A stretch of DNA of 64,000 nucleotides from Nitrososphaerota archaeon (GTDB taxonomy: Archaea > Thermoproteota > Nitrososphaeria > Nitrososphaerales > Gagatemarchaeaceae): assembly GCA_029785825.1 (NCBI GenBank), contig JAFLYY010000001.1, positions 186,001 to 250,000 of the forward strand, given 5' to 3'. Made by a program: the position numbers and the translations under genes. Positions 1-64,000 of this stretch are shown here, one piece after another. The notes beneath the pieces are model-generated. The model did no database searches and was not told the origin of the DNA. It saw nothing but the letters and a program-made list of their open reading frames with translations. Position 1 is the first letter of the stretch, and every line of letters begins with the position of its first letter.

Positions 1-2
1 TG

Positions 3-2093
3 GTCAGCTCCTCAGCCCTCACCAGGCTCGCCGAGCAGAAGCACGACGTGGTACCGGTCCGCTCCTTCAAGGGGTCGGAGCTCCTGGGGAGGTATGCCAT
101 GGCCCCCCTGACTGGGAAAGCCCTCCCTGTCCTCCCAGCCCGGTTCGTCGACGACTCGCTGGCCACAGGGGTGGTGTACAGCGTCCCGGCCCACGCCCCC
201 TACGACTACGTCGCCCTCAGGGACATCCAGCAGGGCAAAGTCGAAGCAGGGAGACAGATCAAGGAAATCGCCGACAAGCTGGTGCCCATCCCGATTCTCA
301 CGCTCAAAGGATACTCCCAGATCCCGGCCAGGGACGCGGTGGAAAAGATGGGCATCGCCGACTCCGCTGACCCGCGCCTCGAAGCCGCCACCTCCGAGAT
401 ATACAAGGCTGAGTTCCACGGCGGGGTCCTCACCCAGGCGTCGGGGCCGCTGGCGGGGCTGACCGTGGCGGAGGCCAAGCCGAAGTCTATCGAGCTCCTC
501 GCCAAGACGGAGCGCCTCGCCAAGATGTTCGTCCTCCCGGAGAAGGTGGTCTGCAGGTGCGGAAACAGGTGCTACGTGAAGATACTGGAGAACCAGTGGT
601 TCCTCAACTACTCGAACCCCGAGTGGAAGGCGAAGGCGAGGGAGGTCGTCGAGAAGGCCGCGGTGTTCCCGGAAGACGCCAGGCAGTGGTTCTACTCGAC
701 CATAGAATGGCTCAACGACTGGCCCTGCGCCAGGCGCTCGGGGATGGGGACGAAGCTCCCCTGGGACAAAGAGTGGATAGTCGAGACGCTGAGCGACTCG
801 ACCATCTATATGGCCTACTACACCCTGAGCAAGTTCGTCAACCTGGAGAAGGTCGGCCCCGACCACCTGACCCCCGAAGTCCTCGACTACGTCTTCTTCG
901 GAAAGGGAAACCCGGCCAGCTTGGCGAAGTCGGTGAAGACTACAGACAAGCGGCTGAGGCAGCTCAGGGAAGAGTTCACGTACTGGTATCCCGTCGACCT
1001 GCGCAACTCGGCCAAGGAGCTCATCCCCAACCACCTGACGTTCTTCGCGTTCCATCACGCCGCGTTCTTCCCGGAGAGGCAGTGGCCCAGGGGGTTCGGC
1101 ATCAACGGCATGATCCTCGTCGAAGGGAAGAAGATGAGCAAGACCAAGGGGAACTTCGTCACCTGGAAGGGCGCCCTGGAGAAGTACGGGGCGGACGGCT
1201 TCAGGCTGGCCCTGGCGCTCACCGCCGACGGCATGGACGACGCCGACTGGCGAGGGAGGGCGGCGGAAGACGCGAAGGGGAAGGTCGAGGCCCTGATCCC
1301 CTTCGTGAAGAAGACCCTGAAATCGGCCGAAGCGAGGCCGGAGAACGAACTCGATTCCTGGCTGGTCTCCACCGTCCATAGAAGGATAGCCACGACGACT
1401 GAGGCGATGGAAGCGCTGAAGGTCAGGCGTGCGGCAGCCACCGTCTACCTGGATGTCTGGAACGACATCAGGTACTACCTCCACAGGGCCGGGAAGCCGC
1501 GGAGGCAGACCCTGACGGACGTCTTCGGGGCCTGGGTCAGGATGATATCCCCGTTCACCCCCTTCGTCGCCGAGGACCTGAACCATGAGCTCGGAGGAAA
1601 GGGGCTGGCCAGCCAGGCGGACTGGCCGGCTCTGAAGGACTTCCCCCTCGACGAAGGGGCTGAGCTCGCGGAGTGGGTTCTGGGCAGGGTGACCGAAGAC
1701 GCGAGGAACGTCCTGAACGTGGTCAAGGGGCCCAGGTCGAAGCTGAACGTCTACGTCGCCTCAGACCAGGCGAAGAGCTACTTCTTCGAGCTGGCCGCGG
1801 CGAAGCAGAAGAAGGAGAGCGTCGGGCAGGTGGTCAAGAAGTATTCGAGCCTGAAGATACAGCCCGACCGCGTCTTCAAGCTGTTCTATGAGATCGGTGA
1901 AGAAGCCCTGGCAAAGGTCGCGGCGCACAGGGGTTTCGACGAGTTCGCCACCCTCTCGGAGGCTTCTGGTTTCATCTCGAAGGAGTTGGGCATAAGCGTC
2001 GTCGTGCAAAAGTCGGGGGCTAGTGCCATCCACGACCCAGGCGGCAAGGCCAAGGACGCCCTTCCCACCAAGCCGGCCCTCTACCTGGAGTGA
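3..2093 (+). CDS. leuS: Leucyl-tRNA synthetase, 5' truncated by window edge
   Basis: Class I aminoacyl-tRNA synthetase that charges tRNA-Leu in the cytosol. The frame is open from base 3, so the N-terminal part (HIGH region, start of the editing domain) lies outside the window; about 697 codons remain of a roughly 950-residue archaeal enzyme. Visible are the CP1 editing domain (LPARFVDDSLATGVVYSVPAHAP, residues near the window start, containing the conserved GTGVV and PAHAP stretches), the catalytic-domain stretch with KMSKTKGN at bases 1131-1154, and the C-terminal anticodon-binding and archaeal extension domains. An internal ATG-like start should not be taken as the gene start. Confidence 0.95.
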   Translation, partial: VSSSALTRLAEQKHDVVPVRSFKGSELLGRYAMAPLTGKALPVLPARFVDDSLATGVVYSVPAHAPYDYVALRDIQQGKVEAGRQIKEIADKLVPIPILTLKGYSQIPARDAVEKMGIADSADPRLEAATSEIYKAEFHGGVLTQASGPLAGLTVAEAKPKSIELLAKTERLAKMFVLPEKVVCRCGNRCYVKILENQWFLNYSNPEWKAKAREVVEKAAVFPEDARQWFYSTIEWLNDWPCARRSGMGTKLPWDKEWIVETLSDSTIYMAYYTLSKFVNLEKVGPDHLTPEVLDYVFFGKGNPASLAKSVKTTDKRLRQLREEFTYWYPVDLRNSAKELIPNHLTFFAFHHAAFFPERQWPRGFGINGMILVEGKKMSKTKGNFVTWKGALEKYGADGFRLALALTADGMDDADWRGRAAEDAKGKVEALIPFVKKTLKSAEARPENELDSWLVSTVHRRIATTTEAMEALKVRRAAATVYLDVWNDIRYYLHRAGKPRRQTLTDVFGAWVRMISPFTPFVAEDLNHELGGKGLASQADWPALKDFPLDEGAELAEWVLGRVTEDARNVLNVVKGPRSKLNVYVASDQAKSYFFELAAAKQKKESVGQVVKKYSSLKIQPDRVFKLFYEIGEEALAKVAAHRGFDEFATLSEASGFISKELGISVVVQKSGASAIHDPGGKAKDALPTKPALYLE

Positions 2094-2219
2094 ACCCGGC
2101 TCAGGACGGAAAGGGTGTCAGGGTCGTCGGCCTAGCCGCCGATCCTATGCATCATCCAGACCCTCCCGCTCCCGACAGGCGCTCATGGTTCATATACGGG
2201 GGTCAGGCGCGCACGCTCC

Positions 2220-3122
2220 ATGTCGTCTGGCGACGCGGACCTCAAGGAGATCGCGCGGACCAGGATGTCAGACGAGTGGTCGGACTACACGCTCTACGAG
2301 AAGCTGTCGAGGACGGTCAGCGCAGCGAGCCCCTTCTCAGAAGTTCTGAAGTCCCTCTCTGCCACCGAGCACAAGCATTACGAGTTCTGGAGCAGGTACG
2401 TCCCTGGCGAAAAGCCGAAGCTGGCCAAGGCAAAGCTGTACTGGATCCTCTTCCTGAGGAGGTTCCTGGGGCTGACGTTCGCGACGAGGTATCTCGACAG
2501 GCACGAGCAGAACGTGGTAGGCGAATATCAGGGGCTCGAGAAGCTGATCCCGGAGCCCGACAAGGCTGCCTTCAACGAGATGGTAGCCGACGAGAGGGAT
2601 CATGAGAAGGCGTTCGCGATGAAGGTAGAGAGCTCAGCCGTACGATACATCTCGTTCATCGTGCTCGGGCTCGCCGACGCCCTGGTCGAAATCTCCGGGA
2701 TACATGCCGGCTCCCTCGGCTTCTATGACAGGACTGAGATTGCGGGGCTCGCCGGGGTGATTGCAGGAGCGGCCGCCTCGCTCGCCATGGCGTCTGCCGC
2801 CTTCGCCCAGGCCAAGCAGGGGGAGTTCGAGGGGTCGGCAAGGCTGAGCGCAGTCTACACGGGGGCATCGTACTTCATCACAGCGATCATACTCGCCACC
2901 CCGTACTTTCTGACCGCCAACATGGTGTTCGCGATCTCGGCCTCCCTCTCGCTCGCAGTCGTCATCCTTGTCGTGACGACCTGGTACAGCGTCGTCATCC
3001 AGCAGAAGTCCTTCCTGAGGGACTTCCTGGAGATCCTGATGATACTTTTCGGGACCACCATAGCGCTCTACGCCTTCGGATACTTCATCCACGGTGCCCT
3101 TCCAGGCATCCAGGTGACCTAG
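2220..3122 (+). CDS. VIT1/CCC1-family iron/manganese transporter with N-terminal rubrerythrin-like domain
   Basis: Predicted membrane transporter moving Fe2+ or Mn2+. Residues 1-135 resemble a ferritin-like/rubrerythrin four-helix bundle, with Glu and His in stretches such as ATEHKHYEFW and ADERDHEKAF that could bind metal. Residues 138-300 have about five hydrophobic segments and the VIT1 stretch around LVEISGIHAG. The ATG at 2220 follows a TATA-like stretch (catatacg, about 2193) by some 25 bases, suggesting a short or absent leader. Known relatives fuse the same two domains in bacteria and archaea. Direction of transport and metal are inferred from the family. Confidence 0.85.
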   Translation: MSSGDADLKEIARTRMSDEWSDYTLYEKLSRTVSAASPFSEVLKSLSATEHKHYEFWSRYVPGEKPKLAKAKLYWILFLRRFLGLTFATRYLDRHEQNVVGEYQGLEKLIPEPDKAAFNEMVADERDHEKAFAMKVESSAVRYISFIVLGLADALVEISGIHAGSLGFYDRTEIAGLAGVIAGAAASLAMASAAFAQAKQGEFEGSARLSAVYTGASYFITAIILATPYFLTANMVFAISASLSLAVVILVVTTWYSVVIQQKSFLRDFLEILMILFGTTIALYAFGYFIHGALPGIQVT

Positions 3123-3213
3123 GAGACCGCACAGTTCCGCCCGAGCTTCTGGCTTCAGCAAGATTCCGACAAACGTCTTATTACTGAAGGGCGCGCGACG
3201 GCGGTAGAGAAGA

Positions 3214-4125
3214 TTGCAGCAGGCGGTCCTCGTTTCCGGTGTCCGGACGCACAAGGCCGAGCTGGTGAAGAGGGTCTGCGACTATCTGAGGGAGAACTCG
3301 GCTTCAAAGCTCACGCTCAGGAGCCTCGGTGACGAGTTCGGCCTGAGCCCGTTTCACCTTCAGAGGGTCTTCACCGGAGTGATGGGGATGTCCCCGCGGA
3401 GGTACTTGGAACAGTACAGGCTCAACGAGCTCCGGTCGCGTTTGTCCAAAGGGGAGCCCGTCCTGGGTGCGCTCCGGAGCACGGGGTACTCCGCCCAGAG
3501 CTGGCTCTATGAAGACTCCCGGAAGAGGCTGGGGATGACGCCGGCCACCTACAGGAAAGGGGGAAAAGGGACGGACGTCGGATATGCCATCGGGGACTCT
3601 TCTCTGGGGCGGCTGCTGGTCGCGACGACCGAGCATGGGGTATGCTCGGTGAAGGCTGGGAGAGGGGACGACGAGCTCCTGAGGGCGTTGCTCCGGGAGT
3701 TCCCCAAAGCCAGGATAGCGAAGTCTACCAGGGCAGTGAGCTACCTCGCTTCCCTCCAGGCTCACCTGGAAGGGCAGAGCGCGAGGTTCCCTCTCGACGT
3801 GAGGGGTACCGACTTTCAGATGCGGGTCTGGTCGGCCATCCGCAGCATACCTTTCGGCGAGACCAGGTCATACTTCGAGGTCGCAAAGATGGTCGGGGAG
3901 CCACGGGCTGTCAGGGCCGTGGCCAACGCCTGCGCTTCGAACCCCGTCCCGCTGATAGTCCCATGCCACCGGGTCATAAGGAAAGACGGCAGCCTCGGCG
4001 GCTACGGGCTCGGAGTAGGGCGCAAGAAGGCACTCCTCAAGAAAGAGAGCTCGCTGGCTGCGAACCGCAGACGAGGCAGTCGAGCCCGAGGAGCGCCACG
4101 GCATACGCCGGCCTGGTCGTCCTGA
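3214..4125 (+). CDS. Ada-like protein: AraC-type HTH fused to O6-methylguanine-DNA methyltransferase
   Basis: Predicted DNA repair protein that transfers methyl groups from O6-alkylguanine to its own cysteine. Residues about 12-105 form an AraC-type double helix-turn-helix (LRSLGDEFGLSPFHLQRVF, then MTPATYRKGGKGTDVGYAIG leading out of it). Residues about 115-285 are the methyltransferase domain with the active-site PCHRV near residue 250. The layout matches bacterial Ada without its N-terminal zinc methyl-phosphotriester domain. The start is a TTG at 3214; a TATA-like stretch (cttatta) lies about 35 bases upstream. The last 20 residues are rich in Arg/Pro/Ser and overlap the degraded EamA gene, so the C-terminus may be altered. 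Confidence 0.85.
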   Translation: MQQAVLVSGVRTHKAELVKRVCDYLRENSASKLTLRSLGDEFGLSPFHLQRVFTGVMGMSPRRYLEQYRLNELRSRLSKGEPVLGALRSTGYSAQSWLYEDSRKRLGMTPATYRKGGKGTDVGYAIGDSSLGRLLVATTEHGVCSVKAGRGDDELLRALLREFPKARIAKSTRAVSYLASLQAHLEGQSARFPLDVRGTDFQMRVWSAIRSIPFGETRSYFEVAKMVGEPRAVRAVANACASNPVPLIVPCHRVIRKDGSLGGYGLGVGRKKALLKKESSLAANRRRGSRARGAPRHTPAWSS

Positions 4126-4954
4126 GCCTAGTCTGAGGGATGGCTTTCGTGGCCGTCAAGGTCGTGGTGGCCGAGATGTCTCCGGTCAACCTGGCGCTGA
4201 TGCGATGGCTCGTCGCCAGCGTCCCGTTCCTCGCGCTGTTTCCGTTCATCGGGAGGCCCAAGACCCGCTTCGAACGGAAGGACGTCCCCCGGCTCCCCGT
4301 CGTCGCGCTGGCCAACGTGGCCGGACACCGCATTTTCCCTGAACTGCGCGGAGACGACCCTGTCTGCCGGGCTGTCTGCTCTCCTTATCGCCTTCGGGCC
4401 GATCTTCATCGTGGTCCTCTAGTACCTCCTTCTCAGCGAGAAGGCGGGCCGGAAGACCATTCTCGGGCTCGCGCTCGCGATCGCCGGGACGGCGGTCCTT
4501 TCCATCGGGTCGGTGAGCGCGACGGACTTCGCTTCCTTCGCCGGGGTCTTCGAGGCGCTGGTCACCGCCCTGTGCTACGCTCTCTTCGCCGTGCTAGGGA
4601 AGCCTCTCGTCCAGAAGTACGGCTCGGCCTTCACCACGATCATGGCGGGGCTTATGGAGACGGCGATGATGACCCCGCTCATCTCAGGACGCTTCTTCAG
4701 CCAGGCGACGTCTCTTTTTTGACGGCTGAACCGGGGTCCTCTATCTGGGGCTCCTCAGCACGGTCTTCGGATATCTGATGTTCTATGAACTGACGAGCCA
4801 CGGCGCGGTCTCGAGACTCTCCATCCAGCTCTACCTCATACCAGTCGTCAGCATCGTCGGAAGGGCGGCCCCGCTGTCGGAGCCTGTCACCGCGCCAGTG
4901 GTGGTCGGAGGGGCGATGATACTAGCCGCAGTCGCGGTCACCACTTGGAAATGA
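4080..4954 (+). pseudogene. Decayed EamA/DMT-family transporter
   Basis: Pieces of one EamA (drug/metabolite transporter) protein are spread over three frames. The first piece reads AYAGLVVLSLV then TGA (4134-4136) where the family has Trp, then GMAFVAVKVVV to about ANVAG (4320). A frameshift follows; the next frame reads SLNCAETTLSAGLSALLIAFGP, hits an in-frame TAG at 4420-4422, and continues YLLLSEKAGRK to FFSQATSLF, where it stops near 4722. The last piece, in yet another frame, reads LYLGLLSTVFGYLMFYELTS to AVAVTTWK and ends at 4954. Two nonsense changes and at least two frameshifts make a functional product unlikely. No canonical start is seen; the remnant begins inside the 3' end of the Ada-like gene. 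Confidence 0.85.
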
Positions 4955-5005
4955 ACCTCCCCTCCGGTATAACTTCATCTATCAGGCTGAGGGAGCGGCG
5001 AGCCC

Positions 5006-5938
5006 ATGGCCGAAACGAGGAGCTTCCTTTCGGTCTCAGACCTGTCGCCGTCCGACGCTGAGGTTCTCATAGCGCGGTCTGGGGAACTGAAGGCACGGAT
5101 GAAGGCGCTGAGGCCCCCTCCGACTCTGAAGGGGGTCGCGGTGGGACTCCTGTTCGAGAAGCCCTCGACCCGCACGAGGACCAGCTTCGAAGTCGCTGCC
5201 ATAAAGCTCGGCGGGGATCCGCTCTACCTGTCCGCCAACGAACTCCAGTTGAGCAGAGGGGAGCCGGTCAAAGACACCGCACGGATACTGGGGGGCTACC
5301 TCGACGTGATAGTCGGAAGGGTGAACTCCCATGACACGCTTGTCCAGCTCGCGGAGCACTCGGGAAGACCCGTCGTCAACGCCTTGAGCGACGCAGAACA
5401 CCCCACGCAGGCTCTGAGCGACCTCTTCACGGTCAGGGAGTTCAGGGGGAAGCTGCGCGGTCTTACCATGGCGTACATTGGTGACGGCAACAACGTCTGC
5501 AACTCCCTCATCCTGGGAGGCGCTCTGACAGGCCTCAATGTGACGGTCTCCTGCCCGGACGGATACGAGCCCGACCGTTCTGTCGTTGGCACTGCGAAAG
5601 CGCTGGCAAAGAAGACCAGCGCCGAGCTGGCGATCGTCCGGGACCCGAAGAGGGCGGTGGCAGACGCCGACGTAGTCTACACAGACGTCTGGGTGAGCAT
5701 GGGAGACGAAAAGGAAGAGAAGGAGCGCCTCCGTGACTTCAGGGGGTATCAGGTAAACTCCGGGCTCATGAAAGCCGCCCCCAAAGAAGCGGTCGTCATG
5801 CACTGCCTCCCGGCCCATCGCGGCCTTGAGATCACCGACGATGTCATCGAGGGGGAGCGGTCCCTGGCCTGGCGGCAAGGCGAGAACAAGCTTTTCGGCG
5901 CTGCAGCGACTTTGGAGTTCGTCGCCGGGAAGAGGTAG
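5006..5938 (+). CDS. argF: Ornithine carbamoyltransferase
   Basis: Transfers the carbamoyl group of carbamoyl phosphate to ornithine, giving citrulline in arginine biosynthesis. At 310 residues it has normal family length. The carbamoyl-phosphate site FEKPSTRTRTSFE is at about residues 50-62, HPTQAL near 133 and the ornithine-site HCLPAHRG near 265-272. The ATG at 5006 follows a TATA-like box (ggtataactt, about 4967-4976) by about 30 bases, pointing to its own promoter. It converges with purB, leaving only 7 bases between the stops. Confidence 0.95.
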   Translation: MAETRSFLSVSDLSPSDAEVLIARSGELKARMKALRPPPTLKGVAVGLLFEKPSTRTRTSFEVAAIKLGGDPLYLSANELQLSRGEPVKDTARILGGYLDVIVGRVNSHDTLVQLAEHSGRPVVNALSDAEHPTQALSDLFTVREFRGKLRGLTMAYIGDGNNVCNSLILGGALTGLNVTVSCPDGYEPDRSVVGTAKALAKKTSAELAIVRDPKRAVADADVVYTDVWVSMGDEKEEKERLRDFRGYQVNSGLMKAAPKEAVVMHCLPAHRGLEITDDVIEGERSLAWRQGENKLFGAAATLEFVAGKR

Positions 5939-5945
5939 GGTCTCT

Positions 5946-7415
5946 TCAGCGCGCCGCCCGCCGACTTCGGGCTCCGCCCGCCAACAGCGGGTCGAGGACA
6001 TCCCTCACGAACTTCTCGCTCCTCGATTCCGCCAGGCCCGTGTATCTCTTCGGATCCATCAGGGCATGCACCTCCGATGGTGCAAGCCGTGACGAGACCG
6101 CCTTGTCCTCAGAGAGGAGTCTCTCGATGGGGTTCTGCCTCCCTTTCGACACCTCACCCCAAGCTATCTTCGACTTCTTACGGATGAGCTCGTGGAGCCT
6201 CTGTCTGTCCCCGCCTTGCCTGGCCAGTCTCATCAGAACGGCCTCTGTCCCCGCGAACGGGCCATATGTTTCCAGGTTCCTCCTGATCATGGCTGGATGG
6301 ACGACCATGCCCGAGGCCAACTTCAGGTAGATGGTCAGGCACTCGTCGATCGCCAAGAAGGCTTCAGGGATCGCAACGCGCCTTGAAGCCGAGTCGTCGA
6401 GGGTCCTCTCGAGGATGCTGCTGGCAGCGTTCGCGAAGGCGACCTGAGGCAGGGCGGACACGAAGCGCGCGAGGGAGCACATCCTCTCGGCCATCACAGG
6501 GTTGCGCTTGAACGGCATGGCGCTGGAGCCTACCTGAAGGTCTCCCATCGGCTCCGAGAGCTCCCCGAACGCAGGAGACTGCATGACCCGAAGGTCCACC
6601 CCGAACTTGTGGCAGCTTTGGGCGACCGAGGCGAGGCAGGAAAGCACAAGGTAGTCCACCTTCCGCGGGTAGGTCTGTCCGGACACCGGGAACGCCTCAA
6701 GTCCAAGATCCCGCATCACCTTCACTTCGAGCTCTTCGGCCAGCCGGTCGCTCCCCAGGAGGGCCTTGTAGCTTGCAGAAGTCCCCACCGCCCCCTTGAT
6801 CCCCTTCCCCTTCAGGAAGATGGCGCCTACCGACTCGACCATCATTATGTCGAGCGCCAAATCCTGGGCGTATGACGCGAACCTGTACCCGAGGGTGGTG
6901 GGTTCAGCAGGCTGCAGATGGGTCCAGGCCATGCAGGGGGTCCCTTTGTATTCGACAATCTTCGCCCGGATAGCCCTCAGGCAGTCTCTGAGGCGCGACC
7001 CCGCCAGGTCCATCGCCTTCCTGTAGATCACGATGTCAGCGTTGTCCTCGATATCAGCAGACGTCGCCCCCAGGTGCAGCTTCCCTCCTCCTTTCTTCGC
7101 TTGCGTGGCGAACGTCCTGAGCTCAGCGAACAGGTCATGGCCGATCCTCTTCTCCAACCCGTGCGCTGCCGCCAAGTCGATGTGCTCCCTCCCACTGACT
7201 GACCGTATCCCGTTGAGCTCGTCCAGGCTCAGCAACCCCATCTCCTCCTCCGCCTTCGCGAGGGCGACCCAGGTCTTCCTCCAGGCTGCGCGCCTTTCGA
7301 CCTCCGAGAAGAGCGCCCTCATCTCTCCGGACCCGTACCTCCAGGTGAACGGGGAAAGGTACCCTTCCCACCCTGAGCCTGGGTCCGTCCCACCCCTGCG
7401 TCCCTTGTTCGGCAT
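5946..7415 (-). CDS. purB: Adenylosuccinate lyase
   Basis: Acts twice in purine synthesis, splitting SAICAR and adenylosuccinate with release of fumarate. The fumarase/aspartase superfamily signature SSAMPFKRNPVMAERM lies near residues 293-308, and TSADIEDNAD and WTHLQPAEPTTLGYR mark the other active-site regions. I chose the ATG at 7415 (MPNKGRRGG); the frame remains open upstream to 7541 but those codons run into the tRNA at 7495-7617. The family-typical N-terminus (TWRYGSGEMRALFSE) begins about 24 residues after this ATG, so a slightly later start is possible. Confidence 0.93.
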   Translation of the reverse strand: MPNKGRRGGTDPGSGWEGYLSPFTWRYGSGEMRALFSEVERRAAWRKTWVALAKAEEEMGLLSLDELNGIRSVSGREHIDLAAAHGLEKRIGHDLFAELRTFATQAKKGGGKLHLGATSADIEDNADIVIYRKAMDLAGSRLRDCLRAIRAKIVEYKGTPCMAWTHLQPAEPTTLGYRFASYAQDLALDIMMVESVGAIFLKGKGIKGAVGTSASYKALLGSDRLAEELEVKVMRDLGLEAFPVSGQTYPRKVDYLVLSCLASVAQSCHKFGVDLRVMQSPAFGELSEPMGDLQVGSSAMPFKRNPVMAERMCSLARFVSALPQVAFANAASSILERTLDDSASRRVAIPEAFLAIDECLTIYLKLASGMVVHPAMIRRNLETYGPFAGTEAVLMRLARQGGDRQRLHELIRKKSKIAWGEVSKGRQNPIERLLSEDKAVSSRLAPSEVHALMDPKRYTGLAESRSEKFVRDVLDPLLAGGARSRRAAR

Positions 7416-7494
7416 CTCGGATGGCCGCGGCTCCTCCCGGGGGCTAGTTATGCTTCCGCCCTCCCGGCGCCCGGCGGCATATGGATAGGATACG

Positions 7495-7617
7495 CGGGCC
7501 CGGTGCGATTTGAACGCACGACCTCTGCGAGCCAAGCTCACTACAGCTTAGAAGGCTCGGCGTGACGCTCTGCCGCGCTATCCGTATTCCGCTCGCCTGG
7601 ATCTGCGCTACGGGCCC
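7495..7617 (-). tRNA. tRNA with multiple insertions, probably Arg(TCT)
   Basis: The 5' strand GGGCCCG (ending at 7617) pairs perfectly with CGGGCCC (7496-7502), discriminator G, and a perfect T-arm GTGCG-TTCAAAT-CGCAC lies inside. At 123 bases it is about 50 too long. The D-arm contains a duplicated TAGCGC and about 23 extra bases; removing them leaves a D-loop AGATCCAGGCA and D-stem GCGC/GAGC with one mismatch. A second insert forms a hairpin AAGCT-GTAGTG-AGCTT after CTTCTA, which gives anticodon TCT if about 15 bases are spliced from position 37/38. Several bases between D-stem and anticodon stem remain unexplained, so isotype and functionality are uncertain. Confidence 0.6.
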
Positions 7618-7692
7618 GACGCCACCGGACGGGGATTCGACATAAGCTTTGCCGCGGTCTCCCAGGTCGGTATAATCCATGGACAACTGGAA

Positions 7693-7701
7693 AGTTTTAT
7701 C
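7693..7701 (+). promoter_or_regulatory. TATA-like box upstream of the phosphomutase gene
   Basis: AGTTTTATC, about 24-32 bases ahead of the TTG start at 7725, the usual distance for a leaderless archaeal transcript. Judged by position and A/T content only. Confidence 0.45.
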
Positions 7702-7724
7702 TGGTCAGGCGGCACCGAAGCGCG

Positions 7725-9092
7725 TTGGCCTCAACACAGCAACGGCTCTTCGGGACGAACGGGGTGAGGTTTGTCCCGGGAGTGTCGCACGACCTCGACT
7801 TCGTCATAGGTCTCAGCGAGTCCGTGGGCACCTACTTCGGCAGCGGAGAGATATTGGTGGGGCGGGATGGACGCCTCTCAGGCCCCGCGCTATCCAACGC
7901 AGCAGTGTCTGGGCTCCTCAGCTCCGGCCGGGACGTCGCCGAAGCCGGACTCGTGCCCACTCCGGCCCTTCAGTACGCCGTGAAAGCCATGGGGTTCAGG
8001 GGAGGGGTGATGGTCACGGCGTCGCACAACCCTGCCCAGTACAACGGGCTGAAGGTCTCGGGGCCCGACGGTGTCGAGATCCCCCGGCTGGACGAGCAGA
8101 GGATAGAGAAGATCTATTTCGAGAAGTCCCAGACCAAGGCAGACTGGAAGACCGTCGGGGTCTCCCGCCAGGAACCTTCCGTCGTCAGGGCCTACCAGAA
8201 AGGCGTCCTCTCCAGGGTCGACTCCAAGGCAGTGGCCGATCGGAAGTTCACCGTGGTGATGGACATCGGCAACGGGGCCCAGGCGGTGGCTGCCCCGTAC
8301 ATAGTCGAGGCCCTCGGCTGTAAGCTCATCACGATAAACTCCGTCGTGGACGGGAGCTTCCCGGGGCGAGGCCCGGAGCCCACGCCGGACACTCTGAAGG
8401 ACCTCTCCGCGGCTGTGAAGGCGACAGGTGCAGACCTCGGAGTCGCCTACGACGGCGACGGGGACAGGTCAATGTTCTGCGACGAGGGGGGGCGGATACT
8501 GTGGGGTGACCAGAGCGGGAGCCTGGTCGCGGACTTCGTGCTCGAGAAGCACCAGGGCGGGACCGTGGTCACGTCGGTGGCCTCGAGCCAGGCGATCGAA
8601 GCAGTGGCGAAGAAGCGCGGCGCCAAGGTGCTGAGGACGAGGGTCGGGGCGGTCGAGATCGCGAGGACCATAATCGAACGGGACGCCGTCTTCGGCTTCG
8701 AGGAGAACGGCGGTTGCATCTACCGGCCCCACGTGCCCGTCAGGGACGGGGCGATGACCACTGCTCTGATGCTCGAGCTCCTGGCTAAGAGAGGGATGTC
8801 CTTCTCCAAGTTGCTCTCTTTCGTGGTCCCAAAGTACTACCAGGCAAAGACCAAGGTCGAGGTAAACCGCAAGAACGTGGACTCCCTGATGAAGGCCGTC
8901 GAAAGGCAGGCCAAGGGAGATGTAGAGCGGGTCGACGGGGTTAAGGTCTCGGCGGGAGACCGCTCATGGGTACTGGTCAGGCCCAGCGGGACCGAACCCA
9001 TAGTGCGGATATTCGCCGAGGCAGAGACCCAGGAGGAGGCGGACCAGCTCGTGAAGAAGTTCGTCAAACTGGCGAAGACCGCATCAGCCTAG
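7725..9092 (+). CDS. glmM: Phosphoglucosamine mutase/phosphomannomutase family enzyme
   Basis: Interconverts sugar 6- and 1-phosphates; the LFGTNGVRF N-terminus is typical of archaeal phosphoglucosamine mutases, which feed UDP-GlcNAc synthesis. The 455 residues show the phosphoserine loop TASHNP (about residues 98-103), the metal loop DGDGDR (about 243-248), the sugar-binding GFEENGGCIY and the phosphate-binding RPSGTEP near 420. The start is TTG at 7725, supported by the family N-terminus. It converges with thiL, overlapping by 9 bases. A second, more divergent mutase lies at 10033-11331. Confidence 0.88.
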   Translation: MASTQQRLFGTNGVRFVPGVSHDLDFVIGLSESVGTYFGSGEILVGRDGRLSGPALSNAAVSGLLSSGRDVAEAGLVPTPALQYAVKAMGFRGGVMVTASHNPAQYNGLKVSGPDGVEIPRLDEQRIEKIYFEKSQTKADWKTVGVSRQEPSVVRAYQKGVLSRVDSKAVADRKFTVVMDIGNGAQAVAAPYIVEALGCKLITINSVVDGSFPGRGPEPTPDTLKDLSAAVKATGADLGVAYDGDGDRSMFCDEGGRILWGDQSGSLVADFVLEKHQGGTVVTSVASSQAIEAVAKKRGAKVLRTRVGAVEIARTIIERDAVFGFEENGGCIYRPHVPVRDGAMTTALMLELLAKRGMSFSKLLSFVVPKYYQAKTKVEVNRKNVDSLMKAVERQAKGDVERVDGVKVSAGDRSWVLVRPSGTEPIVRIFAEAETQEEADQLVKKFVKLAKTASA

Positions 9093-10031
9093 ATGCGTCC
9101 AGCCTGCGTCTTTGATGGTCTTGCCTGACTTCGTCACCTTCCCCTTGCTGGCCGTAACCGCCCCAATCGCAAGGAGGGTTCCCCCAGCCCTTTCCGCCGC
9201 CCTGGTCGCCCTGCCGAGCTCTGAGCTGCTCACCGTCCCCACAATCGAGTACTCTTCGCCTCCTTCGAGGGCGAGTCGTTCGGGGTCAAGGCCGTTGGCC
9301 CTTGCGAAGCCTTCTACCCCCGCGGCGAAAGGCAACTCGTGCACCTCGAATCCGACCTTGCTCTCCCGGGCGAGGGTGTGGATACTCCTGGCCAAGCCGT
9401 CGCTGGAGTCCATGGAAGAAGAGAGGTAGGGGGCGAGCTCGAGCCCAAGCCTGAGGTTAGGGGCAGGCTCCAGCACGCTCCGCTTGGCCTCACGTGCGAA
9501 TCCCTGGTCAGCCCTCGCGCCGCCCGACAGGATCTTCAGCCCTGCAGGGGGGAGGCCGAAGGGGCCGGTGACCACCAGCCTGTCCCCGGGAGCCGCCCCC
9601 TCCCGGGTGACCAGCCTGTCCCCGAACCCGACCAAAACGCAGTCGATGACCAACTCCTCCGCCTCGTTGGTGTCCCCTCCCACAAGGCGGACCCCCCACG
9701 ACCTCTCCGCGTCCCTGAACCCTAACCCCAGGCCGTCCACCTCTTCCTGGGTCACACCCTTCCTCAGTCCGAGCGACACCATGAACGAGTCCGGCTTCAC
9801 CCCCTTCGCCGCGAAGTCGCTCACGCACATCGCCACCGCCTTCCTGGCGGCCTGTCTGTAGGTCATCCCCGGGGGGACGTCGGTGTGCTCGACCAGCATG
9901 TCGGCCTTCAGCACTACCTTGCCGCCTCTCGAAGGGATGACAGCTACGTCGTCGCCTATCCTGGCGTACCCTGCGGGGGTTCTCCCTGCCTTGCCCACTA
10001 TGGACCGGATGACCTCCAGTTCGTCCGGCGT
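9084..10031 (-). CDS. thiL: Thiamine-monophosphate kinase, probable non-canonical start
   Basis: Phosphorylates thiamine monophosphate to the diphosphate cofactor. PurM-like fold with IGDDVAV, KADMLVEHTDVP, CVSDFAAKGVKP, GGDTN and GGEEYSIVG, all ThiL hallmarks. The first canonical in-frame start is GTG at 9998, but it would cut off the N-terminal helix (PDELEVIRSIVGKAG) that the family has. Upstream there is no ATG, GTG or TTG before the in-frame TGA at 10041-10043; ACG at 10029-10031 gives the natural N-terminus, and the coordinates use it. The gene overlaps or abuts the upstream phosphomutase stop (10033-10035), so the two are probably translated from one message. Confidence 0.85.
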   Translation of the reverse strand, partial: TPDELEVIRSIVGKAGRTPAGYARIGDDVAVIPSRGGKVVLKADMLVEHTDVPPGMTYRQAARKAVAMCVSDFAAKGVKPDSFMVSLGLRKGVTQEEVDGLGLGFRDAERSWGVRLVGGDTNEAEELVIDCVLVGFGDRLVTREGAAPGDRLVVTGPFGLPPAGLKILSGGARADQGFAREAKRSVLEPAPNLRLGLELAPYLSSSMDSSDGLARSIHTLARESKVGFEVHELPFAAGVEGFARANGLDPERLALEGGEEYSIVGTVSSSELGRATRAAERAGGTLLAIGAVTASKGKVTKSGKTIKDAGWTHLG

Positions 10032-10032
10032 G

Positions 10033-11331
10033 CTATCTGCTCAACCCCTTCACCCTTTTCGCGAAGGATTCCGCCAGGCTGGCGGCCCTGGCAGGCGAGC
10101 CGGCTTCCGCCGACACCCTGACCACATCTTCGGTCCCGGACGGCCTGATGAGAACCCAGGACTTCTGAGGGAGGGCAACCTTGAGGCCGTCTGTGGTGTC
10201 GGTCTCGTCGTACTCGCGCGCGAGCTTCTTCATCGCCTTCAGGGCCTCCGCCCTCTGCAGCTGAAGGGCGACCCTCTCCTGGTGATAGACCGGGACCGAC
10301 CTGTAGAAGCCCCGTCCGCGCGCCTTCAGCTCCTGGATGATGGCGACTGCAGCAAGCATGGAGTCTCTGCAGTAGTTGAACGTCCCGTCGATCAGCCCCC
10401 CACTGCTCCCCTCGCCGCCCAGTCGCGCCCCGACCCGCTTCATGGCGCCTACGACGTTGGCCTCCCCGACCTTGGACCGTGTGACTCGGCACCCCGACTT
10501 CCCGGCCACGTCGTCCACCGCCTGGGTCGTGTCCATCGACACGACCACCTGCTTCTCCCCAGTCTCGGCGAGGAGCCTCGACAGCGCCAGCGTCAGCATG
10601 TAGTCCCCTGTCCTCTTCCTCCCCTCGGAGTCGACCACGACCAGCCTGTCTCCGTCGCAGTCGAACCCCAGCCCTATGTCACATCCCTTCGACTTCACCG
10701 TCCTCATGAGAAGGTCGAGGTCGTCGGCGACGGGGTCTATTCGGCGCGTGAATACCGACAGGGTGTCGTTGAGGGAGATCACGCGGCACCCGAGTTTAGA
10801 CAGCAACGGGACGACGTGCGATATCGCCGCCCCTCCCCCCAGGTCGACCGCCACACTCACTCCTTCACATGTCCCCGCCCCGAACCTCTCGACGATATCG
10901 GCGACGTACCTGGGCGTCCCCGCGCCCCTCACAAGTCCCCCGGCGAACCCACCTCGGGACGCTTTCCCTCCGAGGACCGCTTCGAGGGTGCTTTCCCCGA
11001 TCCCTGCCCCGTCGTCTATGAACTTCAGGCCGTTGAACTCCGGCTCGTTGTGGGACGCAGTCACCATCACGGCCGGGAGCTTTCTCATCCTGCTCTCCCT
11101 GAACAGGGCCGGGGTGGAGACGATGCCGTAGTCGAGGACTGTCGCCCCGAGGGACAGCAGCCCGGCCGCAGCCGACCGGCTCACGGCGGTCCCCGTGGTC
11201 CTGGAGTCTCTGGCCAGCAGGAACTCGTTGGAACCCATGGCGCGGCCGAAGTTGGCCGCGAACCTCGACACGTCCTCCATCGAAAGGTCCCTGTTGGGGA
11301 TCCCCCTGATGCCACTGAGAGAGGCGATCAA
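10033..11331 (-). CDS. Second phosphohexomutase (phosphomannomutase/phosphoglucomutase family)
   Basis: 432 residues with the four signatures of the alpha-D-phosphohexomutase family: TASHNEPEFNG (phosphoserine loop, about residue 91), DCDGDR (metal loop, about 227), GEGSSGG (sugar loop) and RPSGTED (about 395). The start region SLSGIRGIP replaces the FGTNGVRG of its neighbour, so substrate may differ (mannose or glucose phosphates). It is the first gene of a pair with thiL. The TATA-like stretch for this gene and the divergent one at 11490 lies in the AT-rich segment around 11436-11466. Confidence 0.83.
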   Translation of the reverse strand: MIASLSGIRGIPNRDLSMEDVSRFAANFGRAMGSNEFLLARDSRTTGTAVSRSAAAGLLSLGATVLDYGIVSTPALFRESRMRKLPAVMVTASHNEPEFNGLKFIDDGAGIGESTLEAVLGGKASRGGFAGGLVRGAGTPRYVADIVERFGAGTCEGVSVAVDLGGGAAISHVVPLLSKLGCRVISLNDTLSVFTRRIDPVADDLDLLMRTVKSKGCDIGLGFDCDGDRLVVVDSEGRKRTGDYMLTLALSRLLAETGEKQVVVSMDTTQAVDDVAGKSGCRVTRSKVGEANVVGAMKRVGARLGGEGSSGGLIDGTFNYCRDSMLAAVAIIQELKARGRGFYRSVPVYHQERVALQLQRAEALKAMKKLAREYDETDTTDGLKVALPQKSWVLIRPSGTEDVVRVSAEAGSPARAASLAESFAKRVKGLSR

Positions 11332-11492
11332 CCTGGCGCTCCCGTCCTGTCGTCCTCTCCGGCATAAGGTAAGCGTATCCCCGTCGTGTTCCTCCAGAGG
11401 GCTGCCTGCCCGTGTGAACCAATCTTCACCGGGGCAATACTACTTTTTGAGTTCAGGACTTTTGATTGCCTCGGGACTCTTTCTGGGTCAGC

Positions 11493-11990
11493 GTGCGTGT
11501 AAGGTCGTTCCGGGTGAAGAGGAGCGCCGGCGTCGGGGAGTACAAGCTCTCAGAGGTGTTCTCCGGACTGGAAGGGTCGGCGGCACTGTCGAAGGTCTTC
11601 GGCTCCAAGACGCAGATGTCCAAGATTCTGAAGCATCTGAAGCTCAGGGTGGAGAGGAACGACTCCGGGCTGTGGCTCGACAGGGACACCGGGACGATCT
11701 GCATCGGATCAAAACACCTCGCGACCGCCAAGAACGACTTCCTCTACCTCGACGTCATACACGTCCTTGTCCACGTCAGGCAGTTCCTCGAGGGGAAGGA
11801 GTTGTACGACCAGGCGTTCGAGTACGTAGACAGACCGACGGAACTGGAGGCCTACAGGACCACGGTGGCAGAGGCGCGGCGGGTCGGCATGGATGAGGGC
11901 GAGATCCTGAGATATCTGAGGATGGACGCCGCGGACGACTCCGAGCTGGGGAAGCTGATGGAAAAGATCGGCGTCAGGGTCAGACGCTGA
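11493..11990 (+). CDS. Unrecognised protein with zincin-like HVLVH motif
   Basis: The frame runs from 11466, but the GTG at about 11493 (VRVRSFRVKRSAGV) is a likelier start after the AT-rich promoter region. The C-terminal half reads DVIHVLVHVRQFLEG, then RPTELEAYRTTVAEAR. This resembles small zincins of the HExxH...ELEAY type, in which the second Glu-rich helix supplies the third ligand. Here the catalytic Glu is replaced (HVLVH), so peptidase activity is doubtful while metal binding could remain. The N-terminal half (LSEVFSGLEG, SKVFGSKTQMSKILKHLKL) looks like a small helical DNA- or protein-binding domain. No function is assigned. Confidence 0.7.
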   Translation: MRVRSFRVKRSAGVGEYKLSEVFSGLEGSAALSKVFGSKTQMSKILKHLKLRVERNDSGLWLDRDTGTICIGSKHLATAKNDFLYLDVIHVLVHVRQFLEGKELYDQAFEYVDRPTELEAYRTTVAEARRVGMDEGEILRYLRMDAADDSELGKLMEKIGVRVRR

Positions 11991-12018
11991 ATATCCCCGT
12001 TTCCGCCTGAAAACGCCG

Positions 12019-13344
12019 CTAGACCTTCTTCGCCGGAATGCCCGGTTCAACCAGGCCTTTCATGTCTAGGATCGAGGCTATCTCCTTGGGAGCGAAGCCG
12101 AGCTTCCTGAGCGCGCCGCGGATCGGGACCCCTCTTGCGACTTCCTTCCCTAGCTTCGACGCCCTGTCGTAGCCTATCTTGGGGGAGACGAGGGTCACCA
12201 GAGCCTGGCTTGCCTCAGCGTATCCCCTCGCCCTGTCCTTCATGGGGACCACGTGGTCTATGACGAGCGACGCGAGCTTGGTCAGCGCCTCGGACAGCAG
12301 GTTAGCCTGGTAGACCAGGTTATACCCCATAAGCGGCACCCCCATAGACAACTCGAACTCTCCCAGCGAAGCCGCGAAAGCGTTCGCGCCGTCGAGCCCC
12401 ACCACCTCGGCAGAGGCGAGGAGCGCGCTCTCCACGGTCACCGGGTTCGTCTTTCCGGGCATTATGCTGCTCCCGGCCACCTCTTCCTGGGTGGGGATGT
12501 CGATCTCCCCGAAACCCGTGAGAGGGCCCGAGAACATCAGCCTCAGGTCTTGGCAGAGCCTGTAAACGTCGATGCTGACCGTCCTCATCGTCCCACTGAG
12601 CGCCGACAGGTCCGTCAGCAGCCGCGTGGGCCTGAACTTGTTCTTCGCGCTCTTGAACCTCAACCCAGAAAGGGCCGCCAGCTCCTTGGCTACCATCCCG
12701 CCGAACCTCGGGTCGGCGTTAAGTCCGGTACCGACAGCCGTCCCTCCTATTGGGAGCTCGAGCAGGTATGACATGGTCTGTTCCACGAGTTCCGCGTCTC
12801 TGGAAAACTCGTCCGCGTAGGCCCCGAACTCCTGTCCCATCGTCACCGGGAGAGCGTCGCGCAGGTGCGTCCTCCCTGATTTGTACACAGTTGAGGTCTT
12901 CCTGGAAAGCGCACTCAGGCTCCTGCTCATCCCTCGCAGCGCGGGAAGGAGGCTCCTGCTCACGGCCAGAGCCGCGGCCACCCGGACCGCCGAGGGACCC
13001 ACGTCGTTGGATGACTGGCTCATGTTGACATGGTCGTTCGGATGGATCTTCTTCCCGAGTTCGGCCGACGCAAGCTCCGCCAGCACCTCGTTGGCGTTCA
13101 TGTTCAGCCCCGTCCCCGACCCCGTCTGATAGACGTCAACGACCACGGACTGGTCGTGCTTTCCGTTCATCAGCTCCTCGGCCTTCGACTGGATGGCCTC
13201 GCCTATCTCCTTGTCCAGGAGCCCCAGTTGGACGTTGGACTTCGCGGCCGAGCGTTTTATCGCACCGATTGCCCAGATTACTTCTCGCGGGAACCGCGTG
13301 CCTGTGCTAAGAAAGACCCTCTTCGAGCCGTCCACGTACTTCAA
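12019..13344 (-). CDS. fumC: Class II fumarase (fumarase/aspartase superfamily), short N-terminus
   Basis: Predicted to hydrate fumarate to malate in the citric acid cycle. Contains QTGSGTGLNMNANEV, HPNDHVNMSQSSND, SGRTHLRDALPVTMGQE and the superfamily signature GSSIMPGKTNP. Aspartase cannot be fully excluded, but the order of motifs is fumarase-like. At 441 residues it lacks about 25-30 N-terminal residues that class II fumarases have (the ERDTxGE stretch). The TTG at 13344 is supported by a TATA-like GCTTAAGAG about 25 bases upstream. It follows the IscA-like gene in the same direction. Confidence 0.88.
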   Translation of the reverse strand: MKYVDGSKRVFLSTGTRFPREVIWAIGAIKRSAAKSNVQLGLLDKEIGEAIQSKAEELMNGKHDQSVVVDVYQTGSGTGLNMNANEVLAELASAELGKKIHPNDHVNMSQSSNDVGPSAVRVAAALAVSRSLLPALRGMSRSLSALSRKTSTVYKSGRTHLRDALPVTMGQEFGAYADEFSRDAELVEQTMSYLLELPIGGTAVGTGLNADPRFGGMVAKELAALSGLRFKSAKNKFRPTRLLTDLSALSGTMRTVSIDVYRLCQDLRLMFSGPLTGFGEIDIPTQEEVAGSSIMPGKTNPVTVESALLASAEVVGLDGANAFAASLGEFELSMGVPLMGYNLVYQANLLSEALTKLASLVIDHVVPMKDRARGYAEASQALVTLVSPKIGYDRASKLGKEVARGVPIRGALRKLGFAPKEIASILDMKGLVEPGIPAKKV

Positions 13345-13393
13345 CGTGGGCTGAGAGTATCTCTGTGCTCTTAAGCTCTTGTCCGAAAACGTC

Positions 13394-13741
13394 TCAGTGT
13401 CCGCCGCAGCCGCATGCTTCGGCGTGGATGTTGGGGTTCTCTATCTTGAAGCCGGTCCTCTGAAGACTTTCAACGAAGTCAATCTTCGACCCCCTGATCA
13501 CCTCAGCGTCAGCCTTGGCTGCCATGACCCTGAGTCCGCCCACCTCTTCGACGACGTCTGCTTCGCCCGCGATCTTTTCGAGGCTCAGCGCGTATCTGTA
13601 CCCACCGCTGCAGGCGCACCCGCCCCCCTGGTAGACCTCGATCTTCAGATAAGAGTCGGTAGCCTTCTCTTGTTCCAGCACCTGGCCTATCTTCTCCCGG
13701 GCTTCAGGCGTGAACACTACGAGTGGCTGCAATTCTTGCAT
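13394..13741 (-). CDS. HesB/IscA-like iron-sulfur cluster assembly protein
   Basis: 115-residue A-type carrier. FTPEAREKIGQVL is the family N-terminal stretch, a cysteine sits in GGGCACSGGYRYAL (about residues 41-54) and ACGCGG at the C-terminus supplies the paired cysteines that hold the cluster. The extra CAC motif differs slightly from bacterial IscA, where a single Cys is usual at this point. Expected to deliver Fe-S clusters to targets, possibly including enzymes such as NuoI; that link is inference. Confidence 0.87.
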   Translation of the reverse strand: MQELQPLVVFTPEAREKIGQVLEQEKATDSYLKIEVYQGGGCACSGGYRYALSLEKIAGEADVVEEVGGLRVMAAKADAEVIRGSKIDFVESLQRTGFKIENPNIHAEACGCGGH

Positions 13742-14059
13742 ATCGGAACAGCTTCGGCTTTTCCTATTTAATTCTTTAGTCGAAGGGCTCTGTTAAACTG
13801 GCGGCTCGCTCCTCTCCCTGTTGACCGTCGGCTCACGGCTCGCGTTCTGGATGAATCTCACTCATTTGTTTTGGCCTCCAATTTGACTCCAGCACTCGCT
13901 GGCTTCTCTCATGTCCCTCGCCCGAAAACATCGAAAACGCCACGACAGCAGATCCCACAAAGACGAGGAGGCGCCCTGACACCGCCAGTGCTGCCGTGGT
14001 CCTTCGAGGCACGTTAGCCGCTAAAGGTTTTTGCGGGGGTGCCGCCCCGTGCCGCTCGA
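13742..14059. other. Intergenic stretch without recognised gene
   Basis: About 318 bases between divergent genes. A/T-rich positions near 13765-13795 probably hold the promoter of the IscA-like gene, and ctaaaggttttt (about 14021-14032) that of the zinc-ribbon gene. No RNA or protein was recognised in the rest. Confidence 0.4.
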
Positions 14060-14227
14060 ATGGCCGAGTATCGATGGTGCGAGAAATGCGGGACGAGGAC
14101 GGAGCACGAGCCCGTGGTCGACACCAGAGACTATAACCCGAGAGGGAGGGGCCTCTACAGGTGCAAAAGGTGCGGGAGGGTAAAGTCCATGCGCCATCTG
14201 CGCCCTAGTTCGGAGATTGGGTACTGA
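14060..14227 (+). CDS. Small zinc-ribbon protein
   Basis: 55 residues from the ATG at 14060 (MAEYRWCEKCGTRTEHEP); an in-frame GTG lies 21 bases upstream. Two CxxC pairs (CEKC near residue 7, CKRC near 41) spaced by about 30 residues make a zinc ribbon, followed by a basic tail. Such small proteins are common in archaea and often bind nucleic acid or a protein partner. Function unknown. Confidence 0.65.
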   Translation: MAEYRWCEKCGTRTEHEPVVDTRDYNPRGRGLYRCKRCGRVKSMRHLRPSSEIGY

Positions 14228-14568
14228 TTTTCACAGCTCGTGCGCGGATCCACTTGTCCACGTTGATGCTCGATCATACACGCGCAGGTCGACGTTTCAG
14301 GGCTGAACCTCGTGATCGCTTCAGCCGTCGCTTTCTTGCTTTCGATACTCCAGATAATCATCTACACGATGATGTCCCGGCGGTACCCCAGAGGCCGGAG
14401 CGGCTCCCGTTCGACCTCCAGGCCGAGCTCCATCTCCGCTCCGACAGGATAGCCGTGGCCTATAGGAAGCGGATGAAACAGGTGGGACTGTCCTTTGAGA
14501 CCTCGCGACGTACTAGGCCGAAGAACCCCGAAAAGTGTTTAAGCCACGATTCGTCAATTTTGTTCGTG
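14228..14568. other. Non-coding stretch with promoter of the secreted repeat protein
   Basis: The frame of the downstream gene is open here, but its translation (MSTLMLDHTRAGRRF...) looks random and is very unlike the membrane protein that follows. A TATA-like GTTTAAGC at 14537-14544 marks the real promoter. A 68-codon frame on the minus strand (14155-14361) resembles nothing known to me. Confidence 0.4.
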
Positions 14569-15468
14569 TTCTCTGCGGGGACGGTCAGGAGGCGGCCGGG
14601 AGTCTCTACGGGAGTCATAGCAGGCGTCGTGGTGGTCGTCATCGTTGTCGCCGCGGTGGGGGTCTACTTTGCGTTCGTGCCAGCGGGGGGCAAGAGCACC
14701 GCGTCGGCAGTCCAGACCATCAAGATCGGGAGCAGCTCATCAGTAGGGCAGTATCTTGAGAACAGCACCGGATTCACCCTCTACATGTTCGCCAGAGACA
14801 GGCCCGGCAGCGGCGCGAGCGCCTGCTCCGGCGCCTGCGCATCCGTATGGCCGCCTTTCTACGCCGGCAGCCTGAGCCTCCCGTCAGCCCTGAGCTCGGC
14901 CAACTTCACTACGATCACACTGTCTGACGGCAACAAACAGACAGCCTACAACGGGTGGCCGCTCTACTACTACGTGGGGGACACGAAAGCTGGAAGCGTG
15001 ACCGGAGAAGGGACAGACCAGTTCAATGGCCTCTGGTACGCGATGCCGCCGGACCTGCAGCAGTCGGGCGGCCAGATAGTCAACGGATCTTCGTACAGCG
15101 TGGGCGTCGCATACAAGCCTTCGGTCGGAGTCTATCTGACCAACAGCGCGGGCTTCACTCTCTACTTCCGCTCCACCGACACCCCGAACAGCGGGGAGAC
15201 GACATGCACCACCAGTCTCTGTGAGACGAACTGGCCGGCCTTCTACGCGGCCACCCTCACTCTTCCACCGGGACTCCGTCTGTCTTCCTTCGGATCGATC
15301 ACCGCTTACAACTCCACCAAGATAACCACCTTCGACGGCTACGCGCTCTTCACATTCATCCACGACTCCGCCCCAGGGGACATCGCAGGTGAGGGCGTGG
15401 GCGGCTTCTACGCCGCGACCCTTCCGACGGCGGCAGCCCCCAGCAGCACTTCAACCTCGACGACGTAG
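14569..15468 (+). CDS. Membrane-anchored secreted protein with two COG4315-type repeats
   Basis: I place the start at the GTG at 14569 (VFSAGTVRRRPGV), about 25 bases after a TATA-like box. One N-terminal membrane segment (GVIAGVVVVVIVVAAVGVY) is followed by an extracellular part built from repeats of the 'secreted repeat of unknown function' (Lipoprotein_15, COG4315) type. Each repeat has GxTLYxFxxD-like and W-P-x-F/P elements: TGFTLYMFARDRPGSGAS...WPPFYAG, and AGFTLYFRSTDTPNSGET...WPAFYAA. Paired Cys residues (CSGAC, CTTSLC) probably form disulfides. The C-terminus is a Ser/Thr/Ala tail. Exported, function unknown. Confidence 0.75.
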   Translation, partial: FSAGTVRRRPGVSTGVIAGVVVVVIVVAAVGVYFAFVPAGGKSTASAVQTIKIGSSSSVGQYLENSTGFTLYMFARDRPGSGASACSGACASVWPPFYAGSLSLPSALSSANFTTITLSDGNKQTAYNGWPLYYYVGDTKAGSVTGEGTDQFNGLWYAMPPDLQQSGGQIVNGSSYSVGVAYKPSVGVYLTNSAGFTLYFRSTDTPNSGETTCTTSLCETNWPAFYAATLTLPPGLRLSSFGSITAYNSTKITTFDGYALFTFIHDSAPGDIAGEGVGGFYAATLPTAAAPSSTSTSTT

Positions 15469-15549
15469 CCGGGCGATTCAGCAGGACTCGGCCCGGGCGT
15501 CCTTTCCAAGAGCTCTCGGTTCCGGGGCCAACTGTCAAGACATTGCGAG

Positions 15550-15640
15550 AGCCAGCGGCGAGCATCGATCTCGCGACCCCACGCTTACGAGGCGTCTGAG
15601 CCCCTTCTGGGAGTGCTCTACCAGGCTGAGCTACGCTGGC
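15550..15640 (-). tRNA. tRNA-Thr(CGT) with an insertion next to the D-arm
   Basis: Acceptor GCCAGCG/CGCTGGC is perfect, D-arm GCTC-AGCCTGGTA-GAGC is normal, anticodon loop CTCGTAA gives CGT (anticodon at 15587-15589). About 17 bases (CTCCCAGAAGGGGCTCA) lie between position 26 and the anticodon stem and fit a non-canonical intron. The T-arm GCGAG-ATCGATG-CTCGC pairs perfectly but its loop lacks the usual TTC start, and pair 27-43 is a G-G mismatch, so a degenerating gene is an alternative. Confidence 0.65.
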
Positions 15641-15687
15641 TCAAGGGCGGCCCTCCGCTACTCGCAATAAAGCCTTGACCCGTGGTC

Positions 15688-16848
15688 TTACTGGAAAAGC
15701 TCGAGATACTTCAGGCCAGTGCCGGTGTTGTACAGGAGAGGCTTTTCGTCCCGCGCTATCTCGTCGCGATTGAGGAGGCTCTGATACCCCGCCAGCGTAG
15801 CCGCTCCCTCCGGGCAGGCGAGGACTCCCTCCTTCGCCAGGGCTCGCGCGGCTGTCAGGACATCAGAATCTGGAACCTTCACCGCTCCTCCGCCGCTCTC
15901 CCTCAGGACCGAGACTATCTGCTTCCCTGCGAAGGGCCTGGGGACCCGGAGCCCCACCGCCACCGTCTTCCCGTCAGGATAGTCCGGATCAGGCTCCTCT
16001 TTCCCTGCGCTGAATGCGTCCACGATGGGCGCGCAGCTCTCCGACTGGACTGAAAACATCCTGGGCCGCTCCTTCCCTATCCACCCGATGCTCTCCATCT
16101 CGTCGAAAGCCTTCCACATGCCGAGGAGCCCCGTCCCGCCTCCGGTCGGGTACAGAATCACATCGGGGAGCTCGAAGTCCAGCTCTTCGGCAATCTCGTA
16201 TCCCATGGTCTTCTTCCCCTCAAGCCTGTAGGGCTCTTTCAGGGTCGCCATATCGAAGTAACCGTCCATCTGCGACCTCATCGCGGCGCCGGCGTCTCCG
16301 ATGTTTCCCTCCACCTGGGCCACATCCGCCCCGTAGGCACGACACTCAGCGACTATGGACGGCGGGGTCTCGACCGGCATGTAGATCTTTGCTGAAAGTC
16401 CTGCCCTGGCTGCATAGCAAGCGAGAGCCGCTCCCGCGTTGCCTGCCGAGGGGACCGCCAGCTTAGCAAGGCCGAGGTCCTTGGCCCTCGACACGGCCAC
16501 AGACATGCCCCTGGCCTTGAAGGTCCCCGTCGGGATGAGTCCGTCGTCCTTCATGAGGGGCCCGGCGGCCAGGCGGAGGATCGGCGTGAAGCCTTCGCCC
16601 AGACTTGTCACGTTCTCAGGGCGTATTTCGGGGAGGACCTCCGCGTATCTCCAGAGGCTCTTCACCCGCTTTTCGAGGGCGCTCCGGGTGAGCGTCTCCT
16701 TCGCCTTCTCGGCGTCGTATGTGCAGCTCAAGATGGAGCCGCACGCGGGGCACGTGTTGAGCTTCTCGCGGTGGTCGTAGGCCCTGCTGCATGAAACGCA
16801 TTTGACGGCTATGATGGCAGACCTCCCCGCAGTATGATCCGCTCGCAT
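15688..16848 (-). CDS. thrC: Threonine synthase
   Basis: PLP enzyme turning O-phosphohomoserine into threonine. An N-terminal zinc-ribbon-like segment (CVSCSRAYDHREKLNTCPAC) precedes the fold-type II domain. TGTFKARGM holds the PLP lysine (about residue 101), SAGNAGAALACYA binds the cofactor phosphate side, and YPTGGGTGLLGMW is the glycine loop. 386 residues is normal for the archaeal class. The ATG at 16848 fits the family N-terminus. A TATA-like ttagattg lies upstream at about 16898. Confidence 0.9.
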   Translation of the reverse strand: MRADHTAGRSAIIAVKCVSCSRAYDHREKLNTCPACGSILSCTYDAEKAKETLTRSALEKRVKSLWRYAEVLPEIRPENVTSLGEGFTPILRLAAGPLMKDDGLIPTGTFKARGMSVAVSRAKDLGLAKLAVPSAGNAGAALACYAARAGLSAKIYMPVETPPSIVAECRAYGADVAQVEGNIGDAGAAMRSQMDGYFDMATLKEPYRLEGKKTMGYEIAEELDFELPDVILYPTGGGTGLLGMWKAFDEMESIGWIGKERPRMFSVQSESCAPIVDAFSAGKEEPDPDYPDGKTVAVGLRVPRPFAGKQIVSVLRESGGGAVKVPDSDVLTAARALAKEGVLACPEGAATLAGYQSLLNRDEIARDEKPLLYNTGTGLKYLELFQ

Positions 16849-16926
16849 CTCGCAGTACCCGCGGCGTCCTCGGGGTCTAAAGCCTTCGGAGAGTTTTTAG
16901 ATTGTAAGGCGCGGGCATGGCTCGCT

Positions 16927-17011
16927 GCGGGGGTCGCCCAGCATGGTCAACGGCGTGGGACTGAGGCTCCCATCCCTTAGGGGTTCGAGGGTTCGAATCC
17001 CTCCCCCCGCA
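16927..17011 (+). tRNA. tRNA-Leu(GAG)
   Basis: 85-base class II tRNA. Acceptor GCGGGGG/CCCCCGC with discriminator A at 17011, anticodon stem TGGGA/TCCCA around loop CTGAGGC (anticodon GAG at 16963-16965), a long variable arm, and T-arm GAGGG-TTCGAAT-CCCTC. No intron. It is the only tRNA here, with tRNA-Gln, that has a standard length. Confidence 0.92.
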
Positions 17012-17048
17012 CTCAATCCTTAAGCCGCCAACTGCGCGCGCTCCGGCT

Positions 17049-17921
17049 GTGAAACCGACGGAAGGTTTCGCTTCGGTCCTGGGGTTCGACCTCTTCTACC
17101 GCCAGTTCGGCGAGCCCGAGAAGGGCGAGGTGCTCTGCCTGCACGGCGGGCCGGGGAGCACCCACGACTACCTCCTTTCGATGGCGGACCTAGCGGAGAG
17201 AGGGTATCGCGTCACGTTTTATGACCAGCTCGGCTGCGGGCGCTCCGCCGTCCCCAAAGACCCGGCTCTTGTAGTCCCGGAGCATTACGTAGAGGAGGTG
17301 GAAGGGTTCCGAAAGGAGATGAAGCTGGGGAAACCCCACATAATCGGCTCCAGCTGGGGAGGGATGCTCGCCATCGGCTACGCCCTGAAGTACCAGACCA
17401 ACATGAAGACGATGACGACGGTGGGAGGGTTGCACAGCGTCCCTCTTACGGTCAGGGAGATGCAGCGGATGAAGCGCAGGCTCCCGAAGAACGTCCAGCA
17501 GACGATGGCGAAGCACGAGGCCGCAGGAGGGTATGAGGACCCAGAGTACCAGGAGGCCGTCATGGTCTTCTACAGGAAGCATCTCTGCCGGCTGGAGCCC
17601 TGGCCGGCCGAAGTCGCCTACAGCCTGGAGCACACCAGCAAGCTGGTCTACCGAATCATGAACGGCCCGAACGAGTTCACCATAACCGGCAACATCCGCT
17701 ACTGGGACGTCACCGACCAGCTCCGCACCATAGCGGCCCCGACCCTGGTGCTGGGCGGGAGGTATGACGAAGTCTCCCCCCTGGTCGCAAAGGAGATCCA
17801 CAGGCGCATCAAAGGTTCCGAGCTCACGATATTCCCAAACAGTTCGCACCTGCCGTTCTGGGAGGAGAGGGATGCCTTCATGAAGAGGGTCCTGAAGTTC
17901 TTGGGAACCCATCCCGGCTAA
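17049..17921 (+). CDS. Proline iminopeptidase-type alpha/beta hydrolase
   Basis: 290-residue hydrolase. HGGPGSTHDYLLS forms the oxyanion region, GSSWGGMLA (about residue 100-108) holds the nucleophile Ser, LVLGGRYDEVSP the acid Asp and NSSHLPFWE the His. The order and the cap domain match the S33 proline iminopeptidase family, which removes N-terminal proline from short peptides. The start is GTG at 17049, 37 bases after tRNA-Leu. Substrate is inferred from family only. Confidence 0.85.
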   Translation: MKPTEGFASVLGFDLFYRQFGEPEKGEVLCLHGGPGSTHDYLLSMADLAERGYRVTFYDQLGCGRSAVPKDPALVVPEHYVEEVEGFRKEMKLGKPHIIGSSWGGMLAIGYALKYQTNMKTMTTVGGLHSVPLTVREMQRMKRRLPKNVQQTMAKHEAAGGYEDPEYQEAVMVFYRKHLCRLEPWPAEVAYSLEHTSKLVYRIMNGPNEFTITGNIRYWDVTDQLRTIAAPTLVLGGRYDEVSPLVAKEIHRRIKGSELTIFPNSSHLPFWEERDAFMKRVLKFLGTHPG

Positions 17922-18041
17922 AACTGCCCGCTCCTCTACCCATTCTATACCGGGCCCTATAGAAACGCCTGCGTGGCTCTACTTTTGTCGAAGGTCGAGT
18001 CACCCTTATAGCAAGAGCGGGCACAAAACAGAAGGTACAAC

Positions 18042-19022
18042 TTGCGGCCCGACGTCCTATCAAGTCCAGCGCCCGAGAGCTCAGGAGGTCCCGCGACCCC
18101 GGTTCCTCTGTCGCGCCCCTCGTTTTCGATTGGGGTCTGTGCTACGGGAACCATGGACGAGCCCCGCGCTTTCCTGCGCGCCCTTCTGGTCGAGGCGGAA
18201 GCCGCCCGGATGGATCTGAAGAAGCTCATCGTCGTGGCGAGCGGCTGCTCGGCCGCCACCCTGTCCGAACTGGAGTCTGCCGCCGAGTTGGACCCCAGGG
18301 TAGAGCTCTTCGTGGAGGGGGTCAGGCACGGCAAAGCCGACGCCGTCAACAAGATCCTCTGCGCAGCGTCAGGAGACTACTTGGTCTTCGTGAATTCCGA
18401 CGCCGTCCCAGCGCCGGGAGCGGTCCCTTCCCTCCTCAGGATGGCTCTCTCCGACCCCCTCATCGGGGCCGTCTCTGCCCTGCCCGACACTAGGTCCGGA
18501 GGAGGGCTCGCTTCTCTGCTGACCGAATTCATGTGGAGCACGCACAACGAGTGCTCGCTCGCGCTCAACCATATGGGCATAGCCAACCACAGCAGCGACG
18601 AACTCGTAGTCTTCAGGTCTGCGGCCATCGCGCCGCTCCCCTCTGGCCTTGTGAACGATGGGGCATACATGGGAGGTACGGCGAAGAAGCTGGGGTACAA
18701 GGTCATGGTCTGCCCCTCTGCGCGGGTCAGGGTCAGGACTCCGTCCCGCCCGCTAGATGTGCTCCTGCAGCGGCGACGGATCCTCTTCGGTCACGCTCAG
18801 GTGTGGCGGGAGGTTGGAGCGCCCCCCAGGACCATCGAGTCCATGCTCTTCCTCTCGCCGCTTGCTGGGGTCAGAATCCTGGTCAGGGCACTGGCCAAGG
18901 ACCCCCGGTACCTGGAGATCGCCCCCATGGCGGCCGTGAGCGAGCTCGTTTCTGCGGTCATGTCCATATTCGACACCATGAGCTCCTCCCGGGCGCACCA
19001 AATCTGGAGGCGCTTCACCTGA
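18042..19022 (+). CDS. Family 2 glycosyltransferase
   Basis: GT-A fold: IGVCATGTMDEPRAFLRAL begins the Rossmann half, LKKLIVVASGC follows, and FVNSDAVPAPGA (about residue 123) carries a variant DxD (S-D-A). RHGKADAVNKIL is the usual nucleotide-sugar helix. Two C-terminal hydrophobic stretches may touch the membrane. Start TTG at 18042. The stop (19020-19022) overlaps the next gene's probable CTG start, so the two are likely translated together. Confidence 0.8.
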   Translation: MRPDVLSSPAPESSGGPATPVPLSRPSFSIGVCATGTMDEPRAFLRALLVEAEAARMDLKKLIVVASGCSAATLSELESAAELDPRVELFVEGVRHGKADAVNKILCAASGDYLVFVNSDAVPAPGAVPSLLRMALSDPLIGAVSALPDTRSGGGLASLLTEFMWSTHNECSLALNHMGIANHSSDELVVFRSAAIAPLPSGLVNDGAYMGGTAKKLGYKVMVCPSARVRVRTPSRPLDVLLQRRRILFGHAQVWREVGAPPRTIESMLFLSPLAGVRILVRALAKDPRYLEIAPMAAVSELVSAVMSIFDTMSSSRAHQIWRRFT

Positions 19023-19951
19023 CGCTCTCCAGGGAAAATGCAGAGCGGATTGACCTCCTCTACCAGGTGGCCAGAGACAACGGCTCCCTGGTGACAGTCC
19101 AGGAGATCTCCCGGCTGCTGGCGCACGGGGCCTCGGAGACGGAGCTCGCAGAGGCGATTGTCTCAGATCCATCGCTCGGCCGCAAGTTCGAACTGAAGGG
19201 AGGGTACCTCACCGAAAGGCAACGGGAGGGGAGGCCCAGCCTCCTTGACGAGGAACTCATCCACAGGCGGATGGCCAGGAGAAATCTGGGGCACGCCGCC
19301 CGTTTCGCTGGGCTCCTCGGCGCGGGCGCTTTCAAAATGGTCGCGGTGAGCGGTTCCACGTCTTACGGTTCCGCTTCCGCATCGAGAGACCTCGACCTGT
19401 TCTGCGTTGCTCCATCGGGCAAGACGTGGCTCTCTCTGACGGCCGCGCTCGTCATGGCAAGGATCTTCAATTCGCTCTCCCCTGGGTCGCCGCAGATATG
19501 CCTGAGCTGCATGATGGACGAAAACTTCGCCCGGTCGACGTTCGCCAAGGCCCGTGACCCGCTCTTCGCCCGCGACGCGCTCGAGACGAAGGTCTTGAAG
19601 GGGATGGGAACCTATGAGAGCCTCATGGAAGCGGCAGGCTGGATATCGAGCTACTATCCGCTGGCGTACGAGAGAGTGAGAGGGACGCACGCCCTACCGG
19701 TGGTCAGAGGGCCGTCCGCCTTGAGCGCCGCCTTCAACCAGCTTCTCTTCAGGCTCGTCGGCCGTTACCTTGGTCTAAAGGCATCGGCTCTGAACCGGAA
19801 GCTGAAGGAGGCGGGACGCTGCTCAGACCTCTTCGAGATCAGGAGCTCGCCCGATCACCTGATCTACGAGTCCAAGAGGTATACGGCCCTCCGAGAGAAG
19901 TACAGGAAGGTTCTCCGGCCCAGGGGCTTGTTCAATACCGATGGGTTATGA
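19019..19951 (+). CDS. Nucleotidyltransferase-like protein with probable CTG start
   Basis: Contains SGSTSYGSASASRDLDLF (about residues 109-126), the G-S-x(n)-D-x-D core of the pol-beta/MNT nucleotidyltransferase fold. The N-terminal 85 residues look helical, the C-terminal 150 unassigned. No ATG, GTG or TTG occurs before GTG at 19069, but coding-like residues (TLSRENAERIDLLYQ) extend back to the previous stop. The CTG at 19019 overlaps that stop as CTGA and lies 8 bases after GGAGG (19006-19010), a good Shine-Dalgarno. Its place between two glycosyltransferases suggests a role in glycan or lipid-head-group work. Enzyme activity is not certain. Confidence 0.68.
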   Translation: MTLSRENAERIDLLYQVARDNGSLVTVQEISRLLAHGASETELAEAIVSDPSLGRKFELKGGYLTERQREGRPSLLDEELIHRRMARRNLGHAARFAGLLGAGAFKMVAVSGSTSYGSASASRDLDLFCVAPSGKTWLSLTAALVMARIFNSLSPGSPQICLSCMMDENFARSTFAKARDPLFARDALETKVLKGMGTYESLMEAAGWISSYYPLAYERVRGTHALPVVRGPSALSAAFNQLLFRLVGRYLGLKASALNRKLKEAGRCSDLFEIRSSPDHLIYESKRYTALREKYRKVLRPRGLFNTDGL

Positions 19952-20015
19952 GCGAGGACCCTCCGTCAGCTAGACCCAAGGATGCACGGATGCGACCCGT
20001 AGGTGATCGGCACTG

Positions 20016-21566
20016 ATGGTCTTCCCAGCGTACTCCCTTGCCCCCGTCGTGCTGTTAGCATCAGTCCTCCTCAGTGTAGCTTTCGCGGTGTACGGGCTGA
20101 ACATACTCTACCTTACGGTCAGGTCCAGAAGGTACAAGCCCTGCTCCGCCCCGCCGCTCTCCGCGCGTCCGACGGTGGCGATCCACCTCCCTATCTACAA
20201 CGAGCTGTACGTGGTGAGAAGGCTCCTGGATTCGTGCGTCCGGGTGGCGGAACGGTACGGGGAGCGCCTGGTCACCATCTATGTGATAGACGATTCTGAT
20301 GACGACACGAGCCTCGCGGTCGACAAAAGCGTCTCGGAGCACTCGGCTCGGGGGCTCCAGTTCAGAGTAATCCGGCGCGGGAGCCGACAGGGGTTCAAGG
20401 CAGGCGCCTTGCAGGCCGCCCTCGAAGTGACTCACGAGAAGTATGTCGCCGTCTTCGACGCCGACTTTATCCCTCCGCCCGACTTCCTAGACAGGACGGT
20501 AGCCGTCCTGGAAGAGGACCCGGAGGTGGGCTTCGTCCAAGCCCGGTGGGGTCACGTCGACAGGAACTACAGCACGATGACGAAGGCGGTCGCCATAGGG
20601 GTCGACGCTCACTTCTTCCTTGAGCAGAGAGGGAGGAACGGGAACGGGTATCTGATGAACTTCAACGGGAGCGCTGGTGTCCTGAGGGCTTCGGCGATCC
20701 AAGCGGCGGGGGGGTGGGCGGCGGACACCCTGGCCGAAGACCTCGACGTCAGTTACAGGATGCAGCTTGCCGGATACCGGGGGGTCTACCTGAACGACCT
20801 CGAAGTTCCCGGGGAACTCCCTCCCACCCTGGCCAGCTTGAAACGGCAGCAGGGAAGGTGGGCGCGAGGCTCCCTTCAGGCTGCAAGGAAGCTGGCCGGG
20901 CGCATCGTCCCGTCGAATAGGCTGTCGGGGGGCCAGAAGTTCGAGGCAGGCGTCCACCTCACCTACTATCTTGTGCACCCTCTCATGGTGGCCTCCTTCC
21001 TGCTGGCTGTGAGCGCCGACTTCCTGAGGATAGACGTAATCAGCTATGCCGTGACCCTCCCCGTCCCCAGGCCCGGCGGCGGGCTGCTGCTGGTGGTGGA
21101 GGTCGTCCCCTGGGTCGTCTTCACGGCCCTCGTCGTCCTCTCGACCCTGGCGGTCTTCCTTTACTGTTTCGAGGCGGTCCGGGTCCAGAGGCTGGGGGTG
21201 CTGCACAGCGTCAAGCAGATAGTGGTGCTCGTGGCGCTCGGCTACGGCATCAGCATAAGCAACTCCGCTCAGGCTCTTCTTGGCTTGTTCTCGCACGACA
21301 CCGGGACTTTTTCGAGGACCCCCAAGTACGCCATCGAGCGCTCAGGTCAGACCTGGAAGGGCAAGAGGTACCAGATCCCACTGAACAAGGTCAACTTTCT
21401 GGAGGCAGGCGCCGTCGCCCTCGCCTCAGTCGCCACGCTCTACGCGTACACGACAAACAACCTTGGGCTCATCCCGATACTCCTGGTGTACCTTGTCGGA
21501 TACTCGTTCGTCCTTCTCCTGTCGCTTATCCAGACGGGAGGCGCGCGGAAGAACAGTGGCGCATAG
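20016..21566 (+). CDS. Membrane processive glycosyltransferase (family 2, cellulose/mannan synthase-like)
   Basis: 516 residues. An N-terminal membrane segment (residues 8-30) is followed by a GT-A domain: PTVAIHLPIYNE, VIDDSDDDTS, AVFDADFIPPPDF (DxD at about 148), TLAEDLDVSYR and QQGRWARG, the Q-x-x-R-W motif of processive enzymes. Five or more membrane segments follow. It probably builds or extends a beta-linked surface polysaccharide or glycolipid at the cytoplasmic membrane, using a nucleotide sugar. ATG at 20016. Confidence 0.87.
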   Translation: MVFPAYSLAPVVLLASVLLSVAFAVYGLNILYLTVRSRRYKPCSAPPLSARPTVAIHLPIYNELYVVRRLLDSCVRVAERYGERLVTIYVIDDSDDDTSLAVDKSVSEHSARGLQFRVIRRGSRQGFKAGALQAALEVTHEKYVAVFDADFIPPPDFLDRTVAVLEEDPEVGFVQARWGHVDRNYSTMTKAVAIGVDAHFFLEQRGRNGNGYLMNFNGSAGVLRASAIQAAGGWAADTLAEDLDVSYRMQLAGYRGVYLNDLEVPGELPPTLASLKRQQGRWARGSLQAARKLAGRIVPSNRLSGGQKFEAGVHLTYYLVHPLMVASFLLAVSADFLRIDVISYAVTLPVPRPGGGLLLVVEVVPWVVFTALVVLSTLAVFLYCFEAVRVQRLGVLHSVKQIVVLVALGYGISISNSAQALLGLFSHDTGTFSRTPKYAIERSGQTWKGKRYQIPLNKVNFLEAGAVALASVATLYAYTTNNLGLIPILLVYLVGYSFVLLLSLIQTGGARKNSGA

Positions 21567-21600
21567 GCTCCTTTTCGAGCCCTGTCGCGCCTGAAGGGGC

Positions 21601-22389
21601 TCACTTGCGGACCTCGAACCTGAAGAAGACGTCCAGCTTGAAGTACCAGAAGGGGGACGTGGCGACGTCGATCAGATGCAGCCAGGGGAATCGGTTCAGA
21701 GCCTTCCCCATGAAGTTGTCGAACATCCCTGTCCCCCTCCTCTCTGTCATCCTGAACCGGGAGGGGACGAAGAGCTCGTGCGGGGAGAGACGCGGCTTGT
21801 CTCCGATGGGCCAGACCGCCGGGCCGAAGGTCGGCATGACGTGCCTGATGCCAGGGAGGACCTTGGCGTCGAACTCGCGGATCATGTAATTTGTGACGAG
21901 GTTAGGGACGCTGATGATGAGGACCGCCCCGTCTTTGGAGACCCTCTGAACCTCCTTCATCGTCTCCAGGGGGCGGGGGAGGAGGTGAACTACCCTGATC
22001 ATCACGACCGAGTCAAAAGACGAGTCCCTGGCCGGGATGGTCGAGACGTCGGAACGAACCAACCCCGCCTTCGCCAGGGTGTCCTTCGCGGTGCGCAGGT
22101 TCCTCCTGGTCAGGTCCATCATGACGACCTCCCGGAAGTAAGGCTCGAGGACCTTCGTCATCCTCCCGAAACCCCCTCCCAGGTCGAGGCAGGCCCCTCC
22201 TGGGCGGATCATCCCCCTGACGACCCTCTTTTGGGCTTCGTCTTCGATCCTCTTGGTCTCCCAGAACTTGGAGTAGTCTGTCTCCTCGAACCCATCCAGC
22301 CAGGGGGTCTTGCTCGGTGCTGTCTCTGGGCGGGCTGACAAGGCGAACGAACCGCAGCGGCTGGCCCGCTTTGATATCTGTTCCTTCAT
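21601..22389 (-). CDS. Class I SAM-dependent methyltransferase
   Basis: 262 residues. SAM site CLDLGGGFGRMTKVL (about residue 67-81), then MMDLTRRNL and VMIRVVHLLPRPLETMKEV, all of the UbiE/Methyltransf_11 type. Target unknown; the position in the glycosylation region suggests a sugar, lipid or quinone-like substrate. ATG at 22389. It is divergent from the fusion gene at 22449, with about 60 bases between them holding both promoters. Confidence 0.82.
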   Translation of the reverse strand: MKEQISKRASRCGSFALSARPETAPSKTPWLDGFEETDYSKFWETKRIEDEAQKRVVRGMIRPGGACLDLGGGFGRMTKVLEPYFREVVMMDLTRRNLRTAKDTLAKAGLVRSDVSTIPARDSSFDSVVMIRVVHLLPRPLETMKEVQRVSKDGAVLIISVPNLVTNYMIREFDAKVLPGIRHVMPTFGPAVWPIGDKPRLSPHELFVPSRFRMTERRGTGMFDNFMGKALNRFPWLHLIDVATSPFWYFKLDVFFRFEVRK

Positions 22390-22448
22390 CGCGGCCCTGC
22401 GATCGACTAATCCTTAACTTGACCTGAGCCTTTTGACTCCCGAACCGG

Positions 22449-23693
22449 TTGGGGTCGAGCGAGTACCTGAGGCTGGAGACTAGGGGAAGGAGGACGAACC
22501 TCCCGCACATAGTTGAACTGAGATACGTCTGGACGGGAGGCCAATACTTCGTCCTGGGCAACAGCCCGTCCAGCGACTGGGCCCTGAACGCCCTGAAAGC
22601 TGGAAAGGCCAGGGTGCGCCTGGGCGAGTACCTGGTAGACGTGGCCGCCCGCAGGGTGGATGAGGCGGCGGCGAAGGCTGCCCTGGCATCCTTCGGGAAG
22701 AAGTATGGCGCCAGGTTCGTGTCGAAGTGGTATTCGCATTGCGAGCTCTGTCTCTGCCTCACGCCCCTCGGCTCCGCCGTGAAGCGGGGCGGTGCCTCGG
22801 GCGAACTCGACGTCAAGGCCGACTTCGGCCACTGGGCCTCTCAGAAGAAGGACTACTACGCCGACGTCGCTGGCGCGTTCGACTCGGCGTCGGACGAGTA
22901 CGACTTCACCATAAGCAGGAATTTCATCAACACCTGGATTCGGAAACGGTCTCTGCAGGTCCTGAGGAAGCTGCTACGCCCTGAAGACTACCTCGTGGAA
23001 GTGGGGTGCGGGACGGGGGAGGAGGCGGTCACGATCTCCGACTGGGTTTCGGGGATTGTCGCGACCGACGTCTCGGGCGGGATGATCGGGCTCCTGCAAG
23101 AAAAGGTCGCGGCGAGAGGCTTGGCGGGGAAGATTCTGCCTGCGAGACTCTCCGCATCGGAGGTCTCGCGGGTGAGGGACCTGATAGGGGAGAAAGAGAT
23201 ACGCGTCGCGTACTCGTTCAACGGCGCGCTGAACTGCGAGCCTAACCTCGGTTCGTTCGCGCGCCAGCTCGATTCCCTCCTTGAGCCTGGCGGCTACTTC
23301 GTCTGTTCCGTCAGGAACACCACCTGCGCGACCGAAATGATATCCCACGGCCTCGTCCTGCAGTTCGACAGAGCGAATCCGCGCAGGGTCCAGCCCATAA
23401 TGGTCTCCGTCGGTGGGAGAGACGTACCGTCGACCTATTTCTCGCCGTCATCGTTCATCTCCTACTTCTCCCCCAGATTCAGGCCGGAGCAGGTCATAGC
23501 CCTTCCCGCCCTGCTCCCTCCCGCCTATCTCAACGGCTACTATCTCAGGCTGAGGCCCTTTCTGTCCTTCCTCGAGCGCCTCGAGCTGGCTCTCTCAGGC
23601 GCCCCGCCCTTTAACAGGCTCGGAGACCAGACCCTCTTCGTCTTCAGGAAATCCTCTTCTGAGGAGGCGTCTCGGAAGCAGGTCTGGCCTTAG
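22449..23693 (+). CDS. Fusion of Ddn-like (DUF385) domain and SAM methyltransferase
   Basis: Residues 1-95 match the deazaflavin-dependent nitroreductase (Ddn/DUF385) split-barrel family: LRLETRGRRTNLPHIVELRYV, QYFVLGNS, ALKAGKARVRLGEYLVDV. Residues about 130-414 are a class I methyltransferase with VEVGCGTGEEAVTIS (about 181-195), ATDVSGGMI and SFNGALNCEP. The split barrel in relatives binds F420 or a lipid quinone. The start is a TTG at 22449. The 3' end overlaps the convergent glycosyltransferase gene by 99 bases. A methyltransferase that couples to a reduced deazaflavin substrate is one possibility; function unknown. Confidence 0.78.
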   Translation: MGSSEYLRLETRGRRTNLPHIVELRYVWTGGQYFVLGNSPSSDWALNALKAGKARVRLGEYLVDVAARRVDEAAAKAALASFGKKYGARFVSKWYSHCELCLCLTPLGSAVKRGGASGELDVKADFGHWASQKKDYYADVAGAFDSASDEYDFTISRNFINTWIRKRSLQVLRKLLRPEDYLVEVGCGTGEEAVTISDWVSGIVATDVSGGMIGLLQEKVAARGLAGKILPARLSASEVSRVRDLIGEKEIRVAYSFNGALNCEPNLGSFARQLDSLLEPGGYFVCSVRNTTCATEMISHGLVLQFDRANPRRVQPIMVSVGGRDVPSTYFSPSSFISYFSPRFRPEQVIALPALLPPAYLNGYYLRLRPFLSFLERLELALSGAPPFNRLGDQTLFVFRKSSSEEASRKQVWP

Positions 23694-25427
23694 TTCGCTC
23701 AGAAGCAGCAGTGCGTAGATGACGGTCGGAACGACCGCCGTGAGGACGAGGAACGCGGCCGGCGTCTGGTTGAAGAAGTCGACCTTGAACTGATCGGCGA
23801 CCGACGCCCCGATTGAAAACTGGTTGAGCAGGACCGCGGGGGACAAGAAGTAGAACAGGTTGTAGGTGAGGGCGACGTAGACGAGGGGGAGGACGGTGAA
23901 GACGGCCCCCGCGATGCGCCTCCTCTGGAGCATGAGGAGCGGGAGGATCCAGTAAAAGTACTGCGGGTTCACGAAGTTGTACGTGAGGAAGAACACGAGG
24001 ATGGATATGGCACTCCACTTGACCAGATCCGCGTCCTTCTTCCAGTACACCCAGAAGAGGCAGGCGACATAGGCCGGGACCCCCACCAGGAGGAAAACCG
24101 GGACTGGGGGTGCTTTGACAAGCAACAGCGCCTGCTGCCAGGTCAGCCCGTTCGCTGTGAACATCCCCCCATACGTAGGTATCGCACGGGCGTAGAGGAA
24201 CACATAGACGGTGTAGGCAAAATTCCCGTAGGCGCCGTAGGCTACCAGGGTGGCGACGAAAGCAGGTATGCACGCCGAAAGCGGTTTGAGGGCCCGCGCC
24301 CCCTCTCGCCTCAATGCGACGGCGAGCATCAGCGGGATGATGATGACGGGCCAGACCTTCACCGCTGCGCCGAGGGAAGCCAGCAGGTACGCCTCGTACA
24401 TCTTCCCCCTCCCGAAGTAGTACAGCGCCATCACGGTCAGGAGTGCCGCCATTGGATCGAGCTGCCCCCAGACCGCCGCGACCAAGATCACGAGAGGGTT
24501 TGCGAGCCAGAAGACGGCGGTCCAACCGTTCCCGGTCATCCTCTTCAGGAAGGCTCCCGTCAAGACGGCCGAGGCCACCATGGGGAGCTTCAGGAGCAAG
24601 ACCAGCAGAGGGAGGCTGGAGGGGACGTAGGCCAGGTAGACGTTGTACATCGCCGTGAACCACCCGGGCCAGGTAAGCCCCCCCACCGAAGGGAGGGGTG
24701 CTCCGCTGAGCCCCTGGTAGATCAAGAAGGAAAGGGCACTGTAGAGGGCGTAGAGCGGGGGGTAGGCCCACTTCAGCCCTCCGGGATAGAGGGGAGGGTT
24801 CCCTGGTGCGAACGGGTTGACATGCTGGAGGATCCTAATCCCCGAGCTCAGGAGGAAGTAGACGTCGTATCTCTGACCGGTCCACGGAGCTATCGCGAGA
24901 TAGACCGGGACGGCTACTATCAGGAAACGCTTCCATCCGAGGCCCTTCCCCAGGAAAAGGAATGCTCCCACGGAGGCGACTAGGCCAGCGTAGACCCCCA
25001 CGTCCATCCAAGCCGCGCCAGGGTCGTAAGAAACTCCGAACGCGGCAGCTCCGGACTCGCACGAACCGCTGACCGCCCTGACCGACGTGGTCCCGAACCC
25101 TGCCCACCCGTTGTCCAGGCCATAGCTGGTCTCGGTGAACCCCAGGTCGTTGGCGGTGAAGTTCTCCAGGCCATGCCACCGACTCCCATTGAGGTACTGC
25201 AGCGTGACGGTCTGGTTGGCCAGGGAAGGAGGATAGGTCACGTCGAAAGTCTCGCTGATGGTCGCTGCTCCCGGCGCCGGGACGGCCCTGAACGGGAAGG
25301 GGACGCGTGACGGCTGGGCAGTCACGCTGATGCTGCAGCTCTGCGCCGAGGCCGCCGGGGAGGCGGAGAGAACCATCAGCGGAACGATGAGGAGTGCAGC
25401 CAGCGGCCAGACGCAGCGCCTTTTCAC
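23595..25427 (-). CDS. Polytopic membrane glycosyltransferase-like protein with secreted N-terminal domain
   Basis: 610 residues. A signal peptide (residues 1-28) leads to an outside beta-rich domain of about 120 residues with several N-glycosylation sequons, then about ten membrane segments. WTGQRYDVYFLLSSG and VWGQLDPMAALL resemble the GT-C fold of dolichol/polyprenol-phosphate-dependent mannosyltransferases (PIG-M, GT87), in which an Asp near the first loop acts as base. GTG start at 25427 overlaps the phosphatase stop (GTGA), so both are probably co-translated. Sugar and acceptor are not predictable. Confidence 0.72.
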   Translation of the reverse strand: MKRRCVWPLAALLIVPLMVLSASPAASAQSCSISVTAQPSRVPFPFRAVPAPGAATISETFDVTYPPSLANQTVTLQYLNGSRWHGLENFTANDLGFTETSYGLDNGWAGFGTTSVRAVSGSCESGAAAFGVSYDPGAAWMDVGVYAGLVASVGAFLFLGKGLGWKRFLIVAVPVYLAIAPWTGQRYDVYFLLSSGIRILQHVNPFAPGNPPLYPGGLKWAYPPLYALYSALSFLIYQGLSGAPLPSVGGLTWPGWFTAMYNVYLAYVPSSLPLLVLLLKLPMVASAVLTGAFLKRMTGNGWTAVFWLANPLVILVAAVWGQLDPMAALLTVMALYYFGRGKMYEAYLLASLGAAVKVWPVIIIPLMLAVALRREGARALKPLSACIPAFVATLVAYGAYGNFAYTVYVFLYARAIPTYGGMFTANGLTWQQALLLVKAPPVPVFLLVGVPAYVACLFWVYWKKDADLVKWSAISILVFFLTYNFVNPQYFYWILPLLMLQRRRIAGAVFTVLPLVYVALTYNLFYFLSPAVLLNQFSIGASVADQFKVDFFNQTPAAFLVLTAVVPTVIYALLLLSELRPDLLPRRLLRRGFPEDEEGLVSEPVKGRGA

Positions 25428-25942
25428 GCGTTAAGGGAGCGGGGCTGTCGCTTTAGGCTTGCAGCGTAGTCGGAGACGGCCCTCTCCTGGGCGCGCTCCA
25501 CGAACTCAGGCTTTGTCTCCCTCAGCCTCCTTAGCGCCTCGTCTGCGCCGAGACCCTTGGACCTGATCAGATACGCAGCCAGCGCGCACCCCGTCCTTCC
25601 CTCTCCAGCCAGGCAGTGGACCAGGACGCGCTTTCCACCGTCGAGCTCCGCCTCTATCAGCCGAGCGCACTCGTCAAGGACCTTGACGTCCGGAACCCCG
25701 TGGTCATGCATGGGCACGTGCTCCACGGAAAGCCCGAGCCCGTCCGTCCAGGCCTTCGGGAGCGGCTCCTGGGTGAGGGTGAGGACCGTGCCGATGCCGT
25801 TGGCAGACACCCATTCTACTTGTCCCCTGGAGGCGGGATAACCGGAGCCCGCGAGTCTTCCCTGTTCGACCCAGACGAACCCCGTGGGCCTGTTGGAAAC
25901 CTGGGCCCTGAGTTTCCTTAGGAATAACCCTCCGGTCCCCAT
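25424..25942 (-). CDS. Dual-specificity protein/lipid phosphatase
   Basis: 172 residues. Active-site loop HCLAGEGRTGCA (about residue 115-126) is the C-x5-R signature with Cys as nucleophile; HDHGVPDVK carries the general acid Asp. VEQGRLAGSGYPASR is typical of the small archaeal DSP clade. Co-translated with the membrane glycosyltransferase, so a polyprenyl-phosphate, inositol-phosphate or phosphosugar substrate is as plausible as a phosphoprotein. Confidence 0.83.
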   Translation of the reverse strand: MGTGGLFLRKLRAQVSNRPTGFVWVEQGRLAGSGYPASRGQVEWVSANGIGTVLTLTQEPLPKAWTDGLGLSVEHVPMHDHGVPDVKVLDECARLIEAELDGGKRVLVHCLAGEGRTGCALAAYLIRSKGLGADEALRRLRETKPEFVERAQERAVSDYAASLKRQPRSLNA

Positions 25943-25981
25943 GTCTTGCCTGTCCGAGAACGCGCGCTGCTTTAGAAGTTT

Positions 25982-26275
25982 CTAGGCCTCTAGGACCTCG
26001 AGCTTCCCGTACTTCCCGACGTTCAACCTCAGCTCCCCGCGGAAGCTGTTGGTGTAGCCGTTGGTTATCCTCACCTTGGACCCCTGCTTGACCATGTCGA
26101 TCTGGTCGTCCCAGAGCGACAGCTTGATCTGGCCGCTGTCGTCCTTCAGCATGCAGTCTGCTACCTTCGCCTCGCCCCCGGTCCTCAGGTTCACCGACCG
26201 CGGCTCTGCCATGTCTGAAATCTCCCCCTCTGCGTCGACCCTCCTCATGCCGTCCCTCAAGTCGGATATGTTCAT
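25982..26275 (-). CDS. Single OB-fold nucleic-acid-binding protein
   Basis: 97 residues from the ATG at 26275 (MNISDLRDGMRRV). The order ISDMAEPRSVNLRTGGEAKVADCMLKDDSGQIKLSLW, then GSKVRITNGYTNSFRGELRLNVGKYGKLEVL is that of RPA/SOSS-B-type single OB folds, which bind single-stranded DNA. No zinc finger or acidic tail. A TATA-like stretch (ttatttaacg, about 26302-26311) is placed about 30 bases upstream. Longer frames upstream of this ATG are shadows. Confidence 0.8.
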   Translation of the reverse strand: MNISDLRDGMRRVDAEGEISDMAEPRSVNLRTGGEAKVADCMLKDDSGQIKLSLWDDQIDMVKQGSKVRITNGYTNSFRGELRLNVGKYGKLEVLEA

Positions 26276-26374
26276 GTGACGGACTGGCCGTCCTACGGCG
26301 TTATTTAACGTTGAAGCGCCGAAAGCGCCTTCTGGAAACCGTTTAATGAGAAAGGTATCGGACGCCCCTTCGGA

Positions 26375-27409
26375 TTGGTCTCGCCGCTGGCCGAGGGGGC
26401 GCTCCTCCTGGCCTCGCTCCTCGTCCCATTCGTCCTCCTCTTGCTCGCGTTCCCCCCGTACCTGAGGTACCTGACCCGGCTGGGGCGGGTGTCGGAGGAC
26501 GTCCACAAGAACCCTCCAGGCAAGGTCCCCGAGCCGGCGGGGCCCCTCCTCTTCGCTGCCGTCTTGGTCGGCGAGGGGGTTGTGGCGTTGGGGTTCAGCT
26601 CCCTCTTCCCCGCTGCCCTGGTCCTGGGGGCCGGCGTGGCGTTCGCCGTCGGCCTCTACGACGACCTCTTCGTCCTGGGCGGGAAGGCCAAGCCCCTCCT
26701 CCTCGTCCTCGCCGGGGTCGCATTCGTCTCTCTGGTGGGGGCCGGGGTCCGTCTGTATGGTTCTGACATCTCCTTCCCTATCCTGGGGGACACCGCCCCG
26801 CACTTCATCATCTATACCGTACTCGTGGTGGCTGCTTTCCCAGTCGTCACCAACGCCTTCAACATGATGGACGCCTTCAACGGCGAGATATCCTGGTTCA
26901 CCCTCCTCACGTCCGTTGCCCTGGCGGTCGGGGTCGCGCTCCGCGAGATCTTCACGCAGGGGTTCTCACCAGCCAGGCTGGCGTCCACCCTCCCCCTGGT
27001 CGGCGTCTCTGCGGCCTTCCTGCTGTACAACAGGTACCCATCCAGGTCGTTCGACGGGGACAGCGGCAGCCTCATGTTCGGCGCCATGTTCGCGGGGCTG
27101 GCGGTCGTCGGGGGGGTTGAGATCGCCGCGATCATAGCCATAGTCCCAGCCATCCTGAATTCCTTCTACACCCTCTCCAGCGTCCGCGGCTTCGTAGAGA
27201 GGAGGAAGATGTCTTCGAGGCCCACCTACGTAGGTGATGACGGGGTGCTCCACGCCTCGACCGCGAAGGACGCGCCCAACACACTGGTCAGGCTGATCCT
27301 CCTGGCCTCGCCGAGCACCGAAGAGGGTCTCGTCGCGAGCATCGTCGCCCTCACCGCCGTCTCCTGCGCCTTCTCGATGGTCATCTCCGCCCTCACCTGG
27401 GTGTTCTGA
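26375..27409 (+). CDS. MraY/AglH-like GlcNAc-1-phosphate transferase
   Basis: Glycosyltransferase family 4 membrane enzyme that moves a sugar-1-phosphate onto a polyprenyl phosphate, the first step of N-glycan or surface-polymer assembly. About ten membrane segments over 344 residues. Marks: GLYDDLFVLGGKAKP (Asp-Asp), NAFNMMDAFNG and FDGDSG (catalytic Asp regions). Start TTG at 26375. The next gene begins on the base after its stop. Confidence 0.85.
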   Translation: MVSPLAEGALLLASLLVPFVLLLLAFPPYLRYLTRLGRVSEDVHKNPPGKVPEPAGPLLFAAVLVGEGVVALGFSSLFPAALVLGAGVAFAVGLYDDLFVLGGKAKPLLLVLAGVAFVSLVGAGVRLYGSDISFPILGDTAPHFIIYTVLVVAAFPVVTNAFNMMDAFNGEISWFTLLTSVALAVGVALREIFTQGFSPARLASTLPLVGVSAAFLLYNRYPSRSFDGDSGSLMFGAMFAGLAVVGGVEIAAIIAIVPAILNSFYTLSSVRGFVERRKMSSRPTYVGDDGVLHASTAKDAPNTLVRLILLASPSTEEGLVASIVALTAVSCAFSMVISALTWVF

Positions 27410-27667
27410 GTGAAGCTCCTGCCTCTCTTCCTGATAGAGTCGGTTGCCTTCCTGCTCATCATAGCAGAGACCTATGTCTTCTTCATCTTCGTCGCGCCCC
27501 TTACCCCCCTGGGGCTCCCCCACGACCTCTCCGGATACACCGCCTTGGCGCTCGCGAAGGCGGCGCTCATCCTGGGGCTGGTCGTGGTCTGGTTCGTGGT
27601 GCTCGACGGGCTTACTGCGCTCTATGTGAGGTCGAAGGTCGGGAAGACTCCCACGCCTTCATCTTAG
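27410..27667 (+). CDS. Small two-helix membrane protein
   Basis: 85 residues, GTG start directly after the stop of the GlcNAc-1-P transferase. Two hydrophobic segments (about residues 5-28 and 47-70). No known family recognised. The 1-base spacing suggests it works with, or is an accessory of, the transferase. Its last 56 bases overlap the convergent acyltransferase gene. Confidence 0.6.
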   Translation: MKLLPLFLIESVAFLLIIAETYVFFIFVAPLTPLGLPHDLSGYTALALAKAALILGLVVVWFVVLDGLTALYVRSKVGKTPTPSS

Positions 27668-28118
27668 CGTCGAACTCCTTCCTCGTATAGGCGACCCTCG
27701 CGGGGACCCCCATCACCACCTTCTCCGGCGGGACGTCCTTGGTGACCACCGCTCCCATGGCCACCACCGCTCTCTTCCCTATCTTCACCCCGGCCTTGAC
27801 CACCGCCCTCGCCCCTATCACCGCGCCGTCAGCCACCGTCACCCCGATCATCCTGCTGCTCGGGGGGTAGGGGTCGTTGGTGAGCACGGCTGCAGGGCCT
27901 ATGAACACGTCCTTCCCTATCCTCGAAAGCGGGGGGATGTACACGCCCCCTTCGATCTTGGTCCCGCTCCCTATCCTCACGTCGTAGTCGACGTGGGCGA
28001 GTGATCCGATCTTCACATCGTCGCCTATCACCGTTCCTGACCCGACGTAAGCGAAGTGCCATACTCTGACGTTCTTCCCCAGCTTTGCGTCCGGCGCGAC
28101 GAAGTTGACGACCTTCAA
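27612..28118 (-). CDS. Left-handed beta-helix sugar N-acyltransferase
   Basis: 168 residues built of hexapeptide repeats (IGDDVKIGSLAHVDYDVRIGSG, IGARAVVKAGVKIGKRAVV), the fold of acetyltransferases such as WlbB/WbpD. It lies 5 bases after a Gfo/Idh-type dehydrogenase, as in UDP-diaminouronic acid routes, where the pair oxidises C3 and, after transamination, acetylates the 3-amine. No aminotransferase is seen in the window, so the complete route is inferred. Start TTG at 28118. Confidence 0.82.
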   Translation of the reverse strand: MKVVNFVAPDAKLGKNVRVWHFAYVGSGTVIGDDVKIGSLAHVDYDVRIGSGTKIEGGVYIPPLSRIGKDVFIGPAAVLTNDPYPPSSRMIGVTVADGAVIGARAVVKAGVKIGKRAVVAMGAVVTKDVPPEKVVMGVPARVAYTRKEFDAKMKAWESSRPSTSHRAQ

Positions 28119-28122
28119 GCTC

Positions 28123-29073
28123 TCACCCGAGATAGATCGGCGCCCCTGAAGAGCTCGACGCGAGCACCCCTTCAGCCACCCTGAGGGTGTTAAGGGCGTC
28201 CCTCCCGGTGACCAGGGGCTGCCTCTTTTCCTGGATGGCGGAGACGAACTCCTTCAGCTCGAGCATGAGCGGCTCCTGATAGGGCCTCGTAGGGACCGTG
28301 GTGGCAGCACCCTCGTGGATGCTCGTCTGCTGCGTCACGAAGTCGACGTCCACCACCCCGCCAGAAAAGACGGCGCTCAGCGTCCTGACCCTGTTCGGGG
28401 TTATCCAGTTCGTGACGAGGAACGCGGTTTTCTGCCCTGAGAACCCGAGGAGTATGGTGGCGAAGTCTTCGTGCTCTGGGGGGACCCTCATCGACCCGAC
28501 CCTGGCGTAGACGACCTTGGGGACGTCGTCGAAGAGCCAGCACGCCGTGTCGATGTCGTGGACCGAGGCGTCCTTGACTATGCCCACGTCGCTTATGCTT
28601 GCCCCCCTCCTGTTCTCCCTGTGGAACTCGAGAAGGATGGGGTCCCCCATCTTCCCCCCGGATATCATCTGCTTCAGCGCGGTTATGGGCGGATTGAACC
28701 TCTCGATGAACCCCACGGTCAGGGCCCTGTTGGCTTTCTTCGCTGCTTCGATGAGCGCCTCCCCGTCCGCGACCGTGGTGGTCATGGGCTTCTCGACGAA
28801 GATGTGCATCCCGTGGGCCAGCGCCTCCGTCGCGACCTTGAAGTGGGTGGTGGCAGGGGTGCAGATCGTCACCCCGTCCAGCTTCTCCTTCTCCAGCATC
28901 GACTCGAGGGAGGTGTACCCCGGGACGTGGAACTTTTCCGAGAACGCCTCGACCCTCTCCCTGTCCATGTCGCAGACCGCGGCTAGGCACTGGAGCTCGT
29001 TCAGGACCCGGACGTGGTTCTTCCCCCATCCGCCGGTGCCCACGACCCCTATCCGCGTCATCGGATTCGCCAC
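28123..29073 (-). CDS. Gfo/Idh/MocA-type sugar dehydrogenase
   Basis: 316 residues. Rossmann loop GVVGTGGWGKNHVRV near the N-terminus, then EKPMTTTVADG (about residue 95), the conserved E-K-P of this family, and DASVHDIDTACWL with the catalytic His/Asp. Likely oxidises a nucleotide sugar with NAD(P), close to WlbA. Start GTG at 29073 or ATG at 29061. It is probably co-transcribed with the hexapeptide acyltransferase downstream. Confidence 0.83.
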   Translation of the reverse strand: MANPMTRIGVVGTGGWGKNHVRVLNELQCLAAVCDMDRERVEAFSEKFHVPGYTSLESMLEKEKLDGVTICTPATTHFKVATEALAHGMHIFVEKPMTTTVADGEALIEAAKKANRALTVGFIERFNPPITALKQMISGGKMGDPILLEFHRENRRGASISDVGIVKDASVHDIDTACWLFDDVPKVVYARVGSMRVPPEHEDFATILLGFSGQKTAFLVTNWITPNRVRTLSAVFSGGVVDVDFVTQQTSIHEGAATTVPTRPYQEPLMLELKEFVSAIQEKRQPLVTGRDALNTLRVAEGVLASSSSGAPIYLG

Positions 29074-29106
29074 CCTGGATGGTACGGATATAGGGTTATG
29101 GCGCGC

Positions 29107-30237
29107 TCACTCCCTCTTCAGTCCGGGGGTCGCCGATATCAGAGTCGACTCGGCGCTCCTCAGCCCCCTCCTCGCACCCTTCAGGGAGTCCTGGTCTGCC
29201 TTCGAGCAGACAATGACCACGTTGTGCTTCAGGGGGTCGAAGATCTCCGCTCCACCCTTGAGCCTCTCCCCGGACACAAGGACGACGTCGGTCACGTAGT
29301 CCCTCAGCCTCTGCTGGATGCTTTCTGCGACCTGGAGCCGTTCCCCGCGCATCTCGTACCTGTCAAGGCTCCAGAGTAGGGTGATCTTGGTCCTGCTCGC
29401 CTTCAGCTGCTTCTCCTTCAGCACCTCCCTGGTCTCATCTACGACGTACCTGACGTAGTTGTCGAAGCTCTTCAGGGTCGCCCCCGCCAGATAGGAGATC
29501 GACTCCCCTGTCTCCTCGCTCGACTGTATCGCTTTGAGCTCGTAGAGATATCTGGTGAACTCGTCAAGATAGACGTCCGAGCCTCGCTGGAATGCCACCT
29601 TCGCCTCCCTCGCCCTCCTTGCCATCTCGATCTCGGTCACCGAGGACACCGCGTCCTCTATCACCGACGACGCATACTCCAGCTCGGCCGAGAAGACGTT
29701 CTGGGAGTTGGGGGAGAAACCCAGCGCCTCCAACGGACCCTTCTCCTGGAGCCCCGCGGCGGAGACCACGGCCGGCTTCGGTTCTCTGGGCTTCAGAGGC
29801 ATGTAGGAGTAGGTCATGGTGGCGCCGACCCTCAGCCCGGTCTGCTTCTCTATGAGCATGATGTTGTCCGAGTTCCCGCCTGGCCCGGTGGGAAGCGAGT
29901 TCACCAGGGTGACCCCCTCGGAGAGGTACTTGGAGAGGTCCCTCAGCTTCGTCCCTGCTTCGATGAGGGCCTCCTCTGAGGGCCGCCTGAGCTTCGGGGT
30001 GAAGAAGACGACCTGAGAGTCTCCGAGCACCTGCTCCAGAGGCTTGAAGCTTAGGAGCGGCTCCCCGGCCATGACCTCCTGCAGGCTGGGGTTCTTCTTC
30101 AGGAACGCAGGATCAATGTCCATGGCCATCTGAAGGGTCTCGTCGACTATGGTCACCTGGGCCTTTTCTCCGAGGTCCGCGGCGAGCCTGTACGCCTCGC
30201 TCGTCAGGCCGTACATGGCGACTCTGATCTTTGGCAA
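29107..30237 (-). CDS. Divergent nucleotide-sugar dehydrogenase-like protein
   Basis: 376 residues. Begins RVAMYGLTSEAYRLAADLG, a Rossmann-type dinucleotide loop. NSLPTGPGGNSDNI and GATMTYSYMPLKPREP fit the arrangement in UDP-glucose/UDP-ManNAc dehydrogenases, but the classical catalytic Cys is not obvious. Helical middle (RRAREAKVAFQRGSDVYLDEF) and a C-terminal domain (LWSLDRYEMRGERL). TTG start at 30237. Assigned by neighbourhood and weak motifs; a conserved archaeal family of unknown role is the alternative. Confidence 0.5.
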   Translation of the reverse strand: MPKIRVAMYGLTSEAYRLAADLGEKAQVTIVDETLQMAMDIDPAFLKKNPSLQEVMAGEPLLSFKPLEQVLGDSQVVFFTPKLRRPSEEALIEAGTKLRDLSKYLSEGVTLVNSLPTGPGGNSDNIMLIEKQTGLRVGATMTYSYMPLKPREPKPAVVSAAGLQEKGPLEALGFSPNSQNVFSAELEYASSVIEDAVSSVTEIEMARRAREAKVAFQRGSDVYLDEFTRYLYELKAIQSSEETGESISYLAGATLKSFDNYVRYVVDETREVLKEKQLKASRTKITLLWSLDRYEMRGERLQVAESIQQRLRDYVTDVVLVSGERLKGGAEIFDPLKHNVVIVCSKADQDSLKGARRGLRSAESTLISATPGLKRE

Positions 30238-30268
30238 AAGCTCGTCGTGGCCGGGCGACCGTTCGGTA

Positions 30269-30277
30269 TTATACTTT
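30269..30277 (+). promoter_or_regulatory. TATA-like box before the DUF354 gene
   Basis: TTATACTTT, with the ATG of the next gene at 30315. It lies just 5' of the divergent dehydrogenase-like gene at 30237. Confidence 0.45.
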
Positions 30278-30314
30278 GAAAGAGGCGCCTCGGAAGGAGG
30301 GCAAACGGATTAGT

Positions 30315-31406
30315 ATGAAGGCGCTCCGCCGGCCCCGCGAGAGCTCGAGCGGATTGCGTGCGTGGCTGGATATCCTGACACCGAAGCAGGTCCTGTTCTT
30401 CGGGCCGGTCATCGAGGAGCTAGAGGCGTCCGGAGCAGAAGTCCTGGCGACCTCCAGGGCGTACAGGGAAGTGGCTCCCGTGGCGGAGCAAGCGGGGGTG
30501 GAGCTCGCCTACGTGGGGGAGCGAGGGAAGAAGGGGTCCGAAGAGCAGCTACTGGCGGCGACTAGGAGACAGGAAGCGATCATCCCCATGGTGAAGGACT
30601 TCCGCCCCCATGTGGCTGTCTCGCTGGCGTCGGCGGTCTGCGCCAGGGTCGCCTACGGCCTCCGCATCAGGCACATCGCCGTAAACGACTCACCTCACTC
30701 GGAAGTGGCTGCGAGGCTCTCCGTCCCTCTGAGCTACCGCCTGCTCTGCCCCTGGATCATCCCCTACAGGGCATGGCAGCCTTTCGGCATCAGGCGGGAG
30801 CAAGTGACAACGTACAGGGCGTTGGACCCGGCAGCCTGGCTGAAGAGGGACCCCGCGCCGGGCCCGGTGCCGAAGCTGGACGGTTCAAAGAAGACGATCA
30901 CGGTCAGGGTCCAGGAGAGCGACGCGCCCTACCTTGCCAAGGCCGACGCCGGATGGATAGACGACGTCCTCACCGCGCTCCTCGATGCGTTCCCTGACGC
31001 CAACCATGTCGCGCTCTGCAGGTACGATTATCAGGTCGAAGAGATCCGGAAAAGGTACGGCTCCAGCTGGACCGTCCCGGACGAAGTCGTCAGCGGCCGT
31101 GGCCTGCTGGCTGCCACCGACCTTTTCGTCGGCATGGGTGGTACAATGACCGCGGAGGCCGCGCTGATGGGGATCCCTGCCATCTCCGCCTTCCAGGGCT
31201 CGCTCTACACCGACAGGTACCTCCGATCGGTGGGGCTCCTGGCGAAGGCGGGATCCAAGGCGTCGCTCCTGTCTCACGCCAGGCTTCTCCTCAGGGACGG
31301 GTTCAGGACGAGGCTGGCGGAGAAGGCAAGACGCATCTTGAATTCGATGGAAGACCCGGTCCCCCAGATAGTAAGGTCGGTCCAGAGCGCCGTCAATCAA
31401 GCCTAA
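30315..31406 (+). CDS. DUF354-family GT-B-like protein
   Basis: 363 residues from ATG 30315 (MKALRRPRES); the open frame reaches further back to 30231 but overlaps the divergent gene. LRAWLDILTPKQVLFFGPVIEEL is the family's start, resembling UDP-GlcNAc 2-epimerase/GT-B folds. HIAVNDSPHSE, FVGMGGTMTAEAALMGIPAIS and PLSYRLLCPW support DUF354, found in archaeal and bacterial glycan clusters. It may bind a nucleotide sugar, but the reaction is unproven. Confidence 0.75.
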   Translation: MKALRRPRESSSGLRAWLDILTPKQVLFFGPVIEELEASGAEVLATSRAYREVAPVAEQAGVELAYVGERGKKGSEEQLLAATRRQEAIIPMVKDFRPHVAVSLASAVCARVAYGLRIRHIAVNDSPHSEVAARLSVPLSYRLLCPWIIPYRAWQPFGIRREQVTTYRALDPAAWLKRDPAPGPVPKLDGSKKTITVRVQESDAPYLAKADAGWIDDVLTALLDAFPDANHVALCRYDYQVEEIRKRYGSSWTVPDEVVSGRGLLAATDLFVGMGGTMTAEAALMGIPAISAFQGSLYTDRYLRSVGLLAKAGSKASLLSHARLLLRDGFRTRLAEKARRILNSMEDPVPQIVRSVQSAVNQA

Positions 31407-31434
31407 ATCACCAGCGAGACCTGCGTCGTCCCGC

Positions 31435-31508
31435 AGCCCGGTCGTCTAGTTGGTCAAGGATGGAGGCCTTTGGAGCCTTCGACCCTGGTTCGAATCCAGG
31501 CCGGGCTA
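31435..31508 (+). tRNA. tRNA-Gln(TTG)
   Basis: 74 bases, no intron. Acceptor AGCCCGG/CCGGGCT, anticodon stem GAGGC/GCCTT around CTTTGGA (anticodon TTG at 31470-31472) and T-arm CCTGG-TTCGAAT-CCAGG. Discriminator A at 31508. The downstream 160 bases to 31672 contain no recognised gene. Confidence 0.92.
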
Positions 31509-31672
31509 TCGCATTGACCAGGTCGGGGCCTGCTCGGTTCATGCAGTCTGGCCACCAGGCTCGGTGCAGCCCCTGGGCGAACGGAGCGGGAAGCTCCCCT
31601 CGCGACCATCGGAGCGCGGATCGGGCCGTTCCTGTCCCCCTCTCTTTCCCATGCGCCTGCGGGAGCCTGCCC

Positions 31673-32401
31673 CTAGGTGGCGCTCTGGTAGAGCGCTCCC
31701 ATGATGCTTGCGAGGTCCTCTTCCAGAGACGAGAACGCTATGCCAGAAACCAGATGGACCTGAAGGAACGCGTTCCCCTTGACGCAGAACCCGTTGACCA
31801 CGGCTATGTTGTCGACGTCCTCTCCATATCCATAGCATGCCCCGTAGCGCTGGAACGGGGTCAGGATCGCAGAGACGTCGGTGTAGCCGGGGAGGCCCCT
31901 GACCCCGGCGACGAGGCTGTCGAAGTACGCCAAGGAGGCGTTGGCGGAGGGGAACACGATCGCGGTTACGTTCGCTTCCGAGCCGTCGGAGTTCTGCAGG
32001 GTGGCCCAGTAGCTGCTGACGGAGGGCTGCTGCACCGACGTCGCGAGGGTGAAACCTGCGGGGTCGGCCTGCGCGGCGGAGGCCACGATGGCGTCGGCCC
32101 CTCTGGAGACTGTGGTGCTTCCGGTCGTCGGCGCAAGCGGTGTCGAGGTCGGAAGGGCGAGCAGCACCGCCCCCGCCGCCACGATGACGACCACTACGAC
32201 GACCAGCATGACGCGTCCGGCGACCCTGGCTCCTGGAGCCCTGGGCGGGGAAGCTACGACTCCCCCGTCATCTGATCGATGGGAGCGCCTTCGGACGGAT
32301 GCGTTCAGAGGGCGTCCCCTGCATGGCCGGCCCTGTCCTTCCAAACCGCCTGGAGCCTCCACAGACCTGAACAACGGAGGGATGCCCAGATGCCTTTTCA
32401 A
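31673..32401 (-). CDS. Membrane-anchored extracellular protein of unknown family
   Basis: One membrane segment (VMLVVVVVVIVAAGAVLLAL) separates a basic, low-complexity cytoplasmic lead from an outside domain of about 160 residues with two Cys pairs (GACYGYG, NGFCVKG) and FPSANASLAYFDSLVAG. The long lead (first about 55 residues) may not be translated: TTG at 32401, a later TTG or a GTG are all possible starts. No family was recognised; it resembles many small archaeal exported proteins. Confidence 0.55.
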   Translation of the reverse strand: MKRHLGIPPLFRSVEAPGGLEGQGRPCRGRPLNASVRRRSHRSDDGGVVASPPRAPGARVAGRVMLVVVVVVIVAAGAVLLALPTSTPLAPTTGSTTVSRGADAIVASAAQADPAGFTLATSVQQPSVSSYWATLQNSDGSEANVTAIVFPSANASLAYFDSLVAGVRGLPGYTDVSAILTPFQRYGACYGYGEDVDNIAVVNGFCVKGNAFLQVHLVSGIAFSSLEEDLASIMGALYQSAT

Positions 32402-32501
32402 AAAGCTCTTGGTCTCCGCGGGGGATTACCAGCGGTCCCCTCACCTCTCCACGCGGATGGCGCGCAGCCCGCGCCGGACGGGAGCCCCCGACCGCCCACG
32501 T

Positions 32502-33251
32502 CTACACGAGGTTGACCGCGAAACCCAGCATGAACCCGACGAAGACCCCGGCATAGGTGACCCCGAGGCTCCACTCGTAAGGCTGAGAGAGCAGATGTCT
32601 CAGCATCGGGAGGATGACGTAGAGCATCGTCCCTATCGCGAGGCCGTAGAAGACCAGGTCGAAAGCAGTCGCATTGTAGAAGTATCCGATGCCCCCTCCC
32701 AGGATGGTGGGTAACCCTCCTACGAACAGGGCCGCGGCTATGGTGCCTCCCTTTCTTTCCGTCGAGCCGAGGAAGGGGGACGCTATGGGGAAACCTTCAG
32801 TGGAGTTCTGGAAAACGAACCCCACGAGCACCACCAGTGCGGTGCCCGTCAGACCTATGCCCACGCTCAAGGCGCCGAAAAGAAGCCCTTCGGCCAAGTT
32901 CTGGAACGCGATCCCCAGGGCGATGAAAAGTGCCAGCTGGACGGGACTGTGCCCCACCTTGCTCCTGTTCCCGACCACGAAGAGGAGCAGGAACCCTGAC
33001 GTCAGCGACAGAGCGAACACAAGGTCGTAGGCAGCTGACGAGCCGTAGCCGTACAGCGAGCCGTTGTAGAGAGAGCCGGCCGCGTCGAGGAAGACGTCGC
33101 TTATCAGGAAAACCAGTATGCCGACAGCCACGGCGCTCAGGAAGCTCGCCGTCTTCAGGTCTTGGTTCCTGCGGAGGATGAGGGGGAGTGAAAGGTAGAT
33201 CGAGAAACCCATGACCGCCGAGAGCGCAAGGGACTCGACGAGGCTGACCAT
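32502..33251 (-). CDS. ZIP-family-like metal transporter with altered binding residues
   Basis: 249 residues, about eight membrane segments. In the ZIP family, helices 4 and 5 each carry an H-N-x-x-E-G metal motif. Here they read GIAFQNLAEGLLFG and FVFQNSTEGFPI, with Gln in place of both His. Overall topology and the basic loop after helix 3 still match ZIP. Metal choice (Zn, Fe or none) is therefore uncertain. GTG or ATG near 33251; the start sits among AT-rich promoter sequence (catatgttataacc) at about 33270. Confidence 0.75.
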   Translation of the reverse strand: MVSLVESLALSAVMGFSIYLSLPLILRRNQDLKTASFLSAVAVGILVFLISDVFLDAAGSLYNGSLYGYGSSAAYDLVFALSLTSGFLLLFVVGNRSKVGHSPVQLALFIALGIAFQNLAEGLLFGALSVGIGLTGTALVVLVGFVFQNSTEGFPIASPFLGSTERKGGTIAAALFVGGLPTILGGGIGYFYNATAFDLVFYGLAIGTMLYVILPMLRHLLSQPYEWSLGVTYAGVFVGFMLGFAVNLV

Positions 33252-33356
33252 CCTAGGCCGCGAAATAACATATGTTATAACCGTTTACTCGGTCGCTCTC
33301 AGCTCCCCCTGTTGCCTGCAACCCTTAATGGTAAGAGAACGATTTGCCGGAGTGCT

Positions 33357-34448
33357 ATGTCCCCGAGACCTAGCCTGGCGGAGCCCTCTGGGAAAGCCGC
33401 CGAGCTGTACCGCAAGCTCCCGAGCGGCAGGGTCCAGTGCACGGCCTGTGCCAGGCAGTGCCAGATAGGGGAGGGACAGGTCGGATTCTGCGGGGTACGC
33501 GGGGTCGTAGGAGGGAGCCTCTACCTCCTCGTCTATGGCAGGGTGATGGCTGGCCATATCGACCCCATAGAGAAGAAGCCCGTGGTGCACTACAGGCCCG
33601 GGTCCAAGATATTCTCAATCGCCACGAGCGGGTGTTCGTGGGCGTGCTCTTACTGCCAGAACAGCGACATCAGTCAGCTGAGGAAGATAGAGGGGATCGA
33701 AGCAACTCCCGAAGAGCTGGTAGACAACGCCCTTCGGTACGGCTGCGAGGGGATGGCCTACACCTACAACCAGCCGACGATTTTCATGGAGTACGCCAGG
33801 GACGTCGGGAGGATCGCGAGGTCGAAGGGCCTCTTCAACATCTTCGTCTCCAACGGCTACGACACCCCGGAGGCCGTCGCAATGATGGACGACTTCCTGG
33901 ATTGCGTGACCGTCGACTTCAAGGGGAGCGGGGAGACGGGGTTCGTCAGGAGATACATCTCTATTCCCGACGCTGACCCCATCTTCCAGAGCCTCTTGGA
34001 GATCAAACGCCGGGCGAAGGTCCACATGGAGATAACAGACCTGGTCGTCCCCCAGGTCGGAGAGTCCCTGGACGCGGCTGAGAAGCTCTGTCGGTTCGTC
34101 TACGAAAACCTCGGGCCCGACACCCCGGTCCACTTCCTCCGATTTCATCCCGACTATAAGATGATGGACCTTCCATGGACCCCCGTCGAGACCCTGGAGC
34201 GGCACGTCGCCATCGGGAGGAAGGCGGGGCTCAACTACGTCTACGTGGGGAACGTCCCAGGCCACCCCGACGAGAGCACCTACTGTCCCGGGTGCAAGGC
34301 GGTCCTGGTCAAGCGCCACGGATATGAGATCCTCGGTTACAATCTGGACGGGAAGAGCAGGTGCGTGTCGTGCGGGTACCAGACCCCAATCGTCGGGCCC
34401 CTGAGCAGGTCCTTCTCGGAAGACAGGTTCGTCTCGGTTATCGGATAG
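33357..34448 (+). CDS. AmmeMemoRadiSam-type radical SAM enzyme
   Basis: 363 residues from ATG 33357 (MSPRPSLAEPS). SGCSWACSYCQNSD carries the CxxxCxxC [4Fe-4S] site (about residue 97-106). Two cysteine clusters (CTACARQCQIGEGQVGFCG at the N-terminus and CPGCK...CVSCG at the C-terminus) are typical of the PflA-like subfamily. Its usual partners (AMMECR1/MEMO-type proteins) are not found in the window. A TATA-like stretch (ccttaatgg) at about 33322 lies upstream; the frame extends upstream of this ATG. Confidence 0.87.
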   Translation: MSPRPSLAEPSGKAAELYRKLPSGRVQCTACARQCQIGEGQVGFCGVRGVVGGSLYLLVYGRVMAGHIDPIEKKPVVHYRPGSKIFSIATSGCSWACSYCQNSDISQLRKIEGIEATPEELVDNALRYGCEGMAYTYNQPTIFMEYARDVGRIARSKGLFNIFVSNGYDTPEAVAMMDDFLDCVTVDFKGSGETGFVRRYISIPDADPIFQSLLEIKRRAKVHMEITDLVVPQVGESLDAAEKLCRFVYENLGPDTPVHFLRFHPDYKMMDLPWTPVETLERHVAIGRKAGLNYVYVGNVPGHPDESTYCPGCKAVLVKRHGYEILGYNLDGKSRCVSCGYQTPIVGPLSRSFSEDRFVSVIG

Positions 34449-35385
34449 GTATCGCCGCTTCCAGCTTCTGCTTCACGAACCTCTCCGCGTCCAGGAGCGC
34501 CTTACACCCATCCGCCGCGGCGGTGATGGCCTGCCTGTAGCGGAAGTCGTGCACGTCTCCGGCGACGAAGACCCCCGGCACGCTGCTCTCAGTATGGTTC
34601 TTCACGGCGATATACCCCTTCGGGTCGAGTTCCAACTCCCCCCTGAACACGTCAGTGTTGGGCTCGTATCCGATCGCTACGAAGAGCCCGTCCACCGGGA
34701 GCTCGCTCTCGGCTCCAGTCTTCAGGTTCCTGACCTTGACTCCCTGCACCTTCCCGCTCCCTATCACATCGGTGACGGCCGAGTCCCAGACGAAGCTGAT
34801 CTTTGGGTTCTCTTCGGCTTCTTTCTTCAGGGCGGCGCTCGCTCTGAGCTCGTCCCTCCGATGGATGACCTGGACCGTGGAAGCGAACTTGGTAAGGAAC
34901 GTGGCCTCCTCCATGGCAGTGTCCCCCCCGCCCACCACGGCGACCTTCTTCCCACGGAAGAAGAAGCCGTCGCAGACTGCGCAGTTGGAGACCCCTTTGC
35001 CCATGAGCTTCATCTCCGACTCTAGGTTCAGCCGTCTGGGGTTCGCGCCCGTGGCGACTATCACGGAAAGCGCCCTGGTGACTCCAGTGCCGGTGCGGAC
35101 CTCGAACGGGTACTTCTTGAAATCCACTCCGATGACGTCCTCCTGGACTAGCCGGGCGCCTAGGCGCTCTGCCTGGGCTCTCATCTTGCCGACGAGGTCG
35201 GGACCGAGGACTGGGTCAGGGAAACCGGGGAAATTCTCAACTTCGCTCGTGAGCATGAGCTGTCCTCCGTACTTGGTCCCCGTGAACACGAGGGGCGCGA
35301 GGTCTGCCCGGCAGCCGTAGATCGCGGCGGTGAGCCCAGCCGGCCCTGACCCGATTATCACCAGCTTCTCTGCACTGTCTTCCAT
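34438..35385 (-). CDS. trxB: Thioredoxin-disulfide reductase
   Basis: FAD/NAD(P)H enzyme that keeps thioredoxin-like proteins reduced. FAD loop GSGPAGLTAAIYG at the N-terminus, redox pair CAVC in NCAVCDGFFF (about residue 133), NADPH loop VVGGGDTAMEEATF and C-terminal GVFVAGDVHDF. 315 residues, normal length. Converges with the radical SAM gene, overlapping 11 bases. ATG at 35385. Confidence 0.93.
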   Translation of the reverse strand: MEDSAEKLVIIGSGPAGLTAAIYGCRADLAPLVFTGTKYGGQLMLTSEVENFPGFPDPVLGPDLVGKMRAQAERLGARLVQEDVIGVDFKKYPFEVRTGTGVTRALSVIVATGANPRRLNLESEMKLMGKGVSNCAVCDGFFFRGKKVAVVGGGDTAMEEATFLTKFASTVQVIHRRDELRASAALKKEAEENPKISFVWDSAVTDVIGSGKVQGVKVRNLKTGAESELPVDGLFVAIGYEPNTDVFRGELELDPKGYIAVKNHTESSVPGVFVAGDVHDFRYRQAITAAADGCKALLDAERFVKQKLEAAIPIR

Positions 35386-35442
35386 TTCTGTAGGTTATTC
35401 CCTCCTCCGCCTCATAAATCTGCCCCCGGCAGGCGCCGGCGT

Positions 35443-37119
35443 CTAGAGGAGTTTGGCTTCGCGCTGGACGGTGTGGAGCTCGTCTGAAAGCTGGTTGAGA
35501 GCCCTTTCCAGCCTCTTCGAGTATTGCGGGAGCAGTCTGTCGAACACCTCCTTCCTCATCTGCCGCAGATAGTACTGCTGGTAGAGGTTCAGCTTGTCCT
35601 TGGCCGCTCTGTCCACCTCTCTTTCCGTCGCCTGAATCTGGTTGACCACCTCTGAGAACTTCTGGCTCGCCGACTTTTGCCTCGTTTCGTTCAGCCTCTG
35701 AATGGCTTTGCTCCTCAAGGAGTCCAGGCGTCCCCGTAACTCGTCGAAGTATGCCCGGTCGAGCTCGTTGGGATCCTTTCCGTCTATCTCGGGCCAGAGG
35801 CCATTGATGACGTTGGTCTTCTCATCGAAGGCCGTGATCATCGCAGATGCTAGCTCTGACGACGTCTCCTCTTCCTCCTCTTCCTCGTCGGCGGGAGACG
35901 TGGTGGTCCGTACTGCGAAGAGCCCTATCAGGAGGAGGATGAACACCACGGAGGCCATAGGGACGCCTCCGTCCAGGAACCACCCCGCGGTGATGGTGTA
36001 TGACATGGTGGCCTCTCCTACCTGCCAGGGGGTCGCGGCCCCAAGGCCTCCCGGAGGAGCCGCTGCCTGCCTCGCGCCCTGAGGGAGGGACAGCAGGATA
36101 GAGTATGAGCCGACGAAGGCCTTCACCGGGGGCGCCTCCGGGATGCTGACGGTCACCTCTCCGCCCTTTACCGTGTAGTATGCCGCTCCAAGGGGGTATT
36201 GGAACCTGAGGGTGAAATTGGCTCCTGACTGCACCCCGTTGGACGGGTATCCCAGGGCAAAAGGAGTCAGGTCTATGGCGCCGTTCGACAGAAGCTCCGT
36301 CGTCGGGCTCAGGAGCACGGGCTCATTCCCCTTGACAGTGAGGATCGTCACCTGGGTGCTGGCCGGACCGAGGATGGAGACGGAGAGGCTCGTAAGAGGC
36401 TGGATCCCGAGGTTCTCGAACTCGATCTCGTCCGTGATGAGCGGGTCTCCGCTAGGGAGGGCGGTCACCGTCCTGTTGACGTAGAACACTCGGAGCGGGT
36501 TGAAGGATCCTTCCGACCCCTTCGAGATGTACGCCAACGTCGTATTGGCGGCCTGGGACGGCACGCCTGTCTCCGTGAACGAATAGGTCGTGTTCGTCGG
36601 GTTGTTCCTCTCGCTGAATCCCTTCAGCGTCGCTTCGAAGTAGGTGGACTGAGGGAGCTGTATCTGGTTCACCAGGCTCGCGACTTTCGTGCTCACCGAG
36701 GGGGACGTCAGGGCGGAGACCCGGAGGGTGCCGTTCTCGTTGGTCACAACGTTGTTGAGCAGCACGGACACCTTCACACTGGTCGAGTTTCCGGGCTGTA
36801 TCGAGCCAGAGTAGGATACGGTGTACGGACCTCCTGACGGGCCTGAGCATGCCTCCTGCTGGGGAGCATACATGGAGCAGGCGACGGCGAGCGAGGAGAG
36901 GCTCCCGATCCCCACTTCGACCGACGGCGGCGCCAAGGGCGAAGTCGAGTTGTTCGTGTAGATCACCGTCTCGTTTACCACCGCGAACCCATACGTGTTG
37001 AGGGTGTAGGTGCTCTTGACTGCGATGGAAGGCGATCCCTGCGCGTGGACGGCCCCCATGGCAGGGACGAACCCCAGGACGATCAAGAGCAGGATGACCA
37101 CGGACGCCAGACGCTTCAT
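35443..37119 (-). CDS. Large type I membrane protein with sequon-rich extracellular part and coiled-coil tail
   Basis: 558 residues. Signal peptide (MKRLASVVILLLIVLGF...AHAQ), then about 370 residues outside with many N-x-S/T sequons (NNSTS, NSTS, NTTY, NTTL, NRTV, NFTL). One membrane segment (ASVVFILLLIGLFAV, about 403-418) is followed by an acidic run (EEEEEEETSS) and about 130 residues of charged coiled-coil helix. The two-domain outside part with one membrane span and helical tail recalls ribophorin I of oligosaccharyltransferase, but the similarity is only in layout; family unknown. ATG at 37119, sharing a promoter region with gcvPA. Confidence 0.65.
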   Translation of the reverse strand: MKRLASVVILLLIVLGFVPAMGAVHAQGSPSIAVKSTYTLNTYGFAVVNETVIYTNNSTSPLAPPSVEVGIGSLSSLAVACSMYAPQQEACSGPSGGPYTVSYSGSIQPGNSTSVKVSVLLNNVVTNENGTLRVSALTSPSVSTKVASLVNQIQLPQSTYFEATLKGFSERNNPTNTTYSFTETGVPSQAANTTLAYISKGSEGSFNPLRVFYVNRTVTALPSGDPLITDEIEFENLGIQPLTSLSVSILGPASTQVTILTVKGNEPVLLSPTTELLSNGAIDLTPFALGYPSNGVQSGANFTLRFQYPLGAAYYTVKGGEVTVSIPEAPPVKAFVGSYSILLSLPQGARQAAAPPGGLGAATPWQVGEATMSYTITAGWFLDGGVPMASVVFILLLIGLFAVRTTTSPADEEEEEEETSSELASAMITAFDEKTNVINGLWPEIDGKDPNELDRAYFDELRGRLDSLRSKAIQRLNETRQKSASQKFSEVVNQIQATEREVDRAAKDKLNLYQQYYLRQMRKEVFDRLLPQYSKRLERALNQLSDELHTVQREAKLL

Positions 37120-37145
37120 TGGAACTGCTCAGTCGCCGCTACGTT

Positions 37146-37156
37146 CTTATTTTAAG
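37146..37156 (+). promoter_or_regulatory. TATA-like box of the glycine decarboxylase operon
   Basis: CTTATTTTAAG, centred about 25 bases before the ATG at 37176, the spacing of a leaderless archaeal start. The segment is also the promoter region for the divergent gene at 37119. Confidence 0.5.
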
Positions 37157-37175
37157 CGTTTTTCGGACCTAAGAA

Positions 37176-38564
37176 ATGCAAGGAGGCCGAAGGCACCATC
37201 CCTTCCTCCCGAACCTCGACGAGGGGCTTGTCAGGAAGATGCTCCAGAAGGCGGGAGCCGCCGACATCGAAGACCTGTTTTCTGACATCCACGAGAATGT
37301 GAAACTGAAACGGAAGCTGAGGATACCAGAAGCGGAGTCGGAGTATCTGGTAAGGCGTGAGACCCTGACCCGGCTGTCAGGGAACGTCACCCCTCCGGGC
37401 GCACTGTGCTTCCTGGGCGGCGGGGTGTGGCCGCACTACGTTCCGGCGGCCGTGGAGTCGATAACCTCAAGGCAGGAGTTCTACACCGCCTACACGCCTT
37501 ACCAGGCCGAGGTCAGCCAGGGGATGCTACAGGCGCTTTTCGAGTACCAGAGCCTGATGAGCGACCTGCTGGGGATGGAGGCCTGCAACAGCTCGCTATA
37601 CGACTGGGCTTCTGCCGCCGGAGAGGCGGTGAGGATGGCCGCAAGGGTCACAGGGAGGAGGAGGGCGATCCTCGCTGCCAGCTCTGGACCTCGCAGGAAG
37701 GACGTGATACGGACCTACACCCGCCCGATGGGGCTTACCCTCGACACCGTCGGGTTCAGCAAGGCCGATGGGACACTCGACCTGGATGGCCTCGGGCGAA
37801 AGATCTCCGACGACGTCGCCTGCCTTTACGTGGAGTGCCCCAACTACTTCGGGGTCATAGAAGAGGGCATCGCCGAGGCTGCCGCCAAGGTGCACGCCGC
37901 AGGAGGGCTTGTGGTAGTCGGGGTCGACCCGATCTCTCTGTCACTGGTGAAGGAGCCCGGGGCCTACGGGGCCGACATAGTCGTAGGAGAGGGCCAGCCC
38001 CTCGGCATCCCCATGAACTACGGAGGCCCTCACCTGGGTATCTTCGCCGTCAAAGATATCAAACTGGCAAGGAGCATGCCGGGGCGGCTCATCGGGCTCA
38101 CGAGCCCCGTCTCTGACCCGGGGCGCAAGGCGTTCGCCATGGTCCTGCAGGCGAGGGAGCAGCACATCAGAAGGGAGGCTGCGATGTCCAACGTCTGCAC
38201 CAACCAGTCCCTCATGGCGGTCGCCGCCGCAAGCTACCTCTCCCTTCTCGGGAAGGAGGGCTTCCGGAGCCTGGGGGAGAGCGTCATCTCGAATTCTCAC
38301 TTCGCGGCGAAGAGACTCTCGGGCGTCAAGGGGGTCAGGTCTCCACACTTCGGCGGAGCTTACTTCAAGGAGTTCGTCGTCTCCTACCGGAAGGCGAAGG
38401 CTGAGACGGTCTACCGTAAACTCGCAACGAACGGCGTCCTGGCCGGATATCCCATCGGCGACGAGTTCGGGCTCCGTGCGGAGGCGGGGCTCTTCTGCGT
38501 CACGGAGGTCCACACCAGGGACGACATCGAGCGGCTGGCTGGGGCGCTGGAGGAGGCGGTATAG
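37176..38564 (+). CDS. gcvPA: Glycine decarboxylase P-protein subunit 1
   Basis: With subunit 2 it forms the PLP-dependent P-protein, removing CO2 from glycine and passing the aminomethyl group to the H-protein lipoyl arm. YTPYQAEVSQGMLQALFEYQS and NYGGPHLGIFAVK mark this half; the PLP lysine lies on subunit 2. 462 residues. No H-, T- or L-protein gene lies in the window. Only one base separates it from gcvPB. Confidence 0.93.
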   Translation: MQGGRRHHPFLPNLDEGLVRKMLQKAGAADIEDLFSDIHENVKLKRKLRIPEAESEYLVRRETLTRLSGNVTPPGALCFLGGGVWPHYVPAAVESITSRQEFYTAYTPYQAEVSQGMLQALFEYQSLMSDLLGMEACNSSLYDWASAAGEAVRMAARVTGRRRAILAASSGPRRKDVIRTYTRPMGLTLDTVGFSKADGTLDLDGLGRKISDDVACLYVECPNYFGVIEEGIAEAAAKVHAAGGLVVVGVDPISLSLVKEPGAYGADIVVGEGQPLGIPMNYGGPHLGIFAVKDIKLARSMPGRLIGLTSPVSDPGRKAFAMVLQAREQHIRREAAMSNVCTNQSLMAVAAASYLSLLGKEGFRSLGESVISNSHFAAKRLSGVKGVRSPHFGGAYFKEFVVSYRKAKAETVYRKLATNGVLAGYPIGDEFGLRAEAGLFCVTEVHTRDDIERLAGALEEAV

Positions 38565-38565
38565 G

Positions 38566-40038
38566 ATGAAGTTCAGGCAGGCCGAGTGGGACGAGCCCCT
38601 CATCAAGGACCTGAGCACCCCCGGGAGGGTAGGAAGCTCGGTCCCTGTCGACCCTACGATCAGGTCAAGGTTCAGAGACCCTTCGTCCCTTGTCCCTGCG
38701 GCCATGAGGAGGGAGTCGCCCAGGCTCCCTGAGCTCTCGGAACTCCAGGTCCTACGGCACTTCAACCGCCTCTCGCAGATGAACTTCTCAGTTGAACTAG
38801 GGATGTACCCTCTTGGGAGCTGTACGATGAAATACAACCCAAAGGTCTCTGAGATCATCGCTTCCTCCGACGGGATGAAGAACGCACACCCGCTCCAGCC
38901 GGACGAGACCGTCCAGGGGCTCCTCTCGATCTTCTACGAGCTCGAGCGAGGGCTCTGCGAAGTCACCGGGATGGACCGGTTCTCCCTTTCCACAGCCGCG
39001 GGCGCCCAGGGTGAGCTGGCGGGCGTCCTGATGATCCGCAGCTTCCTCTCGGACCACGGGGGAGAAGCGAGAGACGAGATACTTGTCCCGGACTCCGCCC
39101 ACGGGACGAACCCGGCGAGCGCAGCCATGGCCGGCTTCAGGGTGGTCAAGGTCCCGTCCGACGGCAGCGGCCAGGTAAGGGCCAGCGCGGTAAAGGAGCT
39201 CTGCTCTGACAAGACGGCGGGGATGATGTTCACCGTCCCCAACACCCTGGGCCTCTTCGAGTCGGAGGCCGCCGAGGTGTGCGACTCCGTCCACGACGCT
39301 GGCGGGCTCATGTATTACGACGGCGCGAACATGAACGCCCTCCTCGGCAGGGCGCGTCCTGCGGACTTCGGTTTCGACGTGGCTCACCTGAACCTCCACA
39401 AGACCTTCGCCACCCCCCACGGCGGCGGCGGCCCCGGGGCCGGACCGGTAGGAGCGACGGGGCGCCTGGCCGAATACCTGCCCGTGCCTGTCGTGTCGAA
39501 GGGGAAGAGGGGGTACTCCCTCGACTACGGACTCAAGCACTCCATAGGCCCCCTCAAGGGATTCGTCGGGAACTCGGCCGTTCTCCTCCGCGCCTACGTG
39601 TATATGCGCCTGCTCGGCGCCACGGGGCTGAAGGACGTGTCATCCCTGGCGGTGCTCGCCGCCAACTACCTCTGGAAGAGCCTCGACCCGGATGCCTTCC
39701 CGGTCTCACACGGGGCAGACCTCCGCAGGAAGCATGAAGCCGTGGTGTCGGTGAAGAGCGAGCTCCCTGGAGCAGCCATGACGGTGGCGAAAGCCGTCCT
39801 CGATTACGGCATGCACGCCCCCACGGTGTACTTCCCCCTGATCGTCCACGAGGCGCTGATGATCGAGCCCACCGAGTCAGAGCCGGTGGAAGTCCTCGAC
39901 GAGTACGCCGCCGCTCTTAACGAGATCTACGGAAAGATGAAGGCCGGCACCCTGGGGGATGTCCCACGGAACACGAGCGTAGGGAAGGTCGACGATGTGA
40001 AAGCTTCCCACCCGCTCACCCTGAAGGTCCACTGGTGA
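38566..40038 (+). CDS. gcvPB: Glycine decarboxylase P-protein subunit 2
   Basis: Catalytic half of the split P-protein; HLNLHKTFATPHGGGGPGAG (about residue 270-289) holds the PLP lysine, and LGSCTMKYNP, NLGSC-type stretches are in place. 490 residues from the ATG at 38566, which has the purine-rich stretch GGAGG ahead of it; an in-frame codon further back (38476) would overlap gcvPA and is not used. Confidence 0.94.
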   Translation: MKFRQAEWDEPLIKDLSTPGRVGSSVPVDPTIRSRFRDPSSLVPAAMRRESPRLPELSELQVLRHFNRLSQMNFSVELGMYPLGSCTMKYNPKVSEIIASSDGMKNAHPLQPDETVQGLLSIFYELERGLCEVTGMDRFSLSTAAGAQGELAGVLMIRSFLSDHGGEARDEILVPDSAHGTNPASAAMAGFRVVKVPSDGSGQVRASAVKELCSDKTAGMMFTVPNTLGLFESEAAEVCDSVHDAGGLMYYDGANMNALLGRARPADFGFDVAHLNLHKTFATPHGGGGPGAGPVGATGRLAEYLPVPVVSKGKRGYSLDYGLKHSIGPLKGFVGNSAVLLRAYVYMRLLGATGLKDVSSLAVLAANYLWKSLDPDAFPVSHGADLRRKHEAVVSVKSELPGAAMTVAKAVLDYGMHAPTVYFPLIVHEALMIEPTESEPVEVLDEYAAALNEIYGKMKAGTLGDVPRNTSVGKVDDVKASHPLTLKVHW

Positions 40039-40078
40039 CCCAAAGGTCTTATAGGCTCAGAAAGTCAATAGCTGCAGA

Positions 40079-40393
40079 TTGCCCAGCGAACTCTCCAGGC
40101 GCGTAGGGGAAAAGCTCGACGAGCTCGTGGACGAAGAAACCAAGAGGAGGTTCGGAGAGCTGAACATAGTGACCGAAGTCTCGGAGATGGCCACCGGCTC
40201 CATCAGAATCGGGTTCCAGCCTCTCTCGGCCTACAGCCCCATCGCTGTCGACACCGGCAGGAGCATCAGGGCGGCGGCACTGTCAGTCGACGGTGTCCTA
40301 ACGGTCAGGGTGGAGTGCTCAGGGCATATGCTGGACGAGCTGGTCAACAGGCTTGTCAACGAGGAACAGCCCGGCCCGCGGGTCAGAAAATAA
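40079..40393 (+). CDS. DUF59/MIP18-like small protein
   Basis: 104 residues, TTG start at 40079. The C-terminal part SIRIGFQPLSAYSPIAVDTGRSIRAAALSVDGVLTVRVEC resembles DUF59 proteins (Fe-S targeting or PaaD-like), but the usual Cys in the SPxCPL turn is Ser/Pro-Ile (YSPIA). A lone Cys lies at VECSGHMLD. May be a regulator rather than a cluster-binding protein. Weak TATA-like tcttatagg (about 40046-40054) upstream. Confidence 0.55.
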   Translation: MPSELSRRVGEKLDELVDEETKRRFGELNIVTEVSEMATGSIRIGFQPLSAYSPIAVDTGRSIRAAALSVDGVLTVRVECSGHMLDELVNRLVNEEQPGPRVRK

Positions 40394-40485
40394 CCCGAGC
40401 CTATCAACGGACTTGGGGTAAACAAAAACTACTTTGTCGTCAACAATATTGAGTGGTGGCCTTGTTTATTCGCGCCAATACCTAG

Positions 40486-41529
40486 GTGTGCGCTCCGGAC
40501 ATGATCGCCCAAAACAGCAGAGGTGTCGCCGCAGTAGGTATTGGAAGTGCAGGGACTAGGATCGTCTCCCTGCTGAGCAGAAAGACACTGGTAGTCGACA
40601 GATACGCCTACGTTTCCTGCGACAAGGAGGACTTCTCGCCCGTTGACTCAGGGGACTCCATCCTCATCGAGTCTCCCATCGACCAGAAGATGACCCCTTC
40701 GATGGTGCGCGGGCTCTCCATCCGTTACAGGCAGAGGATCAAAGACTCCATCGGGGGGTCCAAGGTGGTCCTGGTTGTGGCAGGGCTGGGGGGCGCCACG
40801 GGGAGCGGCCTCGCTCCGGTGGTGGCGGCCGTGGCGGCCGAGTGCGGGGCAACCGCGATTGGGGTGGCGGTGATGCCGTTTGATTTCGAGAAGAAGATGA
40901 AGTTCTATGCGGGGGTCTCTCTGAGGCGCCTGCGGGCCGCGTCGAAGGGGGTGGTGGTGGTCGACAACGACACCCTGATGCACTCCTCGCCCGAGGACTC
41001 GACCCTGGCGGACCTCTACGACTCCGCTAACAAGGCAGCGGTCAAGGCCCTCGGCTCGCTGCTTGCTGCGTCGGGAGAGGGCTCTCGTCCTGTCGGGCTC
41101 AACAAGTTCCTGGGCGCTGTGATACAGGACGGTTATTCCCTGCTGGGGGTGTCCAGCAGCGGAGGGGATGAGAAAGCCGAAGACGCGCTGGCGGGTGCCG
41201 CTGTTTCCCTCGGGAGGATAGCGGAGACCAGGGACGCCAGCAGGGCGGTCGTGAGCCTGAACTCGGATGACTTGCTTTCGGCCCGCGAGGTCGGCCTCGC
41301 CGTCGGGAGGCTCGGGTCCATAATGGACAACGAGGCGCTGGACGTCGAATACGGCGTAGACTACACCGGCTCCGCCCAGCTCCAGGTCAGCGTCCTCGCC
41401 TCAGGGTTCAAGTCAACAAAGTACGACGCCTACGATCCTCTGGCTGCGGTGCTCGGCACACGGGCGCTGGATGACGAGATGGACACGGCGCTCTCCGAGG
41501 GGCTAGAGTCCATCCAGCCCTGCGACTGA
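40486..41529 (+). CDS. FtsZ-like tubulin superfamily protein without T7 catalytic aspartates
   Basis: 347 residues. The N-terminal Rossmann part VAAVGIGSAGTRIVSLL and VAGLGGATGSGLAPVVAAV (tubulin GGGTGSG signature, about residues 98-116, with Ala for one Gly) show nucleotide binding. In FtsZ the T7 loop N-x-D-x-x-D completes GTP hydrolysis across the subunit interface; the matching place reads GLNKFLGAVIQDG (about residue 206), with no Asp at either position. Polymer dynamics should differ. Start GTG at 40486, or ATG at 40501. The upstream AT-rich sequence has several box-like candidates. Confidence 0.8.
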   Translation: MCAPDMIAQNSRGVAAVGIGSAGTRIVSLLSRKTLVVDRYAYVSCDKEDFSPVDSGDSILIESPIDQKMTPSMVRGLSIRYRQRIKDSIGGSKVVLVVAGLGGATGSGLAPVVAAVAAECGATAIGVAVMPFDFEKKMKFYAGVSLRRLRAASKGVVVVDNDTLMHSSPEDSTLADLYDSANKAAVKALGSLLAASGEGSRPVGLNKFLGAVIQDGYSLLGVSSSGGDEKAEDALAGAAVSLGRIAETRDASRAVVSLNSDDLLSAREVGLAVGRLGSIMDNEALDVEYGVDYTGSAQLQVSVLASGFKSTKYDAYDPLAAVLGTRALDDEMDTALSEGLESIQPCD

Positions 41530-41541
41530 ACCAGGACCTTC

Positions 41542-43245
41542 TTAGGCTGTGAAGTAGTCCTTCATCGGCCTGCTCCGGGTCGCGAGGGCCTTCGCCTTCT
41601 GGATCTGGTCCTCCTCCAGCCTCTTGAATGGGACTTGGGGAGCTGCCCCGATCTTGAAAGCCCTGCGCGGCTTCCTGGCCCTCCCCAGGCTCCTGTCGTC
41701 GGTGCAGAGCAGGTCTAGGATCTTCTTCGCCGAGCCGGGGAGGAACGGCTGTAGCAGAACCCCGATTTCCTCGGCGACCAGGAGGCACGTGTGTATCACC
41801 TCCTCGCACTCGCCCCTGTTCTCCTTGACCAGCTTCCACGGCTGTTTCCGCTGGAAGAACTCGTTACCGAGGTCGGCCACTGCGAGCACCCTGGAAAGGG
41901 CGTCCCTGAAGTGGACGCTCTCAAGGAGCCCCTCGGCCTCCCCGGCGAGAGTGGAAGCGCGGTGCAACAGCTCCCGCTCTTCCGCGGTCCACCCCCTCCT
42001 GGTGACCTCTCCTCCGAAGTTGTTCCAGGCGAAGGTGGTCGTCCGATGGATGAAGTTCCCTATGTTGGCCACGAGCTCGTTGTTGACCCTGCTCTTGAAC
42101 TCCTCCCACTTGAAGTCGGTGTCTCGAGTCTCCGGTATGATGTGGACCAAGTAGTACCGCCATATGTCCGGGTCCAGCCCTGCCTCGGGGACGCTCTCGC
42201 AGAACACCCCGCGGTTCCTGCTCTTCGAGATCTTGTCCCCCTCATAGTTGCAGAACTGCAACCCGACGACGTCGTAGGGGAGGTTGAACCCGCCGTGGGC
42301 GAACAGCATCCCGGGCCAGAAGATGGTGTGGAACGGTATGTTGTCCTTCCCGAGGAAGTTGTAGACCTTTGTCCCCTTGTCCAGCCAGAATCCCTTCCAT
42401 GCATCCTCCTTGCCGGACGCCGCAGCCCACTCCTTTGTCGCCGAGATGTATCCGATGGGGGCGTCGAACCAGACGTAGAACACTTTCCCTTCGAATCCTT
42501 TCAGGGGGACGGGGACCCCCCATCGCAGGTCTCGCGTGATGGACCTCTTCTTCAGCCCTTCCTTGAGCCACCCTTCGGCGAGCGCCACGACCTGGCTCCG
42601 CCAGGCCTTCCTTGTGGAAATCCACCCTTCGAGCCTCTTCTGGACCTTCCCCAGCTCCAGGAAGAGCTGGCCGCTGTCCTTGAAGACGGGGGTGCTCCCG
42701 TCGACCTTGCACCTGGGGTTGACCAGCTGTATGGGGTCTAGGAGGGTCGAGCAGTTTTCGCACTGGTCGCCTCTGGCGAACTGGTAGCCGCATACAGGGC
42801 AGGTCCCCTCCACGTATCTGTCAGGGAGGAAGATCTTGTCCTTCTCGCAGTAAGGGAGCCGCTGGACCCCCTCGCTGACGTACCCTTTCCTATAGATGAC
42901 CCGGAAGAAGTCCTGCGTCGAACTGTGGTGGGTCGGGTTCGAAGTCCTGGAGAAGTTGTCATAGGAGATTCCGAACCACTCATAGATGGACTTGTGGACC
43001 TCGTAGAGCTCGTCCGTCAGCTCCTTCGGGGTTATCTTCAGCTCCAGGGCCGAGACTTCTGTGGGGGTTCCGTTCTCGTCCGTCCCCCCGATGAACGCCG
43101 TCTCCATCCCCTTCAGCCTGCAGTACCTGGCGAAGATGTCTGCCGGGAGGTGCGAGCCGACGAGGTTCCCGATGTGGGGGACCCCATTCGTGTACGGCAG
43201 GGCGCACAGAACAAGCACCCGCCCCTTCTTCGCTCTCCTGACCAC
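41542..43245 (-). CDS. metG: Methionyl-tRNA synthetase
   Basis: Charges tRNA-Met. HIGN (about residues 24-27) and KISKSRNRG (about 325) are the class I signatures; the zinc knuckle CPVC...CENC is at about 147-163. GTDENGTPTEVSALE is in the active site. 567 residues, without the C-terminal dimerisation domain seen in many bacteria. It follows sahH in the same direction, 40 bases apart, and belongs with it in the methionine-cycle operon. Confidence 0.95.
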   Translation of the reverse strand: MVRRAKKGRVLVLCALPYTNGVPHIGNLVGSHLPADIFARYCRLKGMETAFIGGTDENGTPTEVSALELKITPKELTDELYEVHKSIYEWFGISYDNFSRTSNPTHHSSTQDFFRVIYRKGYVSEGVQRLPYCEKDKIFLPDRYVEGTCPVCGYQFARGDQCENCSTLLDPIQLVNPRCKVDGSTPVFKDSGQLFLELGKVQKRLEGWISTRKAWRSQVVALAEGWLKEGLKKRSITRDLRWGVPVPLKGFEGKVFYVWFDAPIGYISATKEWAAASGKEDAWKGFWLDKGTKVYNFLGKDNIPFHTIFWPGMLFAHGGFNLPYDVVGLQFCNYEGDKISKSRNRGVFCESVPEAGLDPDIWRYYLVHIIPETRDTDFKWEEFKSRVNNELVANIGNFIHRTTTFAWNNFGGEVTRRGWTAEERELLHRASTLAGEAEGLLESVHFRDALSRVLAVADLGNEFFQRKQPWKLVKENRGECEEVIHTCLLVAEEIGVLLQPFLPGSAKKILDLLCTDDRSLGRARKPRRAFKIGAAPQVPFKRLEEDQIQKAKALATRSRPMKDYFTA

Positions 43246-43285
43246 GGCTCGTTTCGTCTCCCCGTGTTTCAGTATAAAGATTGGT

Positions 43286-44518
43286 CTAGATGTTCCAGCT
43301 CTTCGCGTATTCCTTCTGCTCGGTCGTCTGCTTCCCGATCGATATCCCCATCGATTTCAGGGCGGCCCTGGCGACCTCGTCCTCGAGCTCAGACGGGACC
43401 CCGTACACCTTCCGCTCCATCTTCCCGTGGTCCGAGTGAATCCTGATGGCTGCCATCATCTGGTTCGCGAACGACATCTGCATCACCTCGGGGGGGTGCC
43501 CTTCGGCGGCGACCAGGTTCGCAATCCTCCCCTTGGCGACGAGGTAGACCTTCTTCCCCGACGGTAGGGTGACCTCGTCCACGTTCGGTCTCACTGCCTT
43601 GACTCCCTTCGCCTTCTCCATCAGGGTCTTGACGTCTATCTCGACGTCGAAGTGCCCTGCGTTGGCCAGGACGGCTCCCTCTTTCATCTCTGCGATTGCG
43701 CTGTAGGGAATCACGTGCTTCATCCCGGTCGTGGTGACATACAGCTCTCCCTCCTTCGCAGCCTCCTCTATGCTCGTCACTTCAAAGCCGTCCAGATGGG
43801 CCTCCAGGGCCCTGATGGGGTCGACCTCCACCACCGTGACCCTCCCTCCCATGCCATGTGCCCGCATGGCGACCCCTCTTCCGACCCACCCGTACCCGAC
43901 CACGACCACCTTCTTTCCTGCCAGCAGCAGCGCGGTGGCCCTCATTATCCCATCGATGGTGCTCTGGCCCGTCCCGTATCTGTTATCGAACATGTGTTTC
44001 GTCTTCGCGTCGTTCACCGCTATGACGGGATATGACAGCTTCCCCTCGGCTTCGAGGGCCTTCAGCCTTACGACCCCCGTGGTCGTCTCTTCTGAGCCTC
44101 CCACGATCCCCTTGGCCTTGGCCACATGGGCTGCCACATGGAGGTCGGCCCCGTCGTCGATTATCTGCTCCGGGCGGGTCCCCAGCACCTCTCTGATGCA
44201 CCATTCATACTCCTCTGCCGACTCTCCCCTCCAGGCCCACACGTCCGTCCTGGTGGCGAGGTAGGCTGCGATGTCGTCCTGAGTGGACAGTGGGTTGGCC
44301 GCGGCCAGCTTCACCTCCGCCCCGCCGTTGAGGAGCGCATCAATCAGCACGGATGTCTCCTTTGTGATGTGGAGGCAGACCCCGATCTTTATCCCCTCGA
44401 GCGGCTTCGCCTTCGCATATTTCTCAGCGAGCGCGGCGACGGTCCCCATGTGGGCCTTCGCCCACAGGAAGTTCCTCTCCCCGTCCTTGGCCAGCTTTCC
44501 ATCGGCTATTTTGGTCGT
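43286..44518 (-). CDS. sahH: S-adenosylhomocysteinase, probable ACG start
   Basis: Splits S-adenosylhomocysteine into adenosine and homocysteine with bound NAD. LHITKETSVL, VYGYGWVGRGVAM-type NAD loop (VVVGYGWVGRGVAMRAHG), MENRYGTGQSTIDG variant (FDNRYGTGQST) and NAGHFDVEID are conserved. The first canonical start is ATG 44449, but the sequence upstream (KIADGKLAKDGERNFLWAKAH) is the normal N-terminal helix of SahH. No ATG/GTG/TTG precedes it; ACG at 44516-44518 gives 410 residues, the usual size, and lies 11 bases after GAGG (44530-44533). It overlaps the phosphorylase gene by 13 bases. Confidence 0.92.
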   Translation of the reverse strand, partial: TTKIADGKLAKDGERNFLWAKAHMGTVAALAEKYAKAKPLEGIKIGVCLHITKETSVLIDALLNGGAEVKLAAANPLSTQDDIAAYLATRTDVWAWRGESAEEYEWCIREVLGTRPEQIIDDGADLHVAAHVAKAKGIVGGSEETTTGVVRLKALEAEGKLSYPVIAVNDAKTKHMFDNRYGTGQSTIDGIMRATALLLAGKKVVVVGYGWVGRGVAMRAHGMGGRVTVVEVDPIRALEAHLDGFEVTSIEEAAKEGELYVTTTGMKHVIPYSAIAEMKEGAVLANAGHFDVEIDVKTLMEKAKGVKAVRPNVDEVTLPSGKKVYLVAKGRIANLVAAEGHPPEVMQMSFANQMMAAIRIHSDHGKMERKVYGVPSELEDEVARAALKSMGISIGKQTTEQKEYAKSWNI

Positions 44519-45246
44519 CTTTGTTCTCCCCTCATCCCCAAAATCGCCTCCTCTATCAACTGTTTGACCCTCTTCCCCGACCGTCTCATCACCTCAAGGA
44601 CCTCCTCGTGACTCACCTTGGGCTGGATCCCGGCAGCCCAGTTGGTGGCGACCACCACAGACGCGTACTCCATCCCCATCTCGTTGGCCAGGACGACCTC
44701 GGGTACCCCTGTCATCCCGACCACGTCCCCGCCGAGCATCCTGTACATCCTGATCTCCGCGGCCGTCTCGAACCTGGGACCTTCAGCGCAGACGTAGACC
44801 AGCCCGGGCTTCAGCCCGACCCCGAGCTCCCTTGACGCCGCCAGGAGCTCGCCGTTGAGGCGCTCGCTGTAGGGGTTTGTCATGTCTGTGTGCACGACCC
44901 GGCGCTCGTAGAACGTCGTCTGCCTCCTCTTGGTGAAGTCGAGGAACTGTCCGACCAGCCCGAGGCCCCCCACCTTCAGCTGCGGGTCCATGGACCCGAC
45001 GGCACTGCTTGTTATCACCGACCTCACCCCCAGCTGATTGAGGGCAGCGATGTTGGCCCTGTAATTGATGCCATGGGGAGGATTCTTGTGGGCCGCCCCG
45101 TGCCTGGGGATCACGACATAGCCGCCAGGCTCGTACACCATAGCACGCCCGTAATGCGTGTCGACTGCCCGGGCGTTCCGGAGGTCAAAGTGCTGGGTGA
45201 CCCCCGTCCCTGTGATCACCCCAATCCGCGCCCTTTCCCTAGTCAT
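44506..45246 (-). CDS. Methylthioadenosine/methylthioinosine phosphorylase-type purine nucleoside phosphorylase
   Basis: 246 residues. IGVITGTGVTQHFDL, VIPRHGAAHKNPPHGINYRANI and CAEGPRFETAAEIRMYRMLGGDVVGMT are those of the MTAP subfamily of phosphorylases. Asn/Asp changes in the base site may indicate hypoxanthine over adenine; substrate cannot be fixed from sequence alone. Second of two such genes, separated by the APRT gene, which it overlaps by 8 bases. Confidence 0.87.
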   Translation of the reverse strand: MTRERARIGVITGTGVTQHFDLRNARAVDTHYGRAMVYEPGGYVVIPRHGAAHKNPPHGINYRANIAALNQLGVRSVITSSAVGSMDPQLKVGGLGLVGQFLDFTKRRQTTFYERRVVHTDMTNPYSERLNGELLAASRELGVGLKPGLVYVCAEGPRFETAAEIRMYRMLGGDVVGMTGVPEVVLANEMGMEYASVVVATNWAAGIQPKVSHEEVLEVMRRSGKRVKQLIEEAILGMRGEQRRPK

Positions 45247-45769
45247 ACTTCGAAATCGAGTGGACCTGGTATCCTGTCAGCTTCTCCCTGCCGTTCAGGA
45301 ACCCGAGCTCTGTGACGAAGGAGAACCCCACCACCTTCCCTCCGAGCTTCTCTACTAGGGTCCCTGCCGCCTTGGAGGTCCCCCCAGTGGCCAGAAGGTC
45401 GTCTACCACCAGCACCCGGTCCCCCTTTTTTATCGAATCCGTATGTATCTCCAACCCCTGCCTGCCGTACTCCAGCTCGTAGCTCACGCTCACTTTCTTG
45501 GCTGGGAGCTTGCCCACCTTCCTCGCGGGCACGAATCCGATCCCGAGCCTGTCCGCAAGGGGAGCTCCGACGATGAACCCCCTCGCTTCTATCCCGACTA
45601 TCTTGTCCAGCTTCTCGCCCTTCCACCGCCGCTCCAGGGCGTCGGCGACCCTTTTCGAGAGCTTCCCGTCCCCCCAGAGGGTGGTCAGGTCCTTGAACCC
45701 AATCCCTTTCTTGGGGTAGTCGGGGATGTTCCTGATCGCTTTCTTCACGTCGTCTTCCAGCTTGGCCAT
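45239..45769 (-). CDS. apt: Adenine phosphoribosyltransferase
   Basis: Salvages adenine to AMP with PRPP. VLVVDDLLATGGTSKAA (about residue 121-137) is the PRPP loop; IVGIEARGFIVGAPLA and GFKDLTTLWGD are typical of APRT. 176 residues. Its ATG at 45769 overlaps the TGA of the upstream phosphorylase as TGATG, so translation is probably coupled. It uses the adenine that the phosphorylase releases. Confidence 0.93.
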   Translation of the reverse strand: MAKLEDDVKKAIRNIPDYPKKGIGFKDLTTLWGDGKLSKRVADALERRWKGEKLDKIVGIEARGFIVGAPLADRLGIGFVPARKVGKLPAKKVSVSYELEYGRQGLEIHTDSIKKGDRVLVVDDLLATGGTSKAAGTLVEKLGGKVVGFSFVTELGFLNGREKLTGYQVHSISKYD

Positions 45770-46575
45770 CAGGCGCTCAGCCTCGCATGCTCCAGAGCGG
45801 ACCCACAGTCGCAGCTGCGCTCCTCGGGGACGTGCCTGACTATCTCGACGATCAGTCTCCTGAGGTTCTCGAGGTTCCTGTTGAAGACCTGGATGACCTC
45901 GCCGTGGGACACCGGCTTCACGGTCGGGTCACCCTCCAGGCCGGCGTCGTAATCTGTCACCAGCGATATGTTCAGGAAGCACATCTCCTGCTCCCGGGCG
46001 AGCACCGCTTCGGGGTACTGGGTCATGTTGATGACGTCCCACCCCTGGCGCGAGAAAAACCTGCTCTCGGACTTCGTCGAGAACCTCGGCCCTTGGATGA
46101 CTACCACCGTCCCCGTGGGGTGGTACTTGAGCCCCAGCGTTTCAGCAGCCTCCGCCGCGACCTTCCTCATCTCGGGGCAGTAGGGCGACGCGGTACTGAC
46201 GTGGGTGGTCTCGGGGCCGTCGTAGTAGGTGTCCTTCCTCCCTGTGGTGAAGTTGACGAACTGGTCGCAGAAGACGAGGTCACCGGGGCACACTTCCGCC
46301 TTCAGGCTCCCCACCGCGTTCGGCGCGATGACCCTGGTCACGCCCAGCTTCTTGAAGGCGAACACGTTTGCCCTGTAAGGGACCATGTGAGGCGGGAACT
46401 CGTGATGCAGCCCGTGTCTCGGGATGAATGCCACCTTCTTCCCCTCTATCTCGGAGAGGGTGACGCCGGCGCTCGGCTTCCCGTATGGGGTCCTGACGGC
46501 GACCCCCCTTGACCTCTTCGCGAACCGATAAAACCCCGAACCGCCAAAGACCCCGAACTCAGCCTTCGGCTTCAC
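45769..46575 (-). CDS. mtnP: S-methyl-5'-thioadenosine phosphorylase
   Basis: Cleaves methylthioadenosine, a by-product of polyamine synthesis, into adenine and methylthioribose-1-phosphate. GGSGFYRF, FIPRHGLHHEFPPHMVPYRAN and VIQGPRFSTKSESRFF match MTAP, and the active-site MTQYPEAVLAREQEM is intact. A C-terminal CDCG motif may form a disulfide as in Pyrococcus/Sulfolobus homologues. 268 residues. First gene of the operon with APRT, the second phosphorylase, SahH and MetRS. Confidence 0.9.
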   Translation of the reverse strand: MKPKAEFGVFGGSGFYRFAKRSRGVAVRTPYGKPSAGVTLSEIEGKKVAFIPRHGLHHEFPPHMVPYRANVFAFKKLGVTRVIAPNAVGSLKAEVCPGDLVFCDQFVNFTTGRKDTYYDGPETTHVSTASPYCPEMRKVAAEAAETLGLKYHPTGTVVVIQGPRFSTKSESRFFSRQGWDVINMTQYPEAVLAREQEMCFLNISLVTDYDAGLEGDPTVKPVSHGEVIQVFNRNLENLRRLIVEIVRHVPEERSCDCGSALEHARLSA

Positions 46576-46902
46576 GGTCGGCCCTCCCCTGTTTCTGATT
46601 TAATCTTTTGAACCTGCCAGCTGGCGCAGAGGTCATGCCTGCTTCGACCTGACGCTCGAGAGTCCCCTCCCCTCGGGCCCCTTTTCTGAGGTGGCTTGGG
46701 GCCTGCCATGGCCATACGCCTTACCCACGAGGCCGTCCCGGGAGCGTTCCTCCTCCCCGCCAGGGGCTTCTGACCGGCTGGGCTTCGCTTGATCCTCTGG
46801 TCGCTTGTCGCCGGTGCCCTGCCTCTTCAGACCCTGGCTCGGACTCATCGCGGAGAGGAGGTTCTCGGAGATGTGGACAGCTGCTGGCGGGCCGGTCGGA
46901 CT
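46576..46902. other. Intergenic stretch without a supported gene
   Basis: About 327 bases. The first 35 bases (gtttctgatttaatc) should carry the promoter of the mtnP operon. A hydrophilic minus-strand frame of 71 codons (46633-46848, rich in Ser, Glu, Arg, Gly) may be chance. Nothing else was recognised. Confidence 0.35.
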
Positions 46903-47379
46903 TCACGCTCGCCCCATCACTCTAGTCATAGCCACGGTTCCCCGTCTGGAAAGACGGCGTCGTGCCAACCGGGCACATTTCCGTGGCGGGGGTAACGCCA
47001 GGGCCCAGCCGGAACTCCCTGGGCTCGCGCACATCCTCCCCGAGTCGTGCGCCCTGGAGAACACCCCGTATACGAACCTCGCTGCCCGGGTCCCTCCAGG
47101 GACCGTAACCATCGCCCATGACGTGAGCCTCCCTGCCGGTAGGACTCGTGTTAAGGCGGGGATTGCTTCCGCGCCGCTCTGGATTTCGCCGCCGGGGGAT
47201 ACCAGGTGGAACGATTGATGGCGCAGCCGGGCCGGGACGCCCTCCAGAACCCCCGTGCGGTCTGCAACGGCCAACGAAACGAAAGAGAGGTTCCTCCCAG
47301 CATCGAGGAACCCGACCACGCGCCGGAACCGGGTGCAGGGCCCACAGTCGGCGTCGTAGGCCAATGTGTATCCCCTCAT
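46903..47379 (-). CDS. DCC1/DUF393-family thiol-disulfide oxidoreductase-like protein
   Basis: About 158 residues from ATG 47379 (MRGYTLAYDADCGPC), or TTG 47388 just upstream. YDADCGPCTRFRRVVGFLD matches the DCC1 family, named for D-x-x-C-x-x-C (DCGPC); SFHLVSPGGEIQSGAEAIPAL is the second family element. Thioredoxin-like fold expected. The last 40 residues are Arg/Pro/Ala rich and poorly conserved-looking; a frameshift near the end is possible. Exact substrate unknown. Confidence 0.7.
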   Translation of the reverse strand: MRGYTLAYDADCGPCTRFRRVVGFLDAGRNLSFVSLAVADRTGVLEGVPARLRHQSFHLVSPGGEIQSGAEAIPALTRVLPAGRLTSWAMVTVPGGTRAARFVYGVFSRAHDSGRMCASPGSSGWALALPPPRKCARLARRRLSRRGTVAMTRVMGRA

Positions 47380-47471
47380 CGGGGGCAAGGAACGCCTCCG
47401 GGTAAAAAGGACATCTCGGGACCCTTCGAGGGCCAGAAGACTTGAAATACTGTCCGCAGGCGATTGGCCAG

Positions 47472-47888
47472 ATGCCGGGAACCTACGAGGACCTGCTTTC
47501 GAGGGCCAGGGCCGGGCTCGACAAGGACGCCAAGAAATCCGGAGCCCTGAGGCTCGAACTTCCGGAGCCCGACGTCATCTGGGTCGGCAACAAGACAATT
47601 TTCCGCAACTACGCGGAGTTCCCGAAGATGCTGAGGCGCGACTCGGGGAGGGTCCTGATGTACCTCGCCAAGGAGCTCGCCACCGCCGCCTCACTGGACG
47701 GCGACAGGGCGATATTCATAGGGCGCAAGGACCGCGACTCCTTCTCACAGCTGCTACAGCGCTACGTGAAGGACGCCGTCATCTGCCCAGTCTGCGGGAG
47801 CCCAGACACCCACCTGGATAAGGAGAAACGGATGTGGTTCATGGTCTGCGAAGCCTGCGGCGCGCGTTCGGTGGCGAAGGTAGCCTAA
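47472..47888 (+). CDS. Translation initiation factor aIF2, beta subunit
   Basis: 138 residues from ATG 47472 (MPGTYEDLLSRA). N-terminal helix for gamma-subunit binding, the alpha-beta core (RLELPEPDVIWVGNKTIFRNY) and a C-terminal zinc ribbon with CPVC near 109 and CEAC near 130. It helps deliver initiator tRNA to the small subunit. The next gene, a DUF424 protein, begins at 47891, two bases past the stop, as in many archaea. Confidence 0.93.
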   Translation: MPGTYEDLLSRARAGLDKDAKKSGALRLELPEPDVIWVGNKTIFRNYAEFPKMLRRDSGRVLMYLAKELATAASLDGDRAIFIGRKDRDSFSQLLQRYVKDAVICPVCGSPDTHLDKEKRMWFMVCEACGARSVAKVA

Positions 47889-47890
47889 GC

Positions 47891-48202
47891 TTGGGGGAGA
47901 AGGGGTTCTCCGTCAGGACGGCGGAGTATAAGGGGACCATCCTAGTCAACATCTGCGACGAGGAGCTGGTCGGGCGGACGGTCAGCGAAGGGAATCTGAA
48001 GGTTCACCTGTCCAAAGAGTTCTACTCAGGGGAGGTCGTGAGCGGCGGAGAAGCGCTCAGGCTCATCCGCACCTGTTCCATCGTCAACCTCGCAGGGACC
48101 AGGTCGGTCTCCCTCGCCGTGAACAACAGTGTGGGGACCGCCGAGGCCATCAGGGAGATAGAGGAGATACCGTTCCTGATGATCTACAAATTTTCGGGCT
48201 AG
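47891..48202 (+). CDS. DUF424-family protein
   Basis: 103 residues, TTG start at 47891. [32 protein letters not shown] and [15 protein letters not shown] are the DUF424 core. In archaea the gene sits next to aIF2-beta, as here, suggesting a translation link; mechanism unknown. Its stop overlaps the convergent dnaJ by 4 bases. Confidence 0.87.
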
Positions 48203-49269
48203 CCGGATTCCCTGAATTTCTTCAGAAGGTCCTTCTGCCGGTCCGACAGCTTCTTCGGCACTTCCACGGTCACTGTGACGTACTCGTTCCCGATGCCCCT
48301 CCCCCAGGCGCCGAACTTCGGGAGCCCCTTCCCCTTGATCTGGAACCGCTCCCCGGGCTGCGTACCGTGGGGGATCTCCAGCGTCACGTCCCCGTAGAGG
48401 GTGGGGATGGCAATCTCGGTCCCAAGCGTCGCTTCAACTATCCCTATGCTCTTCTCGACGTATATGTCGCTGTCTTGCCTAACGAAGGTCTCGTGGGGGA
48501 CAACGTTGATCACCACGTACAGGTCCCCCGGGGGGAGCCCGCTCTCTCCGACGTTCCCTTCCCCCCTAAGCCTGAGAGTGTAGCCGTCTTCGATTCCTCC
48601 TGGGACCATCACTCTGATCTTCCTCCTCCTCTCGACCGTCCCCCTTCCCCGGCAGTCCCTGCAGGGGCTGTCAATCAGGTGCCCCCTCCCCCCGCATTTA
48701 CCGCACGCCATGACGCGCACGAGGCGGGCGAACCCGGCGGACTGGACCTTCTGGACCTGGCCGGTTCCCCCGCAGGTGCCGCACTGGCGCGGCGACGTGC
48801 CAGGCTTGGCTCCGCTCCCGTTGCAGGTGGGGCAGACCTCGTCCCTTGGGACCTCCAGCTCCTTCTCCGAGTCGTGCACGATGTCTTCCAGGTTGAGCTG
48901 CAGGTGATACGTCAGGTCCTCCCCGCGGGTCGGCCGCCTAGGCCCACCTCCGAAGAACTGCGAGAATATGTCGTCGAACCCGCCGAACCCCCGGAAGAAT
49001 TCGCCGAAGTTGGCCCCTCGGAAGATGTCTTCCTGGCTGTACCTCTGGTAGACCCCCTCCCTCCCGAACGAGTCATACTGCCTCCGCTTCTCGTCGTCCG
49101 AAAGGACGGCGTATGCCTCGGATATCTCCTTGAAGCGCGCCTCGGCTTCGTGGGACTTGTTCCTGTCAGGGTGGAACTGCAGCGCCAGCTTCCTGTATGC
49201 GTCCTTAATCTGGTCCTTGGATGCCCCTTTCTGCACCCCGAGTACTTCGTAGTAATCCTTGGCGGCCAA
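48199..49269 (-). CDS. dnaJ: Chaperone DnaJ
   Basis: 356 residues. J domain with HPDRN (about residues 33-37), Gly/Phe linker, zinc-binding CxxCxGxG repeats ([32 protein letters not shown]) and C-terminal substrate domain ending LLKKFRESG. The full type I layout. It stimulates DnaK ATPase. Eleven bases separate it from dnaK. Confidence 0.95.
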
Positions 49270-49280
49270 AGAGAGACCCG

Positions 49281-51125
49281 CTACTTTCCTTCGTCCACTA
49301 CCTTGTAGTCAGCATCGCCGACCTTGGCACCGTCCCCGGGCGCGCCTGGGGCCGCCTGCTGCTTCTGGGCCTGCTGCTGGTACAGCGCTGCGCCGACCTC
49401 CTGGAGGACCTTCTTCAGGGCTTCATTCTTCTCCCTGATCTGGCCCGAGTCCTGCCCCGAGACCGCCTTCCTGAGCTCCGCCACGGCGGCGTCCAGCCTG
49501 TCGATGTTCGCCTTGTCGACCTTCCCCTCCAGATCCCTCTTCGTCCTCTCTGCCGTATAGAGGACTGAGTCGGCTTCGTTCCTCAGCTCTGCATCCTCCC
49601 TCTTCTTCTTGTCCTGGTCGGCGAACGATTCGGCCTCCTTGATCAGCCTCTCCTTCTCGTCTTTGGAGAGCTTGGTGGACGCAGTGATTGCTATCTTGTT
49701 CTCCTTCCCGGTCCCCAGATCCTTCGCCCCCACGGTGAGGATGCCGTTGGCGTCGATGTCGAACGTCACCTCGATTTGGGGGACCCCCCGCGGCGCCGGC
49801 GGGATGCCAGCCAGGTTGAACATTCCCAGAGACACGTTGTCTGCGGCCATGCTCCTCTCCCCCTGGACGACATGAATCGTGACGGCGGTCTGGAAGTCTG
49901 CAGCCGTCGTGAACGTCTTGCTCCGCTTCGTGGGAATCGTCGCGTTCTTCTCTATCAGGTGTTCGGTGACCCCTCCGAGCATCTCGACCCCGAGCGAGAG
50001 CGGGGTCACGTCGAGGAGTAGTATGTCTTTGATCTCCCCCGCCAGCACCGCTCCCTGTATGGCGGCCCCTATGGCAACGGCCTCCATCGGGTCCACCCCC
50101 CTCTCGGCTGGCTTCCCGGCAACCCCCTCTACGAAATTCCTTACGAGGGGCATACGGGTCATCCCGCCTATGAGGATCACTTTGTCCACCTGGTCGGGAG
50201 TGAGCTTCGCGTCGTCGATCACCCTCCTGATGGTCTGTTCTGTTTTCGCGACTATGGGTCTGGACACCTCTTCCAGCTTCGTCCTGGTGAGGGTGTAGTG
50301 GAGATTCTTCGGCCCTGAAGCGTCACTGGCGATGAACGGGAGGTCGATGTCTGTCGCCGTCAGGTTGGAGAGCTGTATCTTCGCCTGCTCCGCCGCCTCC
50401 TTCAGCCTCGCCATCGCCGTCTTGTCTGATGTGAGGTCCACCCCTGTCTTCGAACGGAAGTCGTCGAGGAGGACCTGGATTATCGCCTTGTCCACGTCCG
50501 TACCGCCTGTCTGGGTGTCTCCTGAAGTGGCTAGGACCTGGAACACCCCCTTCCCGAACTCCATTATCGTGGCGTCATGGGTCCCTCCCCCGAAGCTGAA
50601 CACGAGGATCTTCATCTCCTTCTCGGCCTTGTCCAGCCCGTAGGCCAGAGATGCCGCCGTCGGCTCGTTGATTATCCTCACGACTTCGAGCCCCGCTATC
50701 TCCCCTGCGTCTTTGGTCGACTGACGCTGGTTGTCGTTGAAGTGGGCGGGGACCGTGACCACCACTTTCTTAACCGGATATCCGAGGAACACCTCGGCGT
50801 CCTTCTTGATCTTCTGAAGTATGTAGGAGCTGAGCTGCTCAGGGGTGTAGTCCTTCCCGGACAGAGTGACCTTGTAGTCAGTCCCCATCTTCCTCTTGAC
50901 CTCGAAGACCGTGCCGTCTGGGTTCGTCACGACCTGCCGCCTTGCAGGTTCGCCCACGAGCAGCTGCCCGTCCTTGGTTATCGCCACCACCGAGGGGAAC
51001 ATCTTGCCGGCCGGGGTCGCACCCTCGGCGCTCGGTATCACCACCGGCCTCCCGGCTTCGACAACAGCCGCTGCCGAGTTGGTCGTTCCCAAGTCTATCC
51101 CGAGTATCTTCTCTCTGGCGCTACT
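49281..51125 (-). CDS. dnaK: Chaperone DnaK (Hsp70)
   Basis: 614 residues from GTG 51125. [14 protein letters not shown] starts the ATPase domain, [15 protein letters not shown] and [12 protein letters not shown] follow, then the substrate domain ([14 protein letters not shown]) and helical lid. The GTG overlaps the 3' end of grpE by 5 bases. A longer frame back to 51167 begins [13 protein letters not shown] and is a shadow of grpE. Archaeal dnaK clusters are thought to come from bacteria. Confidence 0.95.
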
Positions 51126-51660
51126 CACTTGCCTTCGCCTCCTCGGCCGCCGCGGACGCCAATTCAACCTTTACCATGCTCGGCCTCAGCAGCTGCCCCC
51201 TGAACGTATAGCCGGGCCTTACCACTTCGACCACCAGGTCCGGCCCGTCCCCCTTCCCTTGGACTCTTTCTACCGCTTCGTGGACCGCAGGGTCGAAGGG
51301 CATTCCGACGGCCTCAATGGGTTCCACCCCCACCGACTCCAGCGCGGAGCGCAGGTTCCCTCTCACCATCCTTATCCCCTCTGTCAGCTCATCGTTCTCC
51401 GACCCTTCTGCGTGCTTCAGGGCGAGGTCGAGCTCGTCCAGGACGACAATCAGCTTCGACGCCAGCCCTCTGGTCAGCCCCTCACCCGCCTCTCTGACCT
51501 CCCTGTCGGCCCTCTTCCGATAGTTCTCCAGGTCCGCCTGGGCGTACTTCAGGCGCGTAAGGAGCTCCTCGCTGCGCTTCCGCTCCTCCGCGAGCAGGGT
51601 TTCCAAGGGTTCGGCGTCCCTGGTGGCCCCACGGCTGTTCTGATTGTCACTGGATCCCAA
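51121..51660 (-). CDS. grpE: Nucleotide exchange factor GrpE
   Basis: 179 residues. Long coiled coil ([23 protein letters not shown]) followed by [16 protein letters not shown] and [22 protein letters not shown], the beta-wing that opens DnaK. It is the first gene of the grpE-dnaK-dnaJ operon. ATG at 51660; the leader has a T-rich stretch, ggattttttcg, at about 51678-51690. Confidence 0.93.
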
Positions 51661-51735
51661 CTAAAGCTGACCCTCCGAAGGATTTTTTCGTGCTTCCTCT
51701 CATACGTATAAATTTTCCATGGCCAGGGGTCCACC

Positions 51736-52509
51736 GTGGCCCAGCCGGACGAGTCCAGCAAGATGAGGGAGCGGCTCCTCCGCTTCGAGCGGGAGAGCAG
51801 GTACCTGAGGAAGGATTCCGACCAACGAAAGGTAGTCGAGGAGGTCTTCGACAGGTCGACCCTCCTCGCGGTGGAGGATCTGATATCCAGGAAGGACCTG
51901 AGGGAGCTCCACGGGGTGGTCCGCGCCGGGAAGGAGGCGAGGGTGTACTTCGGCGAGGACCCTGCCGGTGCCCCGGTCGCCGTCAAGATCTATCTCGTCT
52001 CCGCTTCCGACTTTCGGAAGCGACTGGGATACATAGCTGGAGACAGGAGGTTCGGGAAGCTGCCGTCGGGGTCGAGGGAGACCGTCTACCTGTGGACCCG
52101 GAAGGAGTTCAAGAACCTGCAGCTCGCCGCGGCCTCTGGGGTGAGGGTCCCACGGCCGGTCGCCTTCCTGAAGAACATCCTCCTGATGGAGTACATAGGG
52201 GAGCCTCCGGAACCGGCCCCAACGTTCGCGGAAACCGAGGTCGGGGAGTCTGATTACGAGTGGACCTTCGGGGTGATTGGTACCCTCTGGAAGAAGGCGA
52301 AGATGGTACACGCCGACTTCTCGGAGTTCAACGTCTTCAAAACGGCTGACGGGCCCATCCTCTTCGACATGGGCTCGGCGGTCCTCTCGACGCATCCCCA
52401 GTCGGGAGAGTTTCTGAGGAGGGATGTGTCGAACATGGTCAGATTCTTTAGGAAGCGCGGGATTGAAGGGAGGAACTCCGATGAGTGGATGGACAAGATC
52501 CTGACATGA
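51736..52509 (+). CDS. RIO1-family serine kinase/ATPase
   Basis: 257 residues, GTG start 51736. LHGVVRAGKEARVYFG is the ATP loop, VAVKIYLV the lysine strand, MVHADFSEFNV (about 190) the catalytic loop and ILFDMGSAV the metal loop (D-M-G-S-A-V in place of the usual D-x-S-Q-x-V). RIO1 assists final maturation of the small ribosomal subunit. The stop overlaps the KH-domain gene as ATGA. Confidence 0.92.
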   Translation: MAQPDESSKMRERLLRFERESRYLRKDSDQRKVVEEVFDRSTLLAVEDLISRKDLRELHGVVRAGKEARVYFGEDPAGAPVAVKIYLVSASDFRKRLGYIAGDRRFGKLPSGSRETVYLWTRKEFKNLQLAAASGVRVPRPVAFLKNILLMEYIGEPPEPAPTFAETEVGESDYEWTFGVIGTLWKKAKMVHADFSEFNVFKTADGPILFDMGSAVLSTHPQSGEFLRRDVSNMVRFFRKRGIEGRNSDEWMDKILT

Positions 52510-53105
52510 GCTTCGAGCAGGTGGTGCGGATTCCGGTTGAAAGGGTGGGGGCTGTGATCGGCAAGGAGGGGGCGACCAAAAGGTTCCTCGAAGGGGAGAT
52601 GAGGGTGGAGCTCGAGGTTGACAGCCGCGAGGGCCTGGTCACGCTGAGGTCCGACTCGGCCCTCGGGACCGACCCGATCTCTGCGACCAGGGTGATAGAG
52701 GCGATCGGTAGGGGATTCTCTCCCCAGAAGGCGAGGCGGCTCTTAGATGAGGACATCGCATTGGAGGTCGTCGACCTCAGGGACTACTCTGGGGGGAGCC
52801 CCAAGTCGCTGGAGAGGATACGGGGGAGGGTGATAGGGCTCAAGGGGAAGTCGAGAAGGGTCATCGAGGAGCTGACAGGCTGCCAGCTTTCGGTCTACGG
52901 CCGGACGGTCGCCATCATCGGAGAGGCTTCACAGGTCCGGCTCGCTTCCCAAGCCGTCGGGTCGTTGGCTACCGGGAGCCAGCACAAGACGGTGTACAAC
53001 TCCCTCCAGAAAGCACGGACCAAGCGTAAGATGGAGCGGATGTTCCTCTGGGAAGGGACGTCCCCGGAAAACATCGAGGAGAAGTTGGAGAAACTTGGCC
53101 ATTAG
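52506..53105 (+). CDS. KH-domain ribosome-assembly protein (Dim2/Pno1-like)
   Basis: 199 residues, ATG at 52506. Two KH domains: VRIPVERVGAVIGKEGATKRFLE and RIRGRVIGLKGKSRRVIEELTG with the GxxG loops (GKEG, GKSR). Archaeal Dim2 partners with RIO1 and binds the 3' end of 16S rRNA precursor. ATGA overlap with the RIO1 gene supports joint expression. The C-terminus (SLQKARTKRKMERMFLW) is basic. Confidence 0.9.
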   Translation: MSFEQVVRIPVERVGAVIGKEGATKRFLEGEMRVELEVDSREGLVTLRSDSALGTDPISATRVIEAIGRGFSPQKARRLLDEDIALEVVDLRDYSGGSPKSLERIRGRVIGLKGKSRRVIEELTGCQLSVYGRTVAIIGEASQVRLASQAVGSLATGSQHKTVYNSLQKARTKRKMERMFLWEGTSPENIEEKLEKLGH

Positions 53106-53255
53106 CATATATCCGGTTCTCGTAGATACCAGCGGGGGCGGGCACCGGGCGTCGCTAGAAGTGAAGGAAAAACAATTGTCGATTTTAGCAGAGCCGGTAA
53201 GGACGACGGCGGGCAGCCGGAGCACCCCGGCTGTCGAGCATGGAGGCGACGAGAA

Positions 53256-54878
53256 CTGAGCAGCAGAGCTACCTTCGCGGAGATCTCTCCCTCAGAGTTC
53301 TTCTACCGTAACCGAGACCTGGCGGGATTCACCAACCCGGCCCGGGCGCTGTACATGGCGATCAGGGAGCTGGTCGAGAACTCGCTCGACTCGGCCGAGA
53401 TGGCAGGCACCCCACCTGATATCTACGTCAAGATAGTGCCAGAAAACCCCAATCCGGAGCTGCAGGACCCCAAGGCCTACAAGCTGACGGTCATAGACAA
53501 CGGCACCGGGGTGGCCCCGCAGCACGTACCCAGCGCCTTTGGGAAGGTGTTCTACGGCTCGAAGTACGTCCTCAGGCAGTCTAGGGGGATGTTCGGCCTC
53601 GGAGGGACGATGGCCATACTCTACGGCCAGATCACGACCAACCGCCCTGTGACCATAACGACTTCCCCCGACGGGAAGAGGAAGTACGGCTTCCAGATGA
53701 TGATTGACATCGGTGAGAACAGGCCCACGGTCCTCAAGCGGTTCAACAGCGACGCGAACGGTACGACGGGGACCAGGGTCGACATAGTCCTCGAGGGTGA
53801 CTACCTCAGGGCCTCCCAGAAGATAGGTGATTACTTCAAGCAGACAGCCCTGGTCGCGAGCTATGCCAACCTCACCTTCGTAGACCCCACGGGCCAGATT
53901 ACCTTCTACGAAAGGGCCACCACGTCCTTGCCAGTCCCGCCAAAGGAGACTCTCCCTCATCCTTACGGGGTCGACGTCGAGGCGTTCAAGCGCATAGTCA
54001 AGATTTCAGAGGAGCACGACATGAAGTCCTTCATGGTCACCCACTTCCACAGGGTGGGAGACAAGATAGCGACGAAGTTCCTCGAGTTCGCCGGGGTCAG
54101 CCCCAAGCTCCCGCCCAAGAGGTTGAACACCAACCAGATCGTCGCAGTGGTGGACGCTCTGCAGCGGTTCCCCGACTTCCTACAGCCGGACGCCGCCGTC
54201 CTCTCCCCCATCGGAGAGGAGATACTCCTCGCCGGGATCAACAAGGAGCTAGCCCCTGAGTTCTCCACAGTGGTCGCCAGGCCGCCGTCGTCCTACTCGG
54301 GTTTTCCCTTCTTGGTAGAGGTGGGGGTAGCCTACGGCGGGAAAGTCCTCCAGCCTGGGGTGAAGCTCTTCAGGTTCGCCAACCGGATACCCCTGCTCTA
54401 TGACGAGAGCTCGGACGTCAGCTTCGAAGTCCTCAACGAGGAGGTAGACTGGAGGAGATACCACGTCCCGTCAGAGGCGCCGGTGGGGGTGATTACCCAC
54501 ATTGCGAGCACGAGGATCCCCTACAAGACGGTAGGCAAGGAGTACATCGCCGATCGCCCGGAGATACAGAGAGAGATCAGAAACGCCGTGAGAGAGGCGC
54601 TGCGCCGCCTGGGGATATTCCTCTCCCGCAAAGGGACGATGGAGGCGGTCCAGAAGAAGATGAACATCTACGGCAAGTACTTGCCGCTCATCGCCCAGTT
54701 CTCCACGGAGCTCGCGGGGAAGAGTGACCTTCCCGACTACAAGAAGCTCATCGGAGAGGGAGGGGCAGCCGAAGGGGCCGCTGAAGGAGACGAAGGGGCT
54801 GAAGAAACCATGAACGGTGGAGAAGATGTCAACAAAGAAGAGAGCCAAGAGACAATCGACAGGTACGGCGGAAGCTAG
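53256..54878 (+). CDS. top6B: DNA topoisomerase VI subunit B, probable CTG start
   Basis: GHKL ATPase subunit of type IIB topoisomerase VI. ELVENSLDSAEMAG (N box), VIDNGTGVAPQHVPSAF (G1 box) and GMFGLGGTMAILYG (G2/GHKL loop) are intact, then transducer KSFMVTHFHRVGDK. The nearest canonical start, ATG 53355, would remove SEFFYRNRDLAGFTNPARALY, which includes the strap and is conserved. No ATG/GTG/TTG occurs in frame back to the stop at 53103-53105; CTG 53256 (then SSRATFAEIS) lies 9 bases after GGAGG (53242-53246). About 540 residues. The 3' end overlaps subunit A. Confidence 0.93.
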   Translation: MSSRATFAEISPSEFFYRNRDLAGFTNPARALYMAIRELVENSLDSAEMAGTPPDIYVKIVPENPNPELQDPKAYKLTVIDNGTGVAPQHVPSAFGKVFYGSKYVLRQSRGMFGLGGTMAILYGQITTNRPVTITTSPDGKRKYGFQMMIDIGENRPTVLKRFNSDANGTTGTRVDIVLEGDYLRASQKIGDYFKQTALVASYANLTFVDPTGQITFYERATTSLPVPPKETLPHPYGVDVEAFKRIVKISEEHDMKSFMVTHFHRVGDKIATKFLEFAGVSPKLPPKRLNTNQIVAVVDALQRFPDFLQPDAAVLSPIGEEILLAGINKELAPEFSTVVARPPSSYSGFPFLVEVGVAYGGKVLQPGVKLFRFANRIPLLYDESSDVSFEVLNEEVDWRRYHVPSEAPVGVITHIASTRIPYKTVGKEYIADRPEIQREIRNAVREALRRLGIFLSRKGTMEAVQKKMNIYGKYLPLIAQFSTELAGKSDLPDYKKLIGEGGAAEGAAEGDEGAEETMNGGEDVNKEESQETIDRYGGS

Positions 54879-55938
54879 GCAGTCCACCGCCCAGGGGCTC
54901 CTCCGGGGCCTCGGAGGGAGCGTGTACAACGACCTCTACGACGGGCGCTTTCCGAGCCTCACCCTCGCAAGCAGATCGGTCCGCAACATCGTCTACGACA
55001 AGAAACTGCAGCAGTTCGTCCTCGGGGCCACTACGGTGAAGAAGTCGTCCGGGAACATCAAACACATCCGCCCGTTCACCCAGCTGGTCTGGCTTGCCTA
55101 TTTCGCCAAGAAGCTGGTGGACGAGAAGCGTACCTCCACCCTCAGGGACGTGTTCTACTCGGCCCAGGCGTTCAACGTGGAGTTCCAGGACCAAGCCGAG
55201 TCGGACGAGCTGATCACCGACCTCGAAGTGCTCATGGGGATGGCCCGGGAGGGGATGAACATCTATCCGGAGGAGAGGAGCGCTATCTTCGGGAACATGA
55301 CGATAGAGTACACGGTGCCGGGTTACGAAGGGAAGCGGGCTGACCTCTCGGCAAACCCAGACGGCGTCATGATCGGACCTGCGCTGACGACCGCGGAGTT
55401 CAGAGACACGGACGCCGAGGTGGTCCTCGCCATAGAGAAGGGCGGCCTGTTCACCAGGTTCATCGAAGAGCGGGTCCACCAAAGATACAAGGCCATCCTG
55501 ATCAACACCGCCGGCCAGCCTCCTAGATCCACCCGCTATCTCATACGGAGGCTGAACCAAGAGCTGGGCCTCCCCATCGGGATACTCTGCGACGCGGACC
55601 CCTGGGGGGCTCATATCGCGATGGTGATAAAGTCCGGGAGCGCGAACGCCGCGCATCTGCGCGAACTTACCACCCCCAACTCGGTCTGGCTGGGGGTCTA
55701 CGCCAGCGACATCCAGAAGTACAAGCTCCCCTCAGACAAGCTCACCGAGGTCGACGTAAAGAGGCTCTACGAGCTCAAGGCGGACCCTAGGTACACCGAA
55801 AAGATGTGGCACGACGAGCTCGAGACGTTCCTGAAGTACAGGCGGAAGAGCGAGCAGGAGGCCTTCGCCAGGTACGGGCTGAGCTACATAGTCGACACAT
55901 ACCTTCCCGAGAAGCTCGAAATGATGAAGAGCGCCTGA
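54826..55938 (+). CDS. top6A: DNA topoisomerase VI subunit A
   Basis: Spo11-like DNA-cutting subunit. RDVFYSAQAF contains the catalytic Tyr region (about residue 106-115) and LCDADPWGAHI the Toprim Asp cluster (about 253-263). 370 residues from ATG 54826 (MSTKKRAKRQ); a longer frame from 54817 differs by three residues. It overlaps top6B by 53 bases, and the two subunits form an A2B2 enzyme that relaxes and decatenates DNA. Confidence 0.93.
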   Translation: MSTKKRAKRQSTGTAEARQSTAQGLLRGLGGSVYNDLYDGRFPSLTLASRSVRNIVYDKKLQQFVLGATTVKKSSGNIKHIRPFTQLVWLAYFAKKLVDEKRTSTLRDVFYSAQAFNVEFQDQAESDELITDLEVLMGMAREGMNIYPEERSAIFGNMTIEYTVPGYEGKRADLSANPDGVMIGPALTTAEFRDTDAEVVLAIEKGGLFTRFIEERVHQRYKAILINTAGQPPRSTRYLIRRLNQELGLPIGILCDADPWGAHIAMVIKSGSANAAHLRELTTPNSVWLGVYASDIQKYKLPSDKLTEVDVKRLYELKADPRYTEKMWHDELETFLKYRRKSEQEAFARYGLSYIVDTYLPEKLEMMKSA

Positions 55939-56000
55939 GTGCGGTTCCAATCCCAAACAACTTCTAAATACCCTGAGGGACCGCCCGGCCGAGAAGCAAT

Positions 56001-56210
56001 TTGACCATCGAGGCCCAGCAGTCCAGGGTCGACGCCATGGTGAGGCTTCTGGGGGTAGTGATACTCCTCTTCGGGATCCTGATGATCTACTACACCTATG
56101 CCAACTCTGGGGTCGCCAGCATAGCGCCGGAGATAATCACGATCAACTACTCTCTGGGAATCCTGATGACCATAGTCGGAGCCTTCGCCACTCTGGCGAA
56201 GTTCAAGTGA
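56001..56210 (+). CDS. Small membrane protein with two segments
   Basis: 69 residues, TTG start 56001. Hydrophobic segments at about 14-32 and 47-66. No family recognised. The stop overlaps the inositol-phosphate synthase start as GTGA, suggesting joint translation. A TATA-like ctaaataccc (about 55962-55971) is about 35 bases upstream. Confidence 0.6.
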   Translation: MTIEAQQSRVDAMVRLLGVVILLFGILMIYYTYANSGVASIAPEIITINYSLGILMTIVGAFATLAKFK

Positions 56211-57256
56211 GAGGCGTGCCGATAAAAATAGCAGTAGCCGGGGTGGGGAACTGCACCTCCGTCCTAGTTCAGGGGCTGAGGTTCTACTCGGGAACCGACC
56301 ACAAAGGTCTCTGGCATCCGAACGTGGCAGGGTTCAGGCCCAAGGACATACAGCTGACTGCTGCGTTCGATATCGACTCCAGGAAGGCCGGACTCGAACT
56401 CTCCAAAGCCATCTTCGCGCCCCCGAACGTCGCCCGGCGGTACCTCTCGATTCCGAAGGGCAAGGTCATCGTCCACCCCGGCATCTCAAGGGGGGACGTA
56501 GCCCCTCACCTTTCCGGGGTAAAGCTCGAGCGGTCCACCTCCGAAGAGGTGTCCAGGCACCTCGAGGAAGCAGGCGCGGACCTCCTGGTCAACGTGGTGT
56601 CATCCGGCTCCGACGGCTCTTCGGAGGAGTACGCCCGCGCAGCCCTGCGGGCCGGGTGCGGGTTCATCAACTGCACCCCCAGTCCGGTCCTGAAGAACAA
56701 CAAGCTTGTCGCCGACTTCCAGAAGGCCAAACTCCCTCTGATAGGAGACGACCTGATGAGCCAGTTCGGGGGGACCGTATTCCACAAGGGGCTCCTCGGG
56801 CTGATGGTGAAACGGGGCGTCAAGGTCTCGAAGAGCTACCAGCTGGACGTGGGAGGGGGCTCAGAGACCCTCAACACCATCGACGAAGGGATCAAGTTGG
56901 CGAAGAGGGAGGTGAAGACAGCCTCTGTAGCCTCCGAGGTCCCGTACAAGTTCGAGACAATCGCCGGCACCACCGACTTCGTCGATTACATGGGGAACGA
57001 AAGGACGAGCTACTTCTGGTTCGAGGGGAGCACCTTCATGGGTTCCGGGACCTCGGTGGACGTCTACCTTCGCTCGTCTGACGGCGCCAACGCGGGTAAC
57101 GTGCTCTTCGACGTAGTCAGGGCAGCCTACCGCTGCATGAAGATAGGGAGGCTCGGCACAGTGGGGGAGATCTGCGCGTATGGCTTCAAGTCTCCGCCGA
57201 AGCCAGCCCATTTCGAAGAAGCTTACACGAAGTTCGCTGCCCTCTATGTAAGGTAG
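56207..57256 (+). CDS. Myo-inositol-1-phosphate synthase
   Basis: Makes inositol-1-phosphate from glucose-6-phosphate using NAD, for archaeal inositol phospholipids. KIAVAGVGNCTSVLVQGLRFY is the NAD loop, LIGDDLMSQFGGT (about residue 180) holds the catalytic region, and SYQLDVGGGSETLNTID fits. 349 residues with GTG at 56207 (a second GTG lies at 56216). In the family the N-terminus is GNCAS-like, matching NCTS. Confidence 0.88.
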   Translation: MRGVPIKIAVAGVGNCTSVLVQGLRFYSGTDHKGLWHPNVAGFRPKDIQLTAAFDIDSRKAGLELSKAIFAPPNVARRYLSIPKGKVIVHPGISRGDVAPHLSGVKLERSTSEEVSRHLEEAGADLLVNVVSSGSDGSSEEYARAALRAGCGFINCTPSPVLKNNKLVADFQKAKLPLIGDDLMSQFGGTVFHKGLLGLMVKRGVKVSKSYQLDVGGGSETLNTIDEGIKLAKREVKTASVASEVPYKFETIAGTTDFVDYMGNERTSYFWFEGSTFMGSGTSVDVYLRSSDGANAGNVLFDVVRAAYRCMKIGRLGTVGEICAYGFKSPPKPAHFEEAYTKFAALYVR

Positions 57257-57264
57257 GGACCGGG

Positions 57265-58269
57265 CTACAGCGCTTCAGCTTCTTCTTCCAGTTCGTGGAG
57301 TCCCGCAGGGTCCCCGAACACCAGCAGAGTGTCGTCCACCTGGATGGTGAGGTTCGGGTCGAAGACGTTCTGGATCAGTTCCCCTTTCCTGACCACGCCT
57401 ATGACATGTGCGAACTTCGTCAGGTCGGGGAGCTTCTTCCCTAGCAGTTTGGAGGATTTGAAGACCGAGAACTGGGCTATCTCCTTGGTCCCGACCCTCT
57501 CTGAAAACACTATCCCCACCAGGTCTCTGGTGACGGCAGACAGCGCCAGGAGGTGCCCGACGGAGACTGACGACGGGACCACCACGTCTGCGCCTGCGTC
57601 CTTCGCGGTGCCCGTCAGTTGTTCGTCGTGGACGACGGAGATAATCCGGATGTCGGGCCTGAGGCGCCTTGCGCTGAGAGTCGTCAGCATGTTCTCCGGG
57701 TCCTTGTCGTGGGCGGCGATGAGAGTCGAGGCGTTCCCGATTCCCGCTTCCTGCAGTGCGGCTATGGGCCTGTTCTCCATCTGCAGCACCGCCATCACCT
57801 TCTTCTTGGTCAGCGACTCGTAAATGGCCCGGTCGTGGGAGACCACGACATAGTCGACCCCTATCTCCCCCAGCTTGTCCGCCACGTACCTGCCGAGGTG
57901 GGCGTACCCGAACACTATCACATGGCCCTTCATTCTCTTTAGCATGCTCTTTTCGGCCTCCCCTCTGGCGAGGTCACCATTGACCACGGCGTTTACGGTC
58001 GCCTGCAAGAGAGAGGCTGCCGCGCCGACGGAGACGACGATCGTCACTATAAGGAGGATGATTTCGTTTGCAGGCATCGAAGGGATGTTCCCGCCATGGG
58101 GGACGTAGAGCCCGATGGTGGTGATGGTCGAGACCGATGCGAAGAGGGCGTCGAGGATTGAGAGCCCGGGCTCGTAGTAGTAGAAGACAGCGGTCCCCAG
58201 GGCGAACATCCCGACCAATATGACGAGCTGCCTGTACAGCGCCTTCAAGAGATAGGTCGGAGCGTACAT
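57265..58269 (-). CDS. Two-segment K+ channel with RCK/TrkA regulatory domain
   Basis: 334 residues. A first segment (LVILVGMFALGTAVFYYY), the pore with STITTIGLYVPHG (filter TIGLY rather than TVGYG) and a second segment (ILLIVTIVVSVGAAASLL). Then RCK domain (HVIVFGYAHLGRYVADKLG, about 118) and TrkA-C domain (IQVDDTLLVFGDPAGLHEL). Similar to MthK-like channels; ligand unknown. ATG at 58269; coding-like residues (RTVGFLFYQS) continue upstream, so an unrecognised earlier start (ATT at 58326) is conceivable. Confidence 0.87.
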   Translation of the reverse strand: MYAPTYLLKALYRQLVILVGMFALGTAVFYYYEPGLSILDALFASVSTITTIGLYVPHGGNIPSMPANEIILLIVTIVVSVGAAASLLQATVNAVVNGDLARGEAEKSMLKRMKGHVIVFGYAHLGRYVADKLGEIGVDYVVVSHDRAIYESLTKKKVMAVLQMENRPIAALQEAGIGNASTLIAAHDKDPENMLTTLSARRLRPDIRIISVVHDEQLTGTAKDAGADVVVPSSVSVGHLLALSAVTRDLVGIVFSERVGTKEIAQFSVFKSSKLLGKKLPDLTKFAHVIGVVRKGELIQNVFDPNLTIQVDDTLLVFGDPAGLHELEEEAEAL

Positions 58270-58738
58270 CGACTGATAGAACAGGAAGCCGACGGTCCTG
58301 GTGTGCCTCTTGCTCTTTCGAACAATGGGGCCGGCTGGTGGGGGTGTCTGCGTAGGTCCGCGGGCGGCGACGCCGTTTTTGAGGTTTCGGGGCCCCTCCG
58401 GTTCGACGACTTTGGACAGAGCTTATCCTTGCCTTGGATTCCTTCCCTTCGGCCACCGGTTCTCCGTACGTGATGGTCCTTGAGTAGAGCCCGGGTTGTT
58501 CCCTCATGAGCGCATACAGGGAGGGCTGGGGCCAGTCCCTCGACAAGCTGCAGGGAGCGCTTCGCTAGTTCGTCCCTGTTCAGGAGTCGTAGCCTGGCTC
58601 ACCTACGAAGCTTCGCGGAACCCCCGTTCTTCACTACGATCACGCCGTCGAATGTCTCTGCCCTCCGCAGGCTGCGCCGGTGTTGAGCCCGGAATCGGAG
58701 CCTTTTGGGCAAACAAGACTCGTTCCGGGTTAATTCGA
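58270..58738. other. Intergenic stretch left of the island
   Basis: About 470 bases without a supported gene. It holds the channel gene's promoter side and the flank of a duplicated tRNA end at 58739. Small frames on both strands (for example 58496-58813 plus) give no recognisable product. Base composition looks lower in GC towards the right. Confidence 0.35.
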
Positions 58739-58759
58739 CGGCGACGGTCGGACCCGAAC
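58739..58759. repeat. Copy of the tRNA-Asn 3' end (att-like repeat, left)
   Basis: 21 bases beginning cggcgacggtcggac match the tRNA-Asn 3' end at 60931-60951 at 20 of 21 positions, in direct orientation. The single difference is at the 16th base (c against t). Identity stops at base 22. It fits the displaced 3' fragment left when an element integrates into a tRNA gene. Confidence 0.75.
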
Positions 58760-58898
58760 GGCATACCATGCCAAGGCTCACCCGGATTCTCCATTACGCA
58801 CGCGCTGTCTTGACGATGGTTGGTGACCCGCTCGGGATTCCAGTTTCGAGAAGCGTCCTACTCCCTTAATTCTGAGACAACTCGGCTGAAGAAGCAGC

Positions 58899-60770
58899 AT
58901 GCCAACTGCCCCAGGTTCCTGGACGCGGCCTAGGCTCGCTTGGACGCTCAGGTCCTATCCGCTTCCTGTCATCGCCTTTGCAGGATTGCTCGCAGGAAGC
59001 GTGTCTGGCCTGGTGTTGGGTCGATACGATATCGCGAGGTGGATCTGGTACGGGACCTTGATGGTCGGGGGCGTTCCAGTTGTTGCAAAGACGACCCTCG
59101 GCATGGCGAAAGGAAAGTTCGCTGCAGACATTGTTGCCATGCTGGCCATCGTGACGGCCATCCTCACCGACGAGGCATTTGCGGGCGTGATCATCGTGCT
59201 TATGCAGACGGGGGGCGAGGCAATAGACGACTACGGATTCCGGAGGGCATCTTCCTCCCTGGAGTCTTTGATTGCGAGGGCGCCCAGGCTGGCCAGACGC
59301 AAGAGAAACGACACGGTGGAGGAGATCAAGGCGGAGGACGTGAGGATCGGCGATATCCTAGTGGTCCGGCCGGGGGACCTGATTCCCGTTGATGGCTCCG
59401 TCCAATCGGCGGCGGCCGAAGTGGACGAGTCCGCTCTGACGGGCGAGCCTCTTCCAAGGGATAAGGGGCCGGGGGATGAGCTTCTCAGTGGGTGCGTGAA
59501 CGTCGGACCCCCCTTCGAGATGATGGCGAGCAAGGTCAGCGGGGAGAGCCAATACTCGAGGATTGTCGAACTCGTCAGAAGAGCCCAGGGTGAACGACCG
59601 CCGATTCAGAGACTCGCAGACAGGTACGCAGTCTGGTTTACTCCCATAACCGCGGCGATAGCGATCTTCAGCCTCCTCCTGACGCGGAGTCTCGACGCCT
59701 TCCTCGCCGTACTGGTAGTCGCGACGCCTTGTCCGCTGATACTTGCGACTCCCCTCGCCGTGATTAGCGGAGTCAACAAGGCCGCGAAGGAGGGAATCAT
59801 CGTGAAGAGTGGTGCGGCCATCGAGCAGATAGGGAGGGGACGCGTGGTAATCTTCGACAAGACTGGCACCCTCACCTACGGGACCCCGGTTATCGACCAC
59901 ATGGTTTCATTCGGCGGAGATGAGGGGGCAATGCTGAAGTTGGCTGCGAGCGTAGAACAATTCTCGAGCCACCCTGTCGCCGTTTCGATGGCGCGGGCGG
60001 GAACGGAGAGGTTTGGCGAGCTCCTTGCAGCGAGCAGATTCAGGGAGCACCCGGGACAGGGCGTGGAGGCGGTGGTTGGAGGGAAGGAGGTTGTCGTAGG
60101 ATCGCAGACGTTCGTCGAGAAGTCCATTGGCAAGACCTTCGATTCTAAGACGAAGAACGTTCTCTTGGAGGCACAACGGAAGGGGAGCCTGGTGACGTTC
60201 ATGGCCGTCGATGGGCAGCCCGCCGGGATTGTGGTCTTCAGCGACCAACTCAGGCCGGGCGTCCCCGTACTTATCCAGAGGCTCAGAGACTTGGGCGTAG
60301 ATCAGACGGTGATGTTGACCGGCGACAACGCCGTGAACGCGGGAACGATAGCTAGGGAGGCCGGAATAGAGAAGGTTGCTGCAGATCTGCTTCCCGAACA
60401 GAAGGCGAGGGAGGTCAAGAAGCTTACAGAACAGTTCGAGTCTTCCATCATGGTCGGAGACGGAATAAACGACGCCCCAGCTTTGGCCACAGCCACCGTC
60501 GGGGTGGCCATGGGGGCCCATGGGACGGGGATCTCTGCCGAGGCGGCCGATGTCGTTCTCCTGGTCGACGACGTGACAAAGGTAGGCGATGGCATCAAGA
60601 TTGGGCAGAGAATGCTTCAGATCGCAAAGCAGAGCATCTTCTTCGGAATGGGCGGGAGCTTCGTCCTAATGGGAATAGCCAGTTTTGGATACATCCAGCC
60701 GGCATACGGTGCCATCTTGCAGGAGTTCCTCGACATAACGGTGATCCTCAACGCCTTGAGGGCGAGGTAG
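58899..60770 (+). CDS. P1B-type heavy-metal-transporting ATPase (TPC type)
   Basis: 623 residues. Actuator TGEP (about residue 185), membrane metal site ATPCPLILATPLA (T-P-C-P in place of C-P-C), phosphorylation site DKTGTLT (about 324), SSHPVAVS, and hinge GDGINDAPAL (about 521). No N-terminal metal-binding domain. TPC proteins form a separate P1B branch, linked in the literature to Fe, Ni or Co rather than Cu/Zn; here the metal is open. ATG at 58899; it lies inside the putative island. A TATA-like ccttaattctg (about 58864-58874) is just upstream. Confidence 0.87.
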   Translation: MPTAPGSWTRPRLAWTLRSYPLPVIAFAGLLAGSVSGLVLGRYDIARWIWYGTLMVGGVPVVAKTTLGMAKGKFAADIVAMLAIVTAILTDEAFAGVIIVLMQTGGEAIDDYGFRRASSSLESLIARAPRLARRKRNDTVEEIKAEDVRIGDILVVRPGDLIPVDGSVQSAAAEVDESALTGEPLPRDKGPGDELLSGCVNVGPPFEMMASKVSGESQYSRIVELVRRAQGERPPIQRLADRYAVWFTPITAAIAIFSLLLTRSLDAFLAVLVVATPCPLILATPLAVISGVNKAAKEGIIVKSGAAIEQIGRGRVVIFDKTGTLTYGTPVIDHMVSFGGDEGAMLKLAASVEQFSSHPVAVSMARAGTERFGELLAASRFREHPGQGVEAVVGGKEVVVGSQTFVEKSIGKTFDSKTKNVLLEAQRKGSLVTFMAVDGQPAGIVVFSDQLRPGVPVLIQRLRDLGVDQTVMLTGDNAVNAGTIAREAGIEKVAADLLPEQKAREVKKLTEQFESSIMVGDGINDAPALATATVGVAMGAHGTGISAEAADVVLLVDDVTKVGDGIKIGQRMLQIAKQSIFFGMGGSFVLMGIASFGYIQPAYGAILQEFLDITVILNALRAR

Positions 60771-60930
60771 GTCGCGCCGACGTGGCGATATCGCCCAGAA
60801 GTCTGCCTGTTGAGCAATTCGATTTGCGGGCACCAATCATGTAGCCCATTTCCGGCGTCGCTTACCGCCCGCGATCAGCTAGAATCGAGCTCTTTCTGGC
60901 ATACAAAGTACATTCCGAGCTAATCGCGAG
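60771..60930. other. Gap between ATPase and tRNA-Asn
   Basis: 160 bases inside the putative island, no gene seen. It is the likely site for an integrase gene of SSV-like elements, but no such fragment is visible. Confidence 0.3.
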
Positions 60931-60951
60931 CGGCGACGGTCGGACTCGAAC
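60931..60951. repeat. tRNA-Asn 3' end repeat (att-like, right)
   Basis: Right partner of the repeat at 58739-58759; it covers the acceptor 3' strand and T-arm of tRNA-Asn, the classical target of tyrosine integrases. Confidence 0.7.
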
Positions 60952-61023
60952 CGACGACCAATTGGTTAACAGCCAATTGCTCTACCACGCTGCCCAGCCT
61001 CTGGACTTCTGAGCTACGTCGCC
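60931..61023 (-). tRNA. tRNA-Asn(GTT) with a D-loop intron
   Basis: 93 bases. Acceptor GGCGACG/CGTCGCC with discriminator G at 60931, D-stem GCTC/GAGC, anticodon stem ATTGG/CCAAT around CTGTTAA (anticodon GTT at 60968-60970), T-arm GTCGG-TTCGAGT-CCGAC. All stems are perfect. The D-loop is 28 bases; removing about 19 bases leaves AGCGTGGTA. This fits a non-canonical intron and gives a mature tRNA of about 74 bases. Confidence 0.88.
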
Positions 61024-61089
61024 GCGTCTCGACGGGCGCGGAAGAGGGCTGAAAAACATTGTTTACCCCGCTGCAAACGGCCAGGCAAC

Positions 61090-61539
61090 ATGGAGCGTCG
61101 CGCATCCGACGCCGACAAGAAGGACGTGGAGAGCTTCATCCGCTCCTTCTACGAAGCGGGTAAGGACAAGGACCTGACCGCTCTTTCCGGCTTCCATTCT
61201 GGGAGGGACTCGTTCACCAAGTTCGACGAGAATCCCCCCTACACCAGGCAGAACTCTGACGAAGCCTTCGTCTACGAGCAGGCCGCCTTTGCCAACATGA
61301 CGGACTTCCGCTACTCCATGGACGACTTCAGGATAGACCTGTTCGGAGACGCAGCTGTTGCGACGTTCTATCTCACTTACGGGGGGATGTTCGTTAACGA
61401 CTATTCCTTCGAGGGGTCCCCGGTCAGCGGCCGGGCGAGGGTGACGATGGTACTCATCAGGACCCCGAAGGGATGGAGGATCGCCCACGAGCACCTGAGC
61501 AGGTACCCAGACTGGGTCGCGAAGTCGGGTGACAGATAG
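61090..61539 (+). CDS. SnoaL-like/DUF4440 (NTF2-fold) protein
   Basis: 149 residues, ATG 61090. FIRSFYEAGKDKDLTALSGFHS begins the NTF2 fold; FGDAAVATFYLTYGG and RARVTMVLIRTPKGWRIAHEHLS are its beta strands. This cone-shaped fold binds small molecules, but there is no diagnostic active site. GTG or other earlier starts are not needed. Function unknown. Confidence 0.75.
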   Translation: MERRASDADKKDVESFIRSFYEAGKDKDLTALSGFHSGRDSFTKFDENPPYTRQNSDEAFVYEQAAFANMTDFRYSMDDFRIDLFGDAAVATFYLTYGGMFVNDYSFEGSPVSGRARVTMVLIRTPKGWRIAHEHLSRYPDWVAKSGDR

Positions 61540-61607
61540 CCCCCCTAGGTACCGAGATTCGGGCTCCGACGCGAGGGCTCCATGACAGAAGACGGGCTAA
61601 TCTGATG

Positions 61608-61716
61608 TGGGCCCGGCCGGATTTGAACTGGCGACCGACCGGTCTCTCAGGTCAAACCGTATGAGCCGGTCGCTCTGACCGAACTTCTCGTTCAGGGAAC
61701 TCTGAGCTACGGGCCC
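61608..61716 (-). tRNA. tRNA-Met(CAT), two introns
   Basis: 109 bases. Acceptor GGGCCCG/CGGGCCC, discriminator A, D-stem GCTC/GAGC, anticodon stem ACCGG/CCGGT, anticodon CAT at 61661-61663. The canonical site after position 37 carries a 16-base intron (CGGTTTGACCTGAGAG), leaving loop CTCATAA. The D-loop holds about 28 bases; cutting about 16 at a repeated AGTTC leaves AGAGTTCGGTCA. One A-C mismatch is in the T-stem. Elongator Met or Ile2 (modified CAT) cannot be told apart; it is not the initiator. Confidence 0.85.
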
Positions 61717-61799
61717 ACTTTCGCGGCTCCCCAACCTGCTGCCTTTAAGCGGCTCGGCTAAGCGTAAATAGCCCTGAAAACAGTCAGGAACCAGTCACA

Positions 61800-62096
61800 G
61801 TGAGTAAGGACCAAGACGAAGGCTTCGAGGACATCCTGGCTGAACTCGACCGCGAAGAGGCTCGCGTGAAGATACGAATGGAGATGAGGCGATTCGGAAA
61901 GCCCACCACTGTCATCGAGGGTATCAAGATGAGCGACAGGGACCTTCACGAGCTCAACTCGAAGATGAAGCGGGCCTTGGCCACGGGTGGAACGGTAAAG
62001 GACGGCATAATGATACTGCAGGGAGACCATAGGGAGAACGCCGCCAAGATGCTCAAGGAGAACGGGTTCTCCGAGAGCACTATAGAGATAATCTAG
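61800..62096 (+). CDS. Translation initiation factor aIF1 (SUI1)
   Basis: 98 residues, GTG start 61800. Core MEMRRFGKPTTVIEGIKMSDRDLHEL followed by MKRALATGGTVKDGIMILQGDHRENAAKMLKENGF, the SUI1 fold. It monitors start-codon selection on the small subunit, which matters here because several genes seem to use non-standard starts. TATA-like CTTTAAGCG (61743-61751) or gcgtaaat (61763-61770) upstream. Confidence 0.93.
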   Translation: MSKDQDEGFEDILAELDREEARVKIRMEMRRFGKPTTVIEGIKMSDRDLHELNSKMKRALATGGTVKDGIMILQGDHRENAAKMLKENGFSESTIEII

Positions 62097-62140
62097 ACGA
62101 CCGTCGCTATCCGCGTCTCATATCGGCGAGGCGTCTCAAG

Positions 62141-62149
62141 CTTTTAAAG
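62141..62149 (+). promoter_or_regulatory. TATA-like box of the nuoHIJ genes
   Basis: CTTTTAAAG, about 36-44 bases before TTG 62185; a GTGAGGT Shine-Dalgarno-like stretch lies between. Confidence 0.5.
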
Positions 62150-62184
62150 GGTAACTCGGGGCGCAGCAAACGGGTGAGGTCACT

Positions 62185-63354
62185 TTGTCGAAGCCAATTA
62201 CGAACTTCGAAGACTTCATCAGGCGCATACTGACAATAGTCTTCTGGATCGCCCTCTTCTCCGTTGTGGTCATCCTCCCGATCTACTATCTCCTCGACTC
62301 CATCTTCCACTTCCCCGTGGATTTCATCGGCCTGGCCATCGACCCCAGCCTAGCCATACCCTTTACGCTGAACCTCCTCTCCACCGAGCCGTTCCACACC
62401 CTGTTCACCCTCGCCGTTTTCCCGGGTTTCAGCTTCGTGGCCGTGTATGGGACTATATTCATGGGGTGGGTCGAAAGGAAGATGACGGCCAAGATCCAGC
62501 TCAGGACAGGGCCGATGTACGCGGGGAGGCTCGAAGGGATACTCCAGAACGTGGCAGACTTCTTCAAGCTCGCCTTCAAGGAGATGGTCATCCCGAGCGG
62601 CGTCGACAGGGCGGTCTTCGTCGCCGTCCCCTTCGCCCTGATGGCAGTCGCGGGAGCCCTGGTGTCTCTGGTCCCGCTCTCTCCCACCGTCTTCATCGCG
62701 GACCCCGCTGTGGGGGCTGTCCTCGTCTTCGCGATCCTGGGCTTCACGCCGCTCATAACCCTCCTGGCCGGATGGGCGAGCAACAGCAAGTACCCGTTCC
62801 TGGGAGGGCTTCGGGCGCTCCACCAGCTGGTCGCGTACGAGATCCCTATGATTCTCTCCCTCGTCGGGGCAGTCATCCTGGCAGGTTCCTTGAACCTCAT
62901 GGACATTGTCAACGCCCAGGCGGGGCTCTGGTACATCGCCCCCGAAATTCTCGCGGCCATAGTGTTCTACGTGGGAGCCCTGGCCGAGCTGGAGAGGATC
63001 CCGTTCGACATCCCCGAGGCCGACTCCGAGCTCGTCGCCGGGTGGCAGACGGAGTACACGAGCATGCTCTTTGGGAGCTTCCAGTTGGCTAACTTCACCA
63101 GGATGTATGTGATGGCGGGGCTGTTCACGACCTTCTTCCTAGGAGGGTGGCTCGGGCCGGCCCCTGTCCCCCCGCTGGTCTGGTTCATGGTCAAGGTGAC
63201 CATCGTGGAACTCTTCCTGATGCTCCCGCGCAGCATAATGCCGAGGCTGAGGATCGACATGCTCATCAGGGCAGGATGGGTGAAGCTCCTCGCCCTCTCC
63301 TTCGCCAACCTTTTCATCACCATGCTGATCGTGTCTCTGGGAGTGCTTCACTAG
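62185..63354 (+). CDS. nuoH: NADH-quinone oxidoreductase-like complex subunit H
   Basis: Membrane subunit at the quinone site of complex I. About eight membrane segments in 389 residues. GWVERKMTAKIQLRTGPMYAG (about residue 92-112) is the conserved cytoplasmic loop, and ERIPFDIPEADSELVAG (about 271-287) is the quinone-side loop. TTG start. It is followed by nuoI after one base. The electron donor (NADH, ferredoxin or F420H2) is not shown by this fragment. Confidence 0.93.
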   Translation: MSKPITNFEDFIRRILTIVFWIALFSVVVILPIYYLLDSIFHFPVDFIGLAIDPSLAIPFTLNLLSTEPFHTLFTLAVFPGFSFVAVYGTIFMGWVERKMTAKIQLRTGPMYAGRLEGILQNVADFFKLAFKEMVIPSGVDRAVFVAVPFALMAVAGALVSLVPLSPTVFIADPAVGAVLVFAILGFTPLITLLAGWASNSKYPFLGGLRALHQLVAYEIPMILSLVGAVILAGSLNLMDIVNAQAGLWYIAPEILAAIVFYVGALAELERIPFDIPEADSELVAGWQTEYTSMLFGSFQLANFTRMYVMAGLFTTFFLGGWLGPAPVPPLVWFMVKVTIVELFLMLPRSIMPRLRIDMLIRAGWVKLLALSFANLFITMLIVSLGVLH

Positions 63355-63355
63355 G

Positions 63356-63871
63356 ATGGGCACCTGGAGCTACATCAAGGGGGTCGGGCTGGCAACCTGG
63401 ACCGGCCTGAGGCATCTCTTCCACCCTAGGATGACGCTGAGGTACCCAGAGCAGAAGCTCGACCTCGAGGGGCCAGGGTACCACTACGACGCTAAGCAGG
63501 GGGTGGGCCTGGCGGGGTTCAAGGGGAGGCACATCCTAAAGTTCGAGAAGTGCACGGGCTGCCAGCTCTGCGCCATCGCCTGCGATGGGGTAGCGGTGGC
63601 TATCGAGATGCAGAAGCTGGAGAAGGGGAAGCCCCAGAACAAGAAGCAGATCTGGCCGGCCGTGGACTACGGCAGGTGCGTCTTCTGCGGCCTGTGCGTA
63701 GACGCCTGCCCCTTCGACGCCCTGGACATGACCAACGAATTTGAGCTCGCGGCCTACGACAAGATGGGGCTGAAGTACACCCCGGACATGCTCTCCGTCC
63801 CCCCCAAGCTCGAAGGAAGGAGATACAAGGTGAAGTTCGACACGGAGAAAGGAGTGGTAACCTACGGCTGA
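63356..63871 (+). CDS. nuoI: NADH-quinone oxidoreductase-like complex subunit I
   Basis: 171 residues, ATG 63356. Two [4Fe-4S] ferredoxin motifs: CTGCQLCAIACDG (about residue 65-77, with Asp for the usual Pro) and CVFCGLCVDACPF (about 108-120). It carries electrons towards the quinone through clusters N6a and N6b. The Asp change may tune the first cluster. The TGA overlaps the probable nuoJ start region by 8 bases. Confidence 0.93.
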   Translation: MGTWSYIKGVGLATWTGLRHLFHPRMTLRYPEQKLDLEGPGYHYDAKQGVGLAGFKGRHILKFEKCTGCQLCAIACDGVAVAIEMQKLEKGKPQNKKQIWPAVDYGRCVFCGLCVDACPFDALDMTNEFELAAYDKMGLKYTPDMLSVPPKLEGRRYKVKFDTEKGVVTYG

Positions 63872-64000
63872 TGCCATCTTCCTGGCCATGGCCGCGGTGA
63901 CTTTGGCGAGCGCCATCTTCTCCCTCGAGGCGAAGGAGATAGTCTACGGAGCTATCGGGCTGGCCGGGTCACTCTTCGGGGTCGCCGCGCTCTTCTTCCT
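63864..64000 (+). CDS. nuoJ: NADH-quinone oxidoreductase-like subunit J, 3' truncated, probable ACG start
   Basis: The last 137 bases encode ADAIFLAMAAVTLASAIFSLEAKEIVYGAIGLAGSLFGVAALFF, the first segment of NuoJ (membrane, proton-translocation arm). There is no ATG, GTG or TTG between the in-frame TAA (63858-63860) and ATG 63888, which would omit the first segment's start. ACG 63864 gives MADAIFL and lies 9 bases after GGAG (63851-63854). The gene continues past the window. Confidence 0.85.

Follow-up and report, generated by a model that had tools for sequence, protein, structure and literature searches.

A P1B ATPase gene beside an archaeal tRNA-Asn gene is probably one unit of an integrase-less cassette family with a shared right end

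We analyzed a 64,000-nucleotide stretch of DNA from an archaeon of the Nitrososphaerota (hereafter the window; G000:C1:186001-250000, where G000 is the source genome), in which a block of about 2.2 kb separates the 3' end of a tRNA-Asn gene from a direct repeat of that end. The original prediction described this block as a metal-ATPase island left by site-specific integration, perhaps a small satellite or a decayed element. We propose instead, with a probability of about 0.8, that it represents a mobile cassette from a family of integrase-less units, which would be moved in trans, most likely by a tyrosine recombinase. As read from the genomes compared here, units ending in the same right end occur at several tRNA species, in one orientation, with varied cargo, in tandem stacks, and with empty sites.

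The comparison covered 31 genomes of the genus and a survey across the order (250 genomes), with sequence read in stretches around tRNAs and hits. The relatives are draft genomes throughout, mostly MAGs, and some are contaminated (G009 carries two NuoH). The nearest relative of the source genome is G013 (NuoH 96%, TrkA 95%). In two relatives, counterparts of window genes carry large in-frame insertions absent from the window's copies: NuoI of G010 (L185:8334-9953 oriented, 540 aa) and Top6A, topoisomerase VI A, of G041 (L188:4-2700 oriented, 899 aa). These insertions are likely inteins.

Table 1. Features of the cassette, its older neighbor and the chromosomal flanks, in window coordinates.
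Feature	Position	Strand	Evidence or remark
Left chromosomal flank, TrkA-type channel/NAD-binding protein	57265..58269	-	95% identical in G013
Older-unit remnant	58394..58681	.	Unmatched in the G013 empty site; ORF list without a convincing gene
Second, decayed right end, of the older unit	58682..58737	+	Leave-window-out matrix score 19.7
Displaced tRNA-Asn 3' end (discriminator base to T-loop)	58739..58759	+	20/21 direct repeat of 60931-60951
Left end of the ATPase cassette, GGCATACCATGCCAAGG...	58760..58792	+	Alignment of ten junctions
Stretch 5' of the ATPase gene, conserved with G018 and G021	58837..58878	+	Seen directly in sequence comparison
Cargo, 623-aa P1B heavy-metal P-type ATPase	58899..60770	+	Pfam PF00122, PF00702; TIGR01525
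Right end of the ATPase cassette, about 58 bp, two inverted boxes	60872..60929	+	R1 42.3 bits
Intact tRNA-Asn(GTT), target site	60931..61023	-	Rfam RF00005, 63.5 bits, G000:C1:246931-247023; comparison with G018
Right chromosomal flank, SnoaL-like protein	61090..61539	+	Conserved at tRNA-Asn across the genus

The block was predicted to hold one P1B ATPase, and this gene is indeed the sole plausible one between the repeat copies. Its TIGR01525 match (E=4e-157, 524.6 bits) lies above the cut-off of 346.25, its ion-site helix reads TPCPLILATP, and its closest solved structures are CopA, a Cd-translocating ATPase and ZntA, while a domain search gave no match to an N-terminal metal-binding domain. 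As a putative metal-efflux pump, the cargo would confer metal tolerance. The conserved stretch upstream of the gene is probably a promoter region, and the left end of the cassette resembles the left ends found at tRNA-Asn fragments in G008, G014, G023, G024 and G041. The island had also been credited with less GC-rich codons than its neighbors; the GC3 of the ATPase gene is slightly lower (0.729 vs. a window mean of 0.80), but its overall GC (0.599) is the same as that of the neighboring genes.

Because a D-loop insertion of about 19 nt (about 60990-61008), missing from the G018 gene, is misread by ARAGORN, this program places the tRNA-Asn at 60930-60999. With the Rfam boundaries, the repeat spans the discriminator base through the T-loop. 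The predicted 3'-end repeat is thus confirmed and starts exactly at the terminal base, and the intact gene does face the island with its 3' end, as had been claimed. A search with CGGCGACGGTCGGACTCGAACCG at up to 3 mismatches found just two sites in the 64 kb, 60931-60953 and 58739-58761 (the latter with 2 mismatches), against none in 100 shuffles (0 expected), and a search for a displaced fragment downstream of the tRNA-Asn gave a score of 18.5 vs. a shuffled maximum of 12. A duplicate tRNA gene at 58739 was considered and rejected: the homology ends at the T-loop, after which the bases match the left ends of other cassettes. Other tRNA genes in these genomes also carry unusual insertions. 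In relatives such as G022, and on one G013 contig, the tRNA-Asn has an extra 17-nt insertion in the anticodon loop, which ARAGORN then calls tRNA-Leu, and the G013 contigs show both states, with and without it. At 61611-61717 on the minus strand of the window lies a probable tRNA-Met(CAT) whose D-loop and anticodon loop both carry insertions; ARAGORN and Rfam both missed it.

Empty sites support the predicted insertion at the tRNA 3' end. In G013, where no ATPase ortholog was found, TrkA, about 205 bp, tRNA-Asn and SnoaL are present on two contigs, and the site at tRNA-Asn of G022 is also empty. An insertion beginning at the tRNA 3' end occurs in G022 and G024 as well. The original prediction expected an empty site to join the tRNA directly to the sequence left of 58739. 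The G013 tRNA-Asn does lack the ATPase, but this left-hand sequence is not plain chromosome, since the alignment of G000 to the G013 empty site ends at about 58393, not at 58738. An ATPase at the same place in a relative without the repeat had been named as evidence against insertion, and G018 comes close to this: its ATPase (84% identical) sits at the same tRNA-Asn and no repeat of the tRNA 3' end is detectable there. The insertion reading stands nevertheless, because the same right end is present in G018 (44 bits) and the left flank is rearranged, with TrkA missing. Given the undetected repeat, the ATPase may alternatively have been inserted in an ancestor and later lost from G013 and G022.

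When the sequences immediately to the left of the tRNA were aligned across occupied genomes, a common motif emerged, made of two inverted boxes, AATAGCTC-GAATC ... TTCATTC-T-GAGCTATT. Searching for ACGGAGTTCATTCTGAGYTAAT at up to 3 mismatches returned 23 matches in 15 of the 31 genus genomes, while the reversed control returned 0. A model of 63 positions (R1), built from 24 copies with the tRNA itself left out, matched about 110 times in 27 of the 31 genomes, eight of them in G000. In the order survey, 28 of the 250 genomes were positive, all from one family and spread over four genera, with no match in the roughly 204 genomes of the order outside that family. Carriage of the units on viruses was considered and rejected, as two 19-nt right-end cores had no exact match in IMG/VR. 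In the window, the copy beside tRNA-Asn is the only R1 match with default filters, ranks first of 127,888 positions with the leave-window-out matrix, and stops 1 nt short of the tRNA 3' end. Among 52 right ends examined, 41 directly abut a tRNA 3' end, in antisense (p<=0.01 vs. random positions; 1% expected), with a tRNA library consisting of G000 tRNAs only, and most of the others are followed by acceptor-end-like sequence, as judged by eye. The targets, as intact or displaced tRNA ends, include tRNA-Asn, tRNA-Arg (CCG, TCG and GCG) and several further acceptor ends. R1 matches in the other genera, none of which contributed to the model, also adjoin tRNA-like ends.

The right ends occur in arrays, and the window itself holds one. 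The third-ranking position of the matrix is 58682 (the second is the reverse strand of the right end at 60872), where a decayed copy, which reaches 7.5 bits with R1 with filters off, lies just before the displaced tRNA fragment. The window thus presents two right ends with a tRNA fragment between them, and this fragment is the junction of two units rather than the edge of the chromosome. The early end of the G013 alignment is explained in the same way, because an older unit has been reduced to 58394-58738. Beyond the window, G000 has a row of three right ends ahead of tRNA-Arg(CCG), each with a displaced piece of the same tRNA after it, and its tRNA-Arg(TCG) has one right end flush against it, beside a CrcB/DUF190 pair. 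Tandem units were also seen in G023, G010, G011 and G008. The suggestion of a single satellite or decayed element is therefore not borne out: the island belongs to a large family of small cassettes found at several tRNAs and in tandem arrays. Separately, a small contig bearing two neighboring right ends, with the same R1 scores and spacing, turns up in three genome bins (G000:C3:10753-11724, G045:C136 and G046:C19), which suggests either a shared element or a binning overlap. Another G000 tRNA (G000:C1:1114268-1114357) has a displaced 3' fragment about 1.7 kb downstream (L250; score 16.0 vs. a shuffled maximum of 10.5), where no right end is recognizable, possibly representing a second class of element.

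The cargo of the units is often a single gene, such as a P1B ATPase, CrcB, a cyclase or VapBC, and elsewhere includes, as named from the sequences, class III cyclases, VapBC and AbrB-VapC pairs, a Fic/Doc-like protein and secreted proteins. A large class III cyclase is present beside different junction sequences in G023, G019 and G003 (L182, L192 and L194). Together with the right end, the ATPase itself is present in four genomes: G000 and G018 have it at tRNA-Asn, G003 at tRNA-Arg(CCG), with decayed ends to either side, and G021 at a site other than tRNA-Asn. In the ATPase tree, these four genomes group together, apart from G009 and G022, with moderate values of 82/90 for the joining of G003, while the NuoH identity to G000 is 74% for G003, 81% for G009 and 79% for G022. 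The pattern agrees with a horizontal transfer of the cassette, for which it provides moderate evidence.

What moves these units would have to lie elsewhere. The island had been described as lacking an integrase, and we agree: the ORF list contains none within it, and G000 gave no match to PF00589 or PF16795 and hence no detectable tyrosine integrase. An SSV-type split integrase was rejected on the missing PF16795 match. Other genomes of the genus do encode integrases, which rarely lie near a right end: in G023:C88 one lies immediately within a right end, though it is frameshifted, and another begins just after a junction in G014/G006. With near-linkage confined to these cases, we rejected the idea that a dedicated integrase accompanies the right ends. 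Enzymes closely homologous to that of G023 (87-94%) in G004, G009 and G045 have no right-end core nearby. A 64% identical ATPase in a Thermoplasmata MAG (L222:10001-13119) has a tyrosine integrase gene directly after it; neither the right end nor a tRNA was found there, and we did not accept it as a unit of this family. As no integrase is consistently linked to right ends, the helper recombinase is something that we infer.

Our model suggests the following. Each unit would consist of a left end, one cargo gene and the right end of about 58 bp flush with the tRNA. A circular cassette, its joined ends carrying a short copy of a tRNA 3' end, would recombine with the tRNA gene; the copy brought by the cassette would restore the tRNA, and the old 3' end would be pushed outwards together with all earlier cassettes, so that arrays would grow at the tRNA. 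The inverted boxes would be bound, as duplex DNA, by a site-specific recombinase, most likely of the tyrosine type, supplied in trans to cassettes that have none. More tentatively, and at slightly less than even odds, this could amount to an integron-like form of archaeal gene capture, with tRNA genes as docking platforms, one dedicated recombinase, a constant arm and family-wide arrays. Several tRNA 3' ends would then be used, since each cassette carries a short core that copies some tRNA.

Four other explanations of the island were weighed. It could be an ordinary tRNA-targeting genomic island or plasmid whose integrase and most genes have decayed, with the repeat as attL/attR. The direct repeat, the empty site and the missing integrase all agree with this, and integrase loss after integration has been described for archaeal elements (PMC8371274). 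However, there are about 110 copies of this right end, which accompany unrelated single genes, lie at several tRNAs and form arrays; we consider such decay improbable, because independent events would not yield one compact structure every time. The units could also be integron-type cassettes of the CALIN kind (attC sites without the integron integrase), with the tRNA as a pseudo attI. CALINs are known in archaea (PMC9668308) and resemble the arrays in their tandem single-gene cassettes, their toxin-antitoxin and resistance-like cargo, the one recombination end of each cassette and the absence of an integrase; an IntI was indeed missing from G000 (no PF00589 match), as expected in a CALIN. Against this, the right-end consensus reads GTTCATT where the R' box of attC would be GTTRRRY, and the targets are tRNA genes, not attI. 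The inverted boxes have a stem-like look, but we rejected them as attC since no consensus fold emerged with RNAalifold and no covariation was found (75.1% paired vs. 75.2% in shuffles, 64 copies). Absent covariation, a duplex binding site is a better reading than a folded strand, and CALIN cassettes appear very improbable.

We regard as remote a gene-turnover hotspot, in which homologous recombination between the tRNA-Asn/SnoaL and INO1/TrkA flanks would exchange genes with no site-specific step. Gene content between INO1/TrkA and tRNA-Asn does differ among nearly all genomes of the genus: the interval is either empty or occupied by various genes, among them the ATPase, an MBL-fold hydrolase, a methyltransferase, PPK2 with a P-type ATPase, and OsmC (names other than that of the window's ATPase being judged from the sequences), with no integrase recognized among them. 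Such turnover would nevertheless leave unexplained the displaced tRNA fragments, the common right end and the same ends at other tRNAs and flanks. Finally, the position of the right end just downstream of tRNA 3' ends might mark it as a terminator or 3'-processing site of the tRNA gene, with the ATPase as an old neighbor, but this is practically negligible given that the right end is absent from the empty tRNA-Asn sites of G013 and G022, adjoins displaced fragments that lie far from every intact tRNA, and has 8 R1 matches in all of G000 vs. about 30 detected tRNAs.

If the cassette reading is true, it would provide a concrete mechanism for single-gene gain in an uncultured archaeal lineage. 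The genes so gained would be those for metal and fluoride tolerance, toxin-antitoxin pairs and signaling proteins. The 58-bp right end also serves as a marker for listing the cassettes of any genome in the family. Should a single recombinase serve many tRNA cores, the system would be one of naturally re-targetable insertion.

Insertions at tRNA genes are common in Thaumarchaeota, where cryptic integrated elements range from 2.6 to 98 kb (PMC6563490). The units described here share with them the tRNA 3'-end insertion, the short att repeats and the occurrence both singly and in tandem; those elements, however, are classed by gene content and have the integrase as their most conserved protein (PMC6563490), whereas our units have no integrase and mostly carry single genes. 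Like tycheposons of Prochlorococcus and Methylophilaceae, they are tRNA-anchored cargo elements, but tycheposons, as described in PMC10872708, measure 4-200 kb and encode a tyrosine recombinase, in contrast to the 2.2-kb window unit, which has none. With integrons and CALINs (PMC9668308) they have in common promiscuous single-gene cassette arrays captured at one end, often with no integrase; unlike these, they show no attC boxes or conserved fold and dock at a tRNA gene. A further likeness is to additive flexible genomic islands, of which fGI-2 of 'Ca. Methylopumilus', with the last 20 nt of tRNA-Lys recurring, is an example (PMC10872708). According to the passages of that paper on these islands, variable inserts stand in tandem at one tRNA with 3'-end repeats between them, go down to very small sizes and bring metabolic and resistance cargo, as here; the islands in those passages (PMC10872708) are bacterial, use one tRNA and are described with no constant end, whereas here an end of about 58 bp is common to units at several tRNA species in four genera of an archaeal family. 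Open-licence papers gave no account of a constant end on integrase-less single-gene units at several tRNAs. Thus, tandem tRNA islands are already known, and the constant end across different tRNA targets and cargos is what appears to be new.
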